Assembly (NCBI GenBank): GCA_002711845.1
Contig: PASF01000006.1
Location: 124,001 to 188,000, forward strand
Source of the DNA: Gammaproteobacteria bacterium
GTDB taxonomy: Bacteria > Pseudomonadota > Gammaproteobacteria > Pseudomonadales > Pseudohongiellaceae
Direction: 5' to 3'
Length of the DNA: 64,000 bases
Under the pieces are notes generated by a model that was not told where the DNA came from, made no database searches, and saw nothing but the letters and a program-made list of their open reading frames with translations. Positions 1-64,000 of the stretch are shown here, one piece after another. Positions within the stretch are counted from its first letter, which is position 1, and each line of letters starts with the position of its first letter. The translations under genes and the position numbers were made by a program.

Positions 1-368
1 GTGACATCAAAATAACCATCGGTCAGCTCGCTGATGGCCTGCGCTTGCATCATCACGTCGGCCAGTTCTGCGGAAATGTCCACCCACTGCCCCACCGGCG
101 CGCGATTGAAGCGTGACAGTTCCGAGTCCGGCGCATAGGTGGACATCAGTTCACGATCGATGCGAAACAGATGTTCTCCGATACCCTGTGCGAGCTCGTT
201 ATCGGAGAGCGTTTCCGGGAACTCTGTGACCAGGACGCGGTACCAGGTCCCCATGGTCTGGCCATCCAGCTGATAAACCTGACCGGGCCCCTCGGGACGC
301 AACCACATCCAGCTTAGAAACAACGCCAGAAATGCCAGGGTAAAACTGTAACGACGCAGGTATTTCAA
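1..368 (-). CDS. apbE: FAD:protein FMN transferase ApbE (partial, C-terminus beyond left edge)
   Basis: Only the first ~122 residues are in the window. ApbE attaches FMN covalently to threonines of NqrB and NqrC, so its place just downstream of nqrF fits. An N-terminal hydrophobic segment (about residues 8-22) looks like a membrane anchor or signal. After it come the family motifs GQTMGTWYRV, MSTYAPDSELSRFN and TDGYFDV. The start is taken as TTG at 368 because GGAGA lies 6 bases upstream; an adjacent TTG at 371 is the alternative. Non-ATG start and truncation by the window edge are the only oddities. Confidence 0.85.
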   Translation of the reverse strand, partial: MKYLRRYSFTLAFLALFLSWMWLRPEGPGQVYQLDGQTMGTWYRVLVTEFPETLSDNELAQGIGEHLFRIDRELMSTYAPDSELSRFNRAPVGQWVDISAELADVMMQAQAISELTDGYFDV

Positions 369-501
369 CAAGGCTCTCCAGTCAATGGCCTTTGTACAGA
401 AACGCAAAGGGGAGCAGGACTGTCAACACAGCACCTCTGCTCCCCCGGTCTGGATTCTGGAACACCCTGAGCTGTGTGCCACCGGGGTGGCACACGACAG
501 A

Positions 502-1728
502 TCAGGAGAATTCGTCCAGTGCGATGTTCTCGTCCTCAACGCCCAGATCCTTGAGCATCTTGATGCAGGATGCGTTCATGATAGGCGGTCCGCACATATA
601 GTATTCACAATCTTCCGGCGCTGCATGATCTTTCAGGTAATGATCATGCACGACGTTGTGAATAAAGCCGGTATAACCGGTCCAGTTGTCTTCCGGCTGC
701 GGTTCCGACAGGGCCACATGCCAGACAAAATTATCGTGCTCTTCAGCAAGTTTGTCGAAATCTTCCACATAGAACATTTCTTTCTTGCTGCGCGCACCGT
801 ACCAGAAAGAGATCTTGCGCTTGCTGTTGAGACGGCACAGCTGATCGAAGATATGCGAACGCATCGGTGCCATACCGGCACCGCCGCCAATGAACACCAT
901 TTCGTTGTCGGTTTCCTTGGCAAAAAATTCACCGTAGGGCCCGAACACCTTGATCTTGTCGCCCGGCTTCATGTTGAAAATATAGGAGGACATGATGCCC
1001 GGCGGATAATTGGTGCGCGGCGGTGGTGTCGCGACGCGGATGTTGAACTTGATGATGCCGTATTCTTCGGGGTAGTTGGCCATTGAGTAGGCGCGGATGG
1101 TGGTTTCATCACATTTGGAGTTCAGATTGAACAGACCGAACTTTTCCCAGTCTTCGCGGAAACGTTCATCAATGTCAAAATCCTTGAAGTGTACTTCGTG
1201 CGGTGGCACTTCCAGCTGCACATAACCGCCGGCACGGAAGTCGACAACCTCGCCTTCGGGAATTTTCAGCACCAGCTCTTTGATGAAAGTCGCCACGTTG
1301 TGGTTGGAGATGACCTCACATTCCCACTGCTTGACACCAAAGAATTCGGGGTCCACTTCAATCTTCATGTCCTGCTTGACCGCGACCTGGCACGACAGGC
1401 GCCAGTTGTCCTTGGCTTCACCCATGGTGAAGTGGCCCGCCTCGGTCGGCAGCATGGAGCCACCGCCGTCGATCACCTGGCATTTGCACTGGGCACAGGT
1501 ACCGCCGCCGCCACAGGCAGACGACAGGAAGATGCCGGCGTCAGCCAGGGTGTTGAGCAGCTTGCCGCCCGCAGGCACAGTGATGGATTTATCGGGGTCA
1601 CCATTGATCTCGATCTTTACGTCACCGGAGCTGACCAGTTTGGCTCGCGCGGCAAGAATCAACATCACCAGCAGCATTACCACGACGGTAAACATCAATG
1701 CGCCAGCTACAATCGTTGTGATATCCAT
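502..1728 (-). CDS. nqrF: Na+-translocating NADH:quinone reductase subunit F
   Basis: NADH-oxidising subunit (408 aa) of the Na+-pumping NADH:ubiquinone oxidoreductase; it passes electrons from NADH through FAD and a 2Fe-2S centre into the membrane subunits. One transmembrane helix spans about residues 5-27. A plant-type ferredoxin domain follows, with cluster cysteines C72, C78, C81 and C113 ([14 protein letters not shown]). The FAD-binding RAYSMANYP motif lies in the middle and the NADH-binding [11 protein letters not shown] further on. It ends the nqrABCDEF operon, 43 bases after nqrE. Length is normal for the family. Confidence 0.97.
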
Positions 1729-1771
1729 TATTTCTGAAACCTTTTCACTTCAACGTGGGTTACAAAACAGT

Positions 1772-2380
1772 TTAAAGCGTCAGACCACTGAATGACATGA
1801 AGCCTAGCGACATCAATCCGGTGCTCACAAACGTGATGCCCAGACCACGAAGACCTGCCGGCACGTCGCTGTATTTCATTTTTTCGCGAATACCTGCCAG
1901 CAGCACAATCGCCAACGCCCAGCCAAAGCCGGCACCGATGCCGTACACCACACTTTCCGAGAACGTGTAGCTGCGCTCAACCATGAACAGCGACGCACCC
2001 AGGATGGCACAGTTCACGGTAATCAACGGCAGGAACACGCCCAGTGCGTTGTAGAGTGCCGGCACAAACTTGTCCAGAAACATTTCCAGAATCTGCACCA
2101 TGGCGGCAATCACACCAATGTAGCACAGGAAGCCCAGGAAGCTCAGATCAACATCCGGCAACCCGGCCCAGGCCAGTGCCCCATCCTTGAGCAGATAATG
2201 AAAGATCAGGTTGTTCACTGGCACCGTGATAGCCTGCACCACCACAACCGCAATACCCAGGCCGATGGCCGTCTCGACTTTCTTGGAGACCGCCAGGAAG
2301 GTGCACATACCCAGGAACAGCATCAGTGCCATGTTCTCCACGAACACGGCAGAGACAAACAGACTCAGATAATGTTCCAT
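1772..2380 (-). CDS. nqrE: Na+-NQR subunit E
   Basis: Integral membrane subunit (202 aa) of Na+-NQR with six predicted helices and the family N-terminus [20 protein letters not shown]. Together with NqrD it forms an antiparallel pair around the intramembrane iron centre; a cysteine in the GMCTFLAVS segment of the first helices fits that role. The start is the ATG at 2380, whose A is shared with the nqrD TGA stop (TGATG), so the two are probably translationally coupled. A TTG one codon upstream is less likely. Confidence 0.97.
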
Positions 2381-3042
2381 CAATGCGCTCCTTTCTCAGC
2401 GGTGTGCGGTGCCATGACAAACTCGTCTTTCTCGACCTGCTCCTCGTACTTGTTGCGCAGAATCCAGATAAAGAAACCGATGATGAAGAAGGCACTTGGC
2501 GCCAGCAACATCAGGCCGTTGGGCTGATACCAGCCGCCGTTGGCGACAGACGGCAGAATGGTGTAGCCCAGCAGCGTGCCGGAACCGAACAGTTCACGCA
2601 GCGTACCCACAACAATCAGCACCACGCTGTAGCCCAGACCATTGCCGATACCGTCTATGAAACTGGGGACCGGCGGGTTCTTCATGGCAAAGGCCTCTGC
2701 CCGGCCCATGACAATACAGTTGGTGATGATCAGACCGACAAACACACTGAGCTGCCGGCTGATGTCATAGGCGAAAGCCTTGAGGAACTGGTCAACCAGG
2801 ATCACCAGCGAGGCGATGATGGTCATCTGCACGATGATCCGGATACTGCTGGGCATGTGATTGCGGATCATGGAGATAAACAGGTTGGAGAACGCCACCA
2901 CCATGGTCAGCGCCACACACATCACCAGGGTGACAGACAGGCTGGTGGTCACCGCCAGCGCCGAACACACACCCAGGATCTGCAGCGCGATCGGGTTGTC
3001 TGCGAAGATCGGTTTGATCAGAATTGTTTTATTCATCGACAT
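2380..3042 (-). CDS. nqrD: Na+-NQR subunit D
   Basis: Integral membrane subunit (220 aa), homologous to NqrE/RnfA/RnfE. It has multiple hydrophobic helices and the conserved [18 protein letters not shown] segment, whose cysteine is expected to help coordinate the membrane iron centre. The ATG at 3042 is preceded by GAGGG at suitable spacing; a second ATG two codons later (3036) is possible. The stop overlaps the nqrE start by one base. The charged C-terminal tail (EEQVEKDEF) is a cytoplasmic extension. Confidence 0.97.
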
Positions 3043-3055
3043 TGTTTAACCCTCT

Positions 3056-3850
3056 TCAGCTCTGCACTTCATTACGCAGGAAAGGCGCGAAACCACGCTC
3101 CCCGAGCCAGAATTCGATCATATTCTCGACACCGCGACTGGTCAGCGTGGCACCCGCCAGGGCGTCCACCTGATACTCGCCCTGCCCGCCGCCTTTGCTG
3201 ACGCGGAACGCGATGTCCATGTCCTCGTTGTAGATCTGCTTGCCCAGCCACTGTTCCTGCCAGCGCGGGTTGCTGATCTCGCCGCCCAGGCCGGGCGTTT
3301 CCTGATGATCGTAGAAACCGATGCCACGCACCGTATTGCCGTCGCCTTCCAGCGCCAGATAACCGTACATGATGCCCCACAGCCCGTAACCGCTCACCGG
3401 GATGACCACGGTCTGGTAGCCTTCGCCCTGTTCGTTATCAATGACATAGACAGTGGCATAGGCGGCGCGGCGACGGATGGAGGCCACATCGTCCGTGCCC
3501 GTGAGCGCCTCGGACATGGCCGGGTCATTTTTAGCGGACTGCTGGTCATAGGTCTGCGGATCCAGACCCAGGGACTGCTGCTCCTCGTCAGTGAGGTAAC
3601 GCCCTTCATCCAGGTTCACCAGGCGCGGGGTAAATTCACTGAACATCCCCGCTACATCGGCATTGGTATGAACGCTTGGATCAAACAGGCCGGCCGCGAC
3701 CAGGATGTTCTTGTTGCGATCAAGAATCTCGTTGGCCGTCTGCATGGGCTTGAGGATCACCGCCGCACTGGAGATGACAATCGAGCACACAGCACACAGG
3801 CCAAACGCGACCTTGAGGGTGTTCTTAACGGAGTTCACATTAGACGACAT
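3056..3850 (-). CDS. nqrC: Na+-NQR subunit C (FMN-binding)
   Basis: Periplasm-facing flavoprotein subunit (264 aa) with one N-terminal transmembrane helix (about residues 10-32) and an FMN-binding domain. The covalent FMN site is the threonine of [10 protein letters not shown] near the C-terminus, the substrate site for ApbE. The residue before GAT is alanine, where Vibrio NqrC has serine. The start is taken as ATG 3850 ([10 protein letters not shown]); a TTG at 3859 lies too close to the GGAGG. The start lies inside the 3' end of nqrB (11-base overlap). Confidence 0.96.
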
Positions 3851-5057
3851 TGCGGGCAATCCTCCGTTTGATGTTGGCTTTCACGACAAAATAGTCGATC
3901 AGTGGCGCTGACAGGTTGGCGAACAGAATCGCGAGCATCATACCCTCTGGATACGCAGGATTGAGCACACGGATCATTATCACCAGGAAACCGATCAGCA
4001 GGCCGTACACCCATTTACCGGTATTGGTCATGGACCCGGACACGGGGTCCGTTGCCATGAACACCATACCGAAGGCAAAGCCACCCAACACCAGATGCCA
4101 GTACCAGGGTGTGGCAAAGGCCGGGTTGGTGTCAGAGCCAATCAGATTGAGCAGGGTCGAGAACAGCACCATGCCCAGGAACGTGCCCAGCATGATGCGC
4201 CAGGAGGCGATGCGTGTGATCAGCAGCACTGCGGCGCCAATCAGGATGGCCAGTGTTGATACCTCACCGATGGAGCCCTGCATGCGACCGACAAATGCAT
4301 CCATCCAGGTCAGCTGCTCGCCTGTCGCGATCATGATGGCCGGCAGGCCTTCGGTGGCTATCTGGCTGAGCGCCGTGGCACCGGAAAAACCATCCACCGC
4401 CGTCCACACGGAATCACCGGAGATCTGCGGCGCGTAGGCAAAGAACAGGAAAGCACGGCCGGTCAGCGCCGGGTTGAGGAAGTTTTTGCCGGTACCGCCG
4501 AACACTTCCTTGCCCACGATAATGCCGAAGCTGATGCCCAGTGCCGCCTGCCACAACGGCAATGATGCTGGCACAATCAGCGAGAACAGAATCGAGGTGA
4601 CAAAGAAGCCTTCGTTGATCTCATGGCCACGCTTGACGGCAAACAGTACTTCCCAGAAACCGCCGACAATAAACACAGTGGCATAGATGGGAATGTAATG
4701 GACTGCGCCATACCAGAAATTGTCCCAGATACTGGTCGGGTCGTTGCCGGCCAGCAGGCCCAGAATCGCACCGCGCCAGCCATCCAGTCCTTCCAGGCCC
4801 ATGTTGACTATCGCCATGTTGGCCTGATAACCGACATTGTACATGCCATAGAACATGGCCGGGAAAGCACACAGCCAGACCGTGATCATGATACGTTTCA
4901 GGTCGATACCGTCACGCACATGAGCGCCGGCCACCGTGACCTTGCTCGGGCTGTAGAAAATGGTGTCCACCGCCTCGTAAAGCGGGTACATCTTTTCGTA
5001 TTTGCCGCCTTTTTCAAACTGCGGCGCTAAATCGTCAAGTACTTTGCGCAGACCCAT
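3840..5057 (-). CDS. nqrB: Na+-NQR subunit B (FMN-binding membrane subunit)
   Basis: Largest membrane subunit (405 aa, usual length) of Na+-NQR, carrying a covalent FMN on the threonine of DGFSGATAL (about residue 235) and riboflavin and quinone sites in the membrane. About ten hydrophobic segments follow a soluble N-terminus beginning [19 protein letters not shown]. It lies 14 bases downstream of nqrA and overlaps nqrC by 11 bases, consistent with tight co-translation. Confidence 0.97.
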
Positions 5058-5071
5058 GTGTCAGATTTCCA

Positions 5072-6430
5072 TTAAGTCTCTTTTTCGATTCGTGTGAGGT
5101 TGTCACGCAGAATCGGACCGTATTCATATTTACCCGGGCACACATAGGTGCACAGACCCAGATCATCTTCATCCAGTTCCAGGGCGCCGAGGCTCATGGC
5201 GGATTCGATATCGCCAACAATCAGAGAACGCAGTAACTGGGTCGGCAGGATATCAAGCGGCATGATGGTCTCGTAGGAACCGACAGGCACCATCGCCCGC
5301 TCACTGCCGTTGGTCGTGGTGGTCATGTTGAGCTTTTTGCCACCGAACAGGCTGGTGAGATAAATGTTCAGATTGGAGTGCCGGTTGGCACCCGGGGACA
5401 GATAACCAAACATCGGGCGTTCACGGCCTTCACGCAGCACCGTCACCTGCTGATGGTAACGTCCCAGGAAGTCTTCCGGCGCGCCCGCCTTGCGACCGGA
5501 AAGCACGGGGCCGGAGACCACGCGGTTTTCACCGTCATGCAGTTCACCATCGAGCAGCTCGGTGAGGTTCGCGCCCAGACGGGCGCGCAGCAGGCGTGGC
5601 TGCTTGACCTGGGGGCCGGCAATCGCGACAAAGCGCTCCGTCCACAGGGTGCCGGTGGCAAACAGCTTGCCGGTGGCAATGACATCCTGGAAAGCCATCG
5701 TCCACACCCATTTGTTAAGGCTGACCGGATCCAGGAAATGGATATGGGTGCCACTCAGGCCCGAGGGGTGCGGACCGCTGAATGCTTCAATGACCACGTT
5801 GTCGGCAAAGGCTTCGTTCTCCAGACCGGCGAATGTGCCGTCACGGCGACACAGGAACACCTTGCCCTCAGTCAGCCGGGCCAGCACGTTCACACCCCGG
5901 ACAAAATCCTGTGAGTGCTCCCGGGCGACCACTTCCGGGTCAAGCGCCAGGGGATTGCTGTCCATCAGGTTGATGAAAATCGATGACGGCTTGCTGTCCG
6001 GGTCCGGTACCTTGCTGAACGGGCGGGTACGCAGCGCCGTCCACAGCCCGGACTGCACCAGGTTTTCCACCACTTTCTCGCGCGCCAGCGATGCAATATC
6101 GGCATCCGCATAGCTGGCAAAACTGACCGCATCCGTGTCCGCCTCATCCAGCTCGATCACCAGCGACAGAAACACCCGACGTTCACCGCGGTTGATCGCT
6201 TTGACCACACCGCTGCCCGGCGCGGTATAAATCACCCCCGGTGTCTTCTTGTCGGTGAATACCGTTTGCCCCAGTTTGACCCTGTCGCCTTCCTTGACTT
6301 CCATGGTGGGCTTCATGCCCACATAGTCATGCCCCAGGACTGCCACCGTGCGGACCGGCCTGGCGTCATGAATCGCCTGCTCCGGAGCGCCATTGATAGG
6401 TAAGTCCAACCCGCGCTTAATTCTGATCAT
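5072..6430 (-). CDS. nqrA: Na+-NQR subunit A
   Basis: Peripheral cytoplasmic subunit (452 aa) of Na+-NQR involved in ubiquinone interaction. The N-terminus [20 protein letters not shown] and the biotinyl-lipoyl-like segment [19 protein letters not shown] are typical. The C-terminal SLF domain contains a segment running to the [16 protein letters not shown] motif. It is the first gene of the operon; a candidate -10 lies ~170 bases upstream, leaving a long leader. Confidence 0.97.
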
Positions 6431-6487
6431 TCATCAGGCCTAGTAATAATTTTCAGGATTAACAGTTGTTTGTCATGGTTATACAGC

Positions 6488-6511
6488 GCAGCGTTTGCTC
6501 GCTGCTTTTTT
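6488..6511 (+). terminator. Hairpin plus T-run (plus-strand orientation) inside the nqr leader
   Basis: GCAGCG, a six-base loop, CGCTGC and then six T's form a textbook intrinsic terminator reading rightwards. No plus-strand gene ends here; it lies antisense within the expected nqrA 5' leader. It may stop antisense transcription, or the hairpin itself may act in the nqr leader RNA. Confidence 0.45.
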
Positions 6512-6598
6512 GAGAGATATCGCTGCCGACAAAGAATGATTGGCGAAGGCCGCCAATAATCGGCACAGGTATCGGCAGGTGCCGTCAAAACGCGCACA

Positions 6599-6604
6599 AT
6601 TATA
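6599..6604 (-). promoter_or_regulatory. Candidate -10 box for the nqr operon
   Basis: A perfect TATAAT reads on the minus strand about 170 bases before the nqrA start. I see no good -35 at 16-18 bases, so an activator may be needed or the assignment may be wrong. Confidence 0.4.
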
Positions 6605-6651
6605 GATGCAAGCCTGCTGATTTACCAGTCATTTTTATTGTTCTGGCGATT

Positions 6652-6679
6652 GCCGGCACCCGATCAGGCGGGCGCCGGC
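6652..6679 (-). terminator. Strong GC hairpin after gap
   Basis: An 11-bp stem (one G-T pair) with a six-base loop starts 10 bases after the gap stop codon. No T-run follows, so it is either a transcript 3'-end stabiliser or part of a weak terminator for gap. Confidence 0.45.
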
Positions 6680-6688
6680 CAGCCAATA

Positions 6689-8149
6689 TCAGGCTTCGCG
6701 CGGGTAAACCCGGTAGCTGACGCCGGCCATTTTATAGACCATGCGCACGACCTGGTTACAGTACCCGAATTCATTGTCGTACCACAAATACAGGACACAG
6801 CGGTTGCCATCGACGATGGTGGCGGTGGAGTCGACGATGGCGGCTTCGCGTGAGCCGACAAAGTCACTGGACACCGCATCCGGATCCTGCGTATAGCTGA
6901 TCTGGTCCTGCAACGGTGAGTGCAGTGCCAGCACCCGCAGAAACTCGTTGATTTCCACCTTGCTGGTTTCCGATCCCAGGTTCAGCATCAGGATGGCCAT
7001 CGATACGTTGGGGATGGGCACCCGCACCGCGTTGCCGGTCAGCTTGCCTGCCAGTTCAGGCACTGCCTTGACCACCGCCTTGGCCGCGCCGGTTTCGGTC
7101 AGCACCATATTCAGCGCGGCACTGCGGCCACGCCGGTTGCCGGTGTGGTAGTTGTCGATCAGGTTCTGGTCGTTGGTGTACGCATGCACGGTTTCCACGT
7201 GACCGCTGACCACACCGAATTTGTCGTTCAGTACCTTCAGCACCGGTGCAATCGCATTGGTCGTGCAGGACGCGGCGGTAATGATGGTGTCATCCGGGCT
7301 GATCTGGTCGTGATTGATGCCGTAGACGATATTCTTCAGAGTACCCTTGCCTGGCGCGGTGAGCATGACCTTGGCGGCGCCTTTTGACTTCAGGTGCAAT
7401 GACAGGCCGGCTTCGTCTCGCCATTTGCCGGTGTTGTCGATGATCAGCGCGTCATGAATGCCGTACTGGGTGTAATCAATATCGTCCGGGCCGTTGGCAT
7501 AAATGATATGAATGACGTTGCCGTTGGCAATCAGGCAGTTATTCTCTTCGTCAATCCGCACCGTGCCCTGGAAGGCGCCATGCACGGAGTCCGAGGTAAA
7601 CAGGCTGGCCCGCTTGATCAGATCGCCTTCCTGGCCCGGCCGCACCACCACCGCGCGCAGCCGCATGACTTCACCGGTGCTGGTACGCTCGACCAGCAGA
7701 CGGGCAATCAGGCGCCCGATGCGACCAAACCCGTAAAGCACGATATCCTGCGATTTTTCGCTGGGCGGCGTTTTAACCCCCACCAGGCTTTTCAGCTCAT
7801 CCGCCACGTACGAGTCAACATCGGGCGCTGTGCCTTTTTCCTGCAACTCCATGTACTTGACAGTGAGCTTGCCCAGGTCAATCTGGCAATGCCACAGGTC
7901 CAGTTTGGCCAGCGCCATCAGCACCGGATGGCTTTCAAACTCCGACATCTCATTGCGGCCAACCTGACGCACAAAGCGGTGCGACTTCATGATACTGGTG
8001 ACAGACTTGTTGTGCAGGGCGCGGCCGTAAATGAATACGCCAACATTGCGCTCGCTGTACAGTCGGCCGACCACAGGAATCATTTCCTGGGCGAGCGCTT
8101 CTCTTTGCTTCCAATCACTGAAATAGTCGTCCGGGCTGGGTCGTGTCAC
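6689..8149 (-). CDS. gap: Glyceraldehyde-3-phosphate dehydrogenase, long form
   Basis: NAD(P)-dependent GAPDH (486 aa) interconverting glyceraldehyde-3-phosphate and 1,3-bisphosphoglycerate in the cytoplasm. About 130 extra N-terminal residues precede the Rossmann motif VLYGFGRIGRL, as in the Pseudomonas long-form enzymes next to mfd. The catalytic cysteine lies in AASCTTNAIAPV; the C-terminal signature WYDNEFGYCNQVVR is intact. The start is GTG at 8149 with a weak AGG upstream. It diverges from mfd. Confidence 0.93.
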   Translation of the reverse strand: MTRPSPDDYFSDWKQREALAQEMIPVVGRLYSERNVGVFIYGRALHNKSVTSIMKSHRFVRQVGRNEMSEFESHPVLMALAKLDLWHCQIDLGKLTVKYMELQEKGTAPDVDSYVADELKSLVGVKTPPSEKSQDIVLYGFGRIGRLIARLLVERTSTGEVMRLRAVVVRPGQEGDLIKRASLFTSDSVHGAFQGTVRIDEENNCLIANGNVIHIIYANGPDDIDYTQYGIHDALIIDNTGKWRDEAGLSLHLKSKGAAKVMLTAPGKGTLKNIVYGINHDQISPDDTIITAASCTTNAIAPVLKVLNDKFGVVSGHVETVHAYTNDQNLIDNYHTGNRRGRSAALNMVLTETGAAKAVVKAVPELAGKLTGNAVRVPIPNVSMAILMLNLGSETSKVEINEFLRVLALHSPLQDQISYTQDPDAVSSDFVGSREAAIVDSTATIVDGNRCVLYLWYDNEFGYCNQVVRMVYKMAGVSYRVYPREA

Positions 8150-8194
8150 GTGGGGTACCTGTCTGCTCGTCGAGTGGATTTAAGAACGGCGCAT

Positions 8195-8223
8195 ATTATC
8201 TTGCTATTGCCGCGCTGGTGCAA
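8195..8223 (-). promoter_or_regulatory. Candidate sigma-70 promoter of gap
   Basis: Minus strand TTGCAC, 17-base spacer, GATAAT, about 46 bases upstream of the gap GTG start. Confidence 0.55.
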
Positions 8224-8299
8224 CTTTATCGGCCGATTTACCGACGATTTCAGTGCCGTCGCACACGACTCGCTCGTGCGCCGGCGACACACAGCCCGG

Positions 8300-8328
8300 T
8301 TGGGATTGCTGCGTGTTTGTGCCAGAAT
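8300..8328 (+). promoter_or_regulatory. Candidate sigma-70 promoter of mfd
   Basis: TTGGGA, 17-base spacer, CAGAAT, ending 32 bases before the chosen mfd ATG. It lies back to back with the gap promoter. Confidence 0.45.
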
Positions 8329-8360
8329 ACGCGCCCACTGCCACCAACAAGCCCGACACC

Positions 8361-11300
8361 ATGCCCGCATTCAATATTTTACGTCCTGAGCTGCCCGCTG
8401 CCAGACACACCGTGCAATGGCAGCCCCTGCCGGACAGCCAGCTCAGCCTGGCACTGGTGCAGGCCGCCAGGCAGGCACCCGGGCCGGTGCTGGTCATCAC
8501 CAACAGCAGCGAGGAAGCCGAACAGCTGCGCCGCGAGCTGCAGTTCTTCAGCGCCGGCGGCGGAAGAAGCGCCGGCGGCGATAAGAGCGCCAGCGACGGA
8601 AAAAGCGCCCTGCCGGTGTATACCTTCCCGGACTGGGAAACCCTGCCCTACGATACCTTTTCGCCGCACCAGGACATCGTGTCAGAACGTCTCAATGCCC
8701 TGTATCACCTGCCGGACATGCGCCGGGGCATTCTCATCGTGCCAGTCAACAGCGCCATGCACCGATTGCCGCCGCAGGCCTATGTGCAAGGCAACAGCCT
8801 GCAACTGGCCGCCGGCGAGACACTCAATACCGACACGCTGCGTCAGCGCCTGATCAACGCCGGCTATCAATATGTCGATTCAGTTTACGAGCACGGCGAA
8901 TTCACGGTACGCGGCGCCATCATGGATATTTTCCCGATGGGCAGCAAGCTGCCCTATCGTATCGATCTGTTTGATGACGAGATTGAGTCCCTGCGTATTT
9001 TTGATCCGGAAACCCAGCTGTCACTGGAAAAGGTGCCGGCCATTCGCCTGCTGCCGGGCAAGGAATACCCGCTTGACGAACACGGCAGGCGTGGCTTCCG
9101 TACTCGCTTCCGTGAGCTGTTCGATGTCGACACCCGGGACTGCACGCTGTACCAGGACATCAGTGAAGGTATCCAGAGCGCCGGGGTGGAATATTATCTG
9201 CCACTGTTCTTTGATGAGCTCAGTCATCTGTTCGAGTACCTGCCGGCCGACACCCTGATCGTGCGCAGCCGTCAGCTGGAGCCACCGGCGCTGCGCTTCT
9301 GGCAGGATATCGAATCGCGCTACGAGGACCGGCGCTATGACCGGCAACGCCCGATTCTGGCGCCTGCCACGCTGTTTCTGACGCCGGAAGACGTGTTCCG
9401 GCATATAAAGCACTTCAGCAGCATTGCCTTGCAGGACAGTGCCGACGCCGCAGGTACCGGCACTGACTTCCCCAATTTGAGTGCCGACAATGCCCGCGCC
9501 GAACCCTTGCAGGCACTGCATACCTGGTTGCTGGCGCACCCGGATTACCGGGTGCTGTTCTGCGCCGAAAGCGCTGGCCGCCGTGAAGTGCTGACCGAGC
9601 TGTTGCGCACCGCCGGACTCAGCCCGGTACCGGTGGACGGCTGGCGGGATTTTGTTGACGGTTCGCAGTCCATGGCCATTTGCATCGCCTCGCTGGACAA
9701 GGGCCTGCTGCTGCCCTCGGAAAAGCTGATGATGATCACCGAGACGCAGCTGCTGGGCCGCAAGATTGCCCAGCGCCGACGCCGGCGCCGCGCCCAGGAC
9801 AACACGGACTTCATCATCAAGAGCCTGACAGAGCTGCATCTGGGTGCTGCCGTGGTGCATATTGATCACGGTGTTGGCCGTTACTGCGGACTGCAGACGC
9901 TGACCATAGAAGACGAAACGGCGGAATTCCTGACACTTGAGTACGCCAATCAGGCCAAGCTGTATGTGCCGGTGGCATCATTGCATCTGATCAGCCGATA
10001 TGGCGGCGCCGATCCGGAGCTGGCACCACTGGACAATCTGGGCAGTGACCAGTGGCAGAAAAACAAGCGCAAGGCCGCAGAGAAAATCCGCGATGCCGCC
10101 GTGGAATTACTGGACATTTACGCCAAGCGTGAATCGCGCGGCGGCTTCCCGTTCCGCTGCGACGACATCGACTACGACAAGTTTGCCGCCAGTTTCCCGT
10201 TCGAGGAAACACCCGATCAGCAGGACGCCATCAACGGTGTCATTGCCGACATGCAGTCTGCCCGCAGCATGGACCGACTGGTGTGCGGCGATGTCGGGTT
10301 CGGCAAAACCGAAGTCGCCATGCGCGCCGCCTTCATTGCCGTGCAGAATCACAAACAGGTGGTGATGCTGGTGCCGACCACCCTGCTCGCCCAGCAACAC
10401 CACGACAGTTTTCGTGACCGTTTTGCTGACTGGCCGGTCAATATTGACCTGATCTCGCGTTTCCGCTCGGGCAAGGAACAGGATGCCACGCTGGAGAAAA
10501 TCCGCGCCGGTAAAGTCGACATCATTATCGGCACGCACAAGCTGCTGCAGAACTCGATCAAGTACAAGGACCTGGGTCTGCTGATTATCGACGAGGAACA
10601 CCGTTTTGGCGTGCAGCAGAAGGAACGTATCAAGGCCCTGCGTGCGGAAGTGGATATCCTCACACTGACCGCGACACCGATCCCCCGCACGCTCAACATG
10701 GCCATGTCGGGCGTGCGCGATCTGTCGCTGATTGTCACACCACCGGCCAAACGCCTGTCGGTGAAAACCTTTGTCCGCGAACAGCAGGACAGCCTGGTCA
10801 AGGAAGCCATCCTGCGTGAGCTGCTGCGCGGCGGGCAGCTGTTCTACCTGCACAATGAAGTCAAAACCATTGAACGCACGGCCGAGCATCTGCGTGATCT
10901 GGTGCCCGAAGCCCGTGTGTGTGTGGCGCACGGGCAATTGCCCGAACGTGAGCTGGAAGTGATCATGGCAGACTTCTATCACAAGCGTTACAACATCCTG
11001 GTGTGCTCGACCATCATCGAAACCGGCATCGATGTACCCAGCGCCAATACCATCATCATCGATCGCGCTGACAAGCTGGGCCTGGCGCAGCTGCACCAGT
11101 TGCGCGGACGGGTCGGACGCTCGCATCACCAGGCCTATGCCTACCTGCTGACGCCACCGCACAAGGCCATGTCCGCCGACGCGCTCAAGCGTCTGGATGC
11201 CATCACCGCCGCCAGCACGCTGGGCGCCGGCTTTACCCTGGCCAGCCACGACCTGGAAATACGGGGCGCCGGCGAGATTCTGGGTGAAGAGCAGACCGGG

Positions 11301-11849
11301 CACATGCAGAAAATCGGCTTCACGCTGTATACCGAAATGCTGGAGGAAGCCGTCAAGGCCATTCGTGAAGGCCGCACCCCCAATATCGACCTGGTGCTGC
11401 AAAGCGGCAGTGACATCAACCTGCGTGTACCGGCACTGATCCCCGAAGATTACCTGCCCGACATACACACCCGGCTGATCATGTACAAGCGCATCGCCGG
11501 TGCCCGCGATGATGAAGAGTTGCGCGATCTGCAAATTGAAATGATCGACCGGTTTGGACTGCTGCCCGATGCCGCCCGCATCCTGTTCTCGGTGACCGAG
11601 CTGAAACTGCGCGCCGAAGCCATGGGCATCAGCAAGATCGACGCCAGCGCCCAGACCGGGCGTATCGTGTTCCGCCAGCACACCCGGGTCGACCCGCTGT
11701 CCATCGTGCAGCTGGTGCAGAAACACTCACGCATCTACAAACTGTCAGGCCCCACCCAACTGGGCTTCACGCACGGGCAGGAAAAGGCCGTGGCCCGCAT
11801 CGAGTTCATCAACAAGACCCTGGACCAATTGCGCCTTACGGCCGAGTAG
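8361..11849 (+). CDS. mfd: Transcription-repair coupling factor Mfd
   Basis: Mfd (1162 aa) is an ATP-dependent translocase that removes RNA polymerase stalled at lesions and recruits UvrA. Seen in order: the UvrB-like N-terminal domain (ETLPYDTFSPHQDIVSERL), the RNA-polymerase-interacting domain (VVHIDHGVGRYCGL), the helicase motifs (GDVGFGKTEVAMRA, DEEHRFGV, TATPIPRTL, RGRVGRSHHQAYAYLL) and the C-terminal TRCF domain. The start is ATG 8361 (MPAFNILRPELPA); upstream in-frame codons do not resemble the family. A short Gly/Ser/Lys-rich insertion lies near residues 61-80. Its 3' end overlaps the convergent symporter gene by 14 bases. Confidence 0.98.
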   Translation: MPAFNILRPELPAARHTVQWQPLPDSQLSLALVQAARQAPGPVLVITNSSEEAEQLRRELQFFSAGGGRSAGGDKSASDGKSALPVYTFPDWETLPYDTFSPHQDIVSERLNALYHLPDMRRGILIVPVNSAMHRLPPQAYVQGNSLQLAAGETLNTDTLRQRLINAGYQYVDSVYEHGEFTVRGAIMDIFPMGSKLPYRIDLFDDEIESLRIFDPETQLSLEKVPAIRLLPGKEYPLDEHGRRGFRTRFRELFDVDTRDCTLYQDISEGIQSAGVEYYLPLFFDELSHLFEYLPADTLIVRSRQLEPPALRFWQDIESRYEDRRYDRQRPILAPATLFLTPEDVFRHIKHFSSIALQDSADAAGTGTDFPNLSADNARAEPLQALHTWLLAHPDYRVLFCAESAGRREVLTELLRTAGLSPVPVDGWRDFVDGSQSMAICIASLDKGLLLPSEKLMMITETQLLGRKIAQRRRRRRAQDNTDFIIKSLTELHLGAAVVHIDHGVGRYCGLQTLTIEDETAEFLTLEYANQAKLYVPVASLHLISRYGGADPELAPLDNLGSDQWQKNKRKAAEKIRDAAVELLDIYAKRESRGGFPFRCDDIDYDKFAASFPFEETPDQQDAINGVIADMQSARSMDRLVCGDVGFGKTEVAMRAAFIAVQNHKQVVMLVPTTLLAQQHHDSFRDRFADWPVNIDLISRFRSGKEQDATLEKIRAGKVDIIIGTHKLLQNSIKYKDLGLLIIDEEHRFGVQQKERIKALRAEVDILTLTATPIPRTLNMAMSGVRDLSLIVTPPAKRLSVKTFVREQQDSLVKEAILRELLRGGQLFYLHNEVKTIERTAEHLRDLVPEARVCVAHGQLPERELEVIMADFYHKRYNILVCSTIIETGIDVPSANTIIIDRADKLGLAQLHQLRGRVGRSHHQAYAYLLTPPHKAMSADALKRLDAITAASTLGAGFTLASHDLEIRGAGEILGEEQTGHMQKIGFTLYTEMLEEAVKAIREGRTPNIDLVLQSGSDINLRVPALIPEDYLPDIHTRLIMYKRIAGARDDEELRDLQIEMIDRFGLLPDAARILFSVTELKLRAEAMGISKIDASAQTGRIVFRQHTRVDPLSIVQLVQKHSRIYKLSGPTQLGFTHGQEKAVARIEFINKTLDQLRLTAE

Positions 11850-13248
11850 ACTGTTCAGCAGGCTTTGGCGAGCCTTGCTGCGGTCCTGCACGCAGGCGCG
11901 CAAAGTAATCACGGGCTGCAGCCGTCACCTTGCCGGACAACAGGAAGGTGGCGGTCATGGTCGGCACGGCCATCAACGCATACGCGGAATCGATGATGGC
12001 AAACACTGCTTCCAGTGGAATGATCGCACCTACCAGTACCAGTAGCGTGTAATAGTATTTGTAGGCATCCTGGTGGTGAGCGCCGATCAGGAAACCAAGA
12101 CACTTGGCACCGTAGTACCAGAAAGTAAACATGGTGCTGGAAGCGAAGATCAGCACCACAAAGGCGATCAGGTAGGCGCCGACGTTGCCGGGCAATACCT
12201 CGGAGAATGCCATGGCGGTCATGGTGACCCCATCGACCAGCCCATCCTGCCACACCCCGGTCACCAGAATCACCAGCGCCGTGCAGGTACAGACAATCAG
12301 TGTATCAATCACCGGCCCCATCATGGCCACCAGGCCTTCACGCACCGGTTCTTCGGTTTTGGCAGCACCATGCGCCATGACCTCGGTGCCGATACCGGCT
12401 TCATTGGAGAATGCCCCGCGCATCACACCAATGGTCATCACCCCGACCAGGCCACCACCGACCGCCTGCGGTGAAATCGCCTCCTGCACTATCAGCCACA
12501 GGTAACCGGGCAGCTCAGTGATATGCGCCGCCAGGACCAGCAGTGTCATGGCCATATACAGACCCACCATTGACGGGACCAGCCGCACCGCGACATAACC
12601 GACCCGCCGGACACCGCCGAAAATCACCGACGCCACCAGCCCGGCCGAGAACAATCCGAACAGCAGGTTGAACACCAACGGATTCTGGCTGTCGGCCAGA
12701 CCCGCCGGCGCAAACACCACCTCACGCATGACCTGGGTAAGCTGGTTGATCTGCACGATGGGCAGGGTGCCGATCAGCGCGGCGGTGGCAAACATGACTG
12801 CCAACCATTGCCAGCGCTTGCCCAGCCCTTCGCGGATGATATACATGGGGCCGCCCTGGACATCGCCACGACTGTCCTTGCCGCGGTACATGACCGCCAG
12901 CGTGCAGGTAAAAAACTTGGTGGCCACGCCCACCACGGCAGTGACCCACATCCAGAATACGGCACCGGGCCCACCCAGGCCGATGGCCAGCGCCACCCCG
13001 GCAATGTTGCCCATACCCAGCGTGCCGGACAGCGCCGCTGACAGAGCCTGCAGGTGACTCAGATCACCGGGATCGTCCTTGTTGTCATAGCGGCCGGTAA
13101 GGATGGCAATGGCGTGTGGAAAATAACGGTACGGTTGCAACCGGCTGATCAGTGCAAAATAGATACCGCCACCCACCAGCAAAATGATCAGTGGCATACC
13201 CCACAAAAAGCCCGCCAGTGTCTGCAGGCCATGTGTTATCGAATCCAT
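11836..13248 (-). CDS. Sodium:alanine/glycine symporter, AGCS family
   Basis: Inner-membrane symporter (470 aa) importing alanine or glycine with Na+. The N-terminal MDSITHGLQTLAGFLWG, the GxGNIAGVALAIGLGGPGA region and GGPMYII are AGCS signatures, and around ten hydrophobic segments are present. The start is ATG 13248; the upstream in-frame region is not family-like. An Na+-driven porter fits a cell that runs Na+-NQR. The substrate cannot be fixed from sequence. The 3' end overlaps mfd. Confidence 0.92.
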   Translation of the reverse strand: MDSITHGLQTLAGFLWGMPLIILLVGGGIYFALISRLQPYRYFPHAIAILTGRYDNKDDPGDLSHLQALSAALSGTLGMGNIAGVALAIGLGGPGAVFWMWVTAVVGVATKFFTCTLAVMYRGKDSRGDVQGGPMYIIREGLGKRWQWLAVMFATAALIGTLPIVQINQLTQVMREVVFAPAGLADSQNPLVFNLLFGLFSAGLVASVIFGGVRRVGYVAVRLVPSMVGLYMAMTLLVLAAHITELPGYLWLIVQEAISPQAVGGGLVGVMTIGVMRGAFSNEAGIGTEVMAHGAAKTEEPVREGLVAMMGPVIDTLIVCTCTALVILVTGVWQDGLVDGVTMTAMAFSEVLPGNVGAYLIAFVVLIFASSTMFTFWYYGAKCLGFLIGAHHQDAYKYYYTLLVLVGAIIPLEAVFAIIDSAYALMAVPTMTATFLLSGKVTAAARDYFARLRAGPQQGSPKPAEQSTRP

Positions 13249-13427
13249 CAGCTGTCCGCCTGTGCTATATTTATTGTTACGCCAATCCGGCAATTGATGC
13301 TAAAGGGTAGCAGAGTCTGGCCATGCTGAAAATCACGGGTATTTTCTGGCCTGTCCTGGCATTTGCTGACATTGACTCGCCTCGGTGACTGGGCAAGAAT
13401 AGTGTCTCACCCGCGTACAAGGTCCCC

Positions 13428-14258
13428 ATGACGAATTTTACCGGCAAGCTGATATCCAATAGCAGATTGATCTGGCTGGCGATCGCATTGAGCGGCCAAT
13501 CGGCAACGGCGCAGGATGGCAGCCGCTGGTATCAGATTGAAGTCACCGTGTTCGCCCACGAAACCAGCAATACCCTTCAGGAGCGCTGGCCCACAGCCGA
13601 CGAGCTGACACTGACCTACCCGGCGCGGGCGCGTGAACTGGACAGCCTGCTGAAGCATCTGACGCTGGAAGACTGGACGGTTTTGCAGCCGGCGCTCACC
13701 GCGACAGAGTCAACGGATACTGATGCGCCCGGTTTATCGGCCGGCCCCGACGCCCAACAACGCAGTGATTATCGTCTGCCTGATGCCGCGCGCGATGCAT
13801 TTGTCGCCCTGCCCGCGGCAGCACATGATTTCACCCAGACCAATCGTGCCCTGAACGAGTCGTCCGCGTACCGGGTGTTGACGCACATGGCCTGGCGCCA
13901 GCCGGTGATGCGCGGCAGCGACGCCACACCGATTGTCGTTGCTGGTGGCCGGCAGTACGGGGATCAGCATGAACTGGCTGGCACGCTGACCATTCGTTTT
14001 AATCAGTCCCGCGACCGCGTCATGCTGGACACCGATCTGCGGCTGGCGCGTTTCAGCGCCGGTCAACAGACTGATGCGCCTGAGCAGCCCCGCTTTGACG
14101 TGACCGAGGTGTTCCCCATGCAGGACAGCCGGGCCATGCGCAGTAATGAGTTCCATTATCTGGACCATCCTGCCATGGGCGTGCTGGTGCAGGTATTTCC
14201 TTACGAGCCGCCGGCGGCGCCGGTCAACACGCTTACCGGAAGCGCGTCGCCGATGTGA
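13428..14258 (+). CDS. csiV: CsiV-like peptidoglycan-binding protein
   Basis: Exported protein (276 aa). A signal peptide ends near QSATAQ (about residue 29), then WYQIEVTVFAH opens the domain. Family features seen are THMAWRQP, the beta-rich GTLTIRFNQSRDRVMLDTDL and the C-terminal MRSNEFHYLDHPAMGVLVQ. In Pseudomonas and Vibrio, CsiV-type proteins help shape or wall regulation. AAGG lies 5 bases before the ATG. It follows mfd in conserved order, interrupted here by the symporter. The last 26 bases overlap the convergent phosphorylase gene. Confidence 0.8.
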   Translation: MTNFTGKLISNSRLIWLAIALSGQSATAQDGSRWYQIEVTVFAHETSNTLQERWPTADELTLTYPARARELDSLLKHLTLEDWTVLQPALTATESTDTDAPGLSAGPDAQQRSDYRLPDAARDAFVALPAAAHDFTQTNRALNESSAYRVLTHMAWRQPVMRGSDATPIVVAGGRQYGDQHELAGTLTIRFNQSRDRVMLDTDLRLARFSAGQQTDAPEQPRFDVTEVFPMQDSRAMRSNEFHYLDHPAMGVLVQVFPYEPPAAPVNTLTGSASPM

Positions 14259-15006
14259 GCAGCAGGCGATGAATCTGCCCCATGCCCTGGTCCAGCACCG
14301 CACGGATACCGGCCATGGTAATGACCTCATCGGACAGGCCCGCCGCCCAGTTCACCGACAGACACACACTGGCATAGGCCAGATCCAGCTCCCGCGCCAG
14401 CGCCGCTTCCGGCATGCCGGTCATGCCGATCATGTCGCAGCCGTCGTGTTGCAGACGCCTGACCTCGGCAACGGACTCCAGCCGCGGCCCCTGCGTGGCA
14501 CCATAGACGCCTTGCGGCCAGACCGGCAGATTCAGCTGCCCGGCGCTGTCCAGCAGTAGCTCGCGCAGCGACTGACTGTAGGGATGGGTAAAGTCAATAT
14601 GCGTGACGCTGGCAGTGAACCGGTCGGCGGACACAATATCCATCTCCTCACCGTCAAAATAGGTGTGCGCGCGGCCATGGGTATAATCAATGATCTGCTC
14701 CGGCACCGCGATGACACCCGGTCCCATCTGCCGGTGGATACCGCCCACCGCATTGACCGCCAGCACCGCTGTCACACCGAGCTCGCGCAGGGCAAACATG
14801 TTGGCGCGATAGTTGATACGATGCGGTGGCACTGTGTGCCCACGGCCATGGCGCGGCAGAAAGTGCACACGCGCCGCCACACCGGGCAGCCGGCCGCTGG
14901 CCACCTGCACGGCAGCGTCCTGGTAAGGGGTCTGTTGCTCGGCTATCTGTTCCACATCAAAACCGGGCAACTCATTCAGGCCGGTGCCGCCAATAAACGC
15001 TAACAT
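14233..15006 (-). CDS. 5'-methylthioinosine/methylthioadenosine phosphorylase
   Basis: Cytoplasmic nucleoside phosphorylase (257 aa) of the trimeric PNP/MTAP family, salvaging methylthio-nucleosides made during polyamine synthesis. Motifs: MLAFIGGTGL (phosphate loop), FLPRHGRGHTVPPHRINYRAN, AVNAVGGIHRQMGPG, TQGPRLES and GMTGMPEAALARELDL. In sequence and gene neighbourhood it resembles the Pseudomonas enzyme shown to prefer methylthioinosine, so that substrate is more likely than MTA. The start is ATG 15006, where the family sequence begins. Confidence 0.9.
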   Translation of the reverse strand: MLAFIGGTGLNELPGFDVEQIAEQQTPYQDAAVQVASGRLPGVAARVHFLPRHGRGHTVPPHRINYRANMFALRELGVTAVLAVNAVGGIHRQMGPGVIAVPEQIIDYTHGRAHTYFDGEEMDIVSADRFTASVTHIDFTHPYSQSLRELLLDSAGQLNLPVWPQGVYGATQGPRLESVAEVRRLQHDGCDMIGMTGMPEAALARELDLAYASVCLSVNWAAGLSDEVITMAGIRAVLDQGMGQIHRLLLTSATRFR

Positions 15007-15113
15007 AGTCTGTCTCCTGTCTGTCAGGCGGCAGTATAACAACGAAAACCCGACAGTGGTGTTGACAGCATGCGCACAACTATTCCTAAAATGGTGGTCT
15101 CGATGTATCGGTC

Positions 15114-16052
15114 ATGGAATACCCGATGAAACGACTTCTCAAGCTGCTGTGGCACCAGCAACAGCACCTGCCCGACGCAGTGTCCCGCGCCATCTACAAG
15201 CAGATGCGCAAACGCGGCTACGCCCCTGCCTACGACTTCACGACCGATTTTTTTGGTCTTGAGTACGACGGCAACCTGCGCAACAACATCGATTTTGCCA
15301 TTTATTTTTACGGTGCTTTTGAAAAGCCCCTGCTGTTTTTCATGCGCGATGCCCTGCACGCCATTGCCGGTGTCGAGGGCGTGTTTGTCGACGTCGGCGC
15401 CAATGTCGGGCAGCATGCGCTGTTCATGTCACAGCGCGCCCACCGGGTGATTGCGTTTGAACCCTATGCCCCGGTACGCGAGCGTCTGGCGCACCAGATT
15501 CGCCTGAACGCCATCCGCAACATCACCGTGGAGCCGGTGGGTCTGAGTGACGAGACTGCTCACCAGGCTTTCTACGCGCCCACCGGTGACAACGCCGGCA
15601 TTGGTTCCTTTGATGTCAGCACCACGGAAAAAGGCAATACGCTGCTCGGAGACCTGCACGTGATTCGCGGTGACGACTATTTTGCCGTGAACCCGCCCGA
15701 CTACCTGCATCTGATCAAACTGGACGTGGAAGGTTTCGAGAAACCGGCGCTGCAGGGGCTGCAACAAACCCTGCAACGCTACCGTCCGCTGATTGTCTGT
15801 GAGCTGAGCTACGGCAACGCGCTGTCGTTCAAGACCCGGGATGAGATCATGCAGTGCCTGCCGGAAAATTATGTACTGCTGCAGTTTAACAAGCGCAAGT
15901 CAGATGGCAGCAAAAACCGGCGCAAGGATGGCCGCACAAGAATCAGCGGCGCCTATGATCTGATCCCCTATGCCGGGCCGCTGGACAAGGGTCAGGATGA
16001 CCTGATCGCCTGTCCGCTGGAGTACCGGCAGACAATTCCGCGCGTTGGCTAG
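15114..16052 (+). CDS. FkbM-family SAM-dependent methyltransferase
   Basis: Predicted O-methyltransferase (312 aa) of the FkbM family. The SAM site is the VFVDVGANVGQHALFMS glycine-rich loop followed by VIAFEPYAPV; LHLIKLDVEGFEKPALQG is the second FkbM signature. Such enzymes often modify polysaccharides or secondary metabolites, but no sugar-biosynthesis genes are nearby, so the substrate is unknown. The start may be ATG 15114 or ATG 15126. It is followed by repeat copy 1. Confidence 0.85.
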   Translation: MEYPMKRLLKLLWHQQQHLPDAVSRAIYKQMRKRGYAPAYDFTTDFFGLEYDGNLRNNIDFAIYFYGAFEKPLLFFMRDALHAIAGVEGVFVDVGANVGQHALFMSQRAHRVIAFEPYAPVRERLAHQIRLNAIRNITVEPVGLSDETAHQAFYAPTGDNAGIGSFDVSTTEKGNTLLGDLHVIRGDDYFAVNPPDYLHLIKLDVEGFEKPALQGLQQTLQRYRPLIVCELSYGNALSFKTRDEIMQCLPENYVLLQFNKRKSDGSKNRRKDGRTRISGAYDLIPYAGPLDKGQDDLIACPLEYRQTIPRVG

Positions 16053-16087
16053 TAGTTGCGCTTTCAGATACCTCTCCGTTTGGACAA

Positions 16088-16558
16088 CGGCCCGGCCAGC
16101 GGGTAGCAGATCCAGCCCGACCGCCTTCTTTTGGCATTCACCGGGCGGTGCGGAACTCGACGTCGCGGCTGCGCCGCTCCGGACTCAAACAGTCCTACCG
16201 CTTTTTCCGGAGAATGCCAAAAGAAAAAACGCGGCCTGATTGGGCTGAATGCTGCCACCCGCTACCCGGGCCTTTTGCAACCGTCCATGCGGGCTACGAA
16301 CCTGCGGATTTGCACGAGGGACGGGGGTCGGAGGGAGCGCTGGGAACCAATCAGGCCATGTTTTCTTCTTTGCTCACGCACCCGATCAGCGGGAGGACTG
16401 TCTGAGTCCCGAGCGGCAGCGCCGCGAGGTCGCCCGTTTTTGAAATCATAGGCGCCCCGCCGGGTGCGGGAGCAAAGAAGATGGTCGGTTCACAGTGTCC
16501 CTCCGATTCCCGGCCCGATCTCATCAGGACCACAATCAACTACCCGCTGGCCGGGCCG
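16088..16558. repeat. Paired-hairpin intergenic repeat, copy 1
   Basis: Non-coding 471-bp element bounded by a perfect 19-bp inverted repeat (16088-16106 against 16540-16558). Inside are two long imperfect palindromes: unit A (16088-16272) with inner arms 16126-16144/16207-16225, and unit B (16329-16505) with arms 16365-16384/16461-16480. The loop of B, reverse complemented, matches the loop of A (shared GGACTCA, ACAGTCC and GCGGC), so the units are an inverted pair. A related copy lies at 24962-25389. It fills the gap between fkbM (plus) and the tRNA operon (minus). No protein is likely. Confidence 0.85.
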
Positions 16559-16624
16559 ATCTCGATCGAAGCACCTTGCCGTTTTGTCGAACGTGCAGGT
16601 TCTCATCCCGCCGCAGCCGCAAAC

Positions 16625-16654
16625 AAAAAAGGCCACCTGACGGTGACCTTTTTT
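16625..16654 (-). terminator. Rho-independent terminator of the tRNA Pro-His-Arg operon
   Basis: On the minus strand GGTCACC, a four-base loop and GGTGGCC are followed by six T's, three bases after the tRNA-Arg CCA end. The A-run on the other side makes it potentially bidirectional. Confidence 0.85.
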
Positions 16655-16657
16655 GTT

Positions 16658-16734
16658 TGGCGCGCCCGGCAGGAATCGAACCTGCAACCCCCGGCTTAGA
16701 AGGCCGGTGCTCTATCCGATTGAGCTACGGGCGC
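16658..16734 (-). tRNA. tRNA-Arg (anticodon TCT)
   Basis: A 77-base cloverleaf with CCA encoded. The acceptor GCGCCCG pairs with CGGGCGC; the anticodon loop CTTCTAA reads AGA. Last gene of the Pro-His-Arg operon. Confidence 0.97.
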
Positions 16735-16764
16735 AAAGCAGGCTCTGCTCCGCTGCTGGGAATA

Positions 16765-16841
16765 TGGGGTGGCTGATGGGGCTCGAACCCACGACAACCG
16801 GAGTCACAGTCCGGGGCTCTACCAACTGAGCTACAACCACC
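16765..16841 (-). tRNA. tRNA-His (anticodon GTG)
   Basis: A 77-base cloverleaf with CCA encoded. It has the extra 5' G (G-1) opposite discriminator C that defines tRNA-His. Middle gene of the operon. Confidence 0.97.
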
Positions 16842-16888
16842 ATAAATCAACTGTCGATCGCTATGACCAATGCATACGTTTGCGAAAT

Positions 16889-16965
16889 TGGTCGGGGTAG
16901 AGAGATTTGAACTCCCGACATCCTGCACCCAAAGCAGGCGCGCTACCAGACTGCGCTATACCCCG
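16889..16965 (-). tRNA. tRNA-Pro (anticodon TGG)
   Basis: A 77-base cloverleaf with CCA encoded. The acceptor CGGGGTA is typical of bacterial tRNA-Pro; the anticodon loop is TTTGGGT. First gene of the operon. Confidence 0.97.
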
Positions 16966-17007
16966 AAACTCGCCCCGAAAACATACCATCGTCATCGCGA
17001 GGACGGC

Positions 17008-17036
17008 ATAATACTCATGGAGGGCAACTCCGTCAA
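17008..17036 (-). promoter_or_regulatory. Sigma-70 promoter of the tRNA Pro-His-Arg operon
   Basis: TTGACG, 17-base spacer, TATTAT on the minus strand, about 35 bases before the tRNA-Pro. The GC-rich stretch after the -10 fits growth-rate/stringent control of stable RNA genes. Confidence 0.85.
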
Positions 17037-17052
17037 CGATTGATTGGAATTT

Positions 17053-18450
17053 CTACTCCCGTTCAATGCGCCAACGGCTGCCTTCGGCGCCATCTTCCAC
17101 CACCACTTTCATGGCATTGAGTTTATCGCGGATCTCATCTGCGAGCGCCCAGTTTTTATCCAGTCGCGCCTGACGTCGCTGGGCAATCAACGCATCGATG
17201 GCCTGCGCATCCACGTCCGCAGCGCTGTTGCGCAGGAAGACCTCAGGCACGTCCTGCAACAGGCCCAGCACACCACCGAGCTTCACCATTAGCCGCGCCA
17301 ATTCAGCGGCATGCACAGCATCCAGGTCCCGGGCTTTGTTCAGGTCACGGGCCAGTTCAAACAGCACGGCGATTGCTTCGGCGGTATTAAAATCGTCATC
17401 CATGGCCTGCCGAAAGGCTTTTTCGTATTGGCTGTTGGTCAGGTCACGGGCCTGCTCGGCGCCGGCACCGCGGATGGCCAGATACAGTCGCTCCAGTGAC
17501 GCAGCGGCCTGCTCCAGGCCCTGATCCGAATAATTGATGGGGCTGCGATACTGACTGGCAACCAGCAGATAGCGCACCACTTCAGCCGGGTATCTGGCCA
17601 GAACGTCGCGCACGGTGAAGAAATTGCCCAGCGATTTGGACATTTTTTCATTGTCGACACGCACCGAGCCATTGTGCATCCAGTACCGGGCAAAATGTTT
17701 ACCGGTGGCCGCCTCCGACTGTGCAATCTCGTTCTCATGATGCGGGAACATCAGGTCCGAGCCGCCCCCGTGAATATCAAACGAATCACCGAGGCAGCAG
17801 GTCGACATCGCCGAGCACTCGATGTGCCAGCCCGGACGCCCGTAACCCCAGGGCGAGTCCCAGCCTACATCGTCGTCCTTGGCTGCTTTCCACAATGCAA
17901 AATCCCGCGGGTCACGCTTCAGTTCACCGACTTCGATACGGGCGCCCGCCAGCAACTCTTCCGGATTCTTGTTGGACAGCTTGCCGTAGCCGTCGAACTG
18001 ACGCACCGCGTAATACACATCGCCATTGCTGGCACGATAGGCATGATCACTGGCAATGAGTTTTTCAATCATGGCGACGATGTCTGCAATGTGCGCCGTC
18101 GCCCGTGGCTCATGGTCCGGCTGCAACACGAACAGCGCGGCTTCATCTTCGCGCGTGGCGGTGATAAAACGCTCGGTCAGGTCAGCAAAATACTCGCCAT
18201 TTTCCCGGGCCCGACGCAAGATCTTGTCGTCGATATCGGTGATATTGCGCACATAATTGACGTCATAACCCAGATACCGCAGATACCGCACGACCACATC
18301 GAAGGCAACCAGCATGCGGGCGTGGCCAATGTGGCTGTAGTCGTACGTCGTCAAACCGCAGACATACATGCTCACCTTGCCCGGTTGCAGCGGCTCAAAG
18401 CGTTCCTTTCTGCGTGTCAGCGTGTTGTAGATCTGTAAATCGTTGCTCAT
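17053..18450 (-). CDS. cysS: Cysteine-tRNA ligase
   Basis: Class I aminoacyl-tRNA synthetase (465 aa). The HIGH motif is in TTYDYSHIGHAR and KMSKS in NEKMSKSLGN. Zinc ligands appear as the cysteine of MYVCGLTTYD, ECSAMS and the histidines of MFPHHENE. The start is ATG 18450 ([11 protein letters not shown]), sharing its A with the glnS TGA stop, which points to coupling. The tRNA operon promoter lies directly behind its stop codon. Confidence 0.97.
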   Translation of the reverse strand: MSNDLQIYNTLTRRKERFEPLQPGKVSMYVCGLTTYDYSHIGHARMLVAFDVVVRYLRYLGYDVNYVRNITDIDDKILRRARENGEYFADLTERFITATREDEAALFVLQPDHEPRATAHIADIVAMIEKLIASDHAYRASNGDVYYAVRQFDGYGKLSNKNPEELLAGARIEVGELKRDPRDFALWKAAKDDDVGWDSPWGYGRPGWHIECSAMSTCCLGDSFDIHGGGSDLMFPHHENEIAQSEAATGKHFARYWMHNGSVRVDNEKMSKSLGNFFTVRDVLARYPAEVVRYLLVASQYRSPINYSDQGLEQAAASLERLYLAIRGAGAEQARDLTNSQYEKAFRQAMDDDFNTAEAIAVLFELARDLNKARDLDAVHAAELARLMVKLGGVLGLLQDVPEVFLRNSAADVDAQAIDALIAQRRQARLDKNWALADEIRDKLNAMKVVVEDGAEGSRWRIERE

Positions 18451-20240
18451 CATCCTGATATCTTCGCCCATGAATCGCGCAGGCTGACCGTCCGGTTGAC
18501 CACCAGTCTGCCGGGTGCACTGTCAACACGGTCAACACAGAAATAACCTTCCCGCTCGAACTGGAAGCTGTCTTCGGCCGCCGCTGTCGCCAGTGACGGC
18601 TCAGCCAGGCAACCGGTCAATATCTGCAGCGAATCCGGGTTCAGACTGCTCTTGAAGTCACCCAGTGCCTTGTCGTCGGGATTGGCGTTCAGGAACAGTC
18701 TGTCGTAAATGCGGACTTCTGCCGGCACCGCGGCAGCAGCGGGGACCCAGTGAACCACGCCCTTGACCTTGCGACCGACCGGGTTCTGACCCAGCGTCTG
18801 GTCATCGTAACTGCAGCGTAACTCAATGACCTCGCCGGCAGCATTCCTGATGACCTCGTCACAACGAATCACGTAGGCACCGCGCAGGCGGACCTCGGCG
18901 CCGGTGGTCAGGCGCTTGAACCCGGGCGGGGGCACTTCTTCAAAGTCACTGCGATCGATAAACAGCTCGGCAGCAAACGGCAGTTCCCGGTGCCCGATAT
19001 CCTTTTTTGGATGCCTGGGCAGCTGCAGAATTTCCTGTTTGTCCGCCGGATAGTTGGTGAGCGTGACTTTTAGCGGGCGCAGCACACACATCGCGCGTGG
19101 CGCATGGGTGTCCAGATCTTCACGGATGCTGTGCTCCAGCATGCCCACATCAACAATGCTTTCGCTGCGACTCATGCCGATCATGTCGCAGAAGTGACGA
19201 ATGCTGTGCGGGGTGTAACCGCGCCGGCGCAGGCCTGACAGCGTCGGCATGCGTGGATCATCCCAGCCGGACACCAGGCTGAGCTCCACCAGTTCCTTGA
19301 GTTTGCGTTTGCTCATCACGGTGTAGTTGATGTTCAGCCGCGCAAATTCGGTCTGCTCGGGCAGCACATAGGCCGCCTCCGGCGCCTTGTTGCCCAGTGC
19401 CACGCAGGCAGCATCGAGCGACTCGGCCGGCAGGTTCTGCAGAATCCAGTCGTACAGTGGCCGGTGATCCTCAAACTCCAGTGTGCACAGGGAATGTGTG
19501 ACATGTTCCAGCGCATCGGAAATGCAATGCGCGTAGTCATACATCGGATAGACTTTCCAGGACTCGCCGGTCTGATGATGGTTGATGCTGCGAATACGAT
19601 AGATGACCGGATCGCGCATATTGATATTGGGTGAGGCCATATCAATTTTCGCGCGCAGACTGTGGCTGCCGTTGGCAAATTCGCCGGCCTGCATGCGTGT
19701 AAACAGATCCAGGTTTTCCTCGACACTGCGCTCGCGGAACGGACTGTCGCGCCCGGGTTCGGTCAGCGTGCCCCGATATTCACGTGCCTGATCCGGCGTC
19801 AGGCTGCACACATAGGCTTTGCCCAGACGAATCAGCTCAATGGCGAAGTCGTACAGATACTGAAAATAGGATGATGTGTAGCGCACCTCGCCCTGCCAGT
19901 CGAAACCCAGCCAGCGGATGTCCTCGCGAATTGCATCGATGTATTCCTGGCTTTCTTTTTCCGGGTTGGTGTCATCAAAGCGCAGATTGCAGGCCCCCTG
20001 ATAACCGGCATCCAGATAGGACCGGGCCAGACCGAAGTTCAGGCAGATCGATTTAGCATGACCGATGTGCAGAAATCCGTTGGGTTCCGGGGGAAACCGG
20101 GTCTGTACGCGACCACCGTGCTTGCCCGCCGCCAGGTCCTGATCAACCAGGTGGCGGATAAAATGTGACGGACCCTTGTGGTCGATTCTGTCAGCGTTCG
20201 CGGGCGTTTCGGCGTGATCGGTGTTGCTGGCATCTGTCAT
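18450..20240 (-). CDS. glnS: Glutamine-tRNA ligase
   Basis: Class I synthetase (596 aa). The HIGH motif is in [18 protein letters not shown], and the KMSKS-like signature is VMSKRKL. It is about 40 residues longer than the E. coli enzyme, with extra length split between the N-terminus (starting [11 protein letters not shown]) and the beta-barrel anticodon-binding part. First gene of a glnS-cysS unit; a presence of direct GlnRS means Gln-tRNA need not be made by transamidation. Confidence 0.97.
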
Positions 20241-20278
20241 AGTGGCAATTCTGCTTTCTCGGAAGGCTTAAAGCCACT

Positions 20279-20284
20279 ATTATA
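20279..20284 (-). promoter_or_regulatory. Candidate -10 box of glnS
   Basis: Perfect TATAAT on the minus strand 39 bases before the glnS ATG. No convincing -35 at standard spacing. Confidence 0.4.
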
Positions 20285-20345
20285 ACGTTTTGTGGCCACC
20301 ATCATCTACAACTAACCACGACAACCAACAAGAGCGCAGTGCATT

Positions 20346-20852
20346 ATGATTGTTTTTAAAACCAACTACGGTGATATCCAGGTTGAGCTGGATTTTGACA
20401 ACGCCCCGCTGTCAGCAGCGAATTTTCTGGCTTATGCCCGCAGCGGCTTCTACGACGGCACCATCTTTCACCGTGTGATCGACAACTTCATGGTCCAGGG
20501 CGGCGGTTTCGGCTCCGGCATGGAGCAGAAAGACAATGGCGAACCGATTCAGAACGAAGCTGACAACGGCCTGACCAATGACGCCGGTACGCTGGCCATG
20601 GCACGCACCTCGGACCCGCATTCAGCCACTTCACAGTTCTTCATCAATGTCAGCGACAACAGCTTTCTCAACCATAAGAACAAGACCCCGCAGGGCTGGG
20701 GTTATGCGGTGTTCGGCAAGGTGACCGACGGCATGGACGTGGTCAATCGCATAAAACAGTGCAAAACCGGTTATGTGGGCGGCCATCAGGATGTACCATT
20801 GGACGAAGTGGTCATCAAATCAACGGAAGTGACTTACCCGGACACTCTCTGA
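20346..20852 (+). CDS. ppiB: Cyclophilin-type peptidyl-prolyl isomerase B
   Basis: Cytoplasmic cyclophilin (168 aa) catalysing cis-trans isomerisation of X-Pro bonds. No signal peptide. Catalytic and binding segments: [34 protein letters not shown], the [16 protein letters not shown] strand. Diverges from glnS; lpxH begins two bases after its stop, so the two are co-transcribed, as is common in gammaproteobacteria. Confidence 0.97.
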
Positions 20853-20854
20853 GT

Positions 20855-21652
20855 ATGAGCAACAACGCGAACAAAACCCTGTTTATCTCCGATCTGCATC
20901 TGGATACGGACACGCCGGGCATACTGCAAAGTCTGCTCGCCGTCCTGCACGATCGCGCTGAAGGCGCCGATGCGCTGTATATCCTGGGGGACCTGTTCGA
21001 AGCATGGGTGGGCGACGACGATCAGAGTGATATTGCCGATGCCGTCGCCACCGCCCTGATGTCACTGAGTCAGGCCGGCACGGCGGTTTATCTGATGCAC
21101 GGCAACCGCGATTTTCTGCTTGGCGAGGATTTTGCCGCGCGCTGTGGCGCCACCCTGCTGGCCGACCCGACCGTCATTGAGTGTTACGGCCGGCGCGTGG
21201 CGCTGTCGCATGGCGACAGCCTGTGTACCCGCGACACGGCCTACATGACGTTCCGCAAGCAGATGCGAGATCCGGCATGGCAGCAGGCGTTTCTCGATCG
21301 CCCCCTGCTGGAGCGACACATGGTGGCACAGCAGATCCGCCAGAAAAGCCAGGACGCCAACAGCCACAAAGCCTCCGACATCATGGACGTCACCCATCAG
21401 GAGGTCATCAAGCTGATGGAGAGCCTGCAGGTTGATATCCTCATCCATGGCCACACTCACCGACCCGGCATCCACACCATCCGTCTGCATGATGCCATCA
21501 ATGGCAGTGACGAAGCGGTCCGTATCGTGCTCGGCAGCTGGGATCAGAAGGCCTGGGTACTGGAGTTCAGCCCCGAGGGTTATGCGCTCACGCCCATGGC
21601 GCATCCGCAGCCTGCCGCACCCACCAAACCGGCAAAAGCAGCAAAAGCCTGA
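20855..21652 (+). CDS. lpxH: UDP-2,3-diacylglucosamine diphosphatase LpxH
   Basis: Mn-dependent calcineurin-like phosphoesterase (265 aa) that hydrolyses UDP-2,3-diacylglucosamine to lipid X in lipid A synthesis at the inner membrane. Metal-binding motifs: ISDLHLD, GDLFEAWVGDD, HGNRDF, SHGDSLC and HGHTHRPG. The start is ATG 20855, two bases after the ppiB stop. The C-terminus carries an Ala/Pro/Lys-rich tail that looks dispensable. Confidence 0.95.
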   Translation: MSNNANKTLFISDLHLDTDTPGILQSLLAVLHDRAEGADALYILGDLFEAWVGDDDQSDIADAVATALMSLSQAGTAVYLMHGNRDFLLGEDFAARCGATLLADPTVIECYGRRVALSHGDSLCTRDTAYMTFRKQMRDPAWQQAFLDRPLLERHMVAQQIRQKSQDANSHKASDIMDVTHQEVIKLMESLQVDILIHGHTHRPGIHTIRLHDAINGSDEAVRIVLGSWDQKAWVLEFSPEGYALTPMAHPQPAAPTKPAKAAKA

Positions 21653-21668
21653 GCAGCCCTCAAGACTG

Positions 21669-22124
21669 TCAGGATGATAGCTCGGGGAAATAGCGGATAC
21701 GGTGTGCCTCACACAGTCGCAGTAGCTGCACGTCCATGTCTTCAGCCAGTTCGGGCAGCGACAGATGACGCCATGGCTGGCGAATCTCGACGCCGTACCC
21801 CGACAGATCCTGAATCTGGCGATGGCGCTTTTTCAGCAGACTGTGCAGCCAACTGGCCGGCGACAGGTCCGGATTGCACGGTACCGCCTGGCGCTTGAGG
21901 CCGGCTGCCAGCGTCTGCGCGGAGCGAATGATAAAACGATCGTCCACGATAGGCTGCACCAGCGCCTCAATGCGCTGCAGTACCGCCCGTTTTTCGTCGT
22001 CCGAATAAGCGTTCCAGTCGATCACCTCAAATGCAAAGCGCTTGCAGCCGCGGCAGATGGGGTCACCGACTGAGGTGGTCGAGCAAATGCCGATGCACGG
22101 CGTTTTCACCGGTGCTTGAGTCAT
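21669..22124 (-). CDS. DUF1289 domain protein
   Basis: Protein of unknown function (151 aa). The N-terminal DUF1289 domain has four cysteines (C10, C14, C24, C27; pattern CIGIC...CRGCKR) likely to bind a metal or Fe-S cluster. The rest is a ~90-residue extension without a recognised domain. It faces lpxH tail to tail with a 16-base gap and diverges from acnB. Confidence 0.75.
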
Positions 22125-22253
22125 AAGTTGTCTCGGTCTGGTTGTCCGTCAACGACGTACAACTGGAAATTTTTGCCATTTTACACTAAAATCAGCACCC
22201 ATTTTTCACCGCTTACCGAATCTATCATCATTACCGTATCAGAGGGGATAACT

Positions 22254-24848
22254 GTGTTAGAAGCATATCGCAAACACGTGGCCGAACGCGCTGACATGGG
22301 CATTGTGCCCAAACCACTGGACGCAGCGCAGGTTGCGGAGCTGGTCGACCTGCTCAAAAGCCCGCCGGCCGGCGAAGAGGAATTCATCCTGGATCTGATC
22401 ACCAACCGCGTGCCGGCTGGCGTTGATGAAGCCGCCTACGTCAAGGCCGGCTTTCTGTCTGCCGTGGCCAAGGGTGAAGTGACCTCCCCCCTGATCGATA
22501 AAAAACACGCCGTCAAACTGTTGGGCACCATGCTGGGTGGCTACAACATCACCACTCTGGTGGACCTGCTGGACGACAAGGAACTGGGCGAAGCGGCTGC
22601 CGAAGAGCTTAAACATACCCTGCTGATGTTTGATGCCTTCCATGACGTGGAAGAAAAAGTCAAAGCCGACAACGCCAATGCCAAGACGCTGATGCAGTCC
22701 TGGGCCGACGCCGAATGGTTCCTGAACAAGCCGGAAGTGCCAAAGAAGCTGACGACCACTGTCTACAAGGTACCCGGCGAAACCAATACCGATGACCTGT
22801 CACCGGCACCCGATGCCTGGTCACGTCCGGACATTCCATTACACGCGCTGGCCATGTACAAGATGCCACGTGAAGGCGTCACCAATGCCGCCGAACAGAT
22901 TGCCGAGCTGAAGAAAAAGGGCCACCCTGTCGCCCTGGTCGGTGACGTCATGGGTACCGGCTCATCACGCAAATCAGCCACCAACTCGGTGCTGTGGAAT
23001 ATCGGTGACGATATCCCCTATATCCCCAACAAGCGCGACGGCGGTATCTGTATCGGTGGCAAGATTGCCCCTATTTTCTTTAACACCATGGAAGATGCCG
23101 GCGCCCTGCCCATTGAATGTGATGTGGAGAACATGAACACCGGCGATGTCATTGATATTTACCCGTACGAAGGTAAAGTGCTGAAACACGGCAGCGATGA
23201 GCGGGTGTGTGACTTTGAGTTGAAAACCGACGTGCTGCTCGACGAAGTGCGCGCCGGTGGCCGTATCCCGCTGATCATCGGTCGTGGCCTGACCGACAAG
23301 GCACGCGCCTCGCTGGGCCTGCCGCACTCCACCGTCTTCCGCATCCCATTCCAGGTTGCCGATAGCGACAAGGGTTTTACCCTGGCCCAGAAAATGGTGG
23401 GCAAGGCCTGTGGCGTCAAGGGCGTGCGCCCGGGCAGCTACTGCGAACCCAAAATGACCACCGTTGGCTCCCAGGACACCACGGGGCCGATGACCCGCGA
23501 CGAGCTGAAAGACCTGGCCTGTCTGGGTTTCTCCGCCGACCTGGTGATGCAGTCCTTCTGTCACACCGCGGCGTATCCCAAACCGGTCGACATCGACACC
23601 CAGCACACCCTGCCTGACTTTATCCAGACCCGTGGCGGTGTGGCACTGCGTCCGGGCGATGGCATCATCCACAGCTGGCTGAACCGCATGCTGCTGCCTG
23701 ACACGGTCGGCACCGGTGGTGACTCTCACACGCGCTTCCCGCTGGGCATTTCCTTCCCGGCCGGTTCCGGCCTGGTGGCCTTTGCTGCTGCGACGGGCGT
23801 GATGCCGCTGGACATGCCGGAATCGGTACTGGTGCGTTTCACCGGCGAGATGCAGCCTGGCATCACCCTGCGTGATCTGGTCAATGCCATTCCGTACGCA
23901 GCCATTCAGTCAGGCGACCTGACCGTGGCCAAGAAAGGCAAAAAGAACATTTTCTCCGGCCGTATTCTGGAGATTGAAGGGCTGCCGGATCTGAAGGTTG
24001 AACAGGCCTTCGAGCTGTCGGATGCTTCCGCCGAGCGTTCTGCTGCTGGCTGCACCATTCGCCTGGGCCAGGAACCGATCATTGAATACTTCAAGTCCAA
24101 TATTGCCCTGCTGCGCTGGATGATCAGTGAAGGGTATGGCGATGCCCGTACGCTGGAGCGTCGTGCCCGTGCCATGGAAGCCTGGCTTGAAGAACCCAAA
24201 TTGATGGAACCGGACGCGGATGCCGAATACCACAAGATCATCGAGATTGACCTGAACGAGATCAAAGAGCCACTGCTGGCCTGTCCCAACGATCCGGATG
24301 ACGTGAAAACATTGTCTGACGTCCAGGGCACCAAGATCGATGAAGTGTTCATTGGTTCGTGCATGACCAACATCGGTCATTTCCGCGCCGCCAGCGAAGT
24401 GCTGAAACAGGTAAAAGGCTCGTTGCCAACTCGCTTGTGGATTTCCCCGCCAACCAAGATGGATCAGCATCAGTTGACCGAAGAAGGTATCTACAGCGTG
24501 TTTGGTGTGGCCGGTGCACGCACGGAAATGCCGGGCTGTTCACTGTGCATGGGTAACCAGGCACGGGTTGCGCCCAGGTCTACAGTGATCTCCACCTCGA
24601 CACGAAACTTCCCGAACCGCCTGGGCGACGGTGCCAATGTTTACCTGGCATCCTCAGAGCTGGCGGCAGTGGCATCGGCGCTGGGCAAGATCCCGACCAT
24701 GGATGAGTACATGTCGTATATGGGTAATGTGAAAACCATGTCGGACAACATCTACCGGTATCTGAACTTTAATGAGATCAAGTCGTACATGGAGGCGGCG
24801 GAGCGTCAGAAGGCGATTCCGGTGACCAACATCGCTAGCGTTGCCTGA
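22254..24848 (+). CDS. acnB: Aconitate hydratase B
   Basis: Bifunctional aconitase B/2-methylisocitrate dehydratase (864 aa; E. coli 865) of the TCA cycle. The 4Fe-4S ligands are in SCMTNIGHF and [15 protein letters not shown]-type and [16 protein letters not shown] regions are present. The start is GTG 22254 ([14 protein letters not shown]), with GAGGGG 6 bases upstream; upstream in-frame codons are leader. AcnB is known to moonlight as an mRNA-binding iron sensor in E. coli. A terminator and then repeat copy 2 follow. Confidence 0.98.
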
Positions 24849-24868
24849 CGATCTTAAGTTCTTGCGAG

Positions 24869-24917
24869 AAACGGCTCGGGCGGTGGGTATCAACTCACTG
24901 TCCGGGCCGTTTTTTTT
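24869..24917 (+). terminator. Rho-independent terminator of acnB
   Basis: AACGGCTCGGGCGGTG pairs with CACTGTCCGGGCCGTT with few mismatches, followed by a run of T's, 20 bases after the acnB stop. Confidence 0.85.
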
Positions 24918-24961
24918 GTAGCTGCCAACAGGTTATTGTTTGACCAGATTCTATTGGAGTG

Positions 24962-25389
24962 CGGCCCGGGTAGCGGGTAGCAGATCCAGCCCGACCGCCT
25001 CCTTTTGTGATTCACCGGGCGGTGCGGAACTCGACGTCGCGGCTGCGCCGCTCCGGACTCAGACAGTCCTACCGCTTTTTCCGGTGAATCACAAAAGGAG
25101 AAACGCGGCCTGATTGGGCTGAATGCTGCTACCCGCTACCCGGGCCTTGTGCGAGTCTGCGGCAACCATTTCTCTGAGGCCTTGCACGAGGGCCGGGGGG
25201 CGGAGGGAGCGCTGGGAACCAATCAGGCCATGTTTTCTTCTTTGTCCCCGCACCCGATCAGCGGGAGGACTGTCTGAGTCCCGAGCGCCAGCGCCGCGAG
25301 GTCGCCCGTTTTTGAAACCATAGGCGCCCCGCCGGGTGCGGGGGCAAAGAAGATGGCCGGTTCACAGTGTCCCTCCGATTACCGGCCCG
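24962..25389. repeat. Paired-hairpin intergenic repeat, copy 2
   Basis: Second copy of the element at 16088-16558. Unit A (24963-25146) has perfect 21-bp outer arms (24963-24983/25126-25146) and perfect 19-bp inner arms (25000-25018/25081-25099). Unit B (25201-25377) has inner arms 25237-25256/25333-25352 with one mismatch. Hairpin parts are well conserved against copy 1, while the ~55-base spacer between units is not. It lacks the 19-bp terminal inverted repeat of copy 1. It lies between acnB (plus) and a lipoprotein gene (minus). No coding content is credible. Confidence 0.85.
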
Positions 25390-25480
25390 CTCTTCAACAT
25401 GATGCAACCAGCCATCTTGCAGGAATAAAAAGAGTGCCGAAGGACGTGCAGCAACCCCCCGACACTAAAAGGTGAGTTCC

Positions 25481-25834
25481 TTAGCGTTTCTCAACCCAAT
25501 AATCTGTCACCACCCCATCACGTATCTCCAGTGCCAGCGTCTCCGCAGATTCCCGCTCGACGTTGATGTTGAACAACAGAAACAGGCCGATTTCCGACTC
25601 CGACTCCGAGGTGTTGCGATAACGCCATACTTCCATGCCGTTGTCATAGGTGCTCACGCGATCCGGGCTGCCAAAATTGCTGCGTATCCATGCCGCGTCG
25701 GTGCTGCCCACGGTCACCCGGTCCAGCTCCGCCTCACTCCACTGCTGATCGCCGATGCTTTCGCGCGAGTCGACGACAAACAGGCAGCCGGTCATGGTTG
25801 CTGCCACCAGTATCAATGCAAAAAATCTGATCAT
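25481..25834 (-). CDS. Small lipoprotein with SmpA/OmlA (BamE-like) domain
   Basis: 117-residue lipoprotein. The signal MIRFFALILVAATMTGC ends in a lipobox (cysteine 17). The VTVGSTDAAWIRSNFGSPD and MEVWRYR segments resemble the BamE/SmpA fold, but it is not convincingly BamE itself. AAAGGAG lies 9 bases before ATG 25834, fixing the start. Role unknown; likely outer-membrane anchored in the periplasm. Confidence 0.7.
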   Translation of the reverse strand: MIRFFALILVAATMTGCLFVVDSRESIGDQQWSEAELDRVTVGSTDAAWIRSNFGSPDRVSTYDNGMEVWRYRNTSESESEIGLFLLFNINVERESAETLALEIRDGVVTDYWVEKR

Positions 25835-25951
25835 GCGTTTTTCTCCTTTGTTGTTAGAGGCCGAGCCCGTGGTTTTGGCAGGACTCACCTGTGACGTCTG
25901 TTGTCTCCCGTATGGGTTAGCAGCTTCCGTGCCAACCTGAGATAAAACAGT

Positions 25952-26101
25952 ATGTCGTTGTTTTACAATGCGTTAAAAAATCACCTGGGCATTCTGCAAC
26001 GGCGCCAGACACCCCTTTTTCTCAATGCAGACCACCTGTTGGTCAAATCCACCAACATCGCCCACGAACACTTAAGCACTGGCTGGCTGAATGACAACTG
26101 A
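25952..26101 (+). CDS. Possible 49-residue ORF, unrecognised
   Basis: Open frame beginning MSLFYNALKNHLGIL in the 372-base gap before the sugar dehydrogenase. No clear ribosome binding site and no recognised family. It may be chance or a remnant; otherwise the gap 25835-26206 shows nothing definite. Confidence 0.2.
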   Translation: MSLFYNALKNHLGILQRRQTPLFLNADHLLVKSTNIAHEHLSTGWLNDN

Positions 26102-26206
26102 ACCGGCAACGCGATGCACCGCTACATCGGCGCGGCAGAGTGACGTGACGCCGCAGAACCTGAACCCTATACTGAATACCTGCCAACCACGTACTGGGAA
26201 GTCACG

Positions 26207-27445
26207 ATGAAGCGCTGGAACCTGACTCTGAAAAAACCACTGGCGGCGGCCCTGTTGGGCGCCCTGCTGACCTCTGTGTCGACACCGCTGCTGGCGCAGA
26301 ATGAAATCATTCGCGGTGAGCTGCCGCCGATGCCCGAGGTGGACTGGATCGTCGCGCCGGACGGGTATCAGGTGGAGGAGTTCGCCACGGATCTTCAGGT
26401 GGTCTGGACCATCAGGTTCGCGCCCGATGGCCGTATGTTTGTCACCGAACGGCCGGGGCGTGTTCGCATCATTTCGGCAGACGGCGTGATGGATCCGCAG
26501 CCCTGGCTGGCGATTGAGGAACGCATATTCTTTCAGGGCGAAAGTGGCCTGACCGGTCTGGCTTTTCACCCGAATTATCCGGAAGACCCGCGCGTTTATG
26601 TCATGTACACCTATATGACCGACGAAGGGCCGTATAACCGCATCAGTTATTACACTGACAATCAGGGGCGTGCGGGGCAGGAAACCGTCCTTTATGACGA
26701 GCTCGCGGCACAGGCGCGCGGCGGCAGCCACAGCGGCGGTACGTTGCAGTTTGGTGATGACGGCATGCTGTATGTGGCAACCGGTGATGCCTTTGAGCGG
26801 CAGCGCTCCAATGACCTGCAGGACCTGTCAGGCGCCGTTCTACGCATCACGCCCGATGGCGAGGTGCCGGCCGACAATCCCTGGCCTGGCAATCCTATTT
26901 GGGCTCATGGCATGCGCAACCCTCACGGCCTGAGCTGGCAACCGGGCACCGGCAACCTGTTTGCCGGCGACCACGGTCCCACGGGCGAGGACCAGCTGAT
27001 GGCACATGATCGCATCATTGTGCTGCAGGGCGGCCAGCACCATGGCTGGCCGGTGATGGTGGGCGCCATCGGTTCACCCGATTACGTGGATCCGATTCTC
27101 ACGTTTGTGCCCTCTTCGCCACCGGGGGATGTGATGTTCTACAATCATGACCTGATGCCGGCATTAAAGAACGATCTGTTTGTATCCGTGCTGGGTTTCC
27201 AGCCACAGGACAGACAGAACCTGATGCGCATTCGTTTTCAGGATCCCGCAGACCCGACCCGGCCAACCGCCATCGAGCGCTGGTTCAATGATGGTGAAGG
27301 CAACAGTGTCTACGGCCGCCTGCGGGCATTGGCGACCGGTCCTGACGGGGCGTTATATGTCGGCACCAGCAACCACGACGGGCGACAGATGACCGCCAGC
27401 CATCGTGAGCAGCCGGACCGTATTTTGCGCATCACCCCGAGGTAA
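26207..27445 (+). CDS. PQQ-dependent aldose sugar dehydrogenase (GSDH family)
   Basis: Secreted six-bladed beta-propeller dehydrogenase (412 aa) with a Sec signal peptide ending at LLAQ (about residue 31). Family signatures: SGLTGLAFHPNYP, GGSHSGGTLQFG, YVATGDA, HGMRNPHGLSW, GDHGPTGEDQL and the C-terminal GPDGALYVGTS. It resembles E. coli YliI (Asd), which oxidises aldoses with PQQ in the periplasm. No PQQ synthesis genes are in the window. Faces pepN tail to tail with three bases between stops. Confidence 0.88.
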   Translation: MKRWNLTLKKPLAAALLGALLTSVSTPLLAQNEIIRGELPPMPEVDWIVAPDGYQVEEFATDLQVVWTIRFAPDGRMFVTERPGRVRIISADGVMDPQPWLAIEERIFFQGESGLTGLAFHPNYPEDPRVYVMYTYMTDEGPYNRISYYTDNQGRAGQETVLYDELAAQARGGSHSGGTLQFGDDGMLYVATGDAFERQRSNDLQDLSGAVLRITPDGEVPADNPWPGNPIWAHGMRNPHGLSWQPGTGNLFAGDHGPTGEDQLMAHDRIIVLQGGQHHGWPVMVGAIGSPDYVDPILTFVPSSPPGDVMFYNHDLMPALKNDLFVSVLGFQPQDRQNLMRIRFQDPADPTRPTAIERWFNDGEGNSVYGRLRALATGPDGALYVGTSNHDGRQMTASHREQPDRILRITPR

Positions 27446-27448
27446 CGT

Positions 27449-30169
27449 TTACACCAGGCTCTTGCTGACCACTTCGTAGACATCCTTGGACAGCTCCGGC
27501 GCGGCCTGCACGCGTTCAAGCTGCGCCTTCATCAGCTGCTGTCTTGCCGGGCTATACCTTTTCCAGCGTGTCAGCGGCGTCAACAGGCGTGCGGCAATTT
27601 GCGGATTGAGCCGGTTAAGGACGATAACCTGATCAGCAAGGAAGCTATAACCCTCGCCACTGAGGTCGTGGAAATTGACGGCATTCATATTACAGAACGC
27701 GCCGATCAGTGCCCGCACCTTGTTGGGATTGCGGATATCAAACGCCTCGTGCGCCATCAGCGCTTTGACCTGCTGCAACGTGCCAGGGCGCGACGCGGTG
27801 GCCTGCACGCTGAACCATTGATTGACCACCAGCGACTCATGCTGCCAGCGCTGATAGAAGTCTTTAAGTGCCAGCGTTCGCAGCGTCTCGGCTGAGGGTG
27901 CCCGGCTGTTGATCAACAGGCGCAGTGCGGCATCAACATCCGTCATGTTGCCGGCCTCGTCAAACTGCCTGTAGCACACTTCCAGCCAGCCCGGCTCCTG
28001 AGTGCGCACCAGATAGGCCAGGCAGCAGTTTTTCAGGGCACGCCGGGCAATGTTCGCTGCATCCGCACTGTAGGGCGCATCGGACTGGCACAATGCATAG
28101 AGCTCGGCAAACGCCGACGCATGCTCCGTGGCCAGTCTGTCTGCCAGACTCTCCCGTGCCGCATGAATACCATCCACATCGATTTCATCGGACAGTTCAC
28201 CCAGGTAAGCCTCTGATGGCAGGCTCAGTAACTGCGCCAACATGGCCTGATCCAGTTCACCGGCGCCCCGCGCGTCCTCCACGGCACTGCGCAGGACGTT
28301 GCCGACCGCATCGATCAGCCGCGCATCAATATCGGGCTGCTGACCCGACTGCTGCGCTTGCAGCATCTCCTGAATAACAGCGACCGCCAGGTCCTGGGCC
28401 GCACTCCAGCGATTAAAACCGTCGCTGTCGCGGGTCATGATAAACAGCAGCTCATCGCGTGAATAATCAAACTGCAACTTTACCGGCGCAGAAAAACCAC
28501 GCAACAGCGACGGTACGGGCTTGCTGGCGACGCCGTTGAACACAAAGCTCTGCAGCTCCCGGGTCACGTCCAGCACCCGCTCGACAGGCGCTGCCACGCT
28601 GGCCGAGCCCTGTTCGCCGGCCAGCACCAGTGGCAGATCATTACCATCGCTATCCAGCAGCCCCATGCGCAGCGGGATATGCAACGGTTCCTTGTGTGAC
28701 TGCTCCGGGGTCGGCGGGCAGGATTGCCGTACCAGCAATTCGTAGGTCTGGGCCGACGCATCATAGTTGGCGCTGACCTTGAGCTGCGGCGTGCCCGCCT
28801 GCGTGTACCAGCGTCGGAACTGGGTCAGGTCAACACCACTGGCGTCTTCCATGGCCAGCACAAAATCCTCAGTGGTGACGGCCTGGCCATCATGGCGCTG
28901 GAAATACAGATCCGACCCGGCCCGGAAATGATCCGGACCCAGCAATTCACGGATCATGCGCACAACTTCCGCGCCTTTTTCGTAGATGGTCAGGGTGTAG
29001 AAATTGGAAATCTCCATATAGGCGTCAGGTCTCACTGGGTGCGCCATGGGGCCGGCGTCTTCAGCGAACTGGGCGGTACGCAGGAAGCTGACATCCTCCA
29101 CCCGTTTGACCGTGGGCGAACCCATGTCCGCGGAAAATTCCGCATCGCGGAACACCGTAAAGCCTTCCTTGAGACTGAGCTGAAACCAGTCGCGACAGGT
29201 CACCCGGTTGCCCGACCAGTTGTGGAAGTACTCATGCGCCACCACCGCTTCGACACGCTGGAAGGCGAGATCCGTGGTGGTCGCCGGGTTGGCGAGTACG
29301 CAGGAGGTATTAAAAATATTCAGGCCCTTGTTTTCCATGGCGCCCATATTGAAATCATCCACCGCGACAATCATGAAAATATCCAGATCGTACTCGCGGC
29401 CATACACCTCTTCATCCCAGCGCATGGCATGTTTCAGCGATGCCATGGCGTGATCACATTTATCCAGGTCTTTTTCTTCGACGAAAATGCGCAGCGTAAT
29501 ATCGCGCTGCGTGCAGGTCGTGAACCGGTCTTCAATAAACTGCAGATCACCGGCCACCAGCGCAAACAGGTAGCAGGGTTTGCGGAACGGATCTTCCCAG
29601 CTGACCCAGTGCCGGCCGTCATCAAACTCACCATGGGCGATATCGTTGCCATTGGACAACAGGACCGGGTATTTTTGTTTATCAGCAACGATGGTGGTGG
29701 TGAAGACCGACATCACATCGGGCCGGTCCAGGTAGTAGGTAATTTTGCGGAAACCCTCGGCTTCGCATTGCGTGCAGAACATCGTGCGCGACTTGTACAG
29801 CCCTTCCAGGCTGGTATTTTCCTGAGGCTTGATCAGCGTGACGCATTCCAGCACAAAACCCTCGTCCAGCGACTGATCGGCCAGGGCTGACAGCGACCTG
29901 ATGGTCAGCGATTCCTCGCCAATCACATAGTCGTCAGGCGCCAGGTCCCTGCCGTCGATGCGCAGCGACACCAGCGCCATGTCCTGACCGTCCAGCAGCA
30001 GCGAATCCTCACTGTTGTCCACCCGCGCCGGGTTGCGCCGGATCAGCAGTGTCGAGCTGACCCGGGTCTGTGTCTCGCCCAGCTCAAAGTGCAATTCTGT
30101 TTTGTCTATCAGAAAAGCCGGAACGGTGTAGTCTTTCAGAAAAATGGTAGTGGCTTGTGCGTCTCGCAT
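27449..30169 (-). CDS. pepN: Aminopeptidase N (M1 family)
   Basis: Cytoplasmic zinc aminopeptidase (906 aa). The substrate-recognition [12 protein letters not shown] motif and zinc site HEYFHNW with the downstream glutamate in [10 protein letters not shown] are intact, as is the [12 protein letters not shown] segment of PepN. Slightly longer than E. coli PepN (870). Last gene of a nadK-rhomboid-DUF1315-DUF2797-pepN run, each separated by short gaps. Confidence 0.97.
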
Positions 30170-30198
30170 ACTCTTGATTACCTCTTGCAGCCGATATG

Positions 30199-31029
30199 TT
30201 ATGAACTGCTTAATTCGACATGATAGCCGGCGTAGCGTCGGACATTGATAACGCCACCATCAAACATCAGATACTGTCCCTTGATGCCCAGCAATGTGCC
30301 TTCCACCAGAGGGTCCTTGTCAAAATTGTAGGACGCGATTTTATCCGGATAACCCTGCACCGGGTAACGGATGGTGATCGGGTCGACCCCGTTCAGCACA
30401 CTGATCGCGTGAAAACCGAAGCGCTGAATCATGTCCTGCAGATCATCGTGGCACAGCGCCAGCAGACGCGCTTTCTCCGCCAGCAGATCGACGTCGCGAT
30501 CACCTTCGCGCAGCATGTCGCGCCAGTTGGTTTTGTCGGCAACATGCTGTTTGAACATGACTTCCAGCGCACCGCTTTGCAGACGGCTTCTGACCCGTAC
30601 TATGGGCAAGGCCTGCACGGCGCCCTGATCAACCCAGCGCGTAGGCACCTGTGTCGCCCGGGTAATGCCCACCTTGATACCGGACGAGTTGGCCAGATAA
30701 ATGATGTGGTCCTGCATGCAGAATTCTTCGCCCCAGGCCGGCTCGCGGCAGGTTCCCTGATCATAGTGGCATTTTTCCGGGTGAATGATGCAGCTGTCGC
30801 ATTGCGCCAGAGACTGGAAACAGGGGTAACAGTAACCGCCGTTAAAACTCTTGTTGGTATTGCGCCCGCAGTGCACGCATTCAATCCTGCCGGTGTAACG
30901 CAGCCTGACGGTTTTGCCCAGTAGTGCATTCATCGGCGTGACGCTGTCTGCCAGCGGCAGACCATAGTCAACCGGGGCCTGCAGGCGACTCTGCATTTTG
31001 CGCATCAGGCCTTGAGCCAGAACATCCAT
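30199..31029 (-). CDS. DUF2797 protein
   Basis: Protein of unknown function (276 aa). Cysteine pairs in [35 protein letters not shown] and GTCREP suggest zinc binding. The ending YHVELSSS follows a beta-rich DUF2797 core ([26 protein letters not shown]). It lies 29 bases before pepN and 45 after the DUF1315 gene. Confidence 0.8.
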
Positions 31030-31074
31030 CCGATGATTTCTCCTGTCTAGAGTCGGTACTGCGCGGTGCTCAGC

Positions 31075-31374
31075 TCAGTGTTTGGTGACATTGATGGGCA
31101 TGACCTGGTCATGATCCTGTTCGGTCGCGGCCGGATCGTCACAGTCGGTTTTTTTCAGCCCGGTGCGATCAATGTAACCAACACGCTGCTGCTCGGGCAG
31201 GTACGCCTCCTCGTAGGCAATGATAGCCTGCAGGCAGGATTCCAGTTGCTCGGCACTGAGCTTGCGACCGTCCGGCCAGCGCCCGAGTTCCACAGCGGTT
31301 TTCAGATTCATGTGTACTTCAGGATTCATCATGGCGAGGATATCCTGCAAAGATTCGATATTTTTGTCAGACAT
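31075..31374 (-). CDS. DUF1315 (YeaC-like) protein
   Basis: Small cytoplasmic protein (99 aa) of the DUF1315 family. MNPEVHMNLKTAVELGRWPDG and LPEQQRVGYIDRTG are the conserved parts. Function unknown; position within the nadK-pepN run is the conserved one. Confidence 0.8.
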   Translation of the reverse strand: MSDKNIESLQDILAMMNPEVHMNLKTAVELGRWPDGRKLSAEQLESCLQAIIAYEEAYLPEQQRVGYIDRTGLKKTDCDDPAATEQDHDQVMPINVTKH

Positions 31375-31383
31375 AGGACTCTC

Positions 31384-32220
31384 TTATCTGTTTGCCAATA
31401 ACTTGCCCAGCACCACGCCGGCCAGCATGCCACTGAGCAGACCACCCAGGTGCGCTGCGGTGGCGATCATGCCCGATGCCAGGATCCCCATTAATACCAG
31501 CGCCACCAGGAACACCATGATCATGGCGGTCGGCAGACGCAATGCGGATTGCGGTTGCACCGTCTGCCACATCCAGATGAAACCCAGCAATCCGTACACC
31601 ACACCGGACATGCCACCAAACATGCCGTTACCCGACCACAGATACTGCGCCATGTTGCCGCCGAAGGCAGTCAGCAGCATCAGCGCCAGCGTGCGCCACC
31701 CGCCCAGGACCGGCTCGATCATGCGACCAAAATACCACAGCCACAACAGGTTAAACACCAGATGCACGGCACCAAAATGCAACAGCGCCGGGGTCAGCGT
31801 GCGGATAAACACCAGCGGCGAATCCAGCAACCCGGCCTGTCGCAGATCCGGAAAAAACAGCCCACGCACGGCCATCGGGTCAGTCCCAAGGTTACTGAGC
31901 AATGCCACCAGCAGGCACACGGCAATCAGCACCATACTGACCGGTGCCAGCCAGATGGCGCGCAGCAGGCTCTGTGCAAAACTCTTGCCCGAGAACAATG
32001 GCACCGCATCGGCACCGGCTGTGCCGACCGGAATATCGAGCGCATCGGCCTGCCACTGGTCAAACAGCTCGGCAATCAGGTCCGCTTCGTACCCCGACCT
32101 TGCCCAGACCACCAGTTTGCCGGATTCCTCGGTGATGTGATGCGGCATGCTGCGGGACTGCAGATAGCGCACAAAGGGACGCAGATCCAGCGCGGCATCG
32201 ACGGCAACAGCTCTATGCAT
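31384..32220 (-). CDS. Rhomboid-family intramembrane serine protease
   Basis: GlpG-like rhomboid (278 aa). A soluble N-terminal domain (about residues 1-80) precedes six helices. Catalytic serine in GGMSGVVYGL and catalytic histidine in ATAAHLGGLLSG; the oxyanion histidine/asparagine motif is HLVFNLLWLW. Cleaves transmembrane segments of unknown substrates in the inner membrane. Its start overlaps the nadK 3' end by eight bases. Confidence 0.92.
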   Translation of the reverse strand: MHRAVAVDAALDLRPFVRYLQSRSMPHHITEESGKLVVWARSGYEADLIAELFDQWQADALDIPVGTAGADAVPLFSGKSFAQSLLRAIWLAPVSMVLIAVCLLVALLSNLGTDPMAVRGLFFPDLRQAGLLDSPLVFIRTLTPALLHFGAVHLVFNLLWLWYFGRMIEPVLGGWRTLALMLLTAFGGNMAQYLWSGNGMFGGMSGVVYGLLGFIWMWQTVQPQSALRLPTAMIMVFLVALVLMGILASGMIATAAHLGGLLSGMLAGVVLGKLLANR

Positions 32221-33103
32221 CGTCTTTGACCAAGCGGTTGCCCCAACCCAGTTTGCTGCGGCACACTTCGTAATAACTGTAGTCCAGCGGATGAATCAGA
32301 CGCAGCGGCTGAGCCTTTTTGCGGATGATGATTTCGTCACCCGGCTCGGTATGAAAGCGCACCGCGCCGTCGCAACTGATCACCGGCGAAATCGCCCGCT
32401 GCTTGACTACCCGTACCCGGATTTCGTTGTCAGCGTCGACCACCAATGGCCGGCTGCTCAGGGTATGCGGATACATCGGCACCAGCACCAGGGCATTGAG
32501 ACTGGGGTGCATGATCGGACCGCCAGCGGACAGCGAATAGGCCGTAGACCCCGTCGGGGTAGCCACGATCAGGCCGTCTGACTGCTGGGAATTGACAAAC
32601 TGACCGGCAATAAACAGCTCAAACTCGATCATTTGCGCCGCTGTGCCGGGATGCAGCACCACATCGTTGAGCGCGGTGCCCCCCGGCAGCAGCTCGCCGT
32701 CACGGGACGCTTCAAACTCCAGCATGAACCGGGATTCTTCATGGTAGCGACCGTCCAGCACGGCGCTGAGCGTGTCTTCGATTTCGTCCGGGCGGATGTC
32801 GGTGAGAAAGCCCAGACGGCCGCGGTTGATGCCCAGCACCGGCACATTGTGGTTGACCAGCACCCGGGCGGCATTGAGCATGCTACCGTCGCCACCCACC
32901 ACCACCACCAGATCACTTGCCGCGCCCAGCTCGGTGCGTTTGCACACGGGCAACCCGGCAGCGGGCAACAGCTCGGCGGTGCCGTGTTCCAGCACAATGT
33001 CCAGCTGGCGGGACTGCAGAAACGCGATCAGCCGCGCCAGCGTCTCCACCACGCCGGCATGTCCGGGCCGGCCGACCAGGCCGATCTGTTTGAATGTCGC
33101 CAT
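32213..33103 (-). CDS. nadK: NAD kinase
   Basis: ATP-NAD kinase (296 aa) making NADP. Motifs: GGDGS near residue 70, NRGRLGFLTD, TALNDVV and the TPTGSTAYSLSAGGP signature. Start chosen at the ATG giving MATFKQIGLVGRPGH, which matches family N-termini; a TTG five codons upstream is possible. First gene of the run to pepN. Confidence 0.96.
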   Translation of the reverse strand: MATFKQIGLVGRPGHAGVVETLARLIAFLQSRQLDIVLEHGTAELLPAAGLPVCKRTELGAASDLVVVVGGDGSMLNAARVLVNHNVPVLGINRGRLGFLTDIRPDEIEDTLSAVLDGRYHEESRFMLEFEASRDGELLPGGTALNDVVLHPGTAAQMIEFELFIAGQFVNSQQSDGLIVATPTGSTAYSLSAGGPIMHPSLNALVLVPMYPHTLSSRPLVVDADNEIRVRVVKQRAISPVISCDGAVRFHTEPGDEIIIRKKAQPLRLIHPLDYSYYEVCRSKLGWGNRLVKDDA

Positions 33104-33248
33104 AACCTTGTGCCCCAACAGCTGCCAGACTTCGTGTCATCCAGGGCTTTACGTCCCCGGTCGCCGGGGTCCGTGAAAGCGGACGCTGGCGAGTATAACA
33201 CGGGGACTGGGGCTGGCGGTGGCTGAATGGCAGCGGCGCAGTGGGGTA

Positions 33249-35513
33249 TCAGGGCGTCGACCGGACATTCACAACCATGGGCTCCACGGTGTAAATCAGC
33301 TCGTCCGAATCCAGCAGGCGATAGGCGACAAACAGCACGATGGGTGACCCGGCCAGTTCCGGCAACGGCCTGAAGTCGTTGAGGATGCGCAGGTATTCGA
33401 CCGCATTCAGGGTGTCTGGGCTCGAGAAAGCCACCAGCCTGTTGACATCACCCTGCCAGTCAAACACCTCGCCCCGGTCAGTGAGCTGCACAAAACCCAG
33501 ACCGGCAACGCTCAGATCGGCGAGCACATGAAAGTGTCCCTGGCGGCCGACATGAGCCGGGTCGATATAAAACTCGGCGCTGATATCCAGAGATTGTGAC
33601 AGCCCGACGGAGACTGTTGAGCTCAGGCCCTTGTCGGTGCTGGCGGAAATGCCGATATGCGTCGTATTGGGGGTGCCATCCAGCGATCCGACACGCCGGT
33701 CGGGACGGTCGGCAACTCGCGTCGGCATGAACCCAGCCACCTGAAACCGCACCAGGTTTAATGTCCGCACCGCATCGGCACCGAAACGCTCATCACGATG
33801 GTCTACGCCGCAGGGCAGCCCGGCGCAATCCAGATCCGGGCTGGAGAACCGCGGGATACGCTGGCTGGCGCTGAACGCTTTGGGGTTGGCCATGACCGTG
33901 GCAAAACTGTGATCAACACCATGACCGGTGGCAAAGCTGAAGGTGCCACCACCGCCGTCTTCGCGATGCGAATGGGTCAGACCCATGTTGTGACCAAACT
34001 CATGAGCCAGCACGCTGCTGACCGGACAGTCGATGGCAGCCAGCGAATAGGCAACATCACCACTGTCGAAGGCGGTCAGGTCGCCGTTGGTACGATAGCC
34101 GCCCAGGTTCGCCAGGCCACACAGAGACGACTGCGCTGCCAGCGGCCGGAACAGCACGGTGAGATCCGCCCCGTAGCGCTGGCGCAGTGCGGCCACATTG
34201 GCAAAGGCCGGGTGTTCGCCGTAGGTCAGCTGCTCCAGCATGGTGTGCATGTCAGCCTGCACCGCGGGGTAATCAATACCGCCGTGAAACACCGGTCTCA
34301 GGGTGATGCCGATGCCGCTGTCATGGTAAATCTGGTTGGCCACACTGATCAGCTGATTGATGCGGGTCGCGGTATGCGTGCCATAAACCGCCTCGGCGTC
34401 CGGCGTATACAGCGCCATGACATCAATGACGACATTGCCCAACCGGTCAATGTGGCTGTTGTCAGCCAGCCGCTGGTTAAAAGGGCTGATGCTGTCCTGG
34501 CCGGCGCCACCGACCACATCATTGACCACATTGATGTAGGCATCATCACGGACGTCACCCACCACCACCGTGCTCAGCACGCGCCCGGGCTCGGCACGTG
34601 GCCCGACCCGGACAATGAAACTGAAGGAACGAGTGCTGCCGGGCGTCAGCGTGCCGCCAAGCTCACAGCTGAGCACCGGCTGCGGGGGCGATGACTGGGT
34701 GGTGCGGCGGCGGCAGGCCGGCGCACTGACCAGTTGGGCATCTTCCAGAATGAAATAGATATCAGCGCTCAGGCGCGGTATGGTCTGACTGCCCTGATTG
34801 TTGAACTCAACCACAATCTCGATTTCAGCGGGTTGGCCCAGTGTCACCACACCCTGACTGAAGCGTTGGCTGATCTGCAGCCCCGAATCTGTGCTGGCAA
34901 GCGTCTGGCTCGCTGTACCGGACCCGGGCAACGTCAGTGGCGCCGTCATGCGTTGCTCACGGTGATCCTGGCGCGGCATGACAAAATCGGACCCGGCGCC
35001 ACTGCCCAGGCTGCCACTGGGCTGATAAAACCAGCCCAGCAGGGTTTGCCGACCTTCCGCGGCGATCACCCAGCGCTGGCTTTCGATGCCCAGATCGGCA
35101 AACAGGGCATCGTCGCCCAGCGTCAGCACAAACTGCAGATCGGGCCCGGGGCCCGCGCCGGCGCCGCGCAGCACCCGGTCGCCATTGATATAGGTATCAA
35201 CGTGAGTGACGCGGCCGTGAAGAGTATCCAGCACCTCGCCCCCGGCCAACACGATACCCTGGCCAGGCAACCTGAACGCAAATTCACTGCCTTCTTCGAG
35301 CGCGGCCAGATCAGCACGTGCAAAGGTCACCGGTTCAGCCAGGGTTGCTGCCAGCGGGCGTGGTGGCCAGGGGCGCTGATCGCCCAGTGCCGGCATTGAC
35401 CCGGTGCCTGCCAACAGCAGACACAACAGCACCAGGCCCGGCATGCTCAGGCGGTTTGACCCGGGTCGCCGTAAAAGCCGGCGCACGGTCTGACGTCTTG
35501 GTAAAGTGGACAT
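33249..35513 (-). CDS. Secreted reprolysin-like zinc metalloprotease (metzincin)
   Basis: Predicted exported protease (754 aa). An N-terminal hydrophobic segment (LSMPGLVLLCLLLAGTG) is a probable signal after a basic stretch. A central region resembles a CARDB/DUF11-type beta domain (residues ~200-320). The catalytic HEFGHNMGLTHS (HExxHxxGxxH) with downstream VMANPKAF as possible Met-turn marks an M12-like metzincin. The ~150-residue C-terminus is beta-rich. The start (ATG 35513) has only a weak ribosome site. Not part of an evident operon; substrate unknown. Confidence 0.8.
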   Translation of the reverse strand: MSTLPRRQTVRRLLRRPGSNRLSMPGLVLLCLLLAGTGSMPALGDQRPWPPRPLAATLAEPVTFARADLAALEEGSEFAFRLPGQGIVLAGGEVLDTLHGRVTHVDTYINGDRVLRGAGAGPGPDLQFVLTLGDDALFADLGIESQRWVIAAEGRQTLLGWFYQPSGSLGSGAGSDFVMPRQDHREQRMTAPLTLPGSGTASQTLASTDSGLQISQRFSQGVVTLGQPAEIEIVVEFNNQGSQTIPRLSADIYFILEDAQLVSAPACRRRTTQSSPPQPVLSCELGGTLTPGSTRSFSFIVRVGPRAEPGRVLSTVVVGDVRDDAYINVVNDVVGGAGQDSISPFNQRLADNSHIDRLGNVVIDVMALYTPDAEAVYGTHTATRINQLISVANQIYHDSGIGITLRPVFHGGIDYPAVQADMHTMLEQLTYGEHPAFANVAALRQRYGADLTVLFRPLAAQSSLCGLANLGGYRTNGDLTAFDSGDVAYSLAAIDCPVSSVLAHEFGHNMGLTHSHREDGGGGTFSFATGHGVDHSFATVMANPKAFSASQRIPRFSSPDLDCAGLPCGVDHRDERFGADAVRTLNLVRFQVAGFMPTRVADRPDRRVGSLDGTPNTTHIGISASTDKGLSSTVSVGLSQSLDISAEFYIDPAHVGRQGHFHVLADLSVAGLGFVQLTDRGEVFDWQGDVNRLVAFSSPDTLNAVEYLRILNDFRPLPELAGSPIVLFVAYRLLDSDELIYTVEPMVVNVRSTP

Positions 35514-35567
35514 AGGGCAACACTTGCTCTCTGCAACGGCGTACAGCATACCCTGCCGTGGGAATTT

Positions 35568-36518
35568 TTACCACACCGGGTCTGGCGATGGTCGCAGGCC
35601 ACCGGTGTGCAAGGCCAGAATGCGACTGCCGGGTTCATACAGACCGGCGTTGATGCGCTGATACAGCGCCTGCAACAGCTTACCGGTATAGACCGGCTCC
35701 AGCGGAATTTCATGCACGCGACCAAACTGCGCAACAAATTCCTGCAGCGCCGCACTGACCCGCGCGTAACCACCACCGTGATAACGGGTTTCCAGGCACC
35801 AGTCCGCGTCTGTTGTCGAAGACCCCATGCGGGCCAGCCATTGGCGGATATCGGCGCGCAGGAAATCGGCACCTTTCAGCACCGCAAACCCGCGGACAAA
35901 CGGTGTTGCCGAGTGATCGCCGGCAACGCATGGATCGGGGCGAAGGCGCCGCAAACCACTGAGCAGACCGGCCAGCGTGGTGCCGGTGCCACAGGCCAGG
36001 GCTATTTCGCAGCGGTGAAGATCGGGCACTCGCGCCGCCAGTTCCGTCGCCATGTCCTGGCAACCCAGCACCCCGGGCAAATTGCCACCACCTTCAGGGA
36101 TCAGATAAAACGGCCCGCACTGCCGCTGCAGATCCGCCAGAAAGTCCGGGTCGGCGCGACGCCGGTAGTCCGTGCGGCTCACCGGCATCAGCTGCATGCC
36201 CTGGTGACGGGCAAACGCCAGCGTGGCATTGAGGGGCGTCACCAACTCACCACGGATAACCCCGAGGGTGTCAAATCCGGCCTCGGCACCGGCCCTCGCC
36301 AGCGCATAAATGTGGTTGGAGTAGGCACCGCCGAAACTGAGCAATCGGGTCGCGCCCTGCTGCCGTGCCTGCGCGAGGTTGTGTTGCAGCTTGTACCATT
36401 TGTTGCCACCCACAACAGGGTGGGCCAGGTCGAACCTGACCACACGCAAGCTGATGCCGCGTGACTCAAGCAACGGATCGTGAACAGATTGAATACAGAT
36501 TTGACGGGTGGTAATCAT
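35568..36518 (-). CDS. D-cysteine desulfhydrase / ACC deaminase-like PLP enzyme
   Basis: Fold-type II PLP enzyme (316 aa). The PLP lysine is in VVGGNKWYKL, the phosphate/substrate loop in FGGAYSNHIYALA, and GTGTTLAGL binds phosphate. Sequence cannot separate D-cysteine desulfhydrase from ACC deaminase; the bacterial orphan forms are usually D-cysteine desulfhydrase-like. Start at ATG 36518; codons upstream run through the tRNA genes and are not coding. Confidence 0.8.
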   Translation of the reverse strand: MITTRQICIQSVHDPLLESRGISLRVVRFDLAHPVVGGNKWYKLQHNLAQARQQGATRLLSFGGAYSNHIYALARAGAEAGFDTLGVIRGELVTPLNATLAFARHQGMQLMPVSRTDYRRRADPDFLADLQRQCGPFYLIPEGGGNLPGVLGCQDMATELAARVPDLHRCEIALACGTGTTLAGLLSGLRRLRPDPCVAGDHSATPFVRGFAVLKGADFLRADIRQWLARMGSSTTDADWCLETRYHGGGYARVSAALQEFVAQFGRVHEIPLEPVYTGKLLQALYQRINAGLYEPGSRILALHTGGLRPSPDPVW

Positions 36519-36606
36519 CGAGGGCAGCCAACAGGAGAGAGGGTCAACTGCAGCTTGTGTGGTGAAGTCTGTTGCCAGAGGAACTGACAACAGCAACACG
36601 TAATAA

Positions 36607-36683
36607 TGGCGGACCGGACGAGACTCGAACTCGCGACCTCCGGCGTGACAGGCCGGCATTCTAACCAACTGAACTACCGGTCC
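36607..36683 (-). tRNA. tRNA-Asp (anticodon GTC)
   Basis: A 77-base cloverleaf with CCA encoded; the acceptor GGACCGG pairs with CCGGTCC and the anticodon loop is CTGTCAC. Downstream of tRNA-Val in the same transcript. Confidence 0.97.
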
Positions 36684-36734
36684 ACGGTAGCGCAACACTT
36701 TAACATCAAATGACGTTAGCAACGAGCCATTTGT

Positions 36735-36810
36735 TGGTGGGTTGTGAGGGATTTGAACCCCCGACATTCGCCTTGTAAGGGCGACGCTCTACCAACTGAG
36801 CTAACAACCC
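36735..36810 (-). tRNA. tRNA-Val (anticodon TAC)
   Basis: A 76-base cloverleaf with CCA encoded; the acceptor GGGTTGT pairs with ACAACCC; the anticodon loop contains TAC. Confidence 0.97.
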
Positions 36811-36829
36811 GCTGTGTTGAGTGACGCGC

Positions 36830-36857
36830 ATTTTACCGACTTGAGCTGGCATGTCAA
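36830..36857 (-). promoter_or_regulatory. Sigma-70 promoter of the tRNA Val-Asp operon
   Basis: Consensus TTGACA, 16-base spacer, TAAAAT on the minus strand, ~20 bases before tRNA-Val. An A/T-rich stretch directly upstream resembles an UP element. Confidence 0.85.
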
Positions 36858-36949
36858 ATAAAAAATTAAGTTTTAATGACAACCGCGAGGGTACCCGGCA
36901 CCGGCCGCCTCTGTACAAGTTGCGAGGCTGGCGTTAGACTTGCCGCCCT

Positions 36950-37306
36950 ATGGAAATCTACAAAGAGTTTACCTTCGAAGCCGCGCACCGCCTGCCCAAT
37001 GTTCCGGCCGGGCACAAGTGCGCGCGCCTGCACGGCCATTCCTTTCAGGTGACCCTGGTGGTCAGTGGCGAGGTGGGTGAACACAGTGGCTGGGTGATGG
37101 ATTTTGGCGACATCAAGAAAGCCTTTAAACCGATCTGGGAACAGCTGGATCATCATTACCTGAATGACATTGAAGGCCTGGCCAACCCCACCAGCGAAAA
37201 CATTGCACGCTGGATCTGGCAGCAACTGAAACCTCTGTTGCCGGCACTGTGTCGCATCAAGATTCGCGAAACCTGCACCAGCGGCTGCATCTACACCGGC
37301 GACTGA
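36950..37306 (+). CDS. queD: 6-carboxy-tetrahydropterin synthase QueD
   Basis: Queuosine-pathway enzyme (118 aa) converting dihydroneopterin triphosphate to 6-carboxytetrahydropterin. Zinc histidines in FEAAHRL and RLHGHSF, catalytic cysteine in [10 protein letters not shown], and the C-terminal [11 protein letters not shown]. The next two enzymes, QueE and QueC, are encoded 21 kb away in this window. No strong ribosome site before ATG 36950. Confidence 0.95.
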
Positions 37307-37315
37307 ACGCCAGAC

Positions 37316-38503
37316 TCAGATCTTTGCTTTTAATGCCATGAAGTCTTTCGGACGCCTGACACAGTCTGCGGCTATCAGCTTGCCATCGCGGAAATACTGT
37401 ATGACAAACCCCGCCGGATCGGCCGGGTCCAGGCTGCCATCGAGCTGAGACTGATCAAATCCGTCAGACAATCCCACCGACTGCAACTTGATATCAAACT
37501 GATCGGACCAGAACCAGGGTGTCACGTCATAGACGTCATCCCCACCGCAGATATTGATGGCGGCAATACGGGCCTGGTCATTGGCGTTCTGCACCGACTC
37601 CAGTCGCACCCGACGCTGGTAACGGGTATCCGGGTAGGAGGCACAATCCCCGGCCGCGTAAACATCCGCATCACTGGTCCGGCAATGCGCATCCACGAAC
37701 ACGCCGTTTTCGATGCGCAGCCCGGCATCCTGCGCCAGGGTGGTCTCCGGTATCACCCCAATGCCGACAATCACGATATCCGCAGGGTAGGATGTGCCAT
37801 CGGCGCAGCTGACCGAGTCTACTGCGTGCTGGCCGTTGATGCCGATCACGTCGGCGCCACAGACAATGTCAACACCGTGGGCGCGGTGCAGGTCGGTGAA
37901 ATATTGTGACACCTGCTCGCCGGTGACTCGCTGCAGAACCCGGTCGGCGCGCTCCAGCACGGTGACCTGCACCCCCAGCTGCGTCATCACCGCGGCCGCC
38001 TCCAGGCCGATATAACCGGCACCGATCACCACCGCCCGTTGCTTGCCCGGCAGCTGCTGCCGGATGGTTTCAACGTCGGCATAGCTGCGCAGGTAACAGA
38101 CACCCTCAAGGCCGTCGCCCAGCGGCAGTTTGATGGGACGGGCACCGGTGCACAGTGCCAGTTTGTCATAGGCCAGAGTCTCACCATCCGCCAGTTTAAT
38201 CTGCTTGTGCTCCGGCATGATACTCTGCACTGCCGTCGCCAGGCGCAGACTGACATCGTTACTGGCATACATGGCCTGCGGGCGCAGCAGGATATTGTCC
38301 AGGGTTTTGCTGCCAGCCATCACGGTTTTCGACAGCGGGGGCCGATGATACGGCAATTCGGCTTCGGCGCCGATCAGCACAATCTCGCCCGCCCAGCCGT
38401 GCTTGCGCAGGTTAACGGCCAGCTGCGAACCGGCATGGCTGGCACCGATAATGACACAGCGGGCGTCGCTGCTGCTGTCCTTCAGAGTCAGGGAATCGCT
38501 CAT
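37316..38503 (-). CDS. FAD-dependent ferredoxin/rubredoxin reductase-like oxidoreductase
   Basis: Pyridine nucleotide-disulphide-type flavoprotein (395 aa) of the putidaredoxin-reductase group. FAD site CVIIGASHAGSQLAVNLR and the second FAD motif DVYAAGDCA; NAD(P)H site VVIGAGYIGLEAAAVM; PYHRPPLSK is characteristic. The electron acceptor (ferredoxin or rubredoxin) is not encoded nearby. Begins three bases after ung. Confidence 0.88.
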   Translation of the reverse strand: MSDSLTLKDSSSDARCVIIGASHAGSQLAVNLRKHGWAGEIVLIGAEAELPYHRPPLSKTVMAGSKTLDNILLRPQAMYASNDVSLRLATAVQSIMPEHKQIKLADGETLAYDKLALCTGARPIKLPLGDGLEGVCYLRSYADVETIRQQLPGKQRAVVIGAGYIGLEAAAVMTQLGVQVTVLERADRVLQRVTGEQVSQYFTDLHRAHGVDIVCGADVIGINGQHAVDSVSCADGTSYPADIVIVGIGVIPETTLAQDAGLRIENGVFVDAHCRTSDADVYAAGDCASYPDTRYQRRVRLESVQNANDQARIAAINICGGDDVYDVTPWFWSDQFDIKLQSVGLSDGFDQSQLDGSLDPADPAGFVIQYFRDGKLIAADCVRRPKDFMALKAKI

Positions 38504-38506
38504 GAG

Positions 38507-39187
38507 TTACTCCACTCGCCAGTCGATGGGTGTTTTGTTGTGTTGCTGCAACCAGGCATTGGCGCGCGAAAAATGCTGGTTACCGAAAAACCCGCGATGC
38601 GCAGACAGGGGTGACGGATGCGGCGATTGCAAGACCAGATGCCGATTGCGGTCAATCATCGCGCCTTTGCGCTGCGCGTAACTGCCCCACAGCAGGAATA
38701 CCAGATTGTTGCCACGCTCATTGAGCAGGCTGATCACACGATCAGTGAATATTTCCCAGCCCTTGCCCTGATGCGAAGCGGCCTGACCGGCCGAGACTGT
38801 CAGTACCGAATTGAGCAACAAGACGCCCTGCTCTGCCCAGGCATCCAAGCAACCGCTGCGTGACAGGGGCAGACCCAGATCGGCGTGTATTTCCTTGTAG
38901 ATATTCTGTAACGAGGGCGGCAACGCCACCCCCGGACGCACCGAGAAACATAACCCATGTGCCTGCCCCGGACCGTGATACGGATCCTGCCCGAGAATCA
39001 CCACGTTGACCCGATCAAACGGTGTGCTGTTCAGGGCATTGAAGATGTCGGGCCCCGCCGGATAAATCTGTTTGCCCTGCTGCTTTTCGGCCTGCAGAAA
39101 CTGACGCAGCGTCTGCATGTACGGCATTTCAAACTGATCGGCCAGCAGTGCCTTCCATGAAGGCTCCAATTGGATATCGCGGGGCAT
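38507..39187 (-). CDS. ung: Uracil-DNA glycosylase
   Basis: Family 1 UDG (226 aa) excising uracil from DNA. The catalytic aspartate lies in [18 protein letters not shown], the catalytic histidine in [13 protein letters not shown]. Starts within the lysS stop codon (TAATG), so probably co-translated with lysS. Confidence 0.97.
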
Positions 39188-40725
39188 TACGACTCTTTTA
39201 CCGGGCGCATGTGCGGGAACAGCAGGACATCCTTAATCGACGGCGCGTCGGTAAACAGCATGACCAGTCGATCGATACCGATGCCCTCGCCCGCCGTGGG
39301 TGGCATGCCATATTCCAGCGCAGTGATGTAGTCGGCATCGTAATGCATGGCCTCATCATCGCCGGCATCTTTCTGCTCGACCTGCTCACGGAAGCGTGCA
39401 GCCTGGTCTTCCGCGTCGTTCAACTCCGAGAAACCGTTGGCCAGTTCACGACCGCCAATCATCAATTCAAAGCGGTCGGTCACGTCCGGGTTGTTGTCAT
39501 TGCGCCGCGCCAGTGGTGACACCTCCGTGGGATATTCGGTGATGAAGGTAGGCTGCAGCAGATGATGCTCAACCTTTGCATCAAAGATTTCCATCACGAT
39601 GCGGCCCACGCCCCAGCCTGCCTCCGGCTTGATGCCATATGACAGCGCCAGGGCCGCAGCAGCGTCACGTGTTTCCAGTTGTGCCGGCTTGACCTCGGGG
39701 CAGTATTTCAGAATGGAGTCTTTCACGGGCAGTCGTGTAAACGGCTGTGCAAAATCGATCTCCAGGCCCTGATAGGTCAGCCGGGTACTGCCCAGCACTT
39801 CCATGGCAATGGTGCGGAACATGTCTTCGGTAAAGTCCATCAGATCATGGTAGTCGGCATAGGCCTGGTAAAACTCCACCATGGTGAATTCCGGGTTGTG
39901 CCGTGTGGAAAGACCTTCGTTGCGGAAGTTACGGTTGATTTCAAACACCCTTTCAAAACCGCCCACCACCAGACGCTTCAGGTACAGCTCCGGGGCAATG
40001 CGCAGGTACATGGTCTGGTCCAGGGCATTGTGATGGGTCACAAACGGCTTGGCCGTGGCACCGCCCGGGATGACCTGCATCATCGGGGTTTCCACTTCCA
40101 TGAATTGATGCGCCTGAAAATAATTGCGCATGCTGTTGACCAGTTTTGAGCGCAGCATAAATGTGCGACGCGACTCTTCATTGGCAATCAGATCGACATA
40201 ACGCTGGCGATAACGCACCTCGGTGTCCGACAGCCCTTTCCACTTGTCGGGCAGCGGGCGCAGGGCCTTGGTCAGCAGTTGCAGGGTACCCACATTGACG
40301 GTCAGCTCACCTTTGCCGGTGCGGAAAACGTCACCTTCGACAGCCACAATATCGCCAAGGTCCAGCCCCTTGATCTCTTCCATCTGCTCAGGTGACAGAG
40401 CCTTGTGATTAACGTACAGCTGCAGCGCGTCGCTGGCGTCCTGAATCACCGAGAACGGACCACGCTGACGCACCAGACGACCGGCCACCTTGACTCGACG
40501 AGCCAGCTTTTCCAGGTCTTCGCGCGAGGTCTCCGCAAACTCGGTATGGATATCGCTGGCCAGGGTGTCGCGCCGAAAGTCATTCGGAAACGCATTACGC
40601 TTGGCCTGAATGGCGTGCAATTTCTCGCGGCGCTGGGCGATCAACTTGTTTTCTTCCTGCGCATGGAGAGCCTGGTCGGCGCCGGTGCTCGGAGTCTGGT
40701 CGTTGTTGCTGGCGTTAGAGCTCAT
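39187..40725 (-). CDS. lysS: Lysine-tRNA ligase (class II)
   Basis: Class II lysyl-tRNA synthetase (512 aa). OB-fold anticodon-binding N-terminal domain, then motif 2 ([15 protein letters not shown]) and motif 3 ([16 protein letters not shown]). Lies four bases after prfB, the prfB-lysS order known from E. coli and relatives. Matches the tRNA-Lys at 57.8 kb in the same window. Confidence 0.98.
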
Positions 40726-40729
40726 CTGA

Positions 40730-41825
40730 TCACAATCCCATTTTTAAACTGGCTTCTATGAAGCGATCCAGGTCACCGTTAAGGACGGCGCCGGTATTGG
40801 TGTTCTCGACATTGGTACGCAGGTCCTTGATGCGGGACTGGTCCAGGACATAGGAGCGGATCTGGCTGCCCCAGCCGATATCGGACTTTTCGGCTTCCAC
40901 GGCCTGCGCCTCTTCCCTGCGCTTGAGCTCTTCCAGCTCGTAGAGTTTGGCTTTCAGTTGCTTGATGGCCTGATCCTTGTTCTTGTGCTGTGAGCGCTGG
41001 TTCTGACACTGCACCACAATACCGGTGGGCTCGTGCGTCAGGCGGATGGCCGAGTCCGTGGTGTTGACGTGCTGACCACCGGCGCCGCTGGAGCGGAAGG
41101 TGTCCACACGGACCTGCGACATGTCCAGATCAATCTCGATGTCGTCATCAATTTCCGGTGACACAAACACGGAGCTGAACGAGGTGTGGCGACGGTTACC
41201 CGAGTCGTAAGGCGACTTGCGCACCAGGCGATGCACACCGGTTTCAGTGCGCAACCAGCCAAACGCATACTCACCCCCAAAGTGCAGGGTCGCGCCTTTG
41301 ATGCCAGCAACTTCACCGGATGACACGTCCATGACGTCCACATCGAAGCCTTTGTCTTCGCCCCAGCGCATGTACATACGCATCAGCATTTCCGCCCAGT
41401 CCTGGGCTTCGGTGCCACCGGAGCCAGCCTGAATCTCCAGATAGGCGCCGTTGGCGTCCATCTTGCCCGAGAACATACGACGGAATTCCAGCCCGTTGAG
41501 CTCGCTCTCCAGTGCCGTGAGCTCGGACTCCACTTCCGCCAGCAGATCAGCGTCGTTCTCTTCCCTGGCCAGCTGCAGCAGCTCACCGTTATCGGCCAGA
41601 CCGGTATACAGCCTGTCGATGGTGCCCACCACATTCTCCAGACTTGACCGCTCGCGACCCAGCGCCTGTGCCAACTCGGGGTTATCCCAGACTGTGGACT
41701 CGCCCAGCTCGAGCTCGACCTCGGTCAGCCGTTCCTGTTTGGTATCGTAGTCAAAGATACCCCCTGAGCGTATCGGTACGCTCGGTAAAGTCTTTGATTT
41801 TATGGAGTAACGGGCTAATTTCCAT
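40730..41825 (-). CDS. prfB: Peptide chain release factor 2 (programmed +1 frameshift)
   Basis: RF2 (364 aa after frameshifting) releases peptides at UGA and UAA. Frame 0 starts at ATG 41825 ([18 protein letters not shown]) and meets UGA at codon 25; +1 slipping at CTT-TGA continues from 41752. The GGQ motif is in [13 protein letters not shown]. The tripeptide that reads the stop codon is SPY ([14 protein letters not shown]), where E. coli has SPF. First gene of the prfB-lysS-ung-reductase run. Confidence 0.96.
41750..41765 (-). promoter_or_regulatory. prfB programmed +1 frameshift site
   Basis: AGGGGG-TAT-CTT-TGA-C: an internal Shine-Dalgarno-like hexamer, the slippery CTT and the in-frame UGA with C after it. 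Same architecture as in E. coli prfB, allowing RF2 to regulate its own synthesis. Confidence 0.96.
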
Positions 41826-42017
41826 GGAATATCCTGTCAGAATGCGATACGAAGTGCGGGCAAAATTCACAAGAGCGGCATTTTACACCACTCAGCCGCG
41901 CATTTCACACGGCGATTGTCTCGACTGGCCTAAGCCCGGCAGGGGTCGCGAGAGACCAGAACAGGCACGCCGCTTTCAGGCGACGACGACCCACACAAAT
42001 ACGGTACAATCGCCGTC

Positions 42018-44048
42018 ATGAAACAATCCAGTGACATTGATAACACCCGTATTGATAACGCCAATATTGCCTGGCAGGACGACGGCGCACCGTATTCGCC
42101 AGACTACGATGACGTCTATTTTTCCCGTCAGGGCGGCATGGCGGAAACGGACCACGTATTCCTGCGCGCCAATGACCTGCAGGCCCGCTGGCAGAAAGCG
42201 GAACAACAGCCTGTCGCAGGCGTGTTCACCATCGCCGAACTGGGATTTGGCACCGGCCTGAATGTCCTGAGCTGCTGGCGGCTGTGGCGGCAGGCCGGCT
42301 GCCAGCGTCTGCGCCTGCACATCATCAGCTGTGAAAAACACCCCTTAACCCGTGACGCCCTGGCGCAGGCGCTGCGGCAGTGGCCCGAGCTGTCCGACCT
42401 GAGCGCACAACTACTGGCCCAGTACCCGGATCACAGCAGCGGCTACCATCGACTGTTACTGCGCACAGGTCGCCATCAGTCGCACAGCATCGTGCTGGAC
42501 CTGTATTACGGGGATGCACTGGCCATGCTGCAGCAACAGTCCAGTCCGCACGCCTGTGTGGATGCCTGGTTCCTGGACGGGTTCACCCCCGCACACAACC
42601 CCGAGCTATGGAGCGACAAACTGCTGCACAGCATTGCCCGGCTAAGCCGGCCGGGTACCACGTTGAGCAGCTACAGTGTCACCGGTCGTGTTGTCAGAGC
42701 CCTGCGCGAGCTGGATTTTACCGTGGAAAAACGACCGGGCTTTGGCAGCAAACGTCAGATGCTGTTTGCCGGTAAAAACGGCAACCCGGCACGACCCGCT
42801 GCCGCACGGCAGGCGGTGGTGATTGGCGCCGGACTGGCCGGTGCCACCGCCGCCAGGGCGCTGGCGGAGCGTGGCATTCCGGTGACCGTGCTGGAACAGG
42901 CACAGGCAGTCGCCCAGGGCGCCTCAGGGAATGCCCAGGCGGTCGTGCAAATGCGGCTGAACAGACAGGCAGACACGCACTGGCAGTTTCATCTGCACAG
43001 TTACCTGTTTGCGCTACGCTACTACGCTGACCTGGCCCATGTCAGTGACAATGCCATTGACTGGCATGCCTGTGGCGTGCTCACCCTGGACAGCGCCTAC
43101 ACCAATACCCGACATCAGGCCGGCAAGCCGGTGCCGGCCGCTACCCATGAGCAGTATGCCCACTACCCGAGGCAGCTGCTGCATCGGCTGACGGCCGATC
43201 AGACCCGGGCGGTGGCTGGCATACCGTTGCCCGAAGACGGTTACCTGCAGCCTCGCGGCGGCTGGTTGAACCCCGCGGCCACTTGTCGCGTGTGCCTTGA
43301 TCACCCCCTGATCACGGTGCGCCTGGGTGCGGGCGTTGCTGAGGTGGCGCACAACAGCGGCCGCTGGCACACCATGGACGGGCAGGGCCGGCAGCTCAGT
43401 GCCAGTGACATTCTGGTCATCGCCAACAGTTACACGGCACGCGCGTTTCGCCAGACTGCTGCCTACCCGGTTGCGCCGTTGCGCGGGCAGGTCACCGAAC
43501 TGCCCGCCAGTGCTCAGAGTGCCGCGCTCAATATGGTTGTCTGCAGTGAAAGATACCTGGCTCCAAAAAGTGGCAACGGACTGCATTGCATCGGTGCCAG
43601 CTACGTCAAGGGCAGCGTTGACACCGAGCTGAGCCATGAGGAGCAAGACGGGAATCTGGAAAAATCAGCACCGGTCCGGGCACGGTTGGGACTTGAGGCG
43701 CCCGCCGCCTTGCATGGCCGGGCAAGCATCCGTGGCAGCTCGGGTGATTACATGCCCATTGCCGGCGCCGTACCTGACCCGGACCTGCCGGAAAGTCGGT
43801 ACGGCGGCACACAACATGTGTCATCACCTGACACGTCGCAGGTATTACCGGACCCGGCGCTGCTGCCGGGCCTGTTTGTCTCCACAGGTCATGGGTCACA
43901 TGGCACGGCAAGCTGCCCGATTATCGCCGAGCATATTGCCTGCCTGGCGCTTGCCGAGGCGAGCCCGCTGCCCCTGCCACTGGCAGATTGCATCGCGCCG
44001 ATGCGGTTTATCCGCCGGCAGCGGCGCCGACAACAGCAAACCCGCTGA
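42018..44048 (+). CDS. mnmC: Bifunctional tRNA mnm5s2U biosynthesis protein MnmC
   Basis: Fusion enzyme (676 aa) finishing the wobble modification mnm5s2U. The N-terminal SAM methyltransferase (about residues 1-250) shows IAELGFGTGLNVL and WFLDGFTPAHNPELW. The C-terminal FAD oxidase (about 265 onward) shows VVIGAGLAGATAARALAERG and the C-terminal GLFVSTGHGSHG. Divergent from prfB. Target tRNAs include Lys, Gln and Glu; tRNA-Lys(TTT) is in this window. Confidence 0.95.
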   Translation: MKQSSDIDNTRIDNANIAWQDDGAPYSPDYDDVYFSRQGGMAETDHVFLRANDLQARWQKAEQQPVAGVFTIAELGFGTGLNVLSCWRLWRQAGCQRLRLHIISCEKHPLTRDALAQALRQWPELSDLSAQLLAQYPDHSSGYHRLLLRTGRHQSHSIVLDLYYGDALAMLQQQSSPHACVDAWFLDGFTPAHNPELWSDKLLHSIARLSRPGTTLSSYSVTGRVVRALRELDFTVEKRPGFGSKRQMLFAGKNGNPARPAAARQAVVIGAGLAGATAARALAERGIPVTVLEQAQAVAQGASGNAQAVVQMRLNRQADTHWQFHLHSYLFALRYYADLAHVSDNAIDWHACGVLTLDSAYTNTRHQAGKPVPAATHEQYAHYPRQLLHRLTADQTRAVAGIPLPEDGYLQPRGGWLNPAATCRVCLDHPLITVRLGAGVAEVAHNSGRWHTMDGQGRQLSASDILVIANSYTARAFRQTAAYPVAPLRGQVTELPASAQSAALNMVVCSERYLAPKSGNGLHCIGASYVKGSVDTELSHEEQDGNLEKSAPVRARLGLEAPAALHGRASIRGSSGDYMPIAGAVPDPDLPESRYGGTQHVSSPDTSQVLPDPALLPGLFVSTGHGSHGTASCPIIAEHIACLALAEASPLPLPLADCIAPMRFIRRQRRRQQQTR

Positions 44049-44049
44049 C

Positions 44050-45411
44050 TCAGGACTGGTAAAAGCGCGCGACCACACGCGCCAGATACCACGCGTCGTC
44101 ACTGCCGGCCAGTTCCCGGATCGAATGCATGCCATAGGTGGGCACACCGATATCAATGGTTTCCACACCCAGCCCGGCAGCGGTCACCGGACCGATGGTG
44201 CTGCCGCACCCCATGTCACTGCGCACCACAAAGGACTGCACCGGCACCTGCGCCTGCTCGCACAGCGATTTGAACAGCGCGGTCGTGCGACTGTTGGTGG
44301 CGTAGCGTTGATTGGCATTGACCTTGATCACCGGCCCCTGATTGAGCAGCGGCCCATGATTGTTGTCATGTTTGTCAGCAAAGTTGGGATGCAGGCCATG
44401 GGCATTGTCAATGGACAGAAACAGCGAACGCCGGGTCATGCGCTCCACCGACTCGGCTGCTGTACCGGTGCTCAGTTGCGCACTGATACGGGCCAGCACC
44501 GATCGCAGAAACGGGCCTTGGGCGCCGCAGGCAGAATTGCTGCCCACTTCCTCATGATCATTGCAGACCAGCAGATTAAAACCACCAGCCTGCCCCTGCC
44601 TCTGTTCCTGCCCCTGCCTCTGTTCCTGCCCCTGCCAAGAGGCCAGCAGCGCCTGCTGGGCCACATAGCAGCTCAGCAGATTATCCAGCCGCGCGGAGGC
44701 TATAAAGTCTTCGTTCAGCCCCACCATCGCCGGCGCCTGGGTATCATAGAAATACAGCTCGTGGGCAAGAATACTGTCCACATCCCGGATACCCTGCTGC
44801 TCGTGCAGGGCGGCAATGATCCATTGGCTGAAATCGAATTCGGATGCCGACGATTGCAGCGCCAGCACCGGCGGCAGGTCTTTCTGCGCGTTGATGGTCC
44901 GGTTGCTGTTGGCTTCGCGATCCAGGTGAATGGCCAGACTGGGTACCGTTGCCAGGGGACGTTGCCAGTTCAGCAACGCCGACCCCAGCGTCCCGTCACT
45001 GCGCCGGAACTCCACCCGACCCGCCAGCGACAGATCACGGTCAAACCACGGGGCGAGCAACACACCGCCATAGACTTCCACTGCAAATTGCAGGGCGCCG
45101 CCGGTTTGCGGATTGGCGGGCATCACGGCATTGGGTTTGAGCTTCAGACAGGGGCTGTCAGTGTGCGCGCCGCTCATCCGGAACCCGGCGTCGGCCGGAT
45201 CCCCCTGCCCCAGCGTGAAGGCAATGATGGATGAGCCATTACGCTGCACAAGATACCTGCCGCCGGGCTTCAGGTGCCAGGTATCTTCTTCCTGCAATAT
45301 TTCAAAACCGGCCTCGCGCAGGGTTGCCTGCATGGTCTGTACAGCGTGGAACGGTGTGGGTGACTGCTGCAGAAACTGCAGCAGTCCTGCATTAAACGAA
45401 ACTTTGTTCAC
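44050..45411 (-). CDS. apeB: M18-family aminopeptidase
   Basis: Cytoplasmic dizinc aminopeptidase (453 aa) of the aspartyl/leucyl M18 family. Metal and catalytic motifs: SGAHTDSPCLKLKP, NDHEEVGSNSACG, RSDMGCGSTIGP and PTYGMHSIRE. A Gln/Glu/Gly/Arg insert (GQEQRQGQEQRQGQ) encoded by 18-bp repeats sits in a probable surface loop before the NDHEE site. Ends one base from the mnmC stop (convergent). Confidence 0.93.
   Translation of the reverse strand: MNKVSFNAGLLQFLQQSPTPFHAVQTMQATLREAGFEILQEEDTWHLKPGGRYLVQRNGSSIIAFTLGQGDPADAGFRMSGAHTDSPCLKLKPNAVMPANPQTGGALQFAVEVYGGVLLAPWFDRDLSLAGRVEFRRSDGTLGSALLNWQRPLATVPSLAIHLDREANSNRTINAQKDLPPVLALQSSASEFDFSQWIIAALHEQQGIRDVDSILAHELYFYDTQAPAMVGLNEDFIASARLDNLLSCYVAQQALLASWQGQEQRQGQEQRQGQAGGFNLLVCNDHEEVGSNSACGAQGPFLRSVLARISAQLSTGTAAESVERMTRRSLFLSIDNAHGLHPNFADKHDNNHGPLLNQGPVIKVNANQRYATNSRTTALFKSLCEQAQVPVQSFVVRSDMGCGSTIGPVTAAGLGVETIDIGVPTYGMHSIRELAGSDDAWYLARVVARFYQS
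44590..44636. repeat. 18-bp tandem repeat inside apeB
   Basis: 2.6 identical copies of an 18-base unit, in frame, encoding the GQEQRQ repeat of ApeB. Copy changes would add or remove six residues without breaking the frame. Confidence 0.9.
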
Positions 45412-45431
45412 GGTAGTCCTATGCGCAGGGG

Positions 45432-46127
45432 TCAGGGATTGACTTCCAGCAGCTCGACGTCAAAGATCAACGTTGCGTGTGGCGGGATGGGGCCAGAGCC
45501 ACCGGGCCCGTACGCCAGATCGGAGGGGATGAACAGGCGCCACTGGTCGCCCGGCTTCATCAATTGCAATGCTTCAGTCCAGCCCGGAATAACCTGATTC
45601 AGCACAAACTGGGCAGGCTCACCGCGCTCAATGGAGCTGTCGAAAACCTCACCGGTGATGAACCGGCCTTCGTAGTGTGCCAACACCGAGTCGGTGGCCT
45701 GCGGCGATGTACCACTGCTGTCACCGGACTCGAGTATCATGTATTGCAGGCCGGAATCGGTCATGGCGACACCCTCAACCTGGGCGTTGTCGACCAGGAA
45801 AGCTTCGCTCTCGGCGCGCAGCGCATCCTGCTCGGCTTGCGCCCGATCCATCAGCTGCTGCTGAAAGCTGGTCAGCGCCTGCATCATCTGCTCCTCGGTC
45901 AATTGCGGTTCGCCGGTCACGATGTCATTGAAGCCTTCGATAAAGGCGTCCATTTCAATGTCAGCGGCCAGCCCCTGCATGACCAGGCCCTGGCCGATAT
46001 TCACGCCGATGCTGTAGCTGATCTGTGTGCGCTCGTCAGTCAGATCCAGATCCTGCGCCTGCACAGAACCCCCCAATACAGCCAGCGATACCGCCAGGCT
46101 GAGGCCTGAGGCCCGAATACTTTTCAT
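45432..46127 (-). CDS. FKBP-type peptidyl-prolyl isomerase (FkpA/Mip-like)
   Basis: Exported isomerase (231 aa): signal peptide ending at SVQAQ (about residue 25), a helical dimerisation domain (SYSIGVNIGQGL onward) and a C-terminal FKBP domain (AHYEGRFITGEVFDSS, FVLNQVIPGWTEALQLM, IPSDLAYGPGGSGPIPP). Likely a periplasmic folding chaperone. The N-terminal helix is acidic and Gln/Glu-rich. Confidence 0.92.
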   Translation of the reverse strand: MKSIRASGLSLAVSLAVLGGSVQAQDLDLTDERTQISYSIGVNIGQGLVMQGLAADIEMDAFIEGFNDIVTGEPQLTEEQMMQALTSFQQQLMDRAQAEQDALRAESEAFLVDNAQVEGVAMTDSGLQYMILESGDSSGTSPQATDSVLAHYEGRFITGEVFDSSIERGEPAQFVLNQVIPGWTEALQLMKPGDQWRLFIPSDLAYGPGGSGPIPPHATLIFDVELLEVNP

Positions 46128-46277
46128 AGTTTTATCCTGTTTCGGTAAGAAATTCAGTTAACGGCCAGCATACTAAACCGACTGAGTGCCGATTTCCAGT
46201 GTACAGATTGACGGCCAGCCCTTATGCTTTGTGGTCTGAACCGGCGACCCTAACCTGCGACACGAGCTGTTACCACC

Positions 46278-46847
46278 ATGAACATTGGCATACCCACTCG
46301 CCCGATGACCACGTCAGTGCTGCCAGGGCCCGGCGTCATGCTCCGCGTGCCGGCGCTGATCGCCCTGACGCTGGCGCTGCTGCTGCTTGCCAGCTGCACC
46401 CGGAAGTTTTCGGTCAGCGTCAATGAACAGGTTCTTTATGACCCGCGGCCCGGGCATGTGGTGGCAGTGACTGACCCCGGCCTGCAAAGCTGCATCAACG
46501 TAGCACTGCGCAACGGGGCACTGAGCGGCGCCGATGATGTGCAGACGCTTGCCTGCCCGGCACTGGAGATCGAAACCCTGGCGGGTATCGAGCAACTGGA
46601 GAACCTGCGTTATCTGGACCTGGCGGGCAACCAGCTGGAGCATCTGGATGCGCTGCGTCGCCTGCGCCGGCTGAGTTCGGTAAATGCGCCGAACAATGAC
46701 CTCAATGACATTTCCGGCCTGCTCGCGGTGCCTTCACTGACCAGTGCCGTGTTGACCGGCAACCCGCGAATCCCCTGCCAGCAGCTCGATGCTCTGGCCC
46801 AGCGACTGGCACAGAACCTGCTCAGACCGACCCAATGTCTTGATTAA
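46278..46847 (+). CDS. Leucine-rich-repeat lipoprotein
   Basis: Predicted lipoprotein (189 aa from ATG 46278; ATG 46338 is an alternative, closer to the signal). The segment ALIALTLALLLLASC carries a lipobox. About 3-4 short LRR units follow (ENLRYLDLAGNQLEHL, RRLSSVNAPNNDLNDISGL). Function unknown. Its stop lies inside a 15-bp tandem repeat. Confidence 0.7.
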   Translation: MNIGIPTRPMTTSVLPGPGVMLRVPALIALTLALLLLASCTRKFSVSVNEQVLYDPRPGHVVAVTDPGLQSCINVALRNGALSGADDVQTLACPALEIETLAGIEQLENLRYLDLAGNQLEHLDALRRLRRLSSVNAPNNDLNDISGLLAVPSLTSAVLTGNPRIPCQQLDALAQRLAQNLLRPTQCLD

Positions 46848-46880
46848 TCGTGTCTTGATTAATCGTGTCTTGATTAGTCG
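46836..46880. repeat. 15-bp tandem repeat across the LRR lipoprotein stop
   Basis: Three copies of TGTCTTGATTAATCG (the third with one change). The first copy encodes the terminal C-L-D-stop of the lipoprotein, the rest fill the gap to miaE. Confidence 0.9.
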
Positions 46881-46885
46881 TGTAT

Positions 46886-47641
46886 TTACTCGCCAGCAGC
46901 CCGTGCAGGCACACCGCTGTGAAAACGAAACTCGTCATCCTCGGATTCAATCAGCTGTTTTTCCACCGCCAGAAAGTGTTGGACGCGTGGCTCAATATCT
47001 TCGTCAGTGTATTGCGCTGCCAACGTGAGATAGTCCTTGTAGTGACGGGCCTCAGAGCGCAGCAGACTGACATAGAATTTACCCAGCTGGGCATCCAGCA
47101 ACGGTGCCAGGCGGGCAAACCGCTCGCAGGAGCGTGCTTCGACGATGGCGCCAACGATCAGGCTGTCGGTGAGCGCCTGTTCGCGCCTGTCGGTCCGCAT
47201 GTGTTCGCGCAAGCCGGCGGCATAGCGTGACGGACCAATGCGCTGGTAGCTAATGCCACGCTCGGCCATCAGACCCACGACCTGTTCAAAGTGCAGCAAT
47301 TCCTCCCGCGCCAGTTGCGACATCTTGGTCAGCAGGTCGGTATGGGCAACATGCCGGTACATCAGGCCCATGGCGTTGGAGGCGGCCTTTTTTTCGCAGT
47401 TGGCATGATCGATCAGCAGCAGCGCCTGGTTCTGCAGGGCCCAGTCGAGCCAGGCGGCCGGGGTTGGGCAATGCAGGAAGGCTTCCAGTTCTTGCGTAAG
47501 TTCAGGGCTGTTTATTCGCTCAGGGCTGTTTATTCGCTCAGGGCTGTTTATTCGCTCAGGGCTGTTTACCCGCTCAAGGCTGTTTATTCGCTCAGGGCTG
47601 TTTACCCGCTCAGGGCTGTTTACCCGCTCAGGGCTGTTCAT
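46886..47641 (-). CDS. miaE: tRNA-(ms2io6A)-hydroxylase MiaE with repeat N-terminus
   Basis: Diiron monooxygenase (251 aa) hydroxylating the isoprenyl side chain of ms2i6A37 in tRNA. The core starts at LTQELEAFLHCPTP and carries LLIDHANCEKKAAS, LAREELLHFEQV and IVEARSCERF, with Glu/His iron ligands. Ahead of it lie ~47 residues of NSPERV/NSPERI repeats encoded by 18-bp tandem DNA. ATG 47641 has GAGG upstream, and no in-frame start exists within or after the repeat, so the repeat appears to be translated. The start lies inside rmuC. Confidence 0.88.
   Translation of the reverse strand: MNSPERVNSPERVNSPERINSLERVNSPERINSPERINSPERINSPELTQELEAFLHCPTPAAWLDWALQNQALLLIDHANCEKKAASNAMGLMYRHVAHTDLLTKMSQLAREELLHFEQVVGLMAERGISYQRIGPSRYAAGLREHMRTDRREQALTDSLIVGAIVEARSCERFARLAPLLDAQLGKFYVSLLRSEARHYKDYLTLAAQYTDEDIEPRVQHFLAVEKQLIESEDDEFRFHSGVPARAAGE
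47503..47639. repeat. 18-bp tandem repeat, 7.6 copies
   Basis: Seven full units plus a partial one of an 18-base motif (minus strand encodes N-S-P-E-R-V/I), with few substitutions. Spans the N-terminus of MiaE and reaches the last codons of rmuC. Confidence 0.95.
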
Positions 47642-48884
47642 CACTGTCGTCCTCGGTGTCATTTTCCAGTGCGCGCGCCAGGCGCTCGGCCTCCTGCTGC
47701 TTGGTGGTGCGCGCACCCAGTTTTTTCAGGCGCTCAGTGCGACTGATCAAATTACCTTTGCCGCTGTGCAACTTGTTCATGGCCGCCTCGTAGCTGCGCT
47801 GGCCAGCATCTAGTTTGCGCCCCAGGTCATCCATGTCGGCGACAAAACTGACAAACTTGTCGTACAGTGCACCGGCCCGCCGGGCAATATCCTGCGCATT
47901 GCGGCTTTGCTGTTCGTAGCGCCAGATGTTGCTGATGGTTCTCAGCGTTGCCAGCAACGTGGACGGGCCCACCAGCACAATATTGCGCTCAAAGGCCATG
48001 TTGAACAGCTGCGATTCATGCTGCAGTGCCAGCGAAAAGGCAGGCTCGATCGGCACAAACAGCAGCACAAAATCCAGCGAGTTTACCTGCGGCAGATTCT
48101 GGTACTGCTTGTCGCTAAGCTGACGGATATGGGTTTTCAGCGACAGGACATGCTGGCGCAAGTGCTCTGCCTGCTCGTCACCTGCTTCGGCCGAGCAATA
48201 GCGTTCGTAAGCCGTCAGCGACACCTTGGCATCCACGACGACCTGTCGGTTGTCGGGCAGGTATACCAGCACATCAGGCTGGCTGCGCCGCAGATTGCCA
48301 GCGGCCGTGTGGTCTCCCGGTGCCGCATCCAGGCTGCGCTGGGTTTCGTATTGCTGCCCTTCCACCAGGCCGGAGGCTTCCAGGATCGAACTGAGAATGA
48401 ATTCGCCCCAGGCACCCTGGGTTTTGCTTTCGCCTTTTAGCGCACGCGTCAGGTTGAGCGCATCTTCGCTGATACGCGCGTTAAGAACCTGCAGGTTCCT
48501 GATTTCCTTTTCCAGCGAGAAGCGTTCCCGGGCCTCCCGGTTGTAGGTTTCGTCCACCTTTTTCTCAAAGCGACTGATTTTTTCCTGCAGCGGCGTCAGA
48601 ATATCGCCCAGTCGCTGCCGACTGGTGTCGGTGAAGCGGCGGGTTTTCTCGTCCAGCACATCGCTGGCCAGTACGCGGAACTGGGCGCGCATTTCTTCCC
48701 GGGCCTGGGCCAGCACCGCCAGTTTTTCCTGCGTCCGGGACTGTTCCTGCTGCAGCAATGTCTGCAGCTCCACGATACGATCCCGGTAGCGCATGCGCAT
48801 CGCCAGCACCGTCACCAGCACCCCCAGCAGCAGGGCAGCGCCTGCCAGGCCAAGGGCAAGAACCAGCGATACTGATTCTGTCAT
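47628..48884 (-). CDS. rmuC: DNA recombination protein RmuC
   Basis: RmuC family protein (418 aa) limiting DNA inversions at short repeats. One N-terminal membrane helix (SLVLALGLAGAALLLGVLV), a long coiled coil (residues ~30-150) and the PD-(D/E)XK-like core (QGAWGEFILSSILEASGL, QPDVLVYLPDN, VDAKVSLTAYERY). Start at ATG 48884 or GTG 48890. It ends 14 bases inside the miaE repeat. Confidence 0.93.
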   Translation of the reverse strand: MTESVSLVLALGLAGAALLLGVLVTVLAMRMRYRDRIVELQTLLQQEQSRTQEKLAVLAQAREEMRAQFRVLASDVLDEKTRRFTDTSRQRLGDILTPLQEKISRFEKKVDETYNREARERFSLEKEIRNLQVLNARISEDALNLTRALKGESKTQGAWGEFILSSILEASGLVEGQQYETQRSLDAAPGDHTAAGNLRRSQPDVLVYLPDNRQVVVDAKVSLTAYERYCSAEAGDEQAEHLRQHVLSLKTHIRQLSDKQYQNLPQVNSLDFVLLFVPIEPAFSLALQHESQLFNMAFERNIVLVGPSTLLATLRTISNIWRYEQQSRNAQDIARRAGALYDKFVSFVADMDDLGRKLDAGQRSYEAAMNKLHSGKGNLISRTERLKKLGARTTKQQEAERLARALENDTEDDSDEQP

Positions 48885-48892
48885 GGACACCG

Positions 48893-49972
48893 TCAGATAA
48901 GGTTGTCGTTAATGGTGCGAATCAGCAGATCCTGCTCATAGGGCGCTGGCTGTCCGGACGCCGGCACCGCGCGGACAATAATGGCCTCGTCGGTTTCCGT
49001 GACCGTTACATCAAAATTGATCACCTGCGCCTCGTCACCGCCGCCAAACAGACGCCCAAAGAATCCGGGCTCTTCTTCATCTTCCTCACCCGAGAAGGCG
49101 ACCTGAAAACGCAAGGCATCGCGATCGGCGTCCTGCACGTCGATGTTGGCATTGTTGATCGCCTGATTCAGTTGACTCCAGGCCCGGTCCAGATCCAGCC
49201 GCAGCTCCAGGCGGGTATCACCGGCGCCCTGCGCAATCACCCGGGCCTTGCCCTGTGCTTCAATGCTGCCGGCCAGCATGGAGACCGACGAAGCCCGATA
49301 AATATCGGTGCGATCAGCCAGGTACAGTGAGATGGAGGCGAGAATGGTGTTTTCCCGTTCCTGGCTGTCCGACTCTGCCGGGAATGTCGTCGGCTCACCG
49401 GCTGCGCTTTCGCCGGTATCGCTGACGTGCCGCACATAAATCTCGGAATTGCCGGCATGCAGGCCCGGCTCTACGCGAACCTGATACTTGTGGCGCACAT
49501 CGGTGTCAGCCTGCGGCAACCAGACCGTTTCCAGCACCCCGCTTTCGGCATTTTCCCGGCTCAACGCAACTTCCTCGGTAGACCAGTAATCCCGCAGTCG
49601 CGGCCAGACCTGGCCGCTGGTTGCGCCGATCACGATCCAGGCGCGCTCGCCAAAACGCTGCACCACGACCCCTTCGCGCACCCGCGAGTCAATGGGTTTG
49701 GGCGCCGGGGGCACAATATAAAGCGCGCGGTCGCCCGGTGCTTCTTCCGGAATGTAATACAATTCATCAATGGTGTAGCTGTCCAGCTCCGACGGGATCT
49801 GCATCGGCGCCGTGATCTCTGCGCTCAGGTATTCACCCTGGCGATCGCGCAGCCAGCCATCCTCACCCCCCACGCCCAGCCATGAACAGGCGCTCACGCC
49901 CGCTGACAGCGCCACCAGGGCCAGGGTGCGTGACAATCGGTATCTATCCATTCGGGTACTTACTGACAACAT
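48893..49972 (-). CDS. bamC: Outer membrane assembly lipoprotein BamC
   Basis: BAM-complex lipoprotein (359 aa from ATG 49972; ATG 49951 is an alternative start). The lipobox is LSAGVSAC, followed by a disordered stretch and two helix-grip domains (VVQRFGERAWIVIGATSGQVWPR; FDVTVTETDEAIIVRAV near the end). Downstream of dapA, the usual dapA-bamC arrangement. Some divergence from E. coli is normal for BamC. Confidence 0.88.
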   Translation of the reverse strand: MLSVSTRMDRYRLSRTLALVALSAGVSACSWLGVGGEDGWLRDRQGEYLSAEITAPMQIPSELDSYTIDELYYIPEEAPGDRALYIVPPAPKPIDSRVREGVVVQRFGERAWIVIGATSGQVWPRLRDYWSTEEVALSRENAESGVLETVWLPQADTDVRHKYQVRVEPGLHAGNSEIYVRHVSDTGESAAGEPTTFPAESDSQERENTILASISLYLADRTDIYRASSVSMLAGSIEAQGKARVIAQGAGDTRLELRLDLDRAWSQLNQAINNANIDVQDADRDALRFQVAFSGEEDEEEPGFFGRLFGGGDEAQVINFDVTVTETDEAIIVRAVPASGQPAPYEQDLLIRTINDNLI

Positions 49973-49992
49973 GGTTTTCAACCTGTGACGAA

Positions 49993-50868
49993 TTAATCTA
50001 GTCCGGCGTGCCGGATCGCTTCACGGACCGGAATTCGATACGCGTTATTCAGGGGTACCAGTGGCAGGCGAATGCCATCCTGGATATAACCCAGTTCAAA
50101 CAGCGCCCATTTTACCGGTACCGGATTGGACTCCAGAAACAGCGCGTTGTGCAGCCCTGCCAGCCGGGCATTGAGCAGACTGGCTTTTTCGCTGTCGCCG
50201 GCCAGCGCCAAACGACACATTTCATGCATCTGTGCCGGTGCCACATTGGCCGTCACGGAAATATTGCCTTTGGCGCCCATCAGGATCAGATCCATGGCGG
50301 TGGCATCATCGCCACTGTAAATCGCAATACGTTCCGCACACAGACTGATGACATGACGGCCACGATCCAGGTCACCGGTGGCTTCCTTGATACCCACAAT
50401 ATTGGGCAGGTCGGCCAGCCGGTCCACGGTTTCCGGCAACAGATCGCAACCGGTCCGCGACGGCACATTGTACAGAATCTGCGGAATATCGACGCTTTCG
50501 GCAATGGTCCGGAAATGCTGGTACAGACCTTCCTGGCTGGGCTTGTTGTAATAGGGGGTAACCAGCAGGCAGGCATCGGCGCCGTGCTCTTTGGCGGCCT
50601 GGGTATAGTAGATGGCTTCACTGGTCGAGTTGGAGCCGGTGCCGGCGATGACCGGAATACGACCGTTGATGGTTTTCACACAGCGCGCAATCACGGCCGT
50701 GTGTTCGTCCATGTCCAGTGTCGGAGACTCGCCAGTGGTCCCGACCACAACCACTGCATCGGTGCCGCTTTCCACGTGCCATTCCAACAGTCGGTCGAAT
50801 GCCGGATAATCTATATCGCCATTGGGCAACATGGGTGTAACGATGGCAACTATACTGCCCTGAATCAT
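49993..50868 (-). CDS. dapA: 4-hydroxy-tetrahydrodipicolinate synthase
   Basis: TIM-barrel aldolase (291 aa) condensing pyruvate and aspartate semialdehyde in lysine/DAP synthesis. Active-site lysine in NIVGIKEATGD, tyrosine in QILYNVPSRTGCDL, and GTTGESPTL binding segment. First gene of dapA-bamC. Confidence 0.97.
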   Translation of the reverse strand: MIQGSIVAIVTPMLPNGDIDYPAFDRLLEWHVESGTDAVVVVGTTGESPTLDMDEHTAVIARCVKTINGRIPVIAGTGSNSTSEAIYYTQAAKEHGADACLLVTPYYNKPSQEGLYQHFRTIAESVDIPQILYNVPSRTGCDLLPETVDRLADLPNIVGIKEATGDLDRGRHVISLCAERIAIYSGDDATAMDLILMGAKGNISVTANVAPAQMHEMCRLALAGDSEKASLLNARLAGLHNALFLESNPVPVKWALFELGYIQDGIRLPLVPLNNAYRIPVREAIRHAGLD

Positions 50869-51001
50869 GCAAACCTCGACTTGAAACGACTATTTTCGAT
50901 TTGAAACAACTAACAAACACCTGTGCCGGCCGCCTCAGGCTGCAGACTCTACCACAGGGCGACGCCGGGGAAAAATGCCGGCCGCCAGCACCCGCGGCGG
51001 A

Positions 51002-52072
51002 TCAGGGGGACGGACCACCCATATCCTGATGTGTTGGCCAGGCATTGATGATGGCCTTGATCAGCGTGGCCAGCGGGATGGCAAAGAATACGCCGGCCAG
51101 CCCCCACAGACCACCAAACACCAGTACCGCGGCGATGATAGCAACCGGATGCAGATTCACGGTTTCCGAAAAAATGATTGGCACCAGCACATTGGCATCC
51201 AGCAGCTGGATCACCGCATACAGGGCCATGATGGTGACAAACTCACTGCCCATGCCCCATTGCGCGTAAGAGACGGCAGCAACCGGCACGGCCACCACGG
51301 CCACCCCGATAAACGGAATGATGACCGACAATCCCACCAGAATAGACAACAGCAGCGAGTAATTGATCCCCATCAACATGAAAGCAATGTAGCTGACGAA
51401 TCCCAGAATCACGATTTCCAGCGCCTTGCCTCGCACATAATTGGCGACCTGCAGGTCCATCTCCTGCCATATCTTGCGCATCAGCGGCCGGTGCCGCGGC
51501 AGCAGACCGGCAACCCAGTCAACCAGCACGACCTTGTCTTTCATCATGAAAAACACCAGTACCGGCACCAGGATGATGAAGATCAGCCAGGAGAAAATAT
51601 TGGGGATGCTGGCAATGGAATAGGACACCACATACTGGCCGAACAGGGCCAGTTCGCCGCGCAAGCCACGGATAAACTCCTGGATCTGCGTTTCCGTCAG
51701 CAGATTGGGGTAGCTTTCCGGCAGCAGCAACAGCAGTGACTGCCCTTCGCTGATCAGACGCGGCAGTTCATTGACCAGCAGCGCCGCCTGGCGCCAGGCC
51801 TGTGGCAACAGCAGCAACAGCACCGCGGTGAAGGCACTGATAAACAGCAGGTAGACGATGATCACCGCCAGCAGATTACTCAATCCCAGTCGCTGCAGTG
51901 TGCCCACCAGCCCCTGCAGCAGGTAGGCCAGAATCAGCGCGGCAATCAGCGGGGCAATAATGGAGCCGATGGTCAGCAGCACAACCAGCGCGGTGAGCAA
52001 GATCAGGGTAAAGATGACCGCCTCTTCGTCATGAAAATAGCGATTCAAAAAGCCCTTGAAAAAATTGCGCAT
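51002..52072 (-). CDS. AI-2E family / PerM-like permease
   Basis: Inner-membrane protein (356 aa) with about eight hydrophobic segments of the AI-2E transporter (PerM) family: the central FIILVPVLVFFMMKDK and the C-terminal LLDANVLVPIIFSETVNLHP are characteristic. Substrate unknown; relatives include Na+/H+ antiporters and autoinducer exporters. Start ATG 52072, seven bases after the TusA-like gene. Confidence 0.85.
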   Translation of the reverse strand: MRNFFKGFLNRYFHDEEAVIFTLILLTALVVLLTIGSIIAPLIAALILAYLLQGLVGTLQRLGLSNLLAVIIVYLLFISAFTAVLLLLLPQAWRQAALLVNELPRLISEGQSLLLLLPESYPNLLTETQIQEFIRGLRGELALFGQYVVSYSIASIPNIFSWLIFIILVPVLVFFMMKDKVVLVDWVAGLLPRHRPLMRKIWQEMDLQVANYVRGKALEIVILGFVSYIAFMLMGINYSLLLSILVGLSVIIPFIGVAVVAVPVAAVSYAQWGMGSEFVTIMALYAVIQLLDANVLVPIIFSETVNLHPVAIIAAVLVFGGLWGLAGVFFAIPLATLIKAIINAWPTHQDMGGPSP

Positions 52073-52079
52073 GGTCAAC

Positions 52080-52313
52080 TCAGCCTTTTTGTATCCAGTA
52101 ACTGTACGTATCAGCATGCTTTTCGAACGCCAGGATCTGGTGCCGGCTGTGCTGCACAAACGCGTAAAAATCGCGTTCGGAGGCAGGGTCAGTGGCGACA
52201 ACCTTCAATACCTGCGCGGGTGCCAGCGCATTCAGCGCCAGTTTCGCTTTCAATAACGGCATCGGACATTGCAGCCCGGTGACGTCCAGTTCCTGATCAG
52301 CTTGAGTTCCCAT
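52080..52313 (-). CDS. TusA/SirA-like sulfur carrier protein
   Basis: Small TusA-fold protein (77 aa) with the active-site motif LDVTGLQCPMPLLK (sulfur-accepting cysteine). The same order (bepA, tusA-like, perM) is known in Pseudomonas, where the protein in this place (PA1006) has been linked to molybdenum cofactor homeostasis; that role here is inference. Start ATG 52313. Confidence 0.85.
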   Translation of the reverse strand: MGTQADQELDVTGLQCPMPLLKAKLALNALAPAQVLKVVATDPASERDFYAFVQHSRHQILAFEKHADTYSYWIQKG

Positions 52314-52465
52314 AGCCGCGCATTTTATCAAGCAATGGGAAGCCCTGCATAGCACTGTCTTGCAGGCCGTGTCGACAGTGCCCGTGAGCACGGATCACGG
52401 AATTATTTGTGTTATTATCGGTCTACTGAATCACGTGAGTCGTCTTTTCCGGTAAGCGGTTTATT

Positions 52466-53920
52466 ATGCGCAAGATTCGTCAGATTACCTCGGTCGCAGC
52501 CAGTATCCTGCTGCTCGCTGCCTCAACGCCTGGCCTGGGACAATCCCAGCTGCCGACGCTGGGCGACCGTATTTCCGGCATTTATTCCCTGGAAGAGGAA
52601 TACCGGATGGGGCGCGAGTTCCTGCGCTCGGTGCGCCGCAGTGCGCCCACCATCACCGACCCCCTGCTCAATGACTACCTGGTCAATTTTACCCACAACC
52701 TGGCGGTGCACAGCGACCTGCAGGACTACCGACTGGCGTTTGTCATCATCGACAGTCCGGCGCTCAATGCCTTTGCAGCGCCCGGCGGCATTATCGGGGT
52801 CAACGGCGGCCTGTTCCTCAATGCCCACACCGAGGGTGAGTTCGCCTCGGTTATTGCTCATGAGCTTGCCCACGTCAGTCAGCGGCATTTTGCCCGCAGC
52901 GTGGAAGATGCCCAGCGTCGTCGCATCCCCGAGTTGGCGACGCTGCTGGCCAGTGTGGTGTTGATGGGCACCGGCAGCAGCGCCGGCCCGGCAGCGGTGA
53001 TGGCGGCCCAGGGCCGATCCATCGAGAATCAGCTGCGCTTCTCCCGGCAGAATGAAGCTGAAGCGGACCGGCTGGGGCTGCGCACACTCTACAACGCCGG
53101 CTATGCCCCGGATGACATGGCCAGGCTGTTTGAACGGCTGGTGGCCATGACCCGCTTTTCCTCGCGGCCACCGGAATTTCTACTCAGTCACCCGGTCACT
53201 GAATCCCGGGTATCGGACGCGCGCAGCCGCGCCAATCAGTACCCGGCGCGCGTCGCACCGCCCGACCTGGAGTACCAGTTGATGCGCGCGCGGGTGCAGG
53301 TCCACTATGAGCCCAACAAGGCCAATGCGGTCAAGGATTTCAGCCAGCGTCTGCAAGACAATATTGACAGCAATAACACCGACGGTCTGCGTTACGGCCT
53401 GGCCATGGCCTATTTCGAGAACCAGCAGCATGATCGGGCGCTGGAGCTGATCGAACAGTTGCTGGCAAAAGAGCCCAACCGCATCACCTATGTCGTCAGC
53501 AAGGCTGAAATCCTTGTCGACAGCGGCGATCCGCGAACGGCATTACCCTTTATCGATCACCACTTGCGCATCAATCCGGCCAATCACCCGCTGACCATGG
53601 CCAGGGCCAGTGCGCTGATCGGTTTACGTGACTATGCGGAGGCGGTCAAGGTGCTGGAAGCGCATGCGCAACGGCGGCCCGACGATCACAACCTGTGGTA
53701 CATGATTGCCGAAACCCAGGGTCAGGCGGGAGACATCAGCAAGGTGCACCAGGCCCGAGCCGAATACTTCATTCTGGTCGGCGACTTCCGCAGTGCCCGT
53801 GAACAGCTCCACTATGCCCTGCGTATCGAGAATGATCGCGAAGAAAACATCCCGCTGATCTCACGCCTGCGACAACGCATCAACGATGTGGAGACCCTGC
53901 AACGCGAACAGCAAAGCTGA
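52466..53920 (+). CDS. bepA: Periplasmic M48 metalloprotease / chaperone BepA
   Basis: Exported protein (484 aa) that assists or degrades outer-membrane proteins such as LptD. Signal peptide ends near PGLGQ (about residue 26). The zinc site is HELAHVSQRH with NEAEADRLG downstream; TPR repeats fill the C-terminal half (about 300-470). Diverges from the TusA-like gene and converges on nadA. Confidence 0.93.
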   Translation: MRKIRQITSVAASILLLAASTPGLGQSQLPTLGDRISGIYSLEEEYRMGREFLRSVRRSAPTITDPLLNDYLVNFTHNLAVHSDLQDYRLAFVIIDSPALNAFAAPGGIIGVNGGLFLNAHTEGEFASVIAHELAHVSQRHFARSVEDAQRRRIPELATLLASVVLMGTGSSAGPAAVMAAQGRSIENQLRFSRQNEAEADRLGLRTLYNAGYAPDDMARLFERLVAMTRFSSRPPEFLLSHPVTESRVSDARSRANQYPARVAPPDLEYQLMRARVQVHYEPNKANAVKDFSQRLQDNIDSNNTDGLRYGLAMAYFENQQHDRALELIEQLLAKEPNRITYVVSKAEILVDSGDPRTALPFIDHHLRINPANHPLTMARASALIGLRDYAEAVKVLEAHAQRRPDDHNLWYMIAETQGQAGDISKVHQARAEYFILVGDFRSAREQLHYALRIENDREENIPLISRLRQRINDVETLQREQQS

Positions 53921-53943
53921 CGGCCAGGCCTGGGCCTGCAAGC

Positions 53944-55029
53944 TCAGGCCTTGCCCTTGACAGCCAGTTGTCGCTCACGGGAAAAGTCCAGCATGCGCTG
54001 CAATGGCACCATGGCCCTGGCAGCCAGCTCCCTGTCCACCTGCACCTGATTGCTGCCGTCCCGCAACGACTCGTACATGGCCTGCAGGGAATTCATGCCC
54101 ATCCACGGGCAGCTGGCGCAGCTGCGGCAGCTGGCATCCTTGCCGGCGGTCGGTGCCACAATCAGCAGTTTGTCTGGTGCCTGTTGCTGCATTTTATAGA
54201 AAATGCCCTGATCGGTCGCCACAATGAAGGCTTTGTCGGGCAGTTCCACGGCAGCCTTGATCAACTGGCTGGTCGAGCCGATGACATCGGCCATGGCCAG
54301 CACCGATGACGGTGACTCGGGGTGTGCCAGCACCTTGGCATCGGGATACAGGGTTTTCATGTCCATCAGGCCCTTGGCCTTGAACTCTTCGTGCACGATG
54401 CAGGCGGCATCCCACAACAGCATGTCAGCACCAGTCTGTTGCTGGATGTAGTGGCCCAGGTGGCGATCGGGTGCCCACAGGATTTTCTTACCCTGATCTT
54501 TCAGGTGCTCAACCACGTCAAGCGCGATACTGGAGGTCACCACCCAGTCTGCCCGGGCTTTCACGGCCGCAGAGGTATTGGCATAGACCACCACCACCCG
54601 GTCCGGATGCTGATCACAGAACGCGGAGAACCGCTCAATCGGGCAAGCGATGTCCAGCGAGCAGGTTGCCGCGGTGGTCGGCATCAGCACCGTTTTGTCC
54701 GGGCTGAGAATGGAAGCCGTTTCGCCCATGAAGCGCACACCGGCAACGACCAGCACATCGGCCTCACAGTCGCGACCAAAACGGGCCATTTCCAGAGAGT
54801 CAGCTACGATGCCGTCGGTCTCTTCAGCCAGCGCCTGGATCTCCGGATCCGTGTAATAATGCGCAACCAGCGTTGCCTTGCGCGCCTTCAGCAACGCCTT
54901 GATGGCGTCGCGATAGCGTTGATTTTCTGCCGGGTCTGGTTCAGGTTTGTGCGGCACCGCGGCGAGATATTCACGCACCAGCAAGGTGTCAGCGGCCAGT
55001 CGGTTATCCTGTGCAGTTGATTGCGTCAT
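53944..55029 (-). CDS. nadA: Quinolinate synthase NadA
   Basis: 4Fe-4S enzyme (361 aa) making quinolinate from iminoaspartate and DHAP in NAD synthesis. Motifs: [29 protein letters not shown], the cluster cysteines in [25 protein letters not shown] and [14 protein letters not shown]. It borders the island at its 5' side; the region 55030-55210 holds no gene. Confidence 0.97.
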
Positions 55030-55210
55030 AGTGCTGTCTTTGAGCTGTCAAAAAGAATGCGGATGATACCATAGCTGAAACGCGTCTGAATAAGCCATGG
55101 GCGTTCAGGGTAGTTGACCGTGCGGCCGGCAGTTTTCTTCAGAATCAGCGCTGCACAGACATCAGTCGATCCGGTGCAATGTCGTGAGAATGGGTAATCG
55201 GAATAATGGC

Positions 55211-55245
55211 GGGGCGTGATGGATTCGAACCATCGACCAATTGGT
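55211..55245. repeat. att repeat (displaced 3' fragment of tRNA-Lys)
   Basis: 35 bases identical to 57798-57832 within tRNA-Lys. Only the 3' half of the tRNA is present (T arm to part of the anticodon stem), so this is an attachment-site scar and not a tRNA gene. Confidence 0.9.
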
Positions 55246-55363
55246 GATAAGGCAATGCCTCTTAGCAGGAATATCAGCCACCTACGAGTCTGAATTTTCG
55301 GCAAAAGTGGCAATACTACCTTTTTATGATCAGTTACATAGGGATTCTTTCCCCAGATATCTG

Positions 55364-55720
55364 ATGACTCCTGAGCCGTCCCCAGCAGACCCACAATGGC
55401 AGCCGCTATTACTGTCTGTGTGGTATCCAGAGTCCGAGCCATGCTTACCGCACAACCCCATGGACATGCTGCACTGGCCCAAGCGAGTCGCGCATGATCT
55501 TGTGTGTGATCACATTGTCAATACCCAAGGCCCTCCACTAGCAGCAAAAAAACTGTGCAGGCTGTGCCCTCTCCTATCAGGTACGGCAACCACTATGGCC
55601 TGTGCGCGAACAAAAAACGCGCCCAGCCTTGGATGATCAACGCACACAGAAATGGCTGCAGAGCAGTCAAGGCAATAATGTAACCCCATATGCCGTCTCC
55701 CAAATTATGACAAATGCATG
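55364..55720 (+). pseudogene. Frameshifted phage-like ORF, unrecognised
   Basis: Frame 1 from ATG 55364 reads MTPEPSPADPQWQPL and on to PPLAAKK at a run of seven A's (55544-55550). Removing one A joins it to a second frame reading NCAGCALSYQ... that ends MTNA at TGA 55718-55720. That stop overlaps the next ATG as ATGA, supporting the second frame as real. Product would be ~118 aa with a CxxC pair. Family not recognised. Confidence 0.45.
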
Positions 55721-55819
55721 ATGGTTATTGACACAGGGCTTGTCGAGATTGAATGCCCGAATACGGTGCGGCATTTCAATTTTTTACAGACGGGCACGAT
55801 TGATCTGAAGTATACCTAA
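55718..55819 (+). CDS. Small island ORF (33 aa), unrecognised
   Basis: Starts in ATGA overlap with the preceding frame; reads MMVIDTGLVEIECPNTV to a TAA. Too short to classify; coupling is the only support. Confidence 0.4.
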   Translation: MMVIDTGLVEIECPNTVRHFNFLQTGTIDLKYT

Positions 55820-55834
55820 CAAGCATTCGCGTAG

Positions 55835-56035
55835 ATGATTCGTACCGGCAGAAACTGGTGCGACTTGTTATCTGTCGACAAACGACTACCCGAGCTCTTG
55901 CAGTACCAATGCGCTCGCCTTGAGTCTGAGTCTGAGTCTGAGTCTGGGAAGAATATTGAGCTGATCGCAGAGGTGAACCGCTCCGTCCAGGGGCTGGCAG
56001 AGATTCAAGAATCACTAAAACACATGGCCGGCTAA
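55835..56035 (+). CDS. Small island ORF (66 aa) with Glu-Ser repeat
   Basis: Reads MIRTGRNWCDLLSVDKRL, then LESESESESGKN encoded by four copies of a 6-bp repeat, then a helical end (VQGLAEIQESLKHMAG). No clear ribosome site; family not recognised. Confidence 0.4.
   Translation: MIRTGRNWCDLLSVDKRLPELLQYQCARLESESESESGKNIELIAEVNRSVQGLAEIQESLKHMAG
55922..55945. repeat. 6-bp tandem repeat (GAGTCT x4)
   Basis: Four exact GAGTCT copies in frame within the 66-residue ORF, encoding Glu-Ser repeats. Confidence 0.85.
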
Positions 56036-56058
56036 TACGCCAGCAATCGGAAAATATC

Positions 56059-56292
56059 ATGAGCAACAATCTGGCGATAACCGAAGAGATATTACAAGAG
56101 CGCGCTCCGGCAATCTACGGTCAGGGCAAGCTGACCAACTTCTGCGCCCGCGTGAACAACGCAGTTGTTGGAGAGGTGCGGGACCTGCCCACCAAGGAAG
56201 GCCTTGATCGGATCGCCAGCCAGCGTGTCAAGCAGCCGCCATTTTGCAAAACAGACGCGACAGGCAAATCGCCCGGCCGACGACCTCAATAA
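56059..56292 (+). pseudogene. Degenerate phage recombination-module ORF
   Basis: First ~55 residues (MSNNLAITEEILQERAPAIYG ... EVRDLPTKEGLDRIASQ) resemble a family of small coiled phage proteins whose members continue with a KxKSK-type helix; here it stops making sense after RIASQ. A neighbouring frame over 56205-56317 ends PADDLNNVDDSDIPF, like the acidic tip of single-strand-binding proteins (DDDIPF). This looks like a deletion fusing two phage genes. Recalled similarity only, not a search. Confidence 0.4.
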
Positions 56293-56330
56293 CGTCGATG
56301 ATTCCGACATTCCTTTTTTTGGAAACAACC

Positions 56331-56498
56331 ATGCGCATACTCGGCAGAAAAGTTCGCCAAGGGATATTGATCGAAGGCGGGCTTGTGGTTCGGATCCTGA
56401 GCGCCGAAAAGACCAAGAGCTACACTGGGATCGAAATTGTTGCGCTTAAGAAACCCGGAATTGTGCGCGAAGACATCGCTGGAGTGAAAAGACCATGA
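56331..56498 (+). CDS. CsrA-like RNA-binding protein (55 aa)
   Basis: The layout follows CsrA strand by strand: MRILGRKVRQ (beta1), GILIEGG (beta2), LVVRILSAEKT (beta3), YTGIEIVALKK (beta4), GIVREDIAG (beta5). The two residue patches that bind GGA RNA in CsrA, L4/R6 and the arginine of VxREE, have counterparts (L4, R6, R46). It probably binds mRNA to regulate translation. Its TGA overlaps the protease ATG as ATGA. Phage-carried CsrA homologues are known. Confidence 0.6.
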   Translation: MRILGRKVRQGILIEGGLVVRILSAEKTKSYTGIEIVALKKPGIVREDIAGVKRP

Positions 56499-57412
56499 GG
56501 AAGAAGTACACAGACGATGACTTCCACCGGCTGGCCATGCAAACAAACCGTGCCCGCTGGGGCCTGACTATCGCCTTTATTTCCTGGTGCTTGGTGGCCG
56601 TGATTCTAGAGAGCCGCAGCAGCGAACCTGAACTGATCGCCATGCCCGAATACACCGAAGACGGCCGCCAGATACTGGCGCAGACTGATGGGCCGCTGCA
56701 CTGGCCCGCCGAGGGTGTTGATGTTTACTACAACGCAAGCCAAGCGACAGTTAATTTTATGCCGACACTTGAGTACATGCTGTGGACCTGGCAGGAGCGG
56801 ACCGGGCAGGCGATTGTTTATCGGGGGCGAACATACGAGACCGAAATCGATGGCGCCATTGTCGTTAATTTTCAAAGCCCGTTTGATATGTGGTTAGCAA
56901 GAGACAGCTGGTCGGTGCGAGGATATGCTGCCTCATCTTACTACCCATCAACCGGCCAGCTGGCCAAGTCATCTATCTATCTGCGCACAGACCAATCCGG
57001 TGACGCTCTGTTGAACGTCGCAGTGCATGAACTGGGTCATTCTCTCGGCGTCCGAGGCCACAATGATGACCCGCACGGCGTTATGTACGCCACCGCCACA
57101 CGTTATGCACTAACGGCCTCTGACGTCAAGCTGACGGCTTATGAACACAGGAATTGCCACGCTGAGGTTTCGCCTACGGGTGAAGTGTACCTTCCGGGCA
57201 TTCAGGGCGCCGGGATTACGCTGCATGAGGTTGACGGGGCGCTGCTGGTCAAGCATGAGCACCATTCGGGTGAGTATTGCACGGGCTCAATTGGCGCCGG
57301 GCTGGTTGTAACGGTGCCGGATGTGCGGGGCTTCTATGAGAGTTATCGAGATGTGGTTTTGGTGCCTTATATGGGTGGGTGGACAATTAGTGAATTGAAG
57401 GTGGTAGAGTGA
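56495..57412 (+). CDS. Membrane-anchored metzincin protease (M10-like)
   Basis: 305 aa with an N-terminal cytoplasmic stub, one membrane helix (about residues 23-40, GLTIAFISWCLVAVIL) and an outside catalytic domain. HELGHSLGVRGH is the HExxHxxGxxH zinc site and GVMYATA the Met-turn. The C-terminal ~90 residues are beta-rich and unrecognised. Start couples to the CsrA-like gene. It is the only clearly intact large gene of the island, so probably its cargo. Substrate unknown. Confidence 0.75.
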   Translation: MRKKYTDDDFHRLAMQTNRARWGLTIAFISWCLVAVILESRSSEPELIAMPEYTEDGRQILAQTDGPLHWPAEGVDVYYNASQATVNFMPTLEYMLWTWQERTGQAIVYRGRTYETEIDGAIVVNFQSPFDMWLARDSWSVRGYAASSYYPSTGQLAKSSIYLRTDQSGDALLNVAVHELGHSLGVRGHNDDPHGVMYATATRYALTASDVKLTAYEHRNCHAEVSPTGEVYLPGIQGAGITLHEVDGALLVKHEHHSGEYCTGSIGAGLVVTVPDVRGFYESYRDVVLVPYMGGWTISELKVVE

Positions 57413-57516
57413 ATTCTGTCCAGACAATGTTTGTCGAAAAAGTAAATCAGCAGGCTCCGAAGCACTGGATGGGGCTTTCAGTGTAACGTTTCTCTGCGCC
57501 GATAGCGGTGATTTTT

Positions 57517-57723
57517 ATGAGGGCACCATTAAAATACCGGCTGATTAAGCACCGGGGGCAGCAGTGTGACCTGGCGGTGACCAAGGCAGGTGATCCGCTG
57601 GCCGGATCTGCACGGCATAGCGCGCGGAAACGATTCAGGCTGTACAATATGGAGCAGCGCGGATTGACCGATACCAAAGGAGCGAAAGTTGACAAACCGG
57701 AGGCCGGTAGGGTGGCAGAATAA
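57517..57723 (+). CDS. Possible 68-residue island ORF
   Basis: Basic protein beginning MRAPLKYRLIKHRGQQ, between the protease and tRNA-Lys. Not recognised; it could be a fragment of a lost gene. Between 57413 and 57516 I see only a 25-codon GTG frame overlapping the protease stop. Confidence 0.3.
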   Translation: MRAPLKYRLIKHRGQQCDLAVTKAGDPLAGSARHSARKRFRLYNMEQRGLTDTKGAKVDKPEAGRVAE

Positions 57724-57793
57724 CTTTATTGTCCCGGATGTTTTGCCGCCACAAATTTTTTGAGTGAGGGTAACCCCGAGCGGGGCCGTAATA

Positions 57794-57868
57794 TGGTGGG
57801 GCGTGATGGATTCGAACCATCGACCAATTGGTTAAAAGCCAACTGCTCTACCGCTGAGCTAACGCCCC
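57794..57868 (-). tRNA. tRNA-Lys (anticodon TTT)
   Basis: A 75-base cloverleaf with CCA encoded; the acceptor GGGGCGT pairs with ACGCCCC; anticodon loop CTTTTAA. Its 3' half is the island attachment site. Charged by LysS, with MnmC modifying the wobble base. Confidence 0.96.
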
Positions 57869-57915
57869 CGAGGGGAAATCTTTCCGGGACCGTTGCCCTG
57901 CAAAAGAGAGTGCGC

Positions 57916-57943
57916 ATCATACTACGCAACAGAAAAAACTCAA
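57916..57943 (-). promoter_or_regulatory. Candidate promoter of tRNA-Lys
   Basis: TTGAGT, 16-base spacer, TATGAT on the minus strand about 48 bases before the tRNA. Confidence 0.55.
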
Positions 57944-57968
57944 GTATTTTTGTCAAAAAACCGCAATT

Positions 57969-58700
57969 TCAGCCGGAAACCGGTGGCGCCACGTACGTGG
58001 TCGGATCGTCGACACCCGCCTCCGCAAAGCCTTTTCGGCGCAGTCGACAGCTGTCGCAACGTCCACAGGCGCGGCCTCTGGTATCCGCCTGGTAGCACGA
58101 TACGGTGAGGCCGTAATTGACACCCAGTTCATTACCCATGGCGATAATCTGTGCCTTGCTCAGCGCAATCAAAGGTGTCTTGATACGAATCGGCCGACCT
58201 TCAACACCGGTGCGGGTGGCGAGGTTGGCCATCTGCTCGAACGCTGCTATGAACTCGGGACGGCAATCAGGGTAACCGGAATAATCCAGGGCGTTGACAC
58301 CGATGAAGATGGCCTCCGCCTCCAGCACTTCCGCCCAGGCCAGCGCATAGGACAAAAATACGGTATTGCGGGCCGGTACGTAGGTAACCGGGATGTGGTC
58401 GGCAATCACCCCGGATTCGGGCATGGCCACCGACGCGTCGGTCAATGCCGACCCCCCCAGCTGGCCAATGCCCAGGGGAATCACCTGATGCTGATGCACG
58501 GAAAACGCCGTCGCCAGCCGCATGGCCGCATCGAGTTCGCTGCTGGCGCGCTGACCGTAATTAAAGCTCAAGGCATAACAATCGTAGCCTTCGGCACGGG
58601 CAATGGCCAGACAGGTGGCCGAGTCCAGTCCACCGGATACCAGAATGACGGCTTTTTTTGTGTTTGGGTGATAACCGTGGTCCGGATTCGACTCTGTCAC
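57969..58700 (-). CDS. queC: 7-cyano-7-deazaguanine synthase QueC
   Basis: ATP-dependent enzyme (243 aa) converting CDG to preQ0 for queuosine. PP-loop SGGLDSATC near residue 22; zinc site in [18 protein letters not shown]. Downstream of queE with 57 bases between, then tRNA-Lys. Confidence 0.96.
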
Positions 58701-58757
58701 GACGCTACCTTGCCTGAATGGTGAAAACCGTAAGCATACAACGTCAGGTACGCCACG

Positions 58758-59411
58758 TCAGTGCCCGGGTGCATCACCCCAGATAATTTTGTGCAGTTGC
58801 ACCTGCATGCGCACCGGCAGCCGGTCGGCCAGCACCCAGGCAGCCAGTTCCCGGTACGCGATCTGCTCGAACGCCGGTGACACCAGTATTTCGCGCACCC
58901 GGTTGACCAGGTCGTACTGATCGATTTTGGCCTTGCTCCAGTCGTAATCGCGGCGATCACAAATGACAAATTTGACTTCGTCCGTGGCCTTCAGGTGACC
59001 GATATTGCTTTCCAGATTACGGTCACACTCGCCCGACCCAGGCGTTTTAAGGTCCATGACCACGGTCACGCGCGGATCAATGTCGGCGATGTCCATGGCG
59101 CCGCTGGTTTCCAGTGACACCTTCAGGCCCTGATCGCTAAGTTCACGCAGCAAGGTGAGGCAGCCCGGTTGCGCCAGCGGTTCTCCGCCCGTCACCGTGA
59201 TATAACGTGCACCGGTGTCGCGGACTTGAGACAGAATATCTGCCATGGGCATCATTTTGCCGTCATGGAAGGCATATTCGGTGTCGCAGTAGCCGCAACG
59301 CAGCGGACAGCCGGTCAGGCGCACAAAGGTTGTGGGCAGACCGACCGTGCTGCTTTCGCCTTGCAGCGAAAAAAAGATTTCGTTAATACGCAAGCTGAGG
59401 GGTTTGTTCAT
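58758..59411 (-). CDS. queE: 7-carboxy-7-deazaguanine synthase QueE
   Basis: Radical SAM enzyme (217 aa) making CDG from carboxy-tetrahydropterin. The cluster motif is CPLRCGYCDTEYAF (CxxxCxxC); TVTGGEPLAQ is the SAM-binding glycine loop. Acts between QueD and QueC. Lies behind cpoB (24-base gap). Confidence 0.95.
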   Translation of the reverse strand: MNKPLSLRINEIFFSLQGESSTVGLPTTFVRLTGCPLRCGYCDTEYAFHDGKMMPMADILSQVRDTGARYITVTGGEPLAQPGCLTLLRELSDQGLKVSLETSGAMDIADIDPRVTVVMDLKTPGSGECDRNLESNIGHLKATDEVKFVICDRRDYDWSKAKIDQYDLVNRVREILVSPAFEQIAYRELAAWVLADRLPVRMQVQLHKIIWGDAPGH

Positions 59412-59434
59412 GAGCTCGTCGTTGCAGGTCCCGT

Positions 59435-60298
59435 CTAATTGAGGGATCTCATGTAGATGTCGGCCAGGTTGGCAGCGGAGGTATTGGGGAATCGCGCCCG
59501 CACATCCTGCAGAAGTTGCCGCGCCCGCGCATTGTCACCTAACCGGTGATACACGGTGCCCAGCGAGTACATGGCATCTTCGATCTTGCGACCATCAGGG
59601 TATTGTTCCAGAATGGTTTCAAACGCAGCCCGCGCCTCTTCAAACATGGACAGATTGACGTAGGCCTGGCCTTTCCAGTAATGGGCATTGGTGACAAACC
59701 GACCATCGGGATATTGCGCCAGATACTGGTCGAACTGCTGCACGGAGCGCTGATAGGCTCCTTCCTGCAGCAATGAGTCCAGTGCCAGTTCGTAGAGTTG
59801 TTGCTCAGTCAGCATACCGGTGGCAGCGGCTGGCGGCGCAGTGGTATTGCTGATACCGGACTGGGTCGCCGCAACCGGCGACGCACCTGTATTCACCGCA
59901 GGGCTTGCAGTGGCGGGTGTGGGTGTTGCGGATGACGCTGTTGAGGGCGCAGACGTGACGGGCGCAGACGTGCCGGCCGGGCTTGATGCGGAACCAGCAT
60001 TGCTGGCGCCTATCGCGACACCGGCAGTCCGTGCTGCCTCGAGATCCTGATACAGCGCACTGATGCGCGCATCCAGATCCGTATATCTGTCCAGCGAATC
60101 CTGCTGCAGGCGTCGTATTTCGTAGCCGTGCTCTTCCACCATGCCCCTGATGGTCTGCATCTCGTTGCGGATTTCCCGGAACTGGTCCAGCAGCAACACC
60201 AGGGCATCATTATTGGAGGAATCGGCCTGCGCAAAAGCAGCCGTGCTGAACACGACTGCCGTTACACTACCTGCGACGACTGCCAGGATTCGTTTCAT
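59435..60298 (-). CDS. cpoB: Cell division coordinator CpoB (YbgF)
   Basis: Periplasmic TolA-binding protein (287 aa). Signal peptide ends at AAFAQ (about residue 24); a trimerising coiled coil (residues ~27-90), a Ser/Ala/Thr/Pro-rich linker (~95-160) and TPR repeats (GAYQRSVQQFDQYLAQYP, MFEEARAAFETILEQYP). Coordinates wall synthesis with outer-membrane constriction. Last gene of the tol-pal run. Confidence 0.94.
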   Translation of the reverse strand: MKRILAVVAGSVTAVVFSTAAFAQADSSNNDALVLLLDQFREIRNEMQTIRGMVEEHGYEIRRLQQDSLDRYTDLDARISALYQDLEAARTAGVAIGASNAGSASSPAGTSAPVTSAPSTASSATPTPATASPAVNTGASPVAATQSGISNTTAPPAAATGMLTEQQLYELALDSLLQEGAYQRSVQQFDQYLAQYPDGRFVTNAHYWKGQAYVNLSMFEEARAAFETILEQYPDGRKIEDAMYSLGTVYHRLGDNARARQLLQDVRARFPNTSAANLADIYMRSLN

Positions 60299-60305
60299 GC
60301 CTTAA

Positions 60306-60851
60306 TCAGCCCGCTGGCCGGATTTCAACACGACGATTCTGACGGTAGGCATCTTCAGTCTGGCCACGAACTGCTGGCTGCTCTTCACCGTAGCTCACTG
60401 TTTCCAGCTGGCTGCGTGATGCACCATTCACGATCAGGAAGTCGCGAATGCTGTTGGCACGACGCTCACCCAGCGCCAGGTTGTACTCGCGGGTACCGCG
60501 CTCGTCTGCATGACCTTCCAGTCGCACACGACGGTTCGGGTTTGATGCCAGGTTACGGGCGTGAACGATCAGCGTTTCACGATCCGAGGGCTGGAATTCG
60601 GCCACATCGAAATCGAAGTAGAACACGGTGGTGTTCAGCGCTGCCTGATCCTGACGCTCGCGCTCCATGCGCTCACGCTCCAGACGCTGCTGCTCGGCGC
60701 GCGCGGCGGCGGCGGCCGCGTCAGCGGCGGCGGTATTATTGGTCTCCATTGGCATCTCTTCCGTGTCGCTCGTGGAGCTACACGCTGCCAGACCGGCAAT
60801 TGTCAGTGCCAGTGCCGCTGTTTTAAACACATTACTCATTTGCATACCCAC
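60306..60851 (-). CDS. pal: Peptidoglycan-associated lipoprotein Pal
   Basis: Outer-membrane lipoprotein (181 aa) binding peptidoglycan and TolB. Lipobox IAGLAAC; then an Ala/Glu/Arg-rich linker and an OmpA-like domain (VFYFDFDVAEFQP, LEGHADERGTREYNLALGERRA). GGAGG lies 9 bases before GTG 60851, which decides for this start over two downstream ATGs. Confidence 0.96.
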   Translation of the reverse strand: MGMQMSNVFKTAALALTIAGLAACSSTSDTEEMPMETNNTAAADAAAAAARAEQQRLERERMERERQDQAALNTTVFYFDFDVAEFQPSDRETLIVHARNLASNPNRRVRLEGHADERGTREYNLALGERRANSIRDFLIVNGASRSQLETVSYGEEQPAVRGQTEDAYRQNRRVEIRPAG

Positions 60852-60955
60852 TATTAGCGTCCTCCAATAGACAAGCTACTTACATTAAATTTTTTGATGC
60901 CCGGAACTACAGTTTTTTTACCGCCAGTACTGCAAATATCTTCACCGACAATACC

Positions 60956-62263
60956 TTAATTCAAGTACGGGGACCATGAAGGCTCCCGTACATCGCCCTG
61001 CGGGGATGGTAAACGGAACTTTACACGTCCGTCAATGGAAACAGCGTCAAGCACGCCGCGGCCATTATAGGTTGTGCCGTACATGATCATACTGCCGTTT
61101 GGAGCCACGCTGGGAGATTCATCCAGTGCTGTGTCCGTCAGCGTGATGACCCGGCCGGTCTGCATATTGAGGATGGCAATACTGTAGGTATTGTCCTGGC
61201 GGGTCGCGCGACGAACATGGACCATATTCACCCCATCGGGCAGAAACTGGGCCTTGGCACAATAAAAGCAATCGAAGGTCAGCCGTTCCGGGAAACCTCC
61301 ACCCAGATCAGCCTGATAAATCTGCGGCTGACCGGTTCGATCTGATGTGAACAGCACATTCTGGCTGTCCAGCGTCCACGCTGGCTCGGTTTCGGCGCGC
61401 GGATGATCGGTGATCTGGATCAACTGGTCAGTCGCCAGGTCCAGCACATAGACATCCGGGCTGCCGTCCTTGGACAGCACCATGGCCAGTTTGGTGCCAT
61501 CGGGCGACCACACCGGCGAGCTGTTGATACCGGGAAAGTTGGTCACCTGGCGGCGCTGGCCGGTGGCAAGATCCTGTATATAGATACGCGGCAAATCTGT
61601 TTCAAATGACACATAGGCAATCTGGCTGCCGTCCGGTGACCAGGCCGGGGACATGATCGGCTCTCGCGATTCCAACAGCACCTGAGCGCGACGACCGTCG
61701 TAATCGGCATAGTGCAGGCGATAGGTCATGTCACCAATGGCACCTTCCGCGGACACATACATGATCTTGGTGGCAAACGCGCCGCGACGCCCGGTGATTT
61801 CCTGATACACCACATCGCTGATTTCATGGGCAATATCACGCAACTGACTGACCGTGCCGGTCAGCACCTCACCCAGCACCTTGCGCTCACGGTTGATGTC
61901 AAAAAACTCCCACTGCACCTGCACCATCTGCCCACCCGGTACCCGGCTTATTTTGCCCACTACCAGATACTGTTGCGCCAGGATACGCCAGTCGCGATAG
62001 TGCACTTCGCGCTCTTCACTGGGCAGGCTGAGCATATTGGCCCGTGACAGCGCCCGGAACTCACCGACCTGCTCAAGATTGTTGCCGATGATCTGGGCAA
62101 TGTCTTCGTCCAGCAACCCCTCGCCTTGCCAGGAAAACGGCACCACGGCAACCGGAATGGGATTGTCCACACCCCGGGTGATTTCGATGTTCAATTCAGC
62201 GGCATGAACGCCCGCGGAAAAAACCCATGTCAGTACCAGTACCAGCAGGCTGCGTCGTTTCAA
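60956..62263 (-). CDS. tolB: Tol-Pal system protein TolB
   Basis: Periplasmic six-bladed beta-propeller (435 aa) that binds Pal and TolA. Signal peptide ends at GVHAAE (about residue 22). The N-terminal domain begins LNIEITRGVDNPIP; propeller repeats such as SPAWSPDGSQIAYVS and SPVWSPDGTKLAMV are seen. The start is TTG 62263, overlapping the tolA TGA, with GGAGG upstream. About 100 bases without a gene separate it from pal. Confidence 0.96.
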   Translation of the reverse strand: MKRRSLLVLVLTWVFSAGVHAAELNIEITRGVDNPIPVAVVPFSWQGEGLLDEDIAQIIGNNLEQVGEFRALSRANMLSLPSEEREVHYRDWRILAQQYLVVGKISRVPGGQMVQVQWEFFDINRERKVLGEVLTGTVSQLRDIAHEISDVVYQEITGRRGAFATKIMYVSAEGAIGDMTYRLHYADYDGRRAQVLLESREPIMSPAWSPDGSQIAYVSFETDLPRIYIQDLATGQRRQVTNFPGINSSPVWSPDGTKLAMVLSKDGSPDVYVLDLATDQLIQITDHPRAETEPAWTLDSQNVLFTSDRTGQPQIYQADLGGGFPERLTFDCFYCAKAQFLPDGVNMVHVRRATRQDNTYSIAILNMQTGRVITLTDTALDESPSVAPNGSMIMYGTTYNGRGVLDAVSIDGRVKFRLPSPQGDVREPSWSPYLN

Positions 62264-63090
62264 TTTAATAAATCCTCCGGTCTGAATGTTAACAACAGTG
62301 AACGAAAACTCCGTTCAAACATTCGCGGCGGCATGCCCTGCAGCTCGGTAAACCTGCCTACCGCACGCACTGCATTTTCCGCAGCACGATCAAAGGCAGC
62401 ATCACCGCTCGACCTGACTATTTCCACATCCACCACATCGCCCGTGGGAACCAGACGGATCCTCAGCACGGCTGTCATATCGTTTCTGGCACTGGGCGGT
62501 CTTGACCAGTTGCGTTGCACCAGGTCGTGAATCACCGCCGTATAGGCCATGGTAATTTCCGCGTCCGTTTCCGCCAGCTCAGCGGCCGCAGCATCCGCCT
62601 GCGCCTGTGCTGCCTGGCGCTGACGCTCGGCCTCCTGCTGGCGCTGTTGCTCCAGTTGCTGCTGTCGACGCGCCTCTTCCTGCCGGCGCTGCTCTTCTCT
62701 CAATTGCTCTGTGCGCGCCTGCTCTTCGCGTTCCTGGCGCTCGCGCTCCTGTCTCAGTTGCGCCTGTCGTGCCTGCTCCTGTTGCTGCTGCTCCTGCCGC
62801 AACTGTTCCTGCCTGTCGCGTTCCTGTTGCTCGCGCTGTTGCTGTTCGCGCTGCTGACGGGCCTGTTCCTGCTGCGCCCGTTCACGCTGCTGCTGCAGAT
62901 TCTGTTGCTGCACACGCTCGTTTCGAGCCTGCGGATTTTCCGCGACCAGCAGTGCCTTCACCGCCGGTGGCCGCACCACGTCCAGCACCTCGGACTCCGC
63001 CTGCTGAAACAACAGTAACGCCCCCAACACCGCACCGTGCAGCAGCACGGCGAGAAACACTGATATTGGATAACCATTAAACGCTGTCAC
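62260..63090 (-). CDS. tolA: Tol-Pal system protein TolA
   Basis: Inner-membrane protein (276 aa) linking TolQR to TolB/Pal. One N-terminal helix (ISVFLAVLLHGAVLGALLLF), a long helical Gln/Arg/Glu-rich domain II (about residues 55-175) and a C-terminal domain III (YTAVIHDLVQRNWSRPPSA). Domain II is shorter and far more Gln/Arg-rich than E. coli TolA, as in several gammaproteobacteria. Confidence 0.95.
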   Translation of the reverse strand: MTAFNGYPISVFLAVLLHGAVLGALLLFQQAESEVLDVVRPPAVKALLVAENPQARNERVQQQNLQQQRERAQQEQARQQREQQQREQQERDRQEQLRQEQQQQEQARQAQLRQERERQEREEQARTEQLREEQRRQEEARRQQQLEQQRQQEAERQRQAAQAQADAAAAELAETDAEITMAYTAVIHDLVQRNWSRPPSARNDMTAVLRIRLVPTGDVVDVEIVRSSGDAAFDRAAENAVRAVGRFTELQGMPPRMFERSFRSLLLTFRPEDLLN

Positions 63091-63095
63091 GGCAG

Positions 63096-63530
63096 TTATT
63101 CCAGTGGCTTGGTTACCAGATTCGGGCTTTCAACGCCGGCCACACGCAAGGCTTCCATCAATCCGATAAAGGGGCCGTAGCTGGCACTGGCATCGCCTTC
63201 AACAAATATCTGTATGGTCGGGTTGACCTCGACTATCGAGGCCACCTGCTGACCAATGGTAGCCAGCGTCACCGGCGTCTGCTCGTCCTGTTCGGTCACG
63301 CCCAGGCTGATAAAAAATTCATTATCTGCCGTTAGCTCGATAACGAGTGTCTCGGCGTTTTCATCCATGTCCATGGGTTCAGAGTCCACCTGCGGTAAAT
63401 CCACGCGCAAGCCCTGGGTCAGCAACGGCGCAGTCACCATGAAAACAATCAGCAGCACCAGCATCACGTCAATGTAGGGCACCACATTGATCTCTGACAT
63501 GGGCTTGCGTCGTTTTCTGACTATTTCCAT
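63096..63530 (-). CDS. tolR: Tol-Pal system protein TolR
   Basis: ExbD/TolR family protein (144 aa): one helix after the basic RKRRKPMSEINVVPYIDVML, with the proton-channel aspartate in YIDVMLVLLIVFMV. Part of the TolQR motor driving TolA with the proton motive force. Confidence 0.96.
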   Translation of the reverse strand: MEIVRKRRKPMSEINVVPYIDVMLVLLIVFMVTAPLLTQGLRVDLPQVDSEPMDMDENAETLVIELTADNEFFISLGVTEQDEQTPVTLATIGQQVASIVEVNPTIQIFVEGDASASYGPFIGLMEALRVAGVESPNLVTKPLE

Positions 63531-63569
63531 TGCGCTCTCTACCGTAACAGGACAGGACGGATAAACGTA

Positions 63570-64000
63570 TTATTTCTGCACGCTGGCAACCTGGCGATGC
63601 AGGATGCCGGCAAACTCTTCGGTAAAGGTAATATAGTTCTGGGCAATCACATCGACACGGTTTGAATACCGGTTATAGGCCACCACGGCAGGAATTGCCG
63701 CAAACAGACCCATGGCGGTTGCGATCAGGGCTTCGGCAATACCCGGCGCCACCACCTGCAGGGTCGCCTGGTTCTGCTCCGCCAGGCCAATGAACGAGTT
63801 CATGATGCCGATAACGGTGCCGAACAGGCCGATGTAGGGCGTGACCGAACCCACGGTCGCCAGAAACGGCAGGTTCTTTTCCAGTTTCTCTTCTTCACGT
63901 GAGTAGGCGACGCGCATGGCCCGCTGGGCCCCCGCCATCACGCCTTCGGCGCTGACGCCACCCTGCTGGCGCAGCCGCATGAATTCCTTGAAGCCGGCAC
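63570..64000 (-). CDS. tolQ: Tol-Pal system protein TolQ (partial, N-terminus beyond right edge)
   Basis: C-terminal ~143 residues of the MotA/TolQ/ExbB family protein; the frame stays open to the window edge. Hallmarks: [20 protein letters not shown] and [21 protein letters not shown], the helices lining the proton channel. Confidence 0.95.

What the first reader, a model, noticed from the sequence alone, without database searches (positions are those of the whole stretch)
16088..25389. Undescribed two-copy intergenic element made of two long hairpins in inverted orientation
A ~430-470 bp non-coding element occurs at 16088-16558 and 24962-25389. Each copy has unit A and unit B, both long palindromes of ~180 bases. 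The loop of B, reverse complemented, resembles the loop of A (GGACTCA/ACAGTCC mini-hairpin, GCGGC tract). It has the layout of a REPIN/BIME but is several times larger, and I recognise no known family.
Basis: partly seen in the sequence, partly recalled or inferred. Interest (0 to 1): 0.8.

Follow-up and report, generated by a model that had tools for sequence, protein, structure and literature searches.

The report
Dispersed large hairpin repeat family
Two look-alike stretches of non-coding DNA in this bacterium belong to a wider family of roughly 200-base hairpins with a conserved centre, scattered between genes across a genus and found more thinly in distant relatives, and in one sister species some of them sit inside smaller repeats tied to a known kind of transposase gene.

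Summary
In detail: two 430-470 bp copies (16088-16558; 24962-25393), each with two ~190-nt hairpin units in inverted orientation, folding far better than shuffles (z -10.8, -15.1). It is not a two-copy curiosity. All 15 Pseudohongiella genomes searched have 5-31 model hits, as do 15 of 39 genomes of the family; exact-core relatives occur in Thauera. No Rfam match, even at E<=1. Each unit is a long stem with variable, co-varying arms, a conserved TGATT bulge and a conserved crown. Mismatches indicate that the fold is kept on one strand (A.C 98, G.T 6 in one stem). Units avoid divergent (promoter) gaps, show no fixed orientation to genes, and similar copies at different loci share their ends. 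In one complete sister genome 12 of 31 units sit inside opposite repeats 245-278 bp apart that also flank a Y1 (RAYT-type) transposase gene; two of these composites are 99% identical at different loci. Best reading: non-autonomous REPIN/MITE-like mobile hairpins acting as folded single-stranded DNA, carried in one lineage by a RAYT. What moved the window's own copies is unknown.

The parts
16088..16275 (+). unit A of copy 1: ~190-nt hairpin, given in core orientation (by the mismatch test the folding strand is the complement)
16153..16195 (+). conserved crown of unit A, copy 1 (GAACTCGAC..hairpin..GGACTCAAACAGTCC)
16237..16241 (+). conserved 5-nt bulge TGATT in the 3' arm of unit A, copy 1
   Evidence: read against alignment A1; the strict-stem scan misses this copy because its neighbouring stem has a mismatch
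16310..16522 (-). unit B of copy 1: same family in inverted orientation, crown partly replaced
   Evidence: partial model hit
16083..16563 (.). outer inverted repeat closing copy 1 (arms 16083-16111 and 16535-16563, 86%)
   Evidence: I4
24962..25148 (+). unit A of copy 2 (94% to copy 1)
25027..25069 (+). conserved crown of unit A, copy 2
25111..25115 (+). conserved bulge TGATT, copy 2
   Evidence: read against alignment A1
25182..25393 (-). unit B of copy 2 (95% to copy 1's B), crown partly replaced
   Evidence: partial model hit

Best explanation
Each unit is a non-autonomous, mobile, chromosomal hairpin element of about 200 bp. Shown: dispersed copies with shared ends, a fold whose mismatches favour one strand, a conserved bulge and crown, and in one species nesting inside opposite REP/TIR pairs that also flank a Y1 transposase gene. 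Inferred: it spreads as folded single-stranded DNA, the bulge and crown being what a HUH-type enzyme of the RAYT/IS200-IS605 kind (or a helper) reads on one strand; the variable arms only have to pair. In G008 the unit has become the loop of a giant REPIN and moves with it. In the window's species the A+B pair was copied as one ~445-bp module to two places 9 kb apart, or homogenised between them. Insertions survive mainly downstream of genes because they do least harm there.
For: Ends: listed within-genome pairs of at least 85% identity outside G000 and G008 stop 56-75 bases left and 80-101 right of the crown; the six listed G008 pairs stop at 108-120/120-139, i.e. at the enclosing repeats (six best pairs per genome shown). 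Composites: 12 of 31 G008 units lie inside adjacent opposite REP/TIR matches 245-255 bp apart (one 278), 0.04 expected by chance; L170 and L173 are 99% identical at unrelated loci, and among the 300-bp flanks of 14 stretches the only match was 27 nt between two others. The same repeat flanks the Y1 gene of G008, which matches Pfam Y1_Tnp over its cut-off and the REP-associated tyrosine transposase model under its cut-off (64.2 of 80 bits). Strand: A.C 98 against G.T 6 in stem P1 (64 against 5 distinct contexts) and 64 against 16 in the outer stem (55 against 14), same direction in my groups A-D; RNAalifold -99.8 on the folding strand against -77.9 on the other, 47 of 63 pairs with changes on both sides (40 of the 52 units picked). 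Crown: 88.3% of cells paired against 78.2% shuffled, covariation 0.263 against 0.092, slid versions at most 0.104. Bulge: TGATT in 44 distinct strict-stem contexts of the held loci, the 19 other permutations of its letters 0-4. Placement: gaps with units convergent 54, tandem 36, divergent 6; unit-free gaps 9, 16, 17 (p 0.0002 and 3e-6). Own genome: the two window copies resemble each other (A 94%, B 95%) more than copy 1 resembles its G006 (A 83-84%, B 78%) or G013 (A 87%, B 86%) counterparts. TnpAREP acts on one strand of a folded REP and needs its bulge: passages of PMC8266576.
Against: No transposase was found beside the units outside G008: 0 model hits in 14 Y1 loci (13 distinct genes); 0 of 91 held units outside G008 have the REP/TIR decamer on both sides (a looser pattern gives 1 in G001 and 1 in G014). 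A 322-aa Y1 gene is matched in 35 of 39 family genomes (29 with a full-length match) whether or not they carry the unit. The 240-aa Y1 class is missing from 6 of the 15 genus genomes, all of which carry units. The G008 Y1 frame is short (profile matched from position 16 or 27) and may be dead. No clean empty site or target duplication was found: in the best case (1.19 kb in G009 against 113 bp in G007) the short allele holds other repeats. Of the 98 A.C mismatches 61 lie at two neighbouring positions shared by many copies, leaving 37 against 6, and strand bias of mutation could add to it. One control was not beaten (further pair types 18 against 16.1, 75 of 500 shuffles as high). G011 units are nearly as close to the window's A (up to 92%).
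Confidence: 0.6

Rival explanations
1. Family of functional structured RNAs (3'-end, antisense-blocking or small RNA) whose copies are kept because the RNA does a job; movement is secondary.
For: Conservation of the crown across Pseudohongiella, Thauera and other Gammaproteobacteria; strand-specific fold with G.U tolerated; on the folding strand two internal loops can be read as tandem G.A pairs (by eye); units often lie close behind stop codons and some positions are shared between species, e.g. behind acnB in 5 of 14 readable genomes.
Against: In tandem gaps the orientation to the gene is 24 against 20, no bias; 9 of 14 genomes have no recognisable unit within 900 bp behind acnB; no Rfam relative; no conserved promoter-like sequence seen upstream of the folding strand (by eye, not scanned); near-identical extra copies at new places.
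Confidence: 0.22
2. Passive palindromes: inverted DNA that persists and stays palindromic through template switching and gene conversion, with no selection on a fold.
For: Arms differ from copy to copy yet pair; a unit with mismatched arm types (L078:1528) and a 22-bp remnant of unit A in G013 suggest recombination and deletion.
Against: Template switching would be expected to erase the bulge and internal loops too, yet they are conserved; it predicts no A.C/G.T strand asymmetry; copies share ends.
Confidence: 0.08
3. Protein-binding or chromosome-organising sites (BIME-like, or terminus-domain markers).
For: Long GC-rich palindromes in 3' gaps; in G008 ten of 23 clusters fall in one 300-kb window beside the GC-skew switch (p 0.0018; the window size was chosen after seeing the list).
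Against: Copy number is low and positions differ between species; no binding data; a strand-specific fold is not expected of double-stranded binding sites.
Confidence: 0.1

Closest known systems
REPINs / BIMEs mobilised by RAYT (TnpAREP), as in Pseudomonas and E. coli
   Same: Intergenic, often two hairpins in inverted orientation, a bulge, strand-specific constraint; in G008 nested in opposite repeats that flank a Y1 transposase gene. Position downstream of genes and between convergent genes is also typical of REPs (abstract of PMC3733652, seen).
   Different: Unit ~200 bp against 20-50 nt REPs (PMC8266576, passages); commonest inter-REP spacings of 71 and 110 bp in P. fluorescens (PMC3116915, passages) against 245-278 here; 5-31 hits per genome; no unit found beside a RAYT.
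TIR repeats and TIRYT genes (Y1 transposases flanked by long inverted repeats, many with a GGGGWSAS motif)
   Same: The repeats beside the Y1 genes of this genus begin GGGGACGG or GGGGTCGG, and some enclosing repeats in G008 GGGGTCAG, which fits GGGGWSAS (PMC3733652 and PMC6006769, passages); TIR dimers are known; both Y1 classes resemble RAYTs below the model's cut-off, the 322-aa one with a DnaA-like C-terminus.
   Different: In the passages read, dimer spacers are mostly 20-100 bp, some with small stem-loops, and some REP dimers lie inside longer palindromes; a dimer holding a ~200-bp conserved hairpin was not described there.
MITEs (ERIC, NEMIS and the like)
   Same: 70-300 bp, inverted ends, no coding capacity, near genes, strong hairpins (class description in PMC3733652, passages).
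   Different: No parent insertion sequence and no target duplication found; the inner crown is conserved across genera while the arms vary.

Membership tests
REPIN / RAYT system | Palindromes of about 20-50 nt | tested here: not met
   Units are ~190-200 bp.
REPIN / RAYT system | Unpaired GTAG-type tag beside the palindrome | not tested
   GTAG was seen in some arms by eye; no systematic test.
REPIN / RAYT system | Same repeat flanks a RAYT (Y1) gene in the genome | tested here: not met
   0 unit-model hits in 14 Y1 loci of the genus, 13 distinct genes.
REPIN / RAYT system | Carried inside an inverted pair of RAYT-flanking repeats | tested here: inconclusive
   Met in G008 (12 of 31 units); not met in the 11 other genomes with held units (0 of 91; a looser pattern gives 2).
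MITE | Short, non-coding, dispersed, discrete ends | tested here: met
   Shared ends; crown inside a mechanical ORF of 150 aa or more in 26 of 119 against 1912 of 2380 random points.
MITE | Ends shared with an autonomous parent element, target-site duplication | tested here: inconclusive
   No parent met; the one allele comparison was not clean.
Known structured RNA (Rfam 15) | Score above a family's gathering threshold | tested here: not met
   No match at the units at gathering over the window or at E<=1 over ten loci.
Integron attC site | attC core sites and a linked integron integrase | not tested
   Considered only; no integrase search was made.

The most novel reading that the evidence does not exclude
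The crown-and-bulge hairpin is the recognition module of an undescribed, widespread single-stranded-DNA (or RNA) mobile system of Beta- and Gammaproteobacteria. Its enzyme acts in trans on one folded strand; the arms are free to vary as long as they pair; and the module can be captured by other mobile repeats such as REP/TIR dimers, making hairpin-in-hairpin composites.
Probability: 0.25. Interest if true: 0.8.

Novelty: new variant of a known kind. Interest (0 to 1): 0.55.

Why it matters
If right, REPIN-like elements are not limited to tiny hairpins: a much larger folded module with a deeply conserved centre spreads in bacterial genomes and can ride inside RAYT repeats. The strand test by A.C/G.T mismatches gives a simple way to tell single-stranded from double-stranded constraint in any palindromic repeat. 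G008, a complete genome with 12 composites and a Y1 gene between the same repeats, makes the question of how RAYTs move large cargo directly testable.

Tried and rejected
Coding explanation: the 106-aa ORF over copy 1 is mechanical; compensatory changes and varying arms speak against coding. A cis-acting 3'-UTR RNA with fixed orientation looked likely after (83 of 96 head-side genes point to the unit) but was dropped: in tandem gaps the orientation is 24 to 20, the earlier figure coming mostly from convergent gaps. A first mismatch count over whole arms pointed the other way (G.T 863, A.C 581); it ran past the stems and included fixed mismatches of the conserved parts. The anchored counts replaced it; the outer stem showed no asymmetry (A.C 123, G.T 108), which appeared only when the count was anchored at the bulge. 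The 322-aa Y1 gene as mobiliser: its presence does not follow the unit. Replication-strand bias in G008: counted by eye, none (6 against 5 on one arm, 10 against 10 on the other, taking the switch between 1.43 and 1.82 Mb). Inverted target repeats around composites: 15 and 10 bp in two, but over all 12 own pairs are only somewhat better than cross pairs (mean 8.6 against 6.5 of 15; 19 of 132 cross pairs reach the own mean), not claimed. A GGACT..AGTCC mini-hairpin: by inspection the co-variation favours pairing of its outer bases with the other arm. Data notes: of the 119 units pooled in Python (120 found; 119 with full flanks) one (L075:9370) is a false pattern match inside acnB and was not removed from the counts. 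The loci were fetched because they hold units, so the bulge count is not a genome-wide rate; the same strict scan finds no TGATT context in the window itself. Groups A-D are my grouping of species, not a tree. In one search the stretch named L180 was cut off target. Genome searches score only part of their candidates (13 per genome, up to 150), so copy numbers are lower bounds, and E-values of the home-made model are rough.
Full report
WHAT IS THERE. The window is G000:C6:124001-188000; it lies in the genus of genomes whose matching contigs are titled Pseudohongiella. The two copies exist as described: 92-94% identical, each with unit A and unit B in inverted orientation, both folding far better than 100 dinucleotide shuffles. 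Copy 1 follows an FkbM-domain methyltransferase gene and precedes a tRNA cluster; copy 2 follows acnB. Copy 1 is closed by an extra outer inverted repeat.

A FAMILY. By BLAST 15 of 15 genomes of the genus (own included) and 1 of the 41 others in the set match. A covariance model of the crown (R1: 35 sequences that I picked, 69 positions, 16 pairs) finds 5 to 31 hits in each of 15 genus genomes, hits in 15 of 39 family genomes from 5 of 8 genera, in 4 of 37 order genomes and in 14 of 369 class genomes (strict filters), the window's own genome counted in each. An exact core pattern finds 39 stretches in the genome collection: Pseudohongiella, Thauera and MAGs named only to class or phylum. The same exact pattern finds 0 in viral contigs. 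BLAST finds no match to the window element in phages or plasmids, none to a distant relative in plasmids and none to another distant relative in E. coli genomes; the window element itself was not searched in E. coli. No Rfam family.

ANATOMY OF A UNIT (core orientation). Outer stem, 29-31 perfect pairs in several copies (one longer run, 118, ends at a contig end); a GGCCGC/GCGGCC-like step beside a conserved 5-nt bulge TGATT; an internal loop; a variable ~18-bp stem P1; then the crown: a short stem, the conserved strands AACTCGAC and GGACTC..ACAGT facing each other, and a GC hairpin. In the crown the structure tested holds in 88.3% of cells, with changes on both sides in 11 of 16 pairs; one of its five measures did not beat the shuffles. 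Over the whole unit 47 of 63 predicted pairs have changes on both sides (40 units). With strict stems the held loci give 44 distinct contexts for TGATT and 0-4 for each of the 19 other permutations; the window gives none, since its copies have a mismatch in the neighbouring stem. Of the 44, 41 are units and 3 are a shorter hairpin behind acnB in other species. The same layout with the bulge is seen in another family of the order (L023; G037).

WHICH STRAND FOLDS. If a palindrome is kept only as double-stranded DNA, A.C and G.T mismatches should be equally common. Counts anchored on the stems give A.C 98, G.T 6 in P1 (116 units) and 64, 16 in the outer stem (111 units), the same direction in each of my groups A-D. 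In P1 61 of the 98 lie at two neighbouring positions; without them it is 37 to 6. So the complement of the core orientation is the strand whose fold is kept. A first, unanchored count gave the opposite sign and is explained in the rejected section. The asymmetry fits single-stranded DNA or RNA; it does not separate the two.

PLACE IN THE GENOME. Of 96 gaps holding units 54 are convergent, 36 tandem, 6 divergent; of 42 unit-free gaps in a subset of the loci 9, 16 and 17. In tandem gaps units point either way (24 to 20). Crowns fall in a mechanical ORF of at least 150 aa in 26 of 119 cases (one a false match) against 1912 of 2380 random points. Behind acnB, 5 of 14 readable genus genomes carry units within 900 bp (the fifteenth was not examined). 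Some positions are shared between species, so copies can be old.

MOVEMENT. Similar units in one genome stop matching at nearly constant distances from the crown (best pairs shown), which defines ends. In G008, a complete genome, a 25-bp repeat has 93 matches at up to 3 mismatches, 0 for the reversed control; 89 distinct places remain after dropping 4 that match on both strands. Of 31 adjacent opposite pairs closer than 400 bp, 12 hold a unit, at a nearly fixed spacing (245-255, once 278; 11 in one order, 1 in the other). The same repeat stands on both sides of a Y1 transposase gene. Two composites are 99% identical at unrelated loci; the other listed G008 pairs that align end to end are lower, several at 90-93%. 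This is the strongest evidence that units travel, at least as cargo. In the window's own genome a 239-aa Y1 gene with its own repeats exists, but those repeats do not enclose the units. The two window copies are closer to each other than to their counterparts in G006 and G013, with G011 units nearly as close, so the A+B module was probably copied or homogenised within this lineage.

INTERPRETATION. Shown: family, shared ends, strand-biased fold, avoidance of promoters, nesting in RAYT-type repeats in one species. Inferred: spread as folded single-stranded DNA read by a HUH enzyme; the enzyme for the other lineages is unknown. The RNA rival keeps about one chance in five, mainly because the crown is conserved between distant genera.

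LITERATURE SEEN. Passages only of PMC3733652, PMC3116915, PMC8266576 and PMC6006769. Searches for the core letters (20 of 47 papers listed, 12 listed), for Pseudohongiella repeats (1 listed), for REP families (11 listed) and for REPIN/RAYT hairpins (8 listed) showed no paper that, by title, abstract start or the passages read, describes this family. Papers outside the held library were not searched, and the supplements were not read.

Noticed in passing
L045:890-2961 (G008:C1:1939665-1941736): Y1 transposase gene with a short open frame between two inverted copies of GGGGACGTAGACCGCCTCCGTCCCC; the repeat is present about 90 times in that genome and resembles the TIR/REP dimer kind.
   Followed up: yes
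L072:2209-3177 (G000:C15): 322-aa Y1 protein with a DnaA-like C-terminus; 35 of 39 family genomes have a match, 29 a full-length one, so probably a vertically kept host gene. Its neighbours looked like cmoB and rpmG, labels recalled and not checked by a call.
   Followed up: partly
L233, L234, L236 (downstream of acnB): A shorter hairpin (about 75 nt) with the same TGATT bulge, followed by a T-rich stretch, lies where other species have the large unit.
   Followed up: partly
L058:3100-3300 and L242 near 8250-8440 and 17150-17420: A third hairpin-like repeat with core AGGAGCGASGAAAACCTGASGAGGA next to or in place of units.
   Followed up: no
G008:C1 1.82-2.09 Mb: Units cluster near the GC-skew switch (10 of 23 clusters in one 300-kb window); the enclosing repeats are also dense there by eye.
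   Followed up: partly
L170:1623-1893 and L175:3957-4226: These composites lie between flanking inverted repeats of 10 and 15 bp, as if inserted into an existing palindrome.
   Followed up: partly
G012:C26:119508-122936: Seven weak to strong crown hits packed in 3.5 kb, a local array.
   Followed up: no
L078:1528-1676: A unit whose 5' arm is of B type and 3' arm of A type, suggesting recombination between copies or an assembly join.
   Followed up: no
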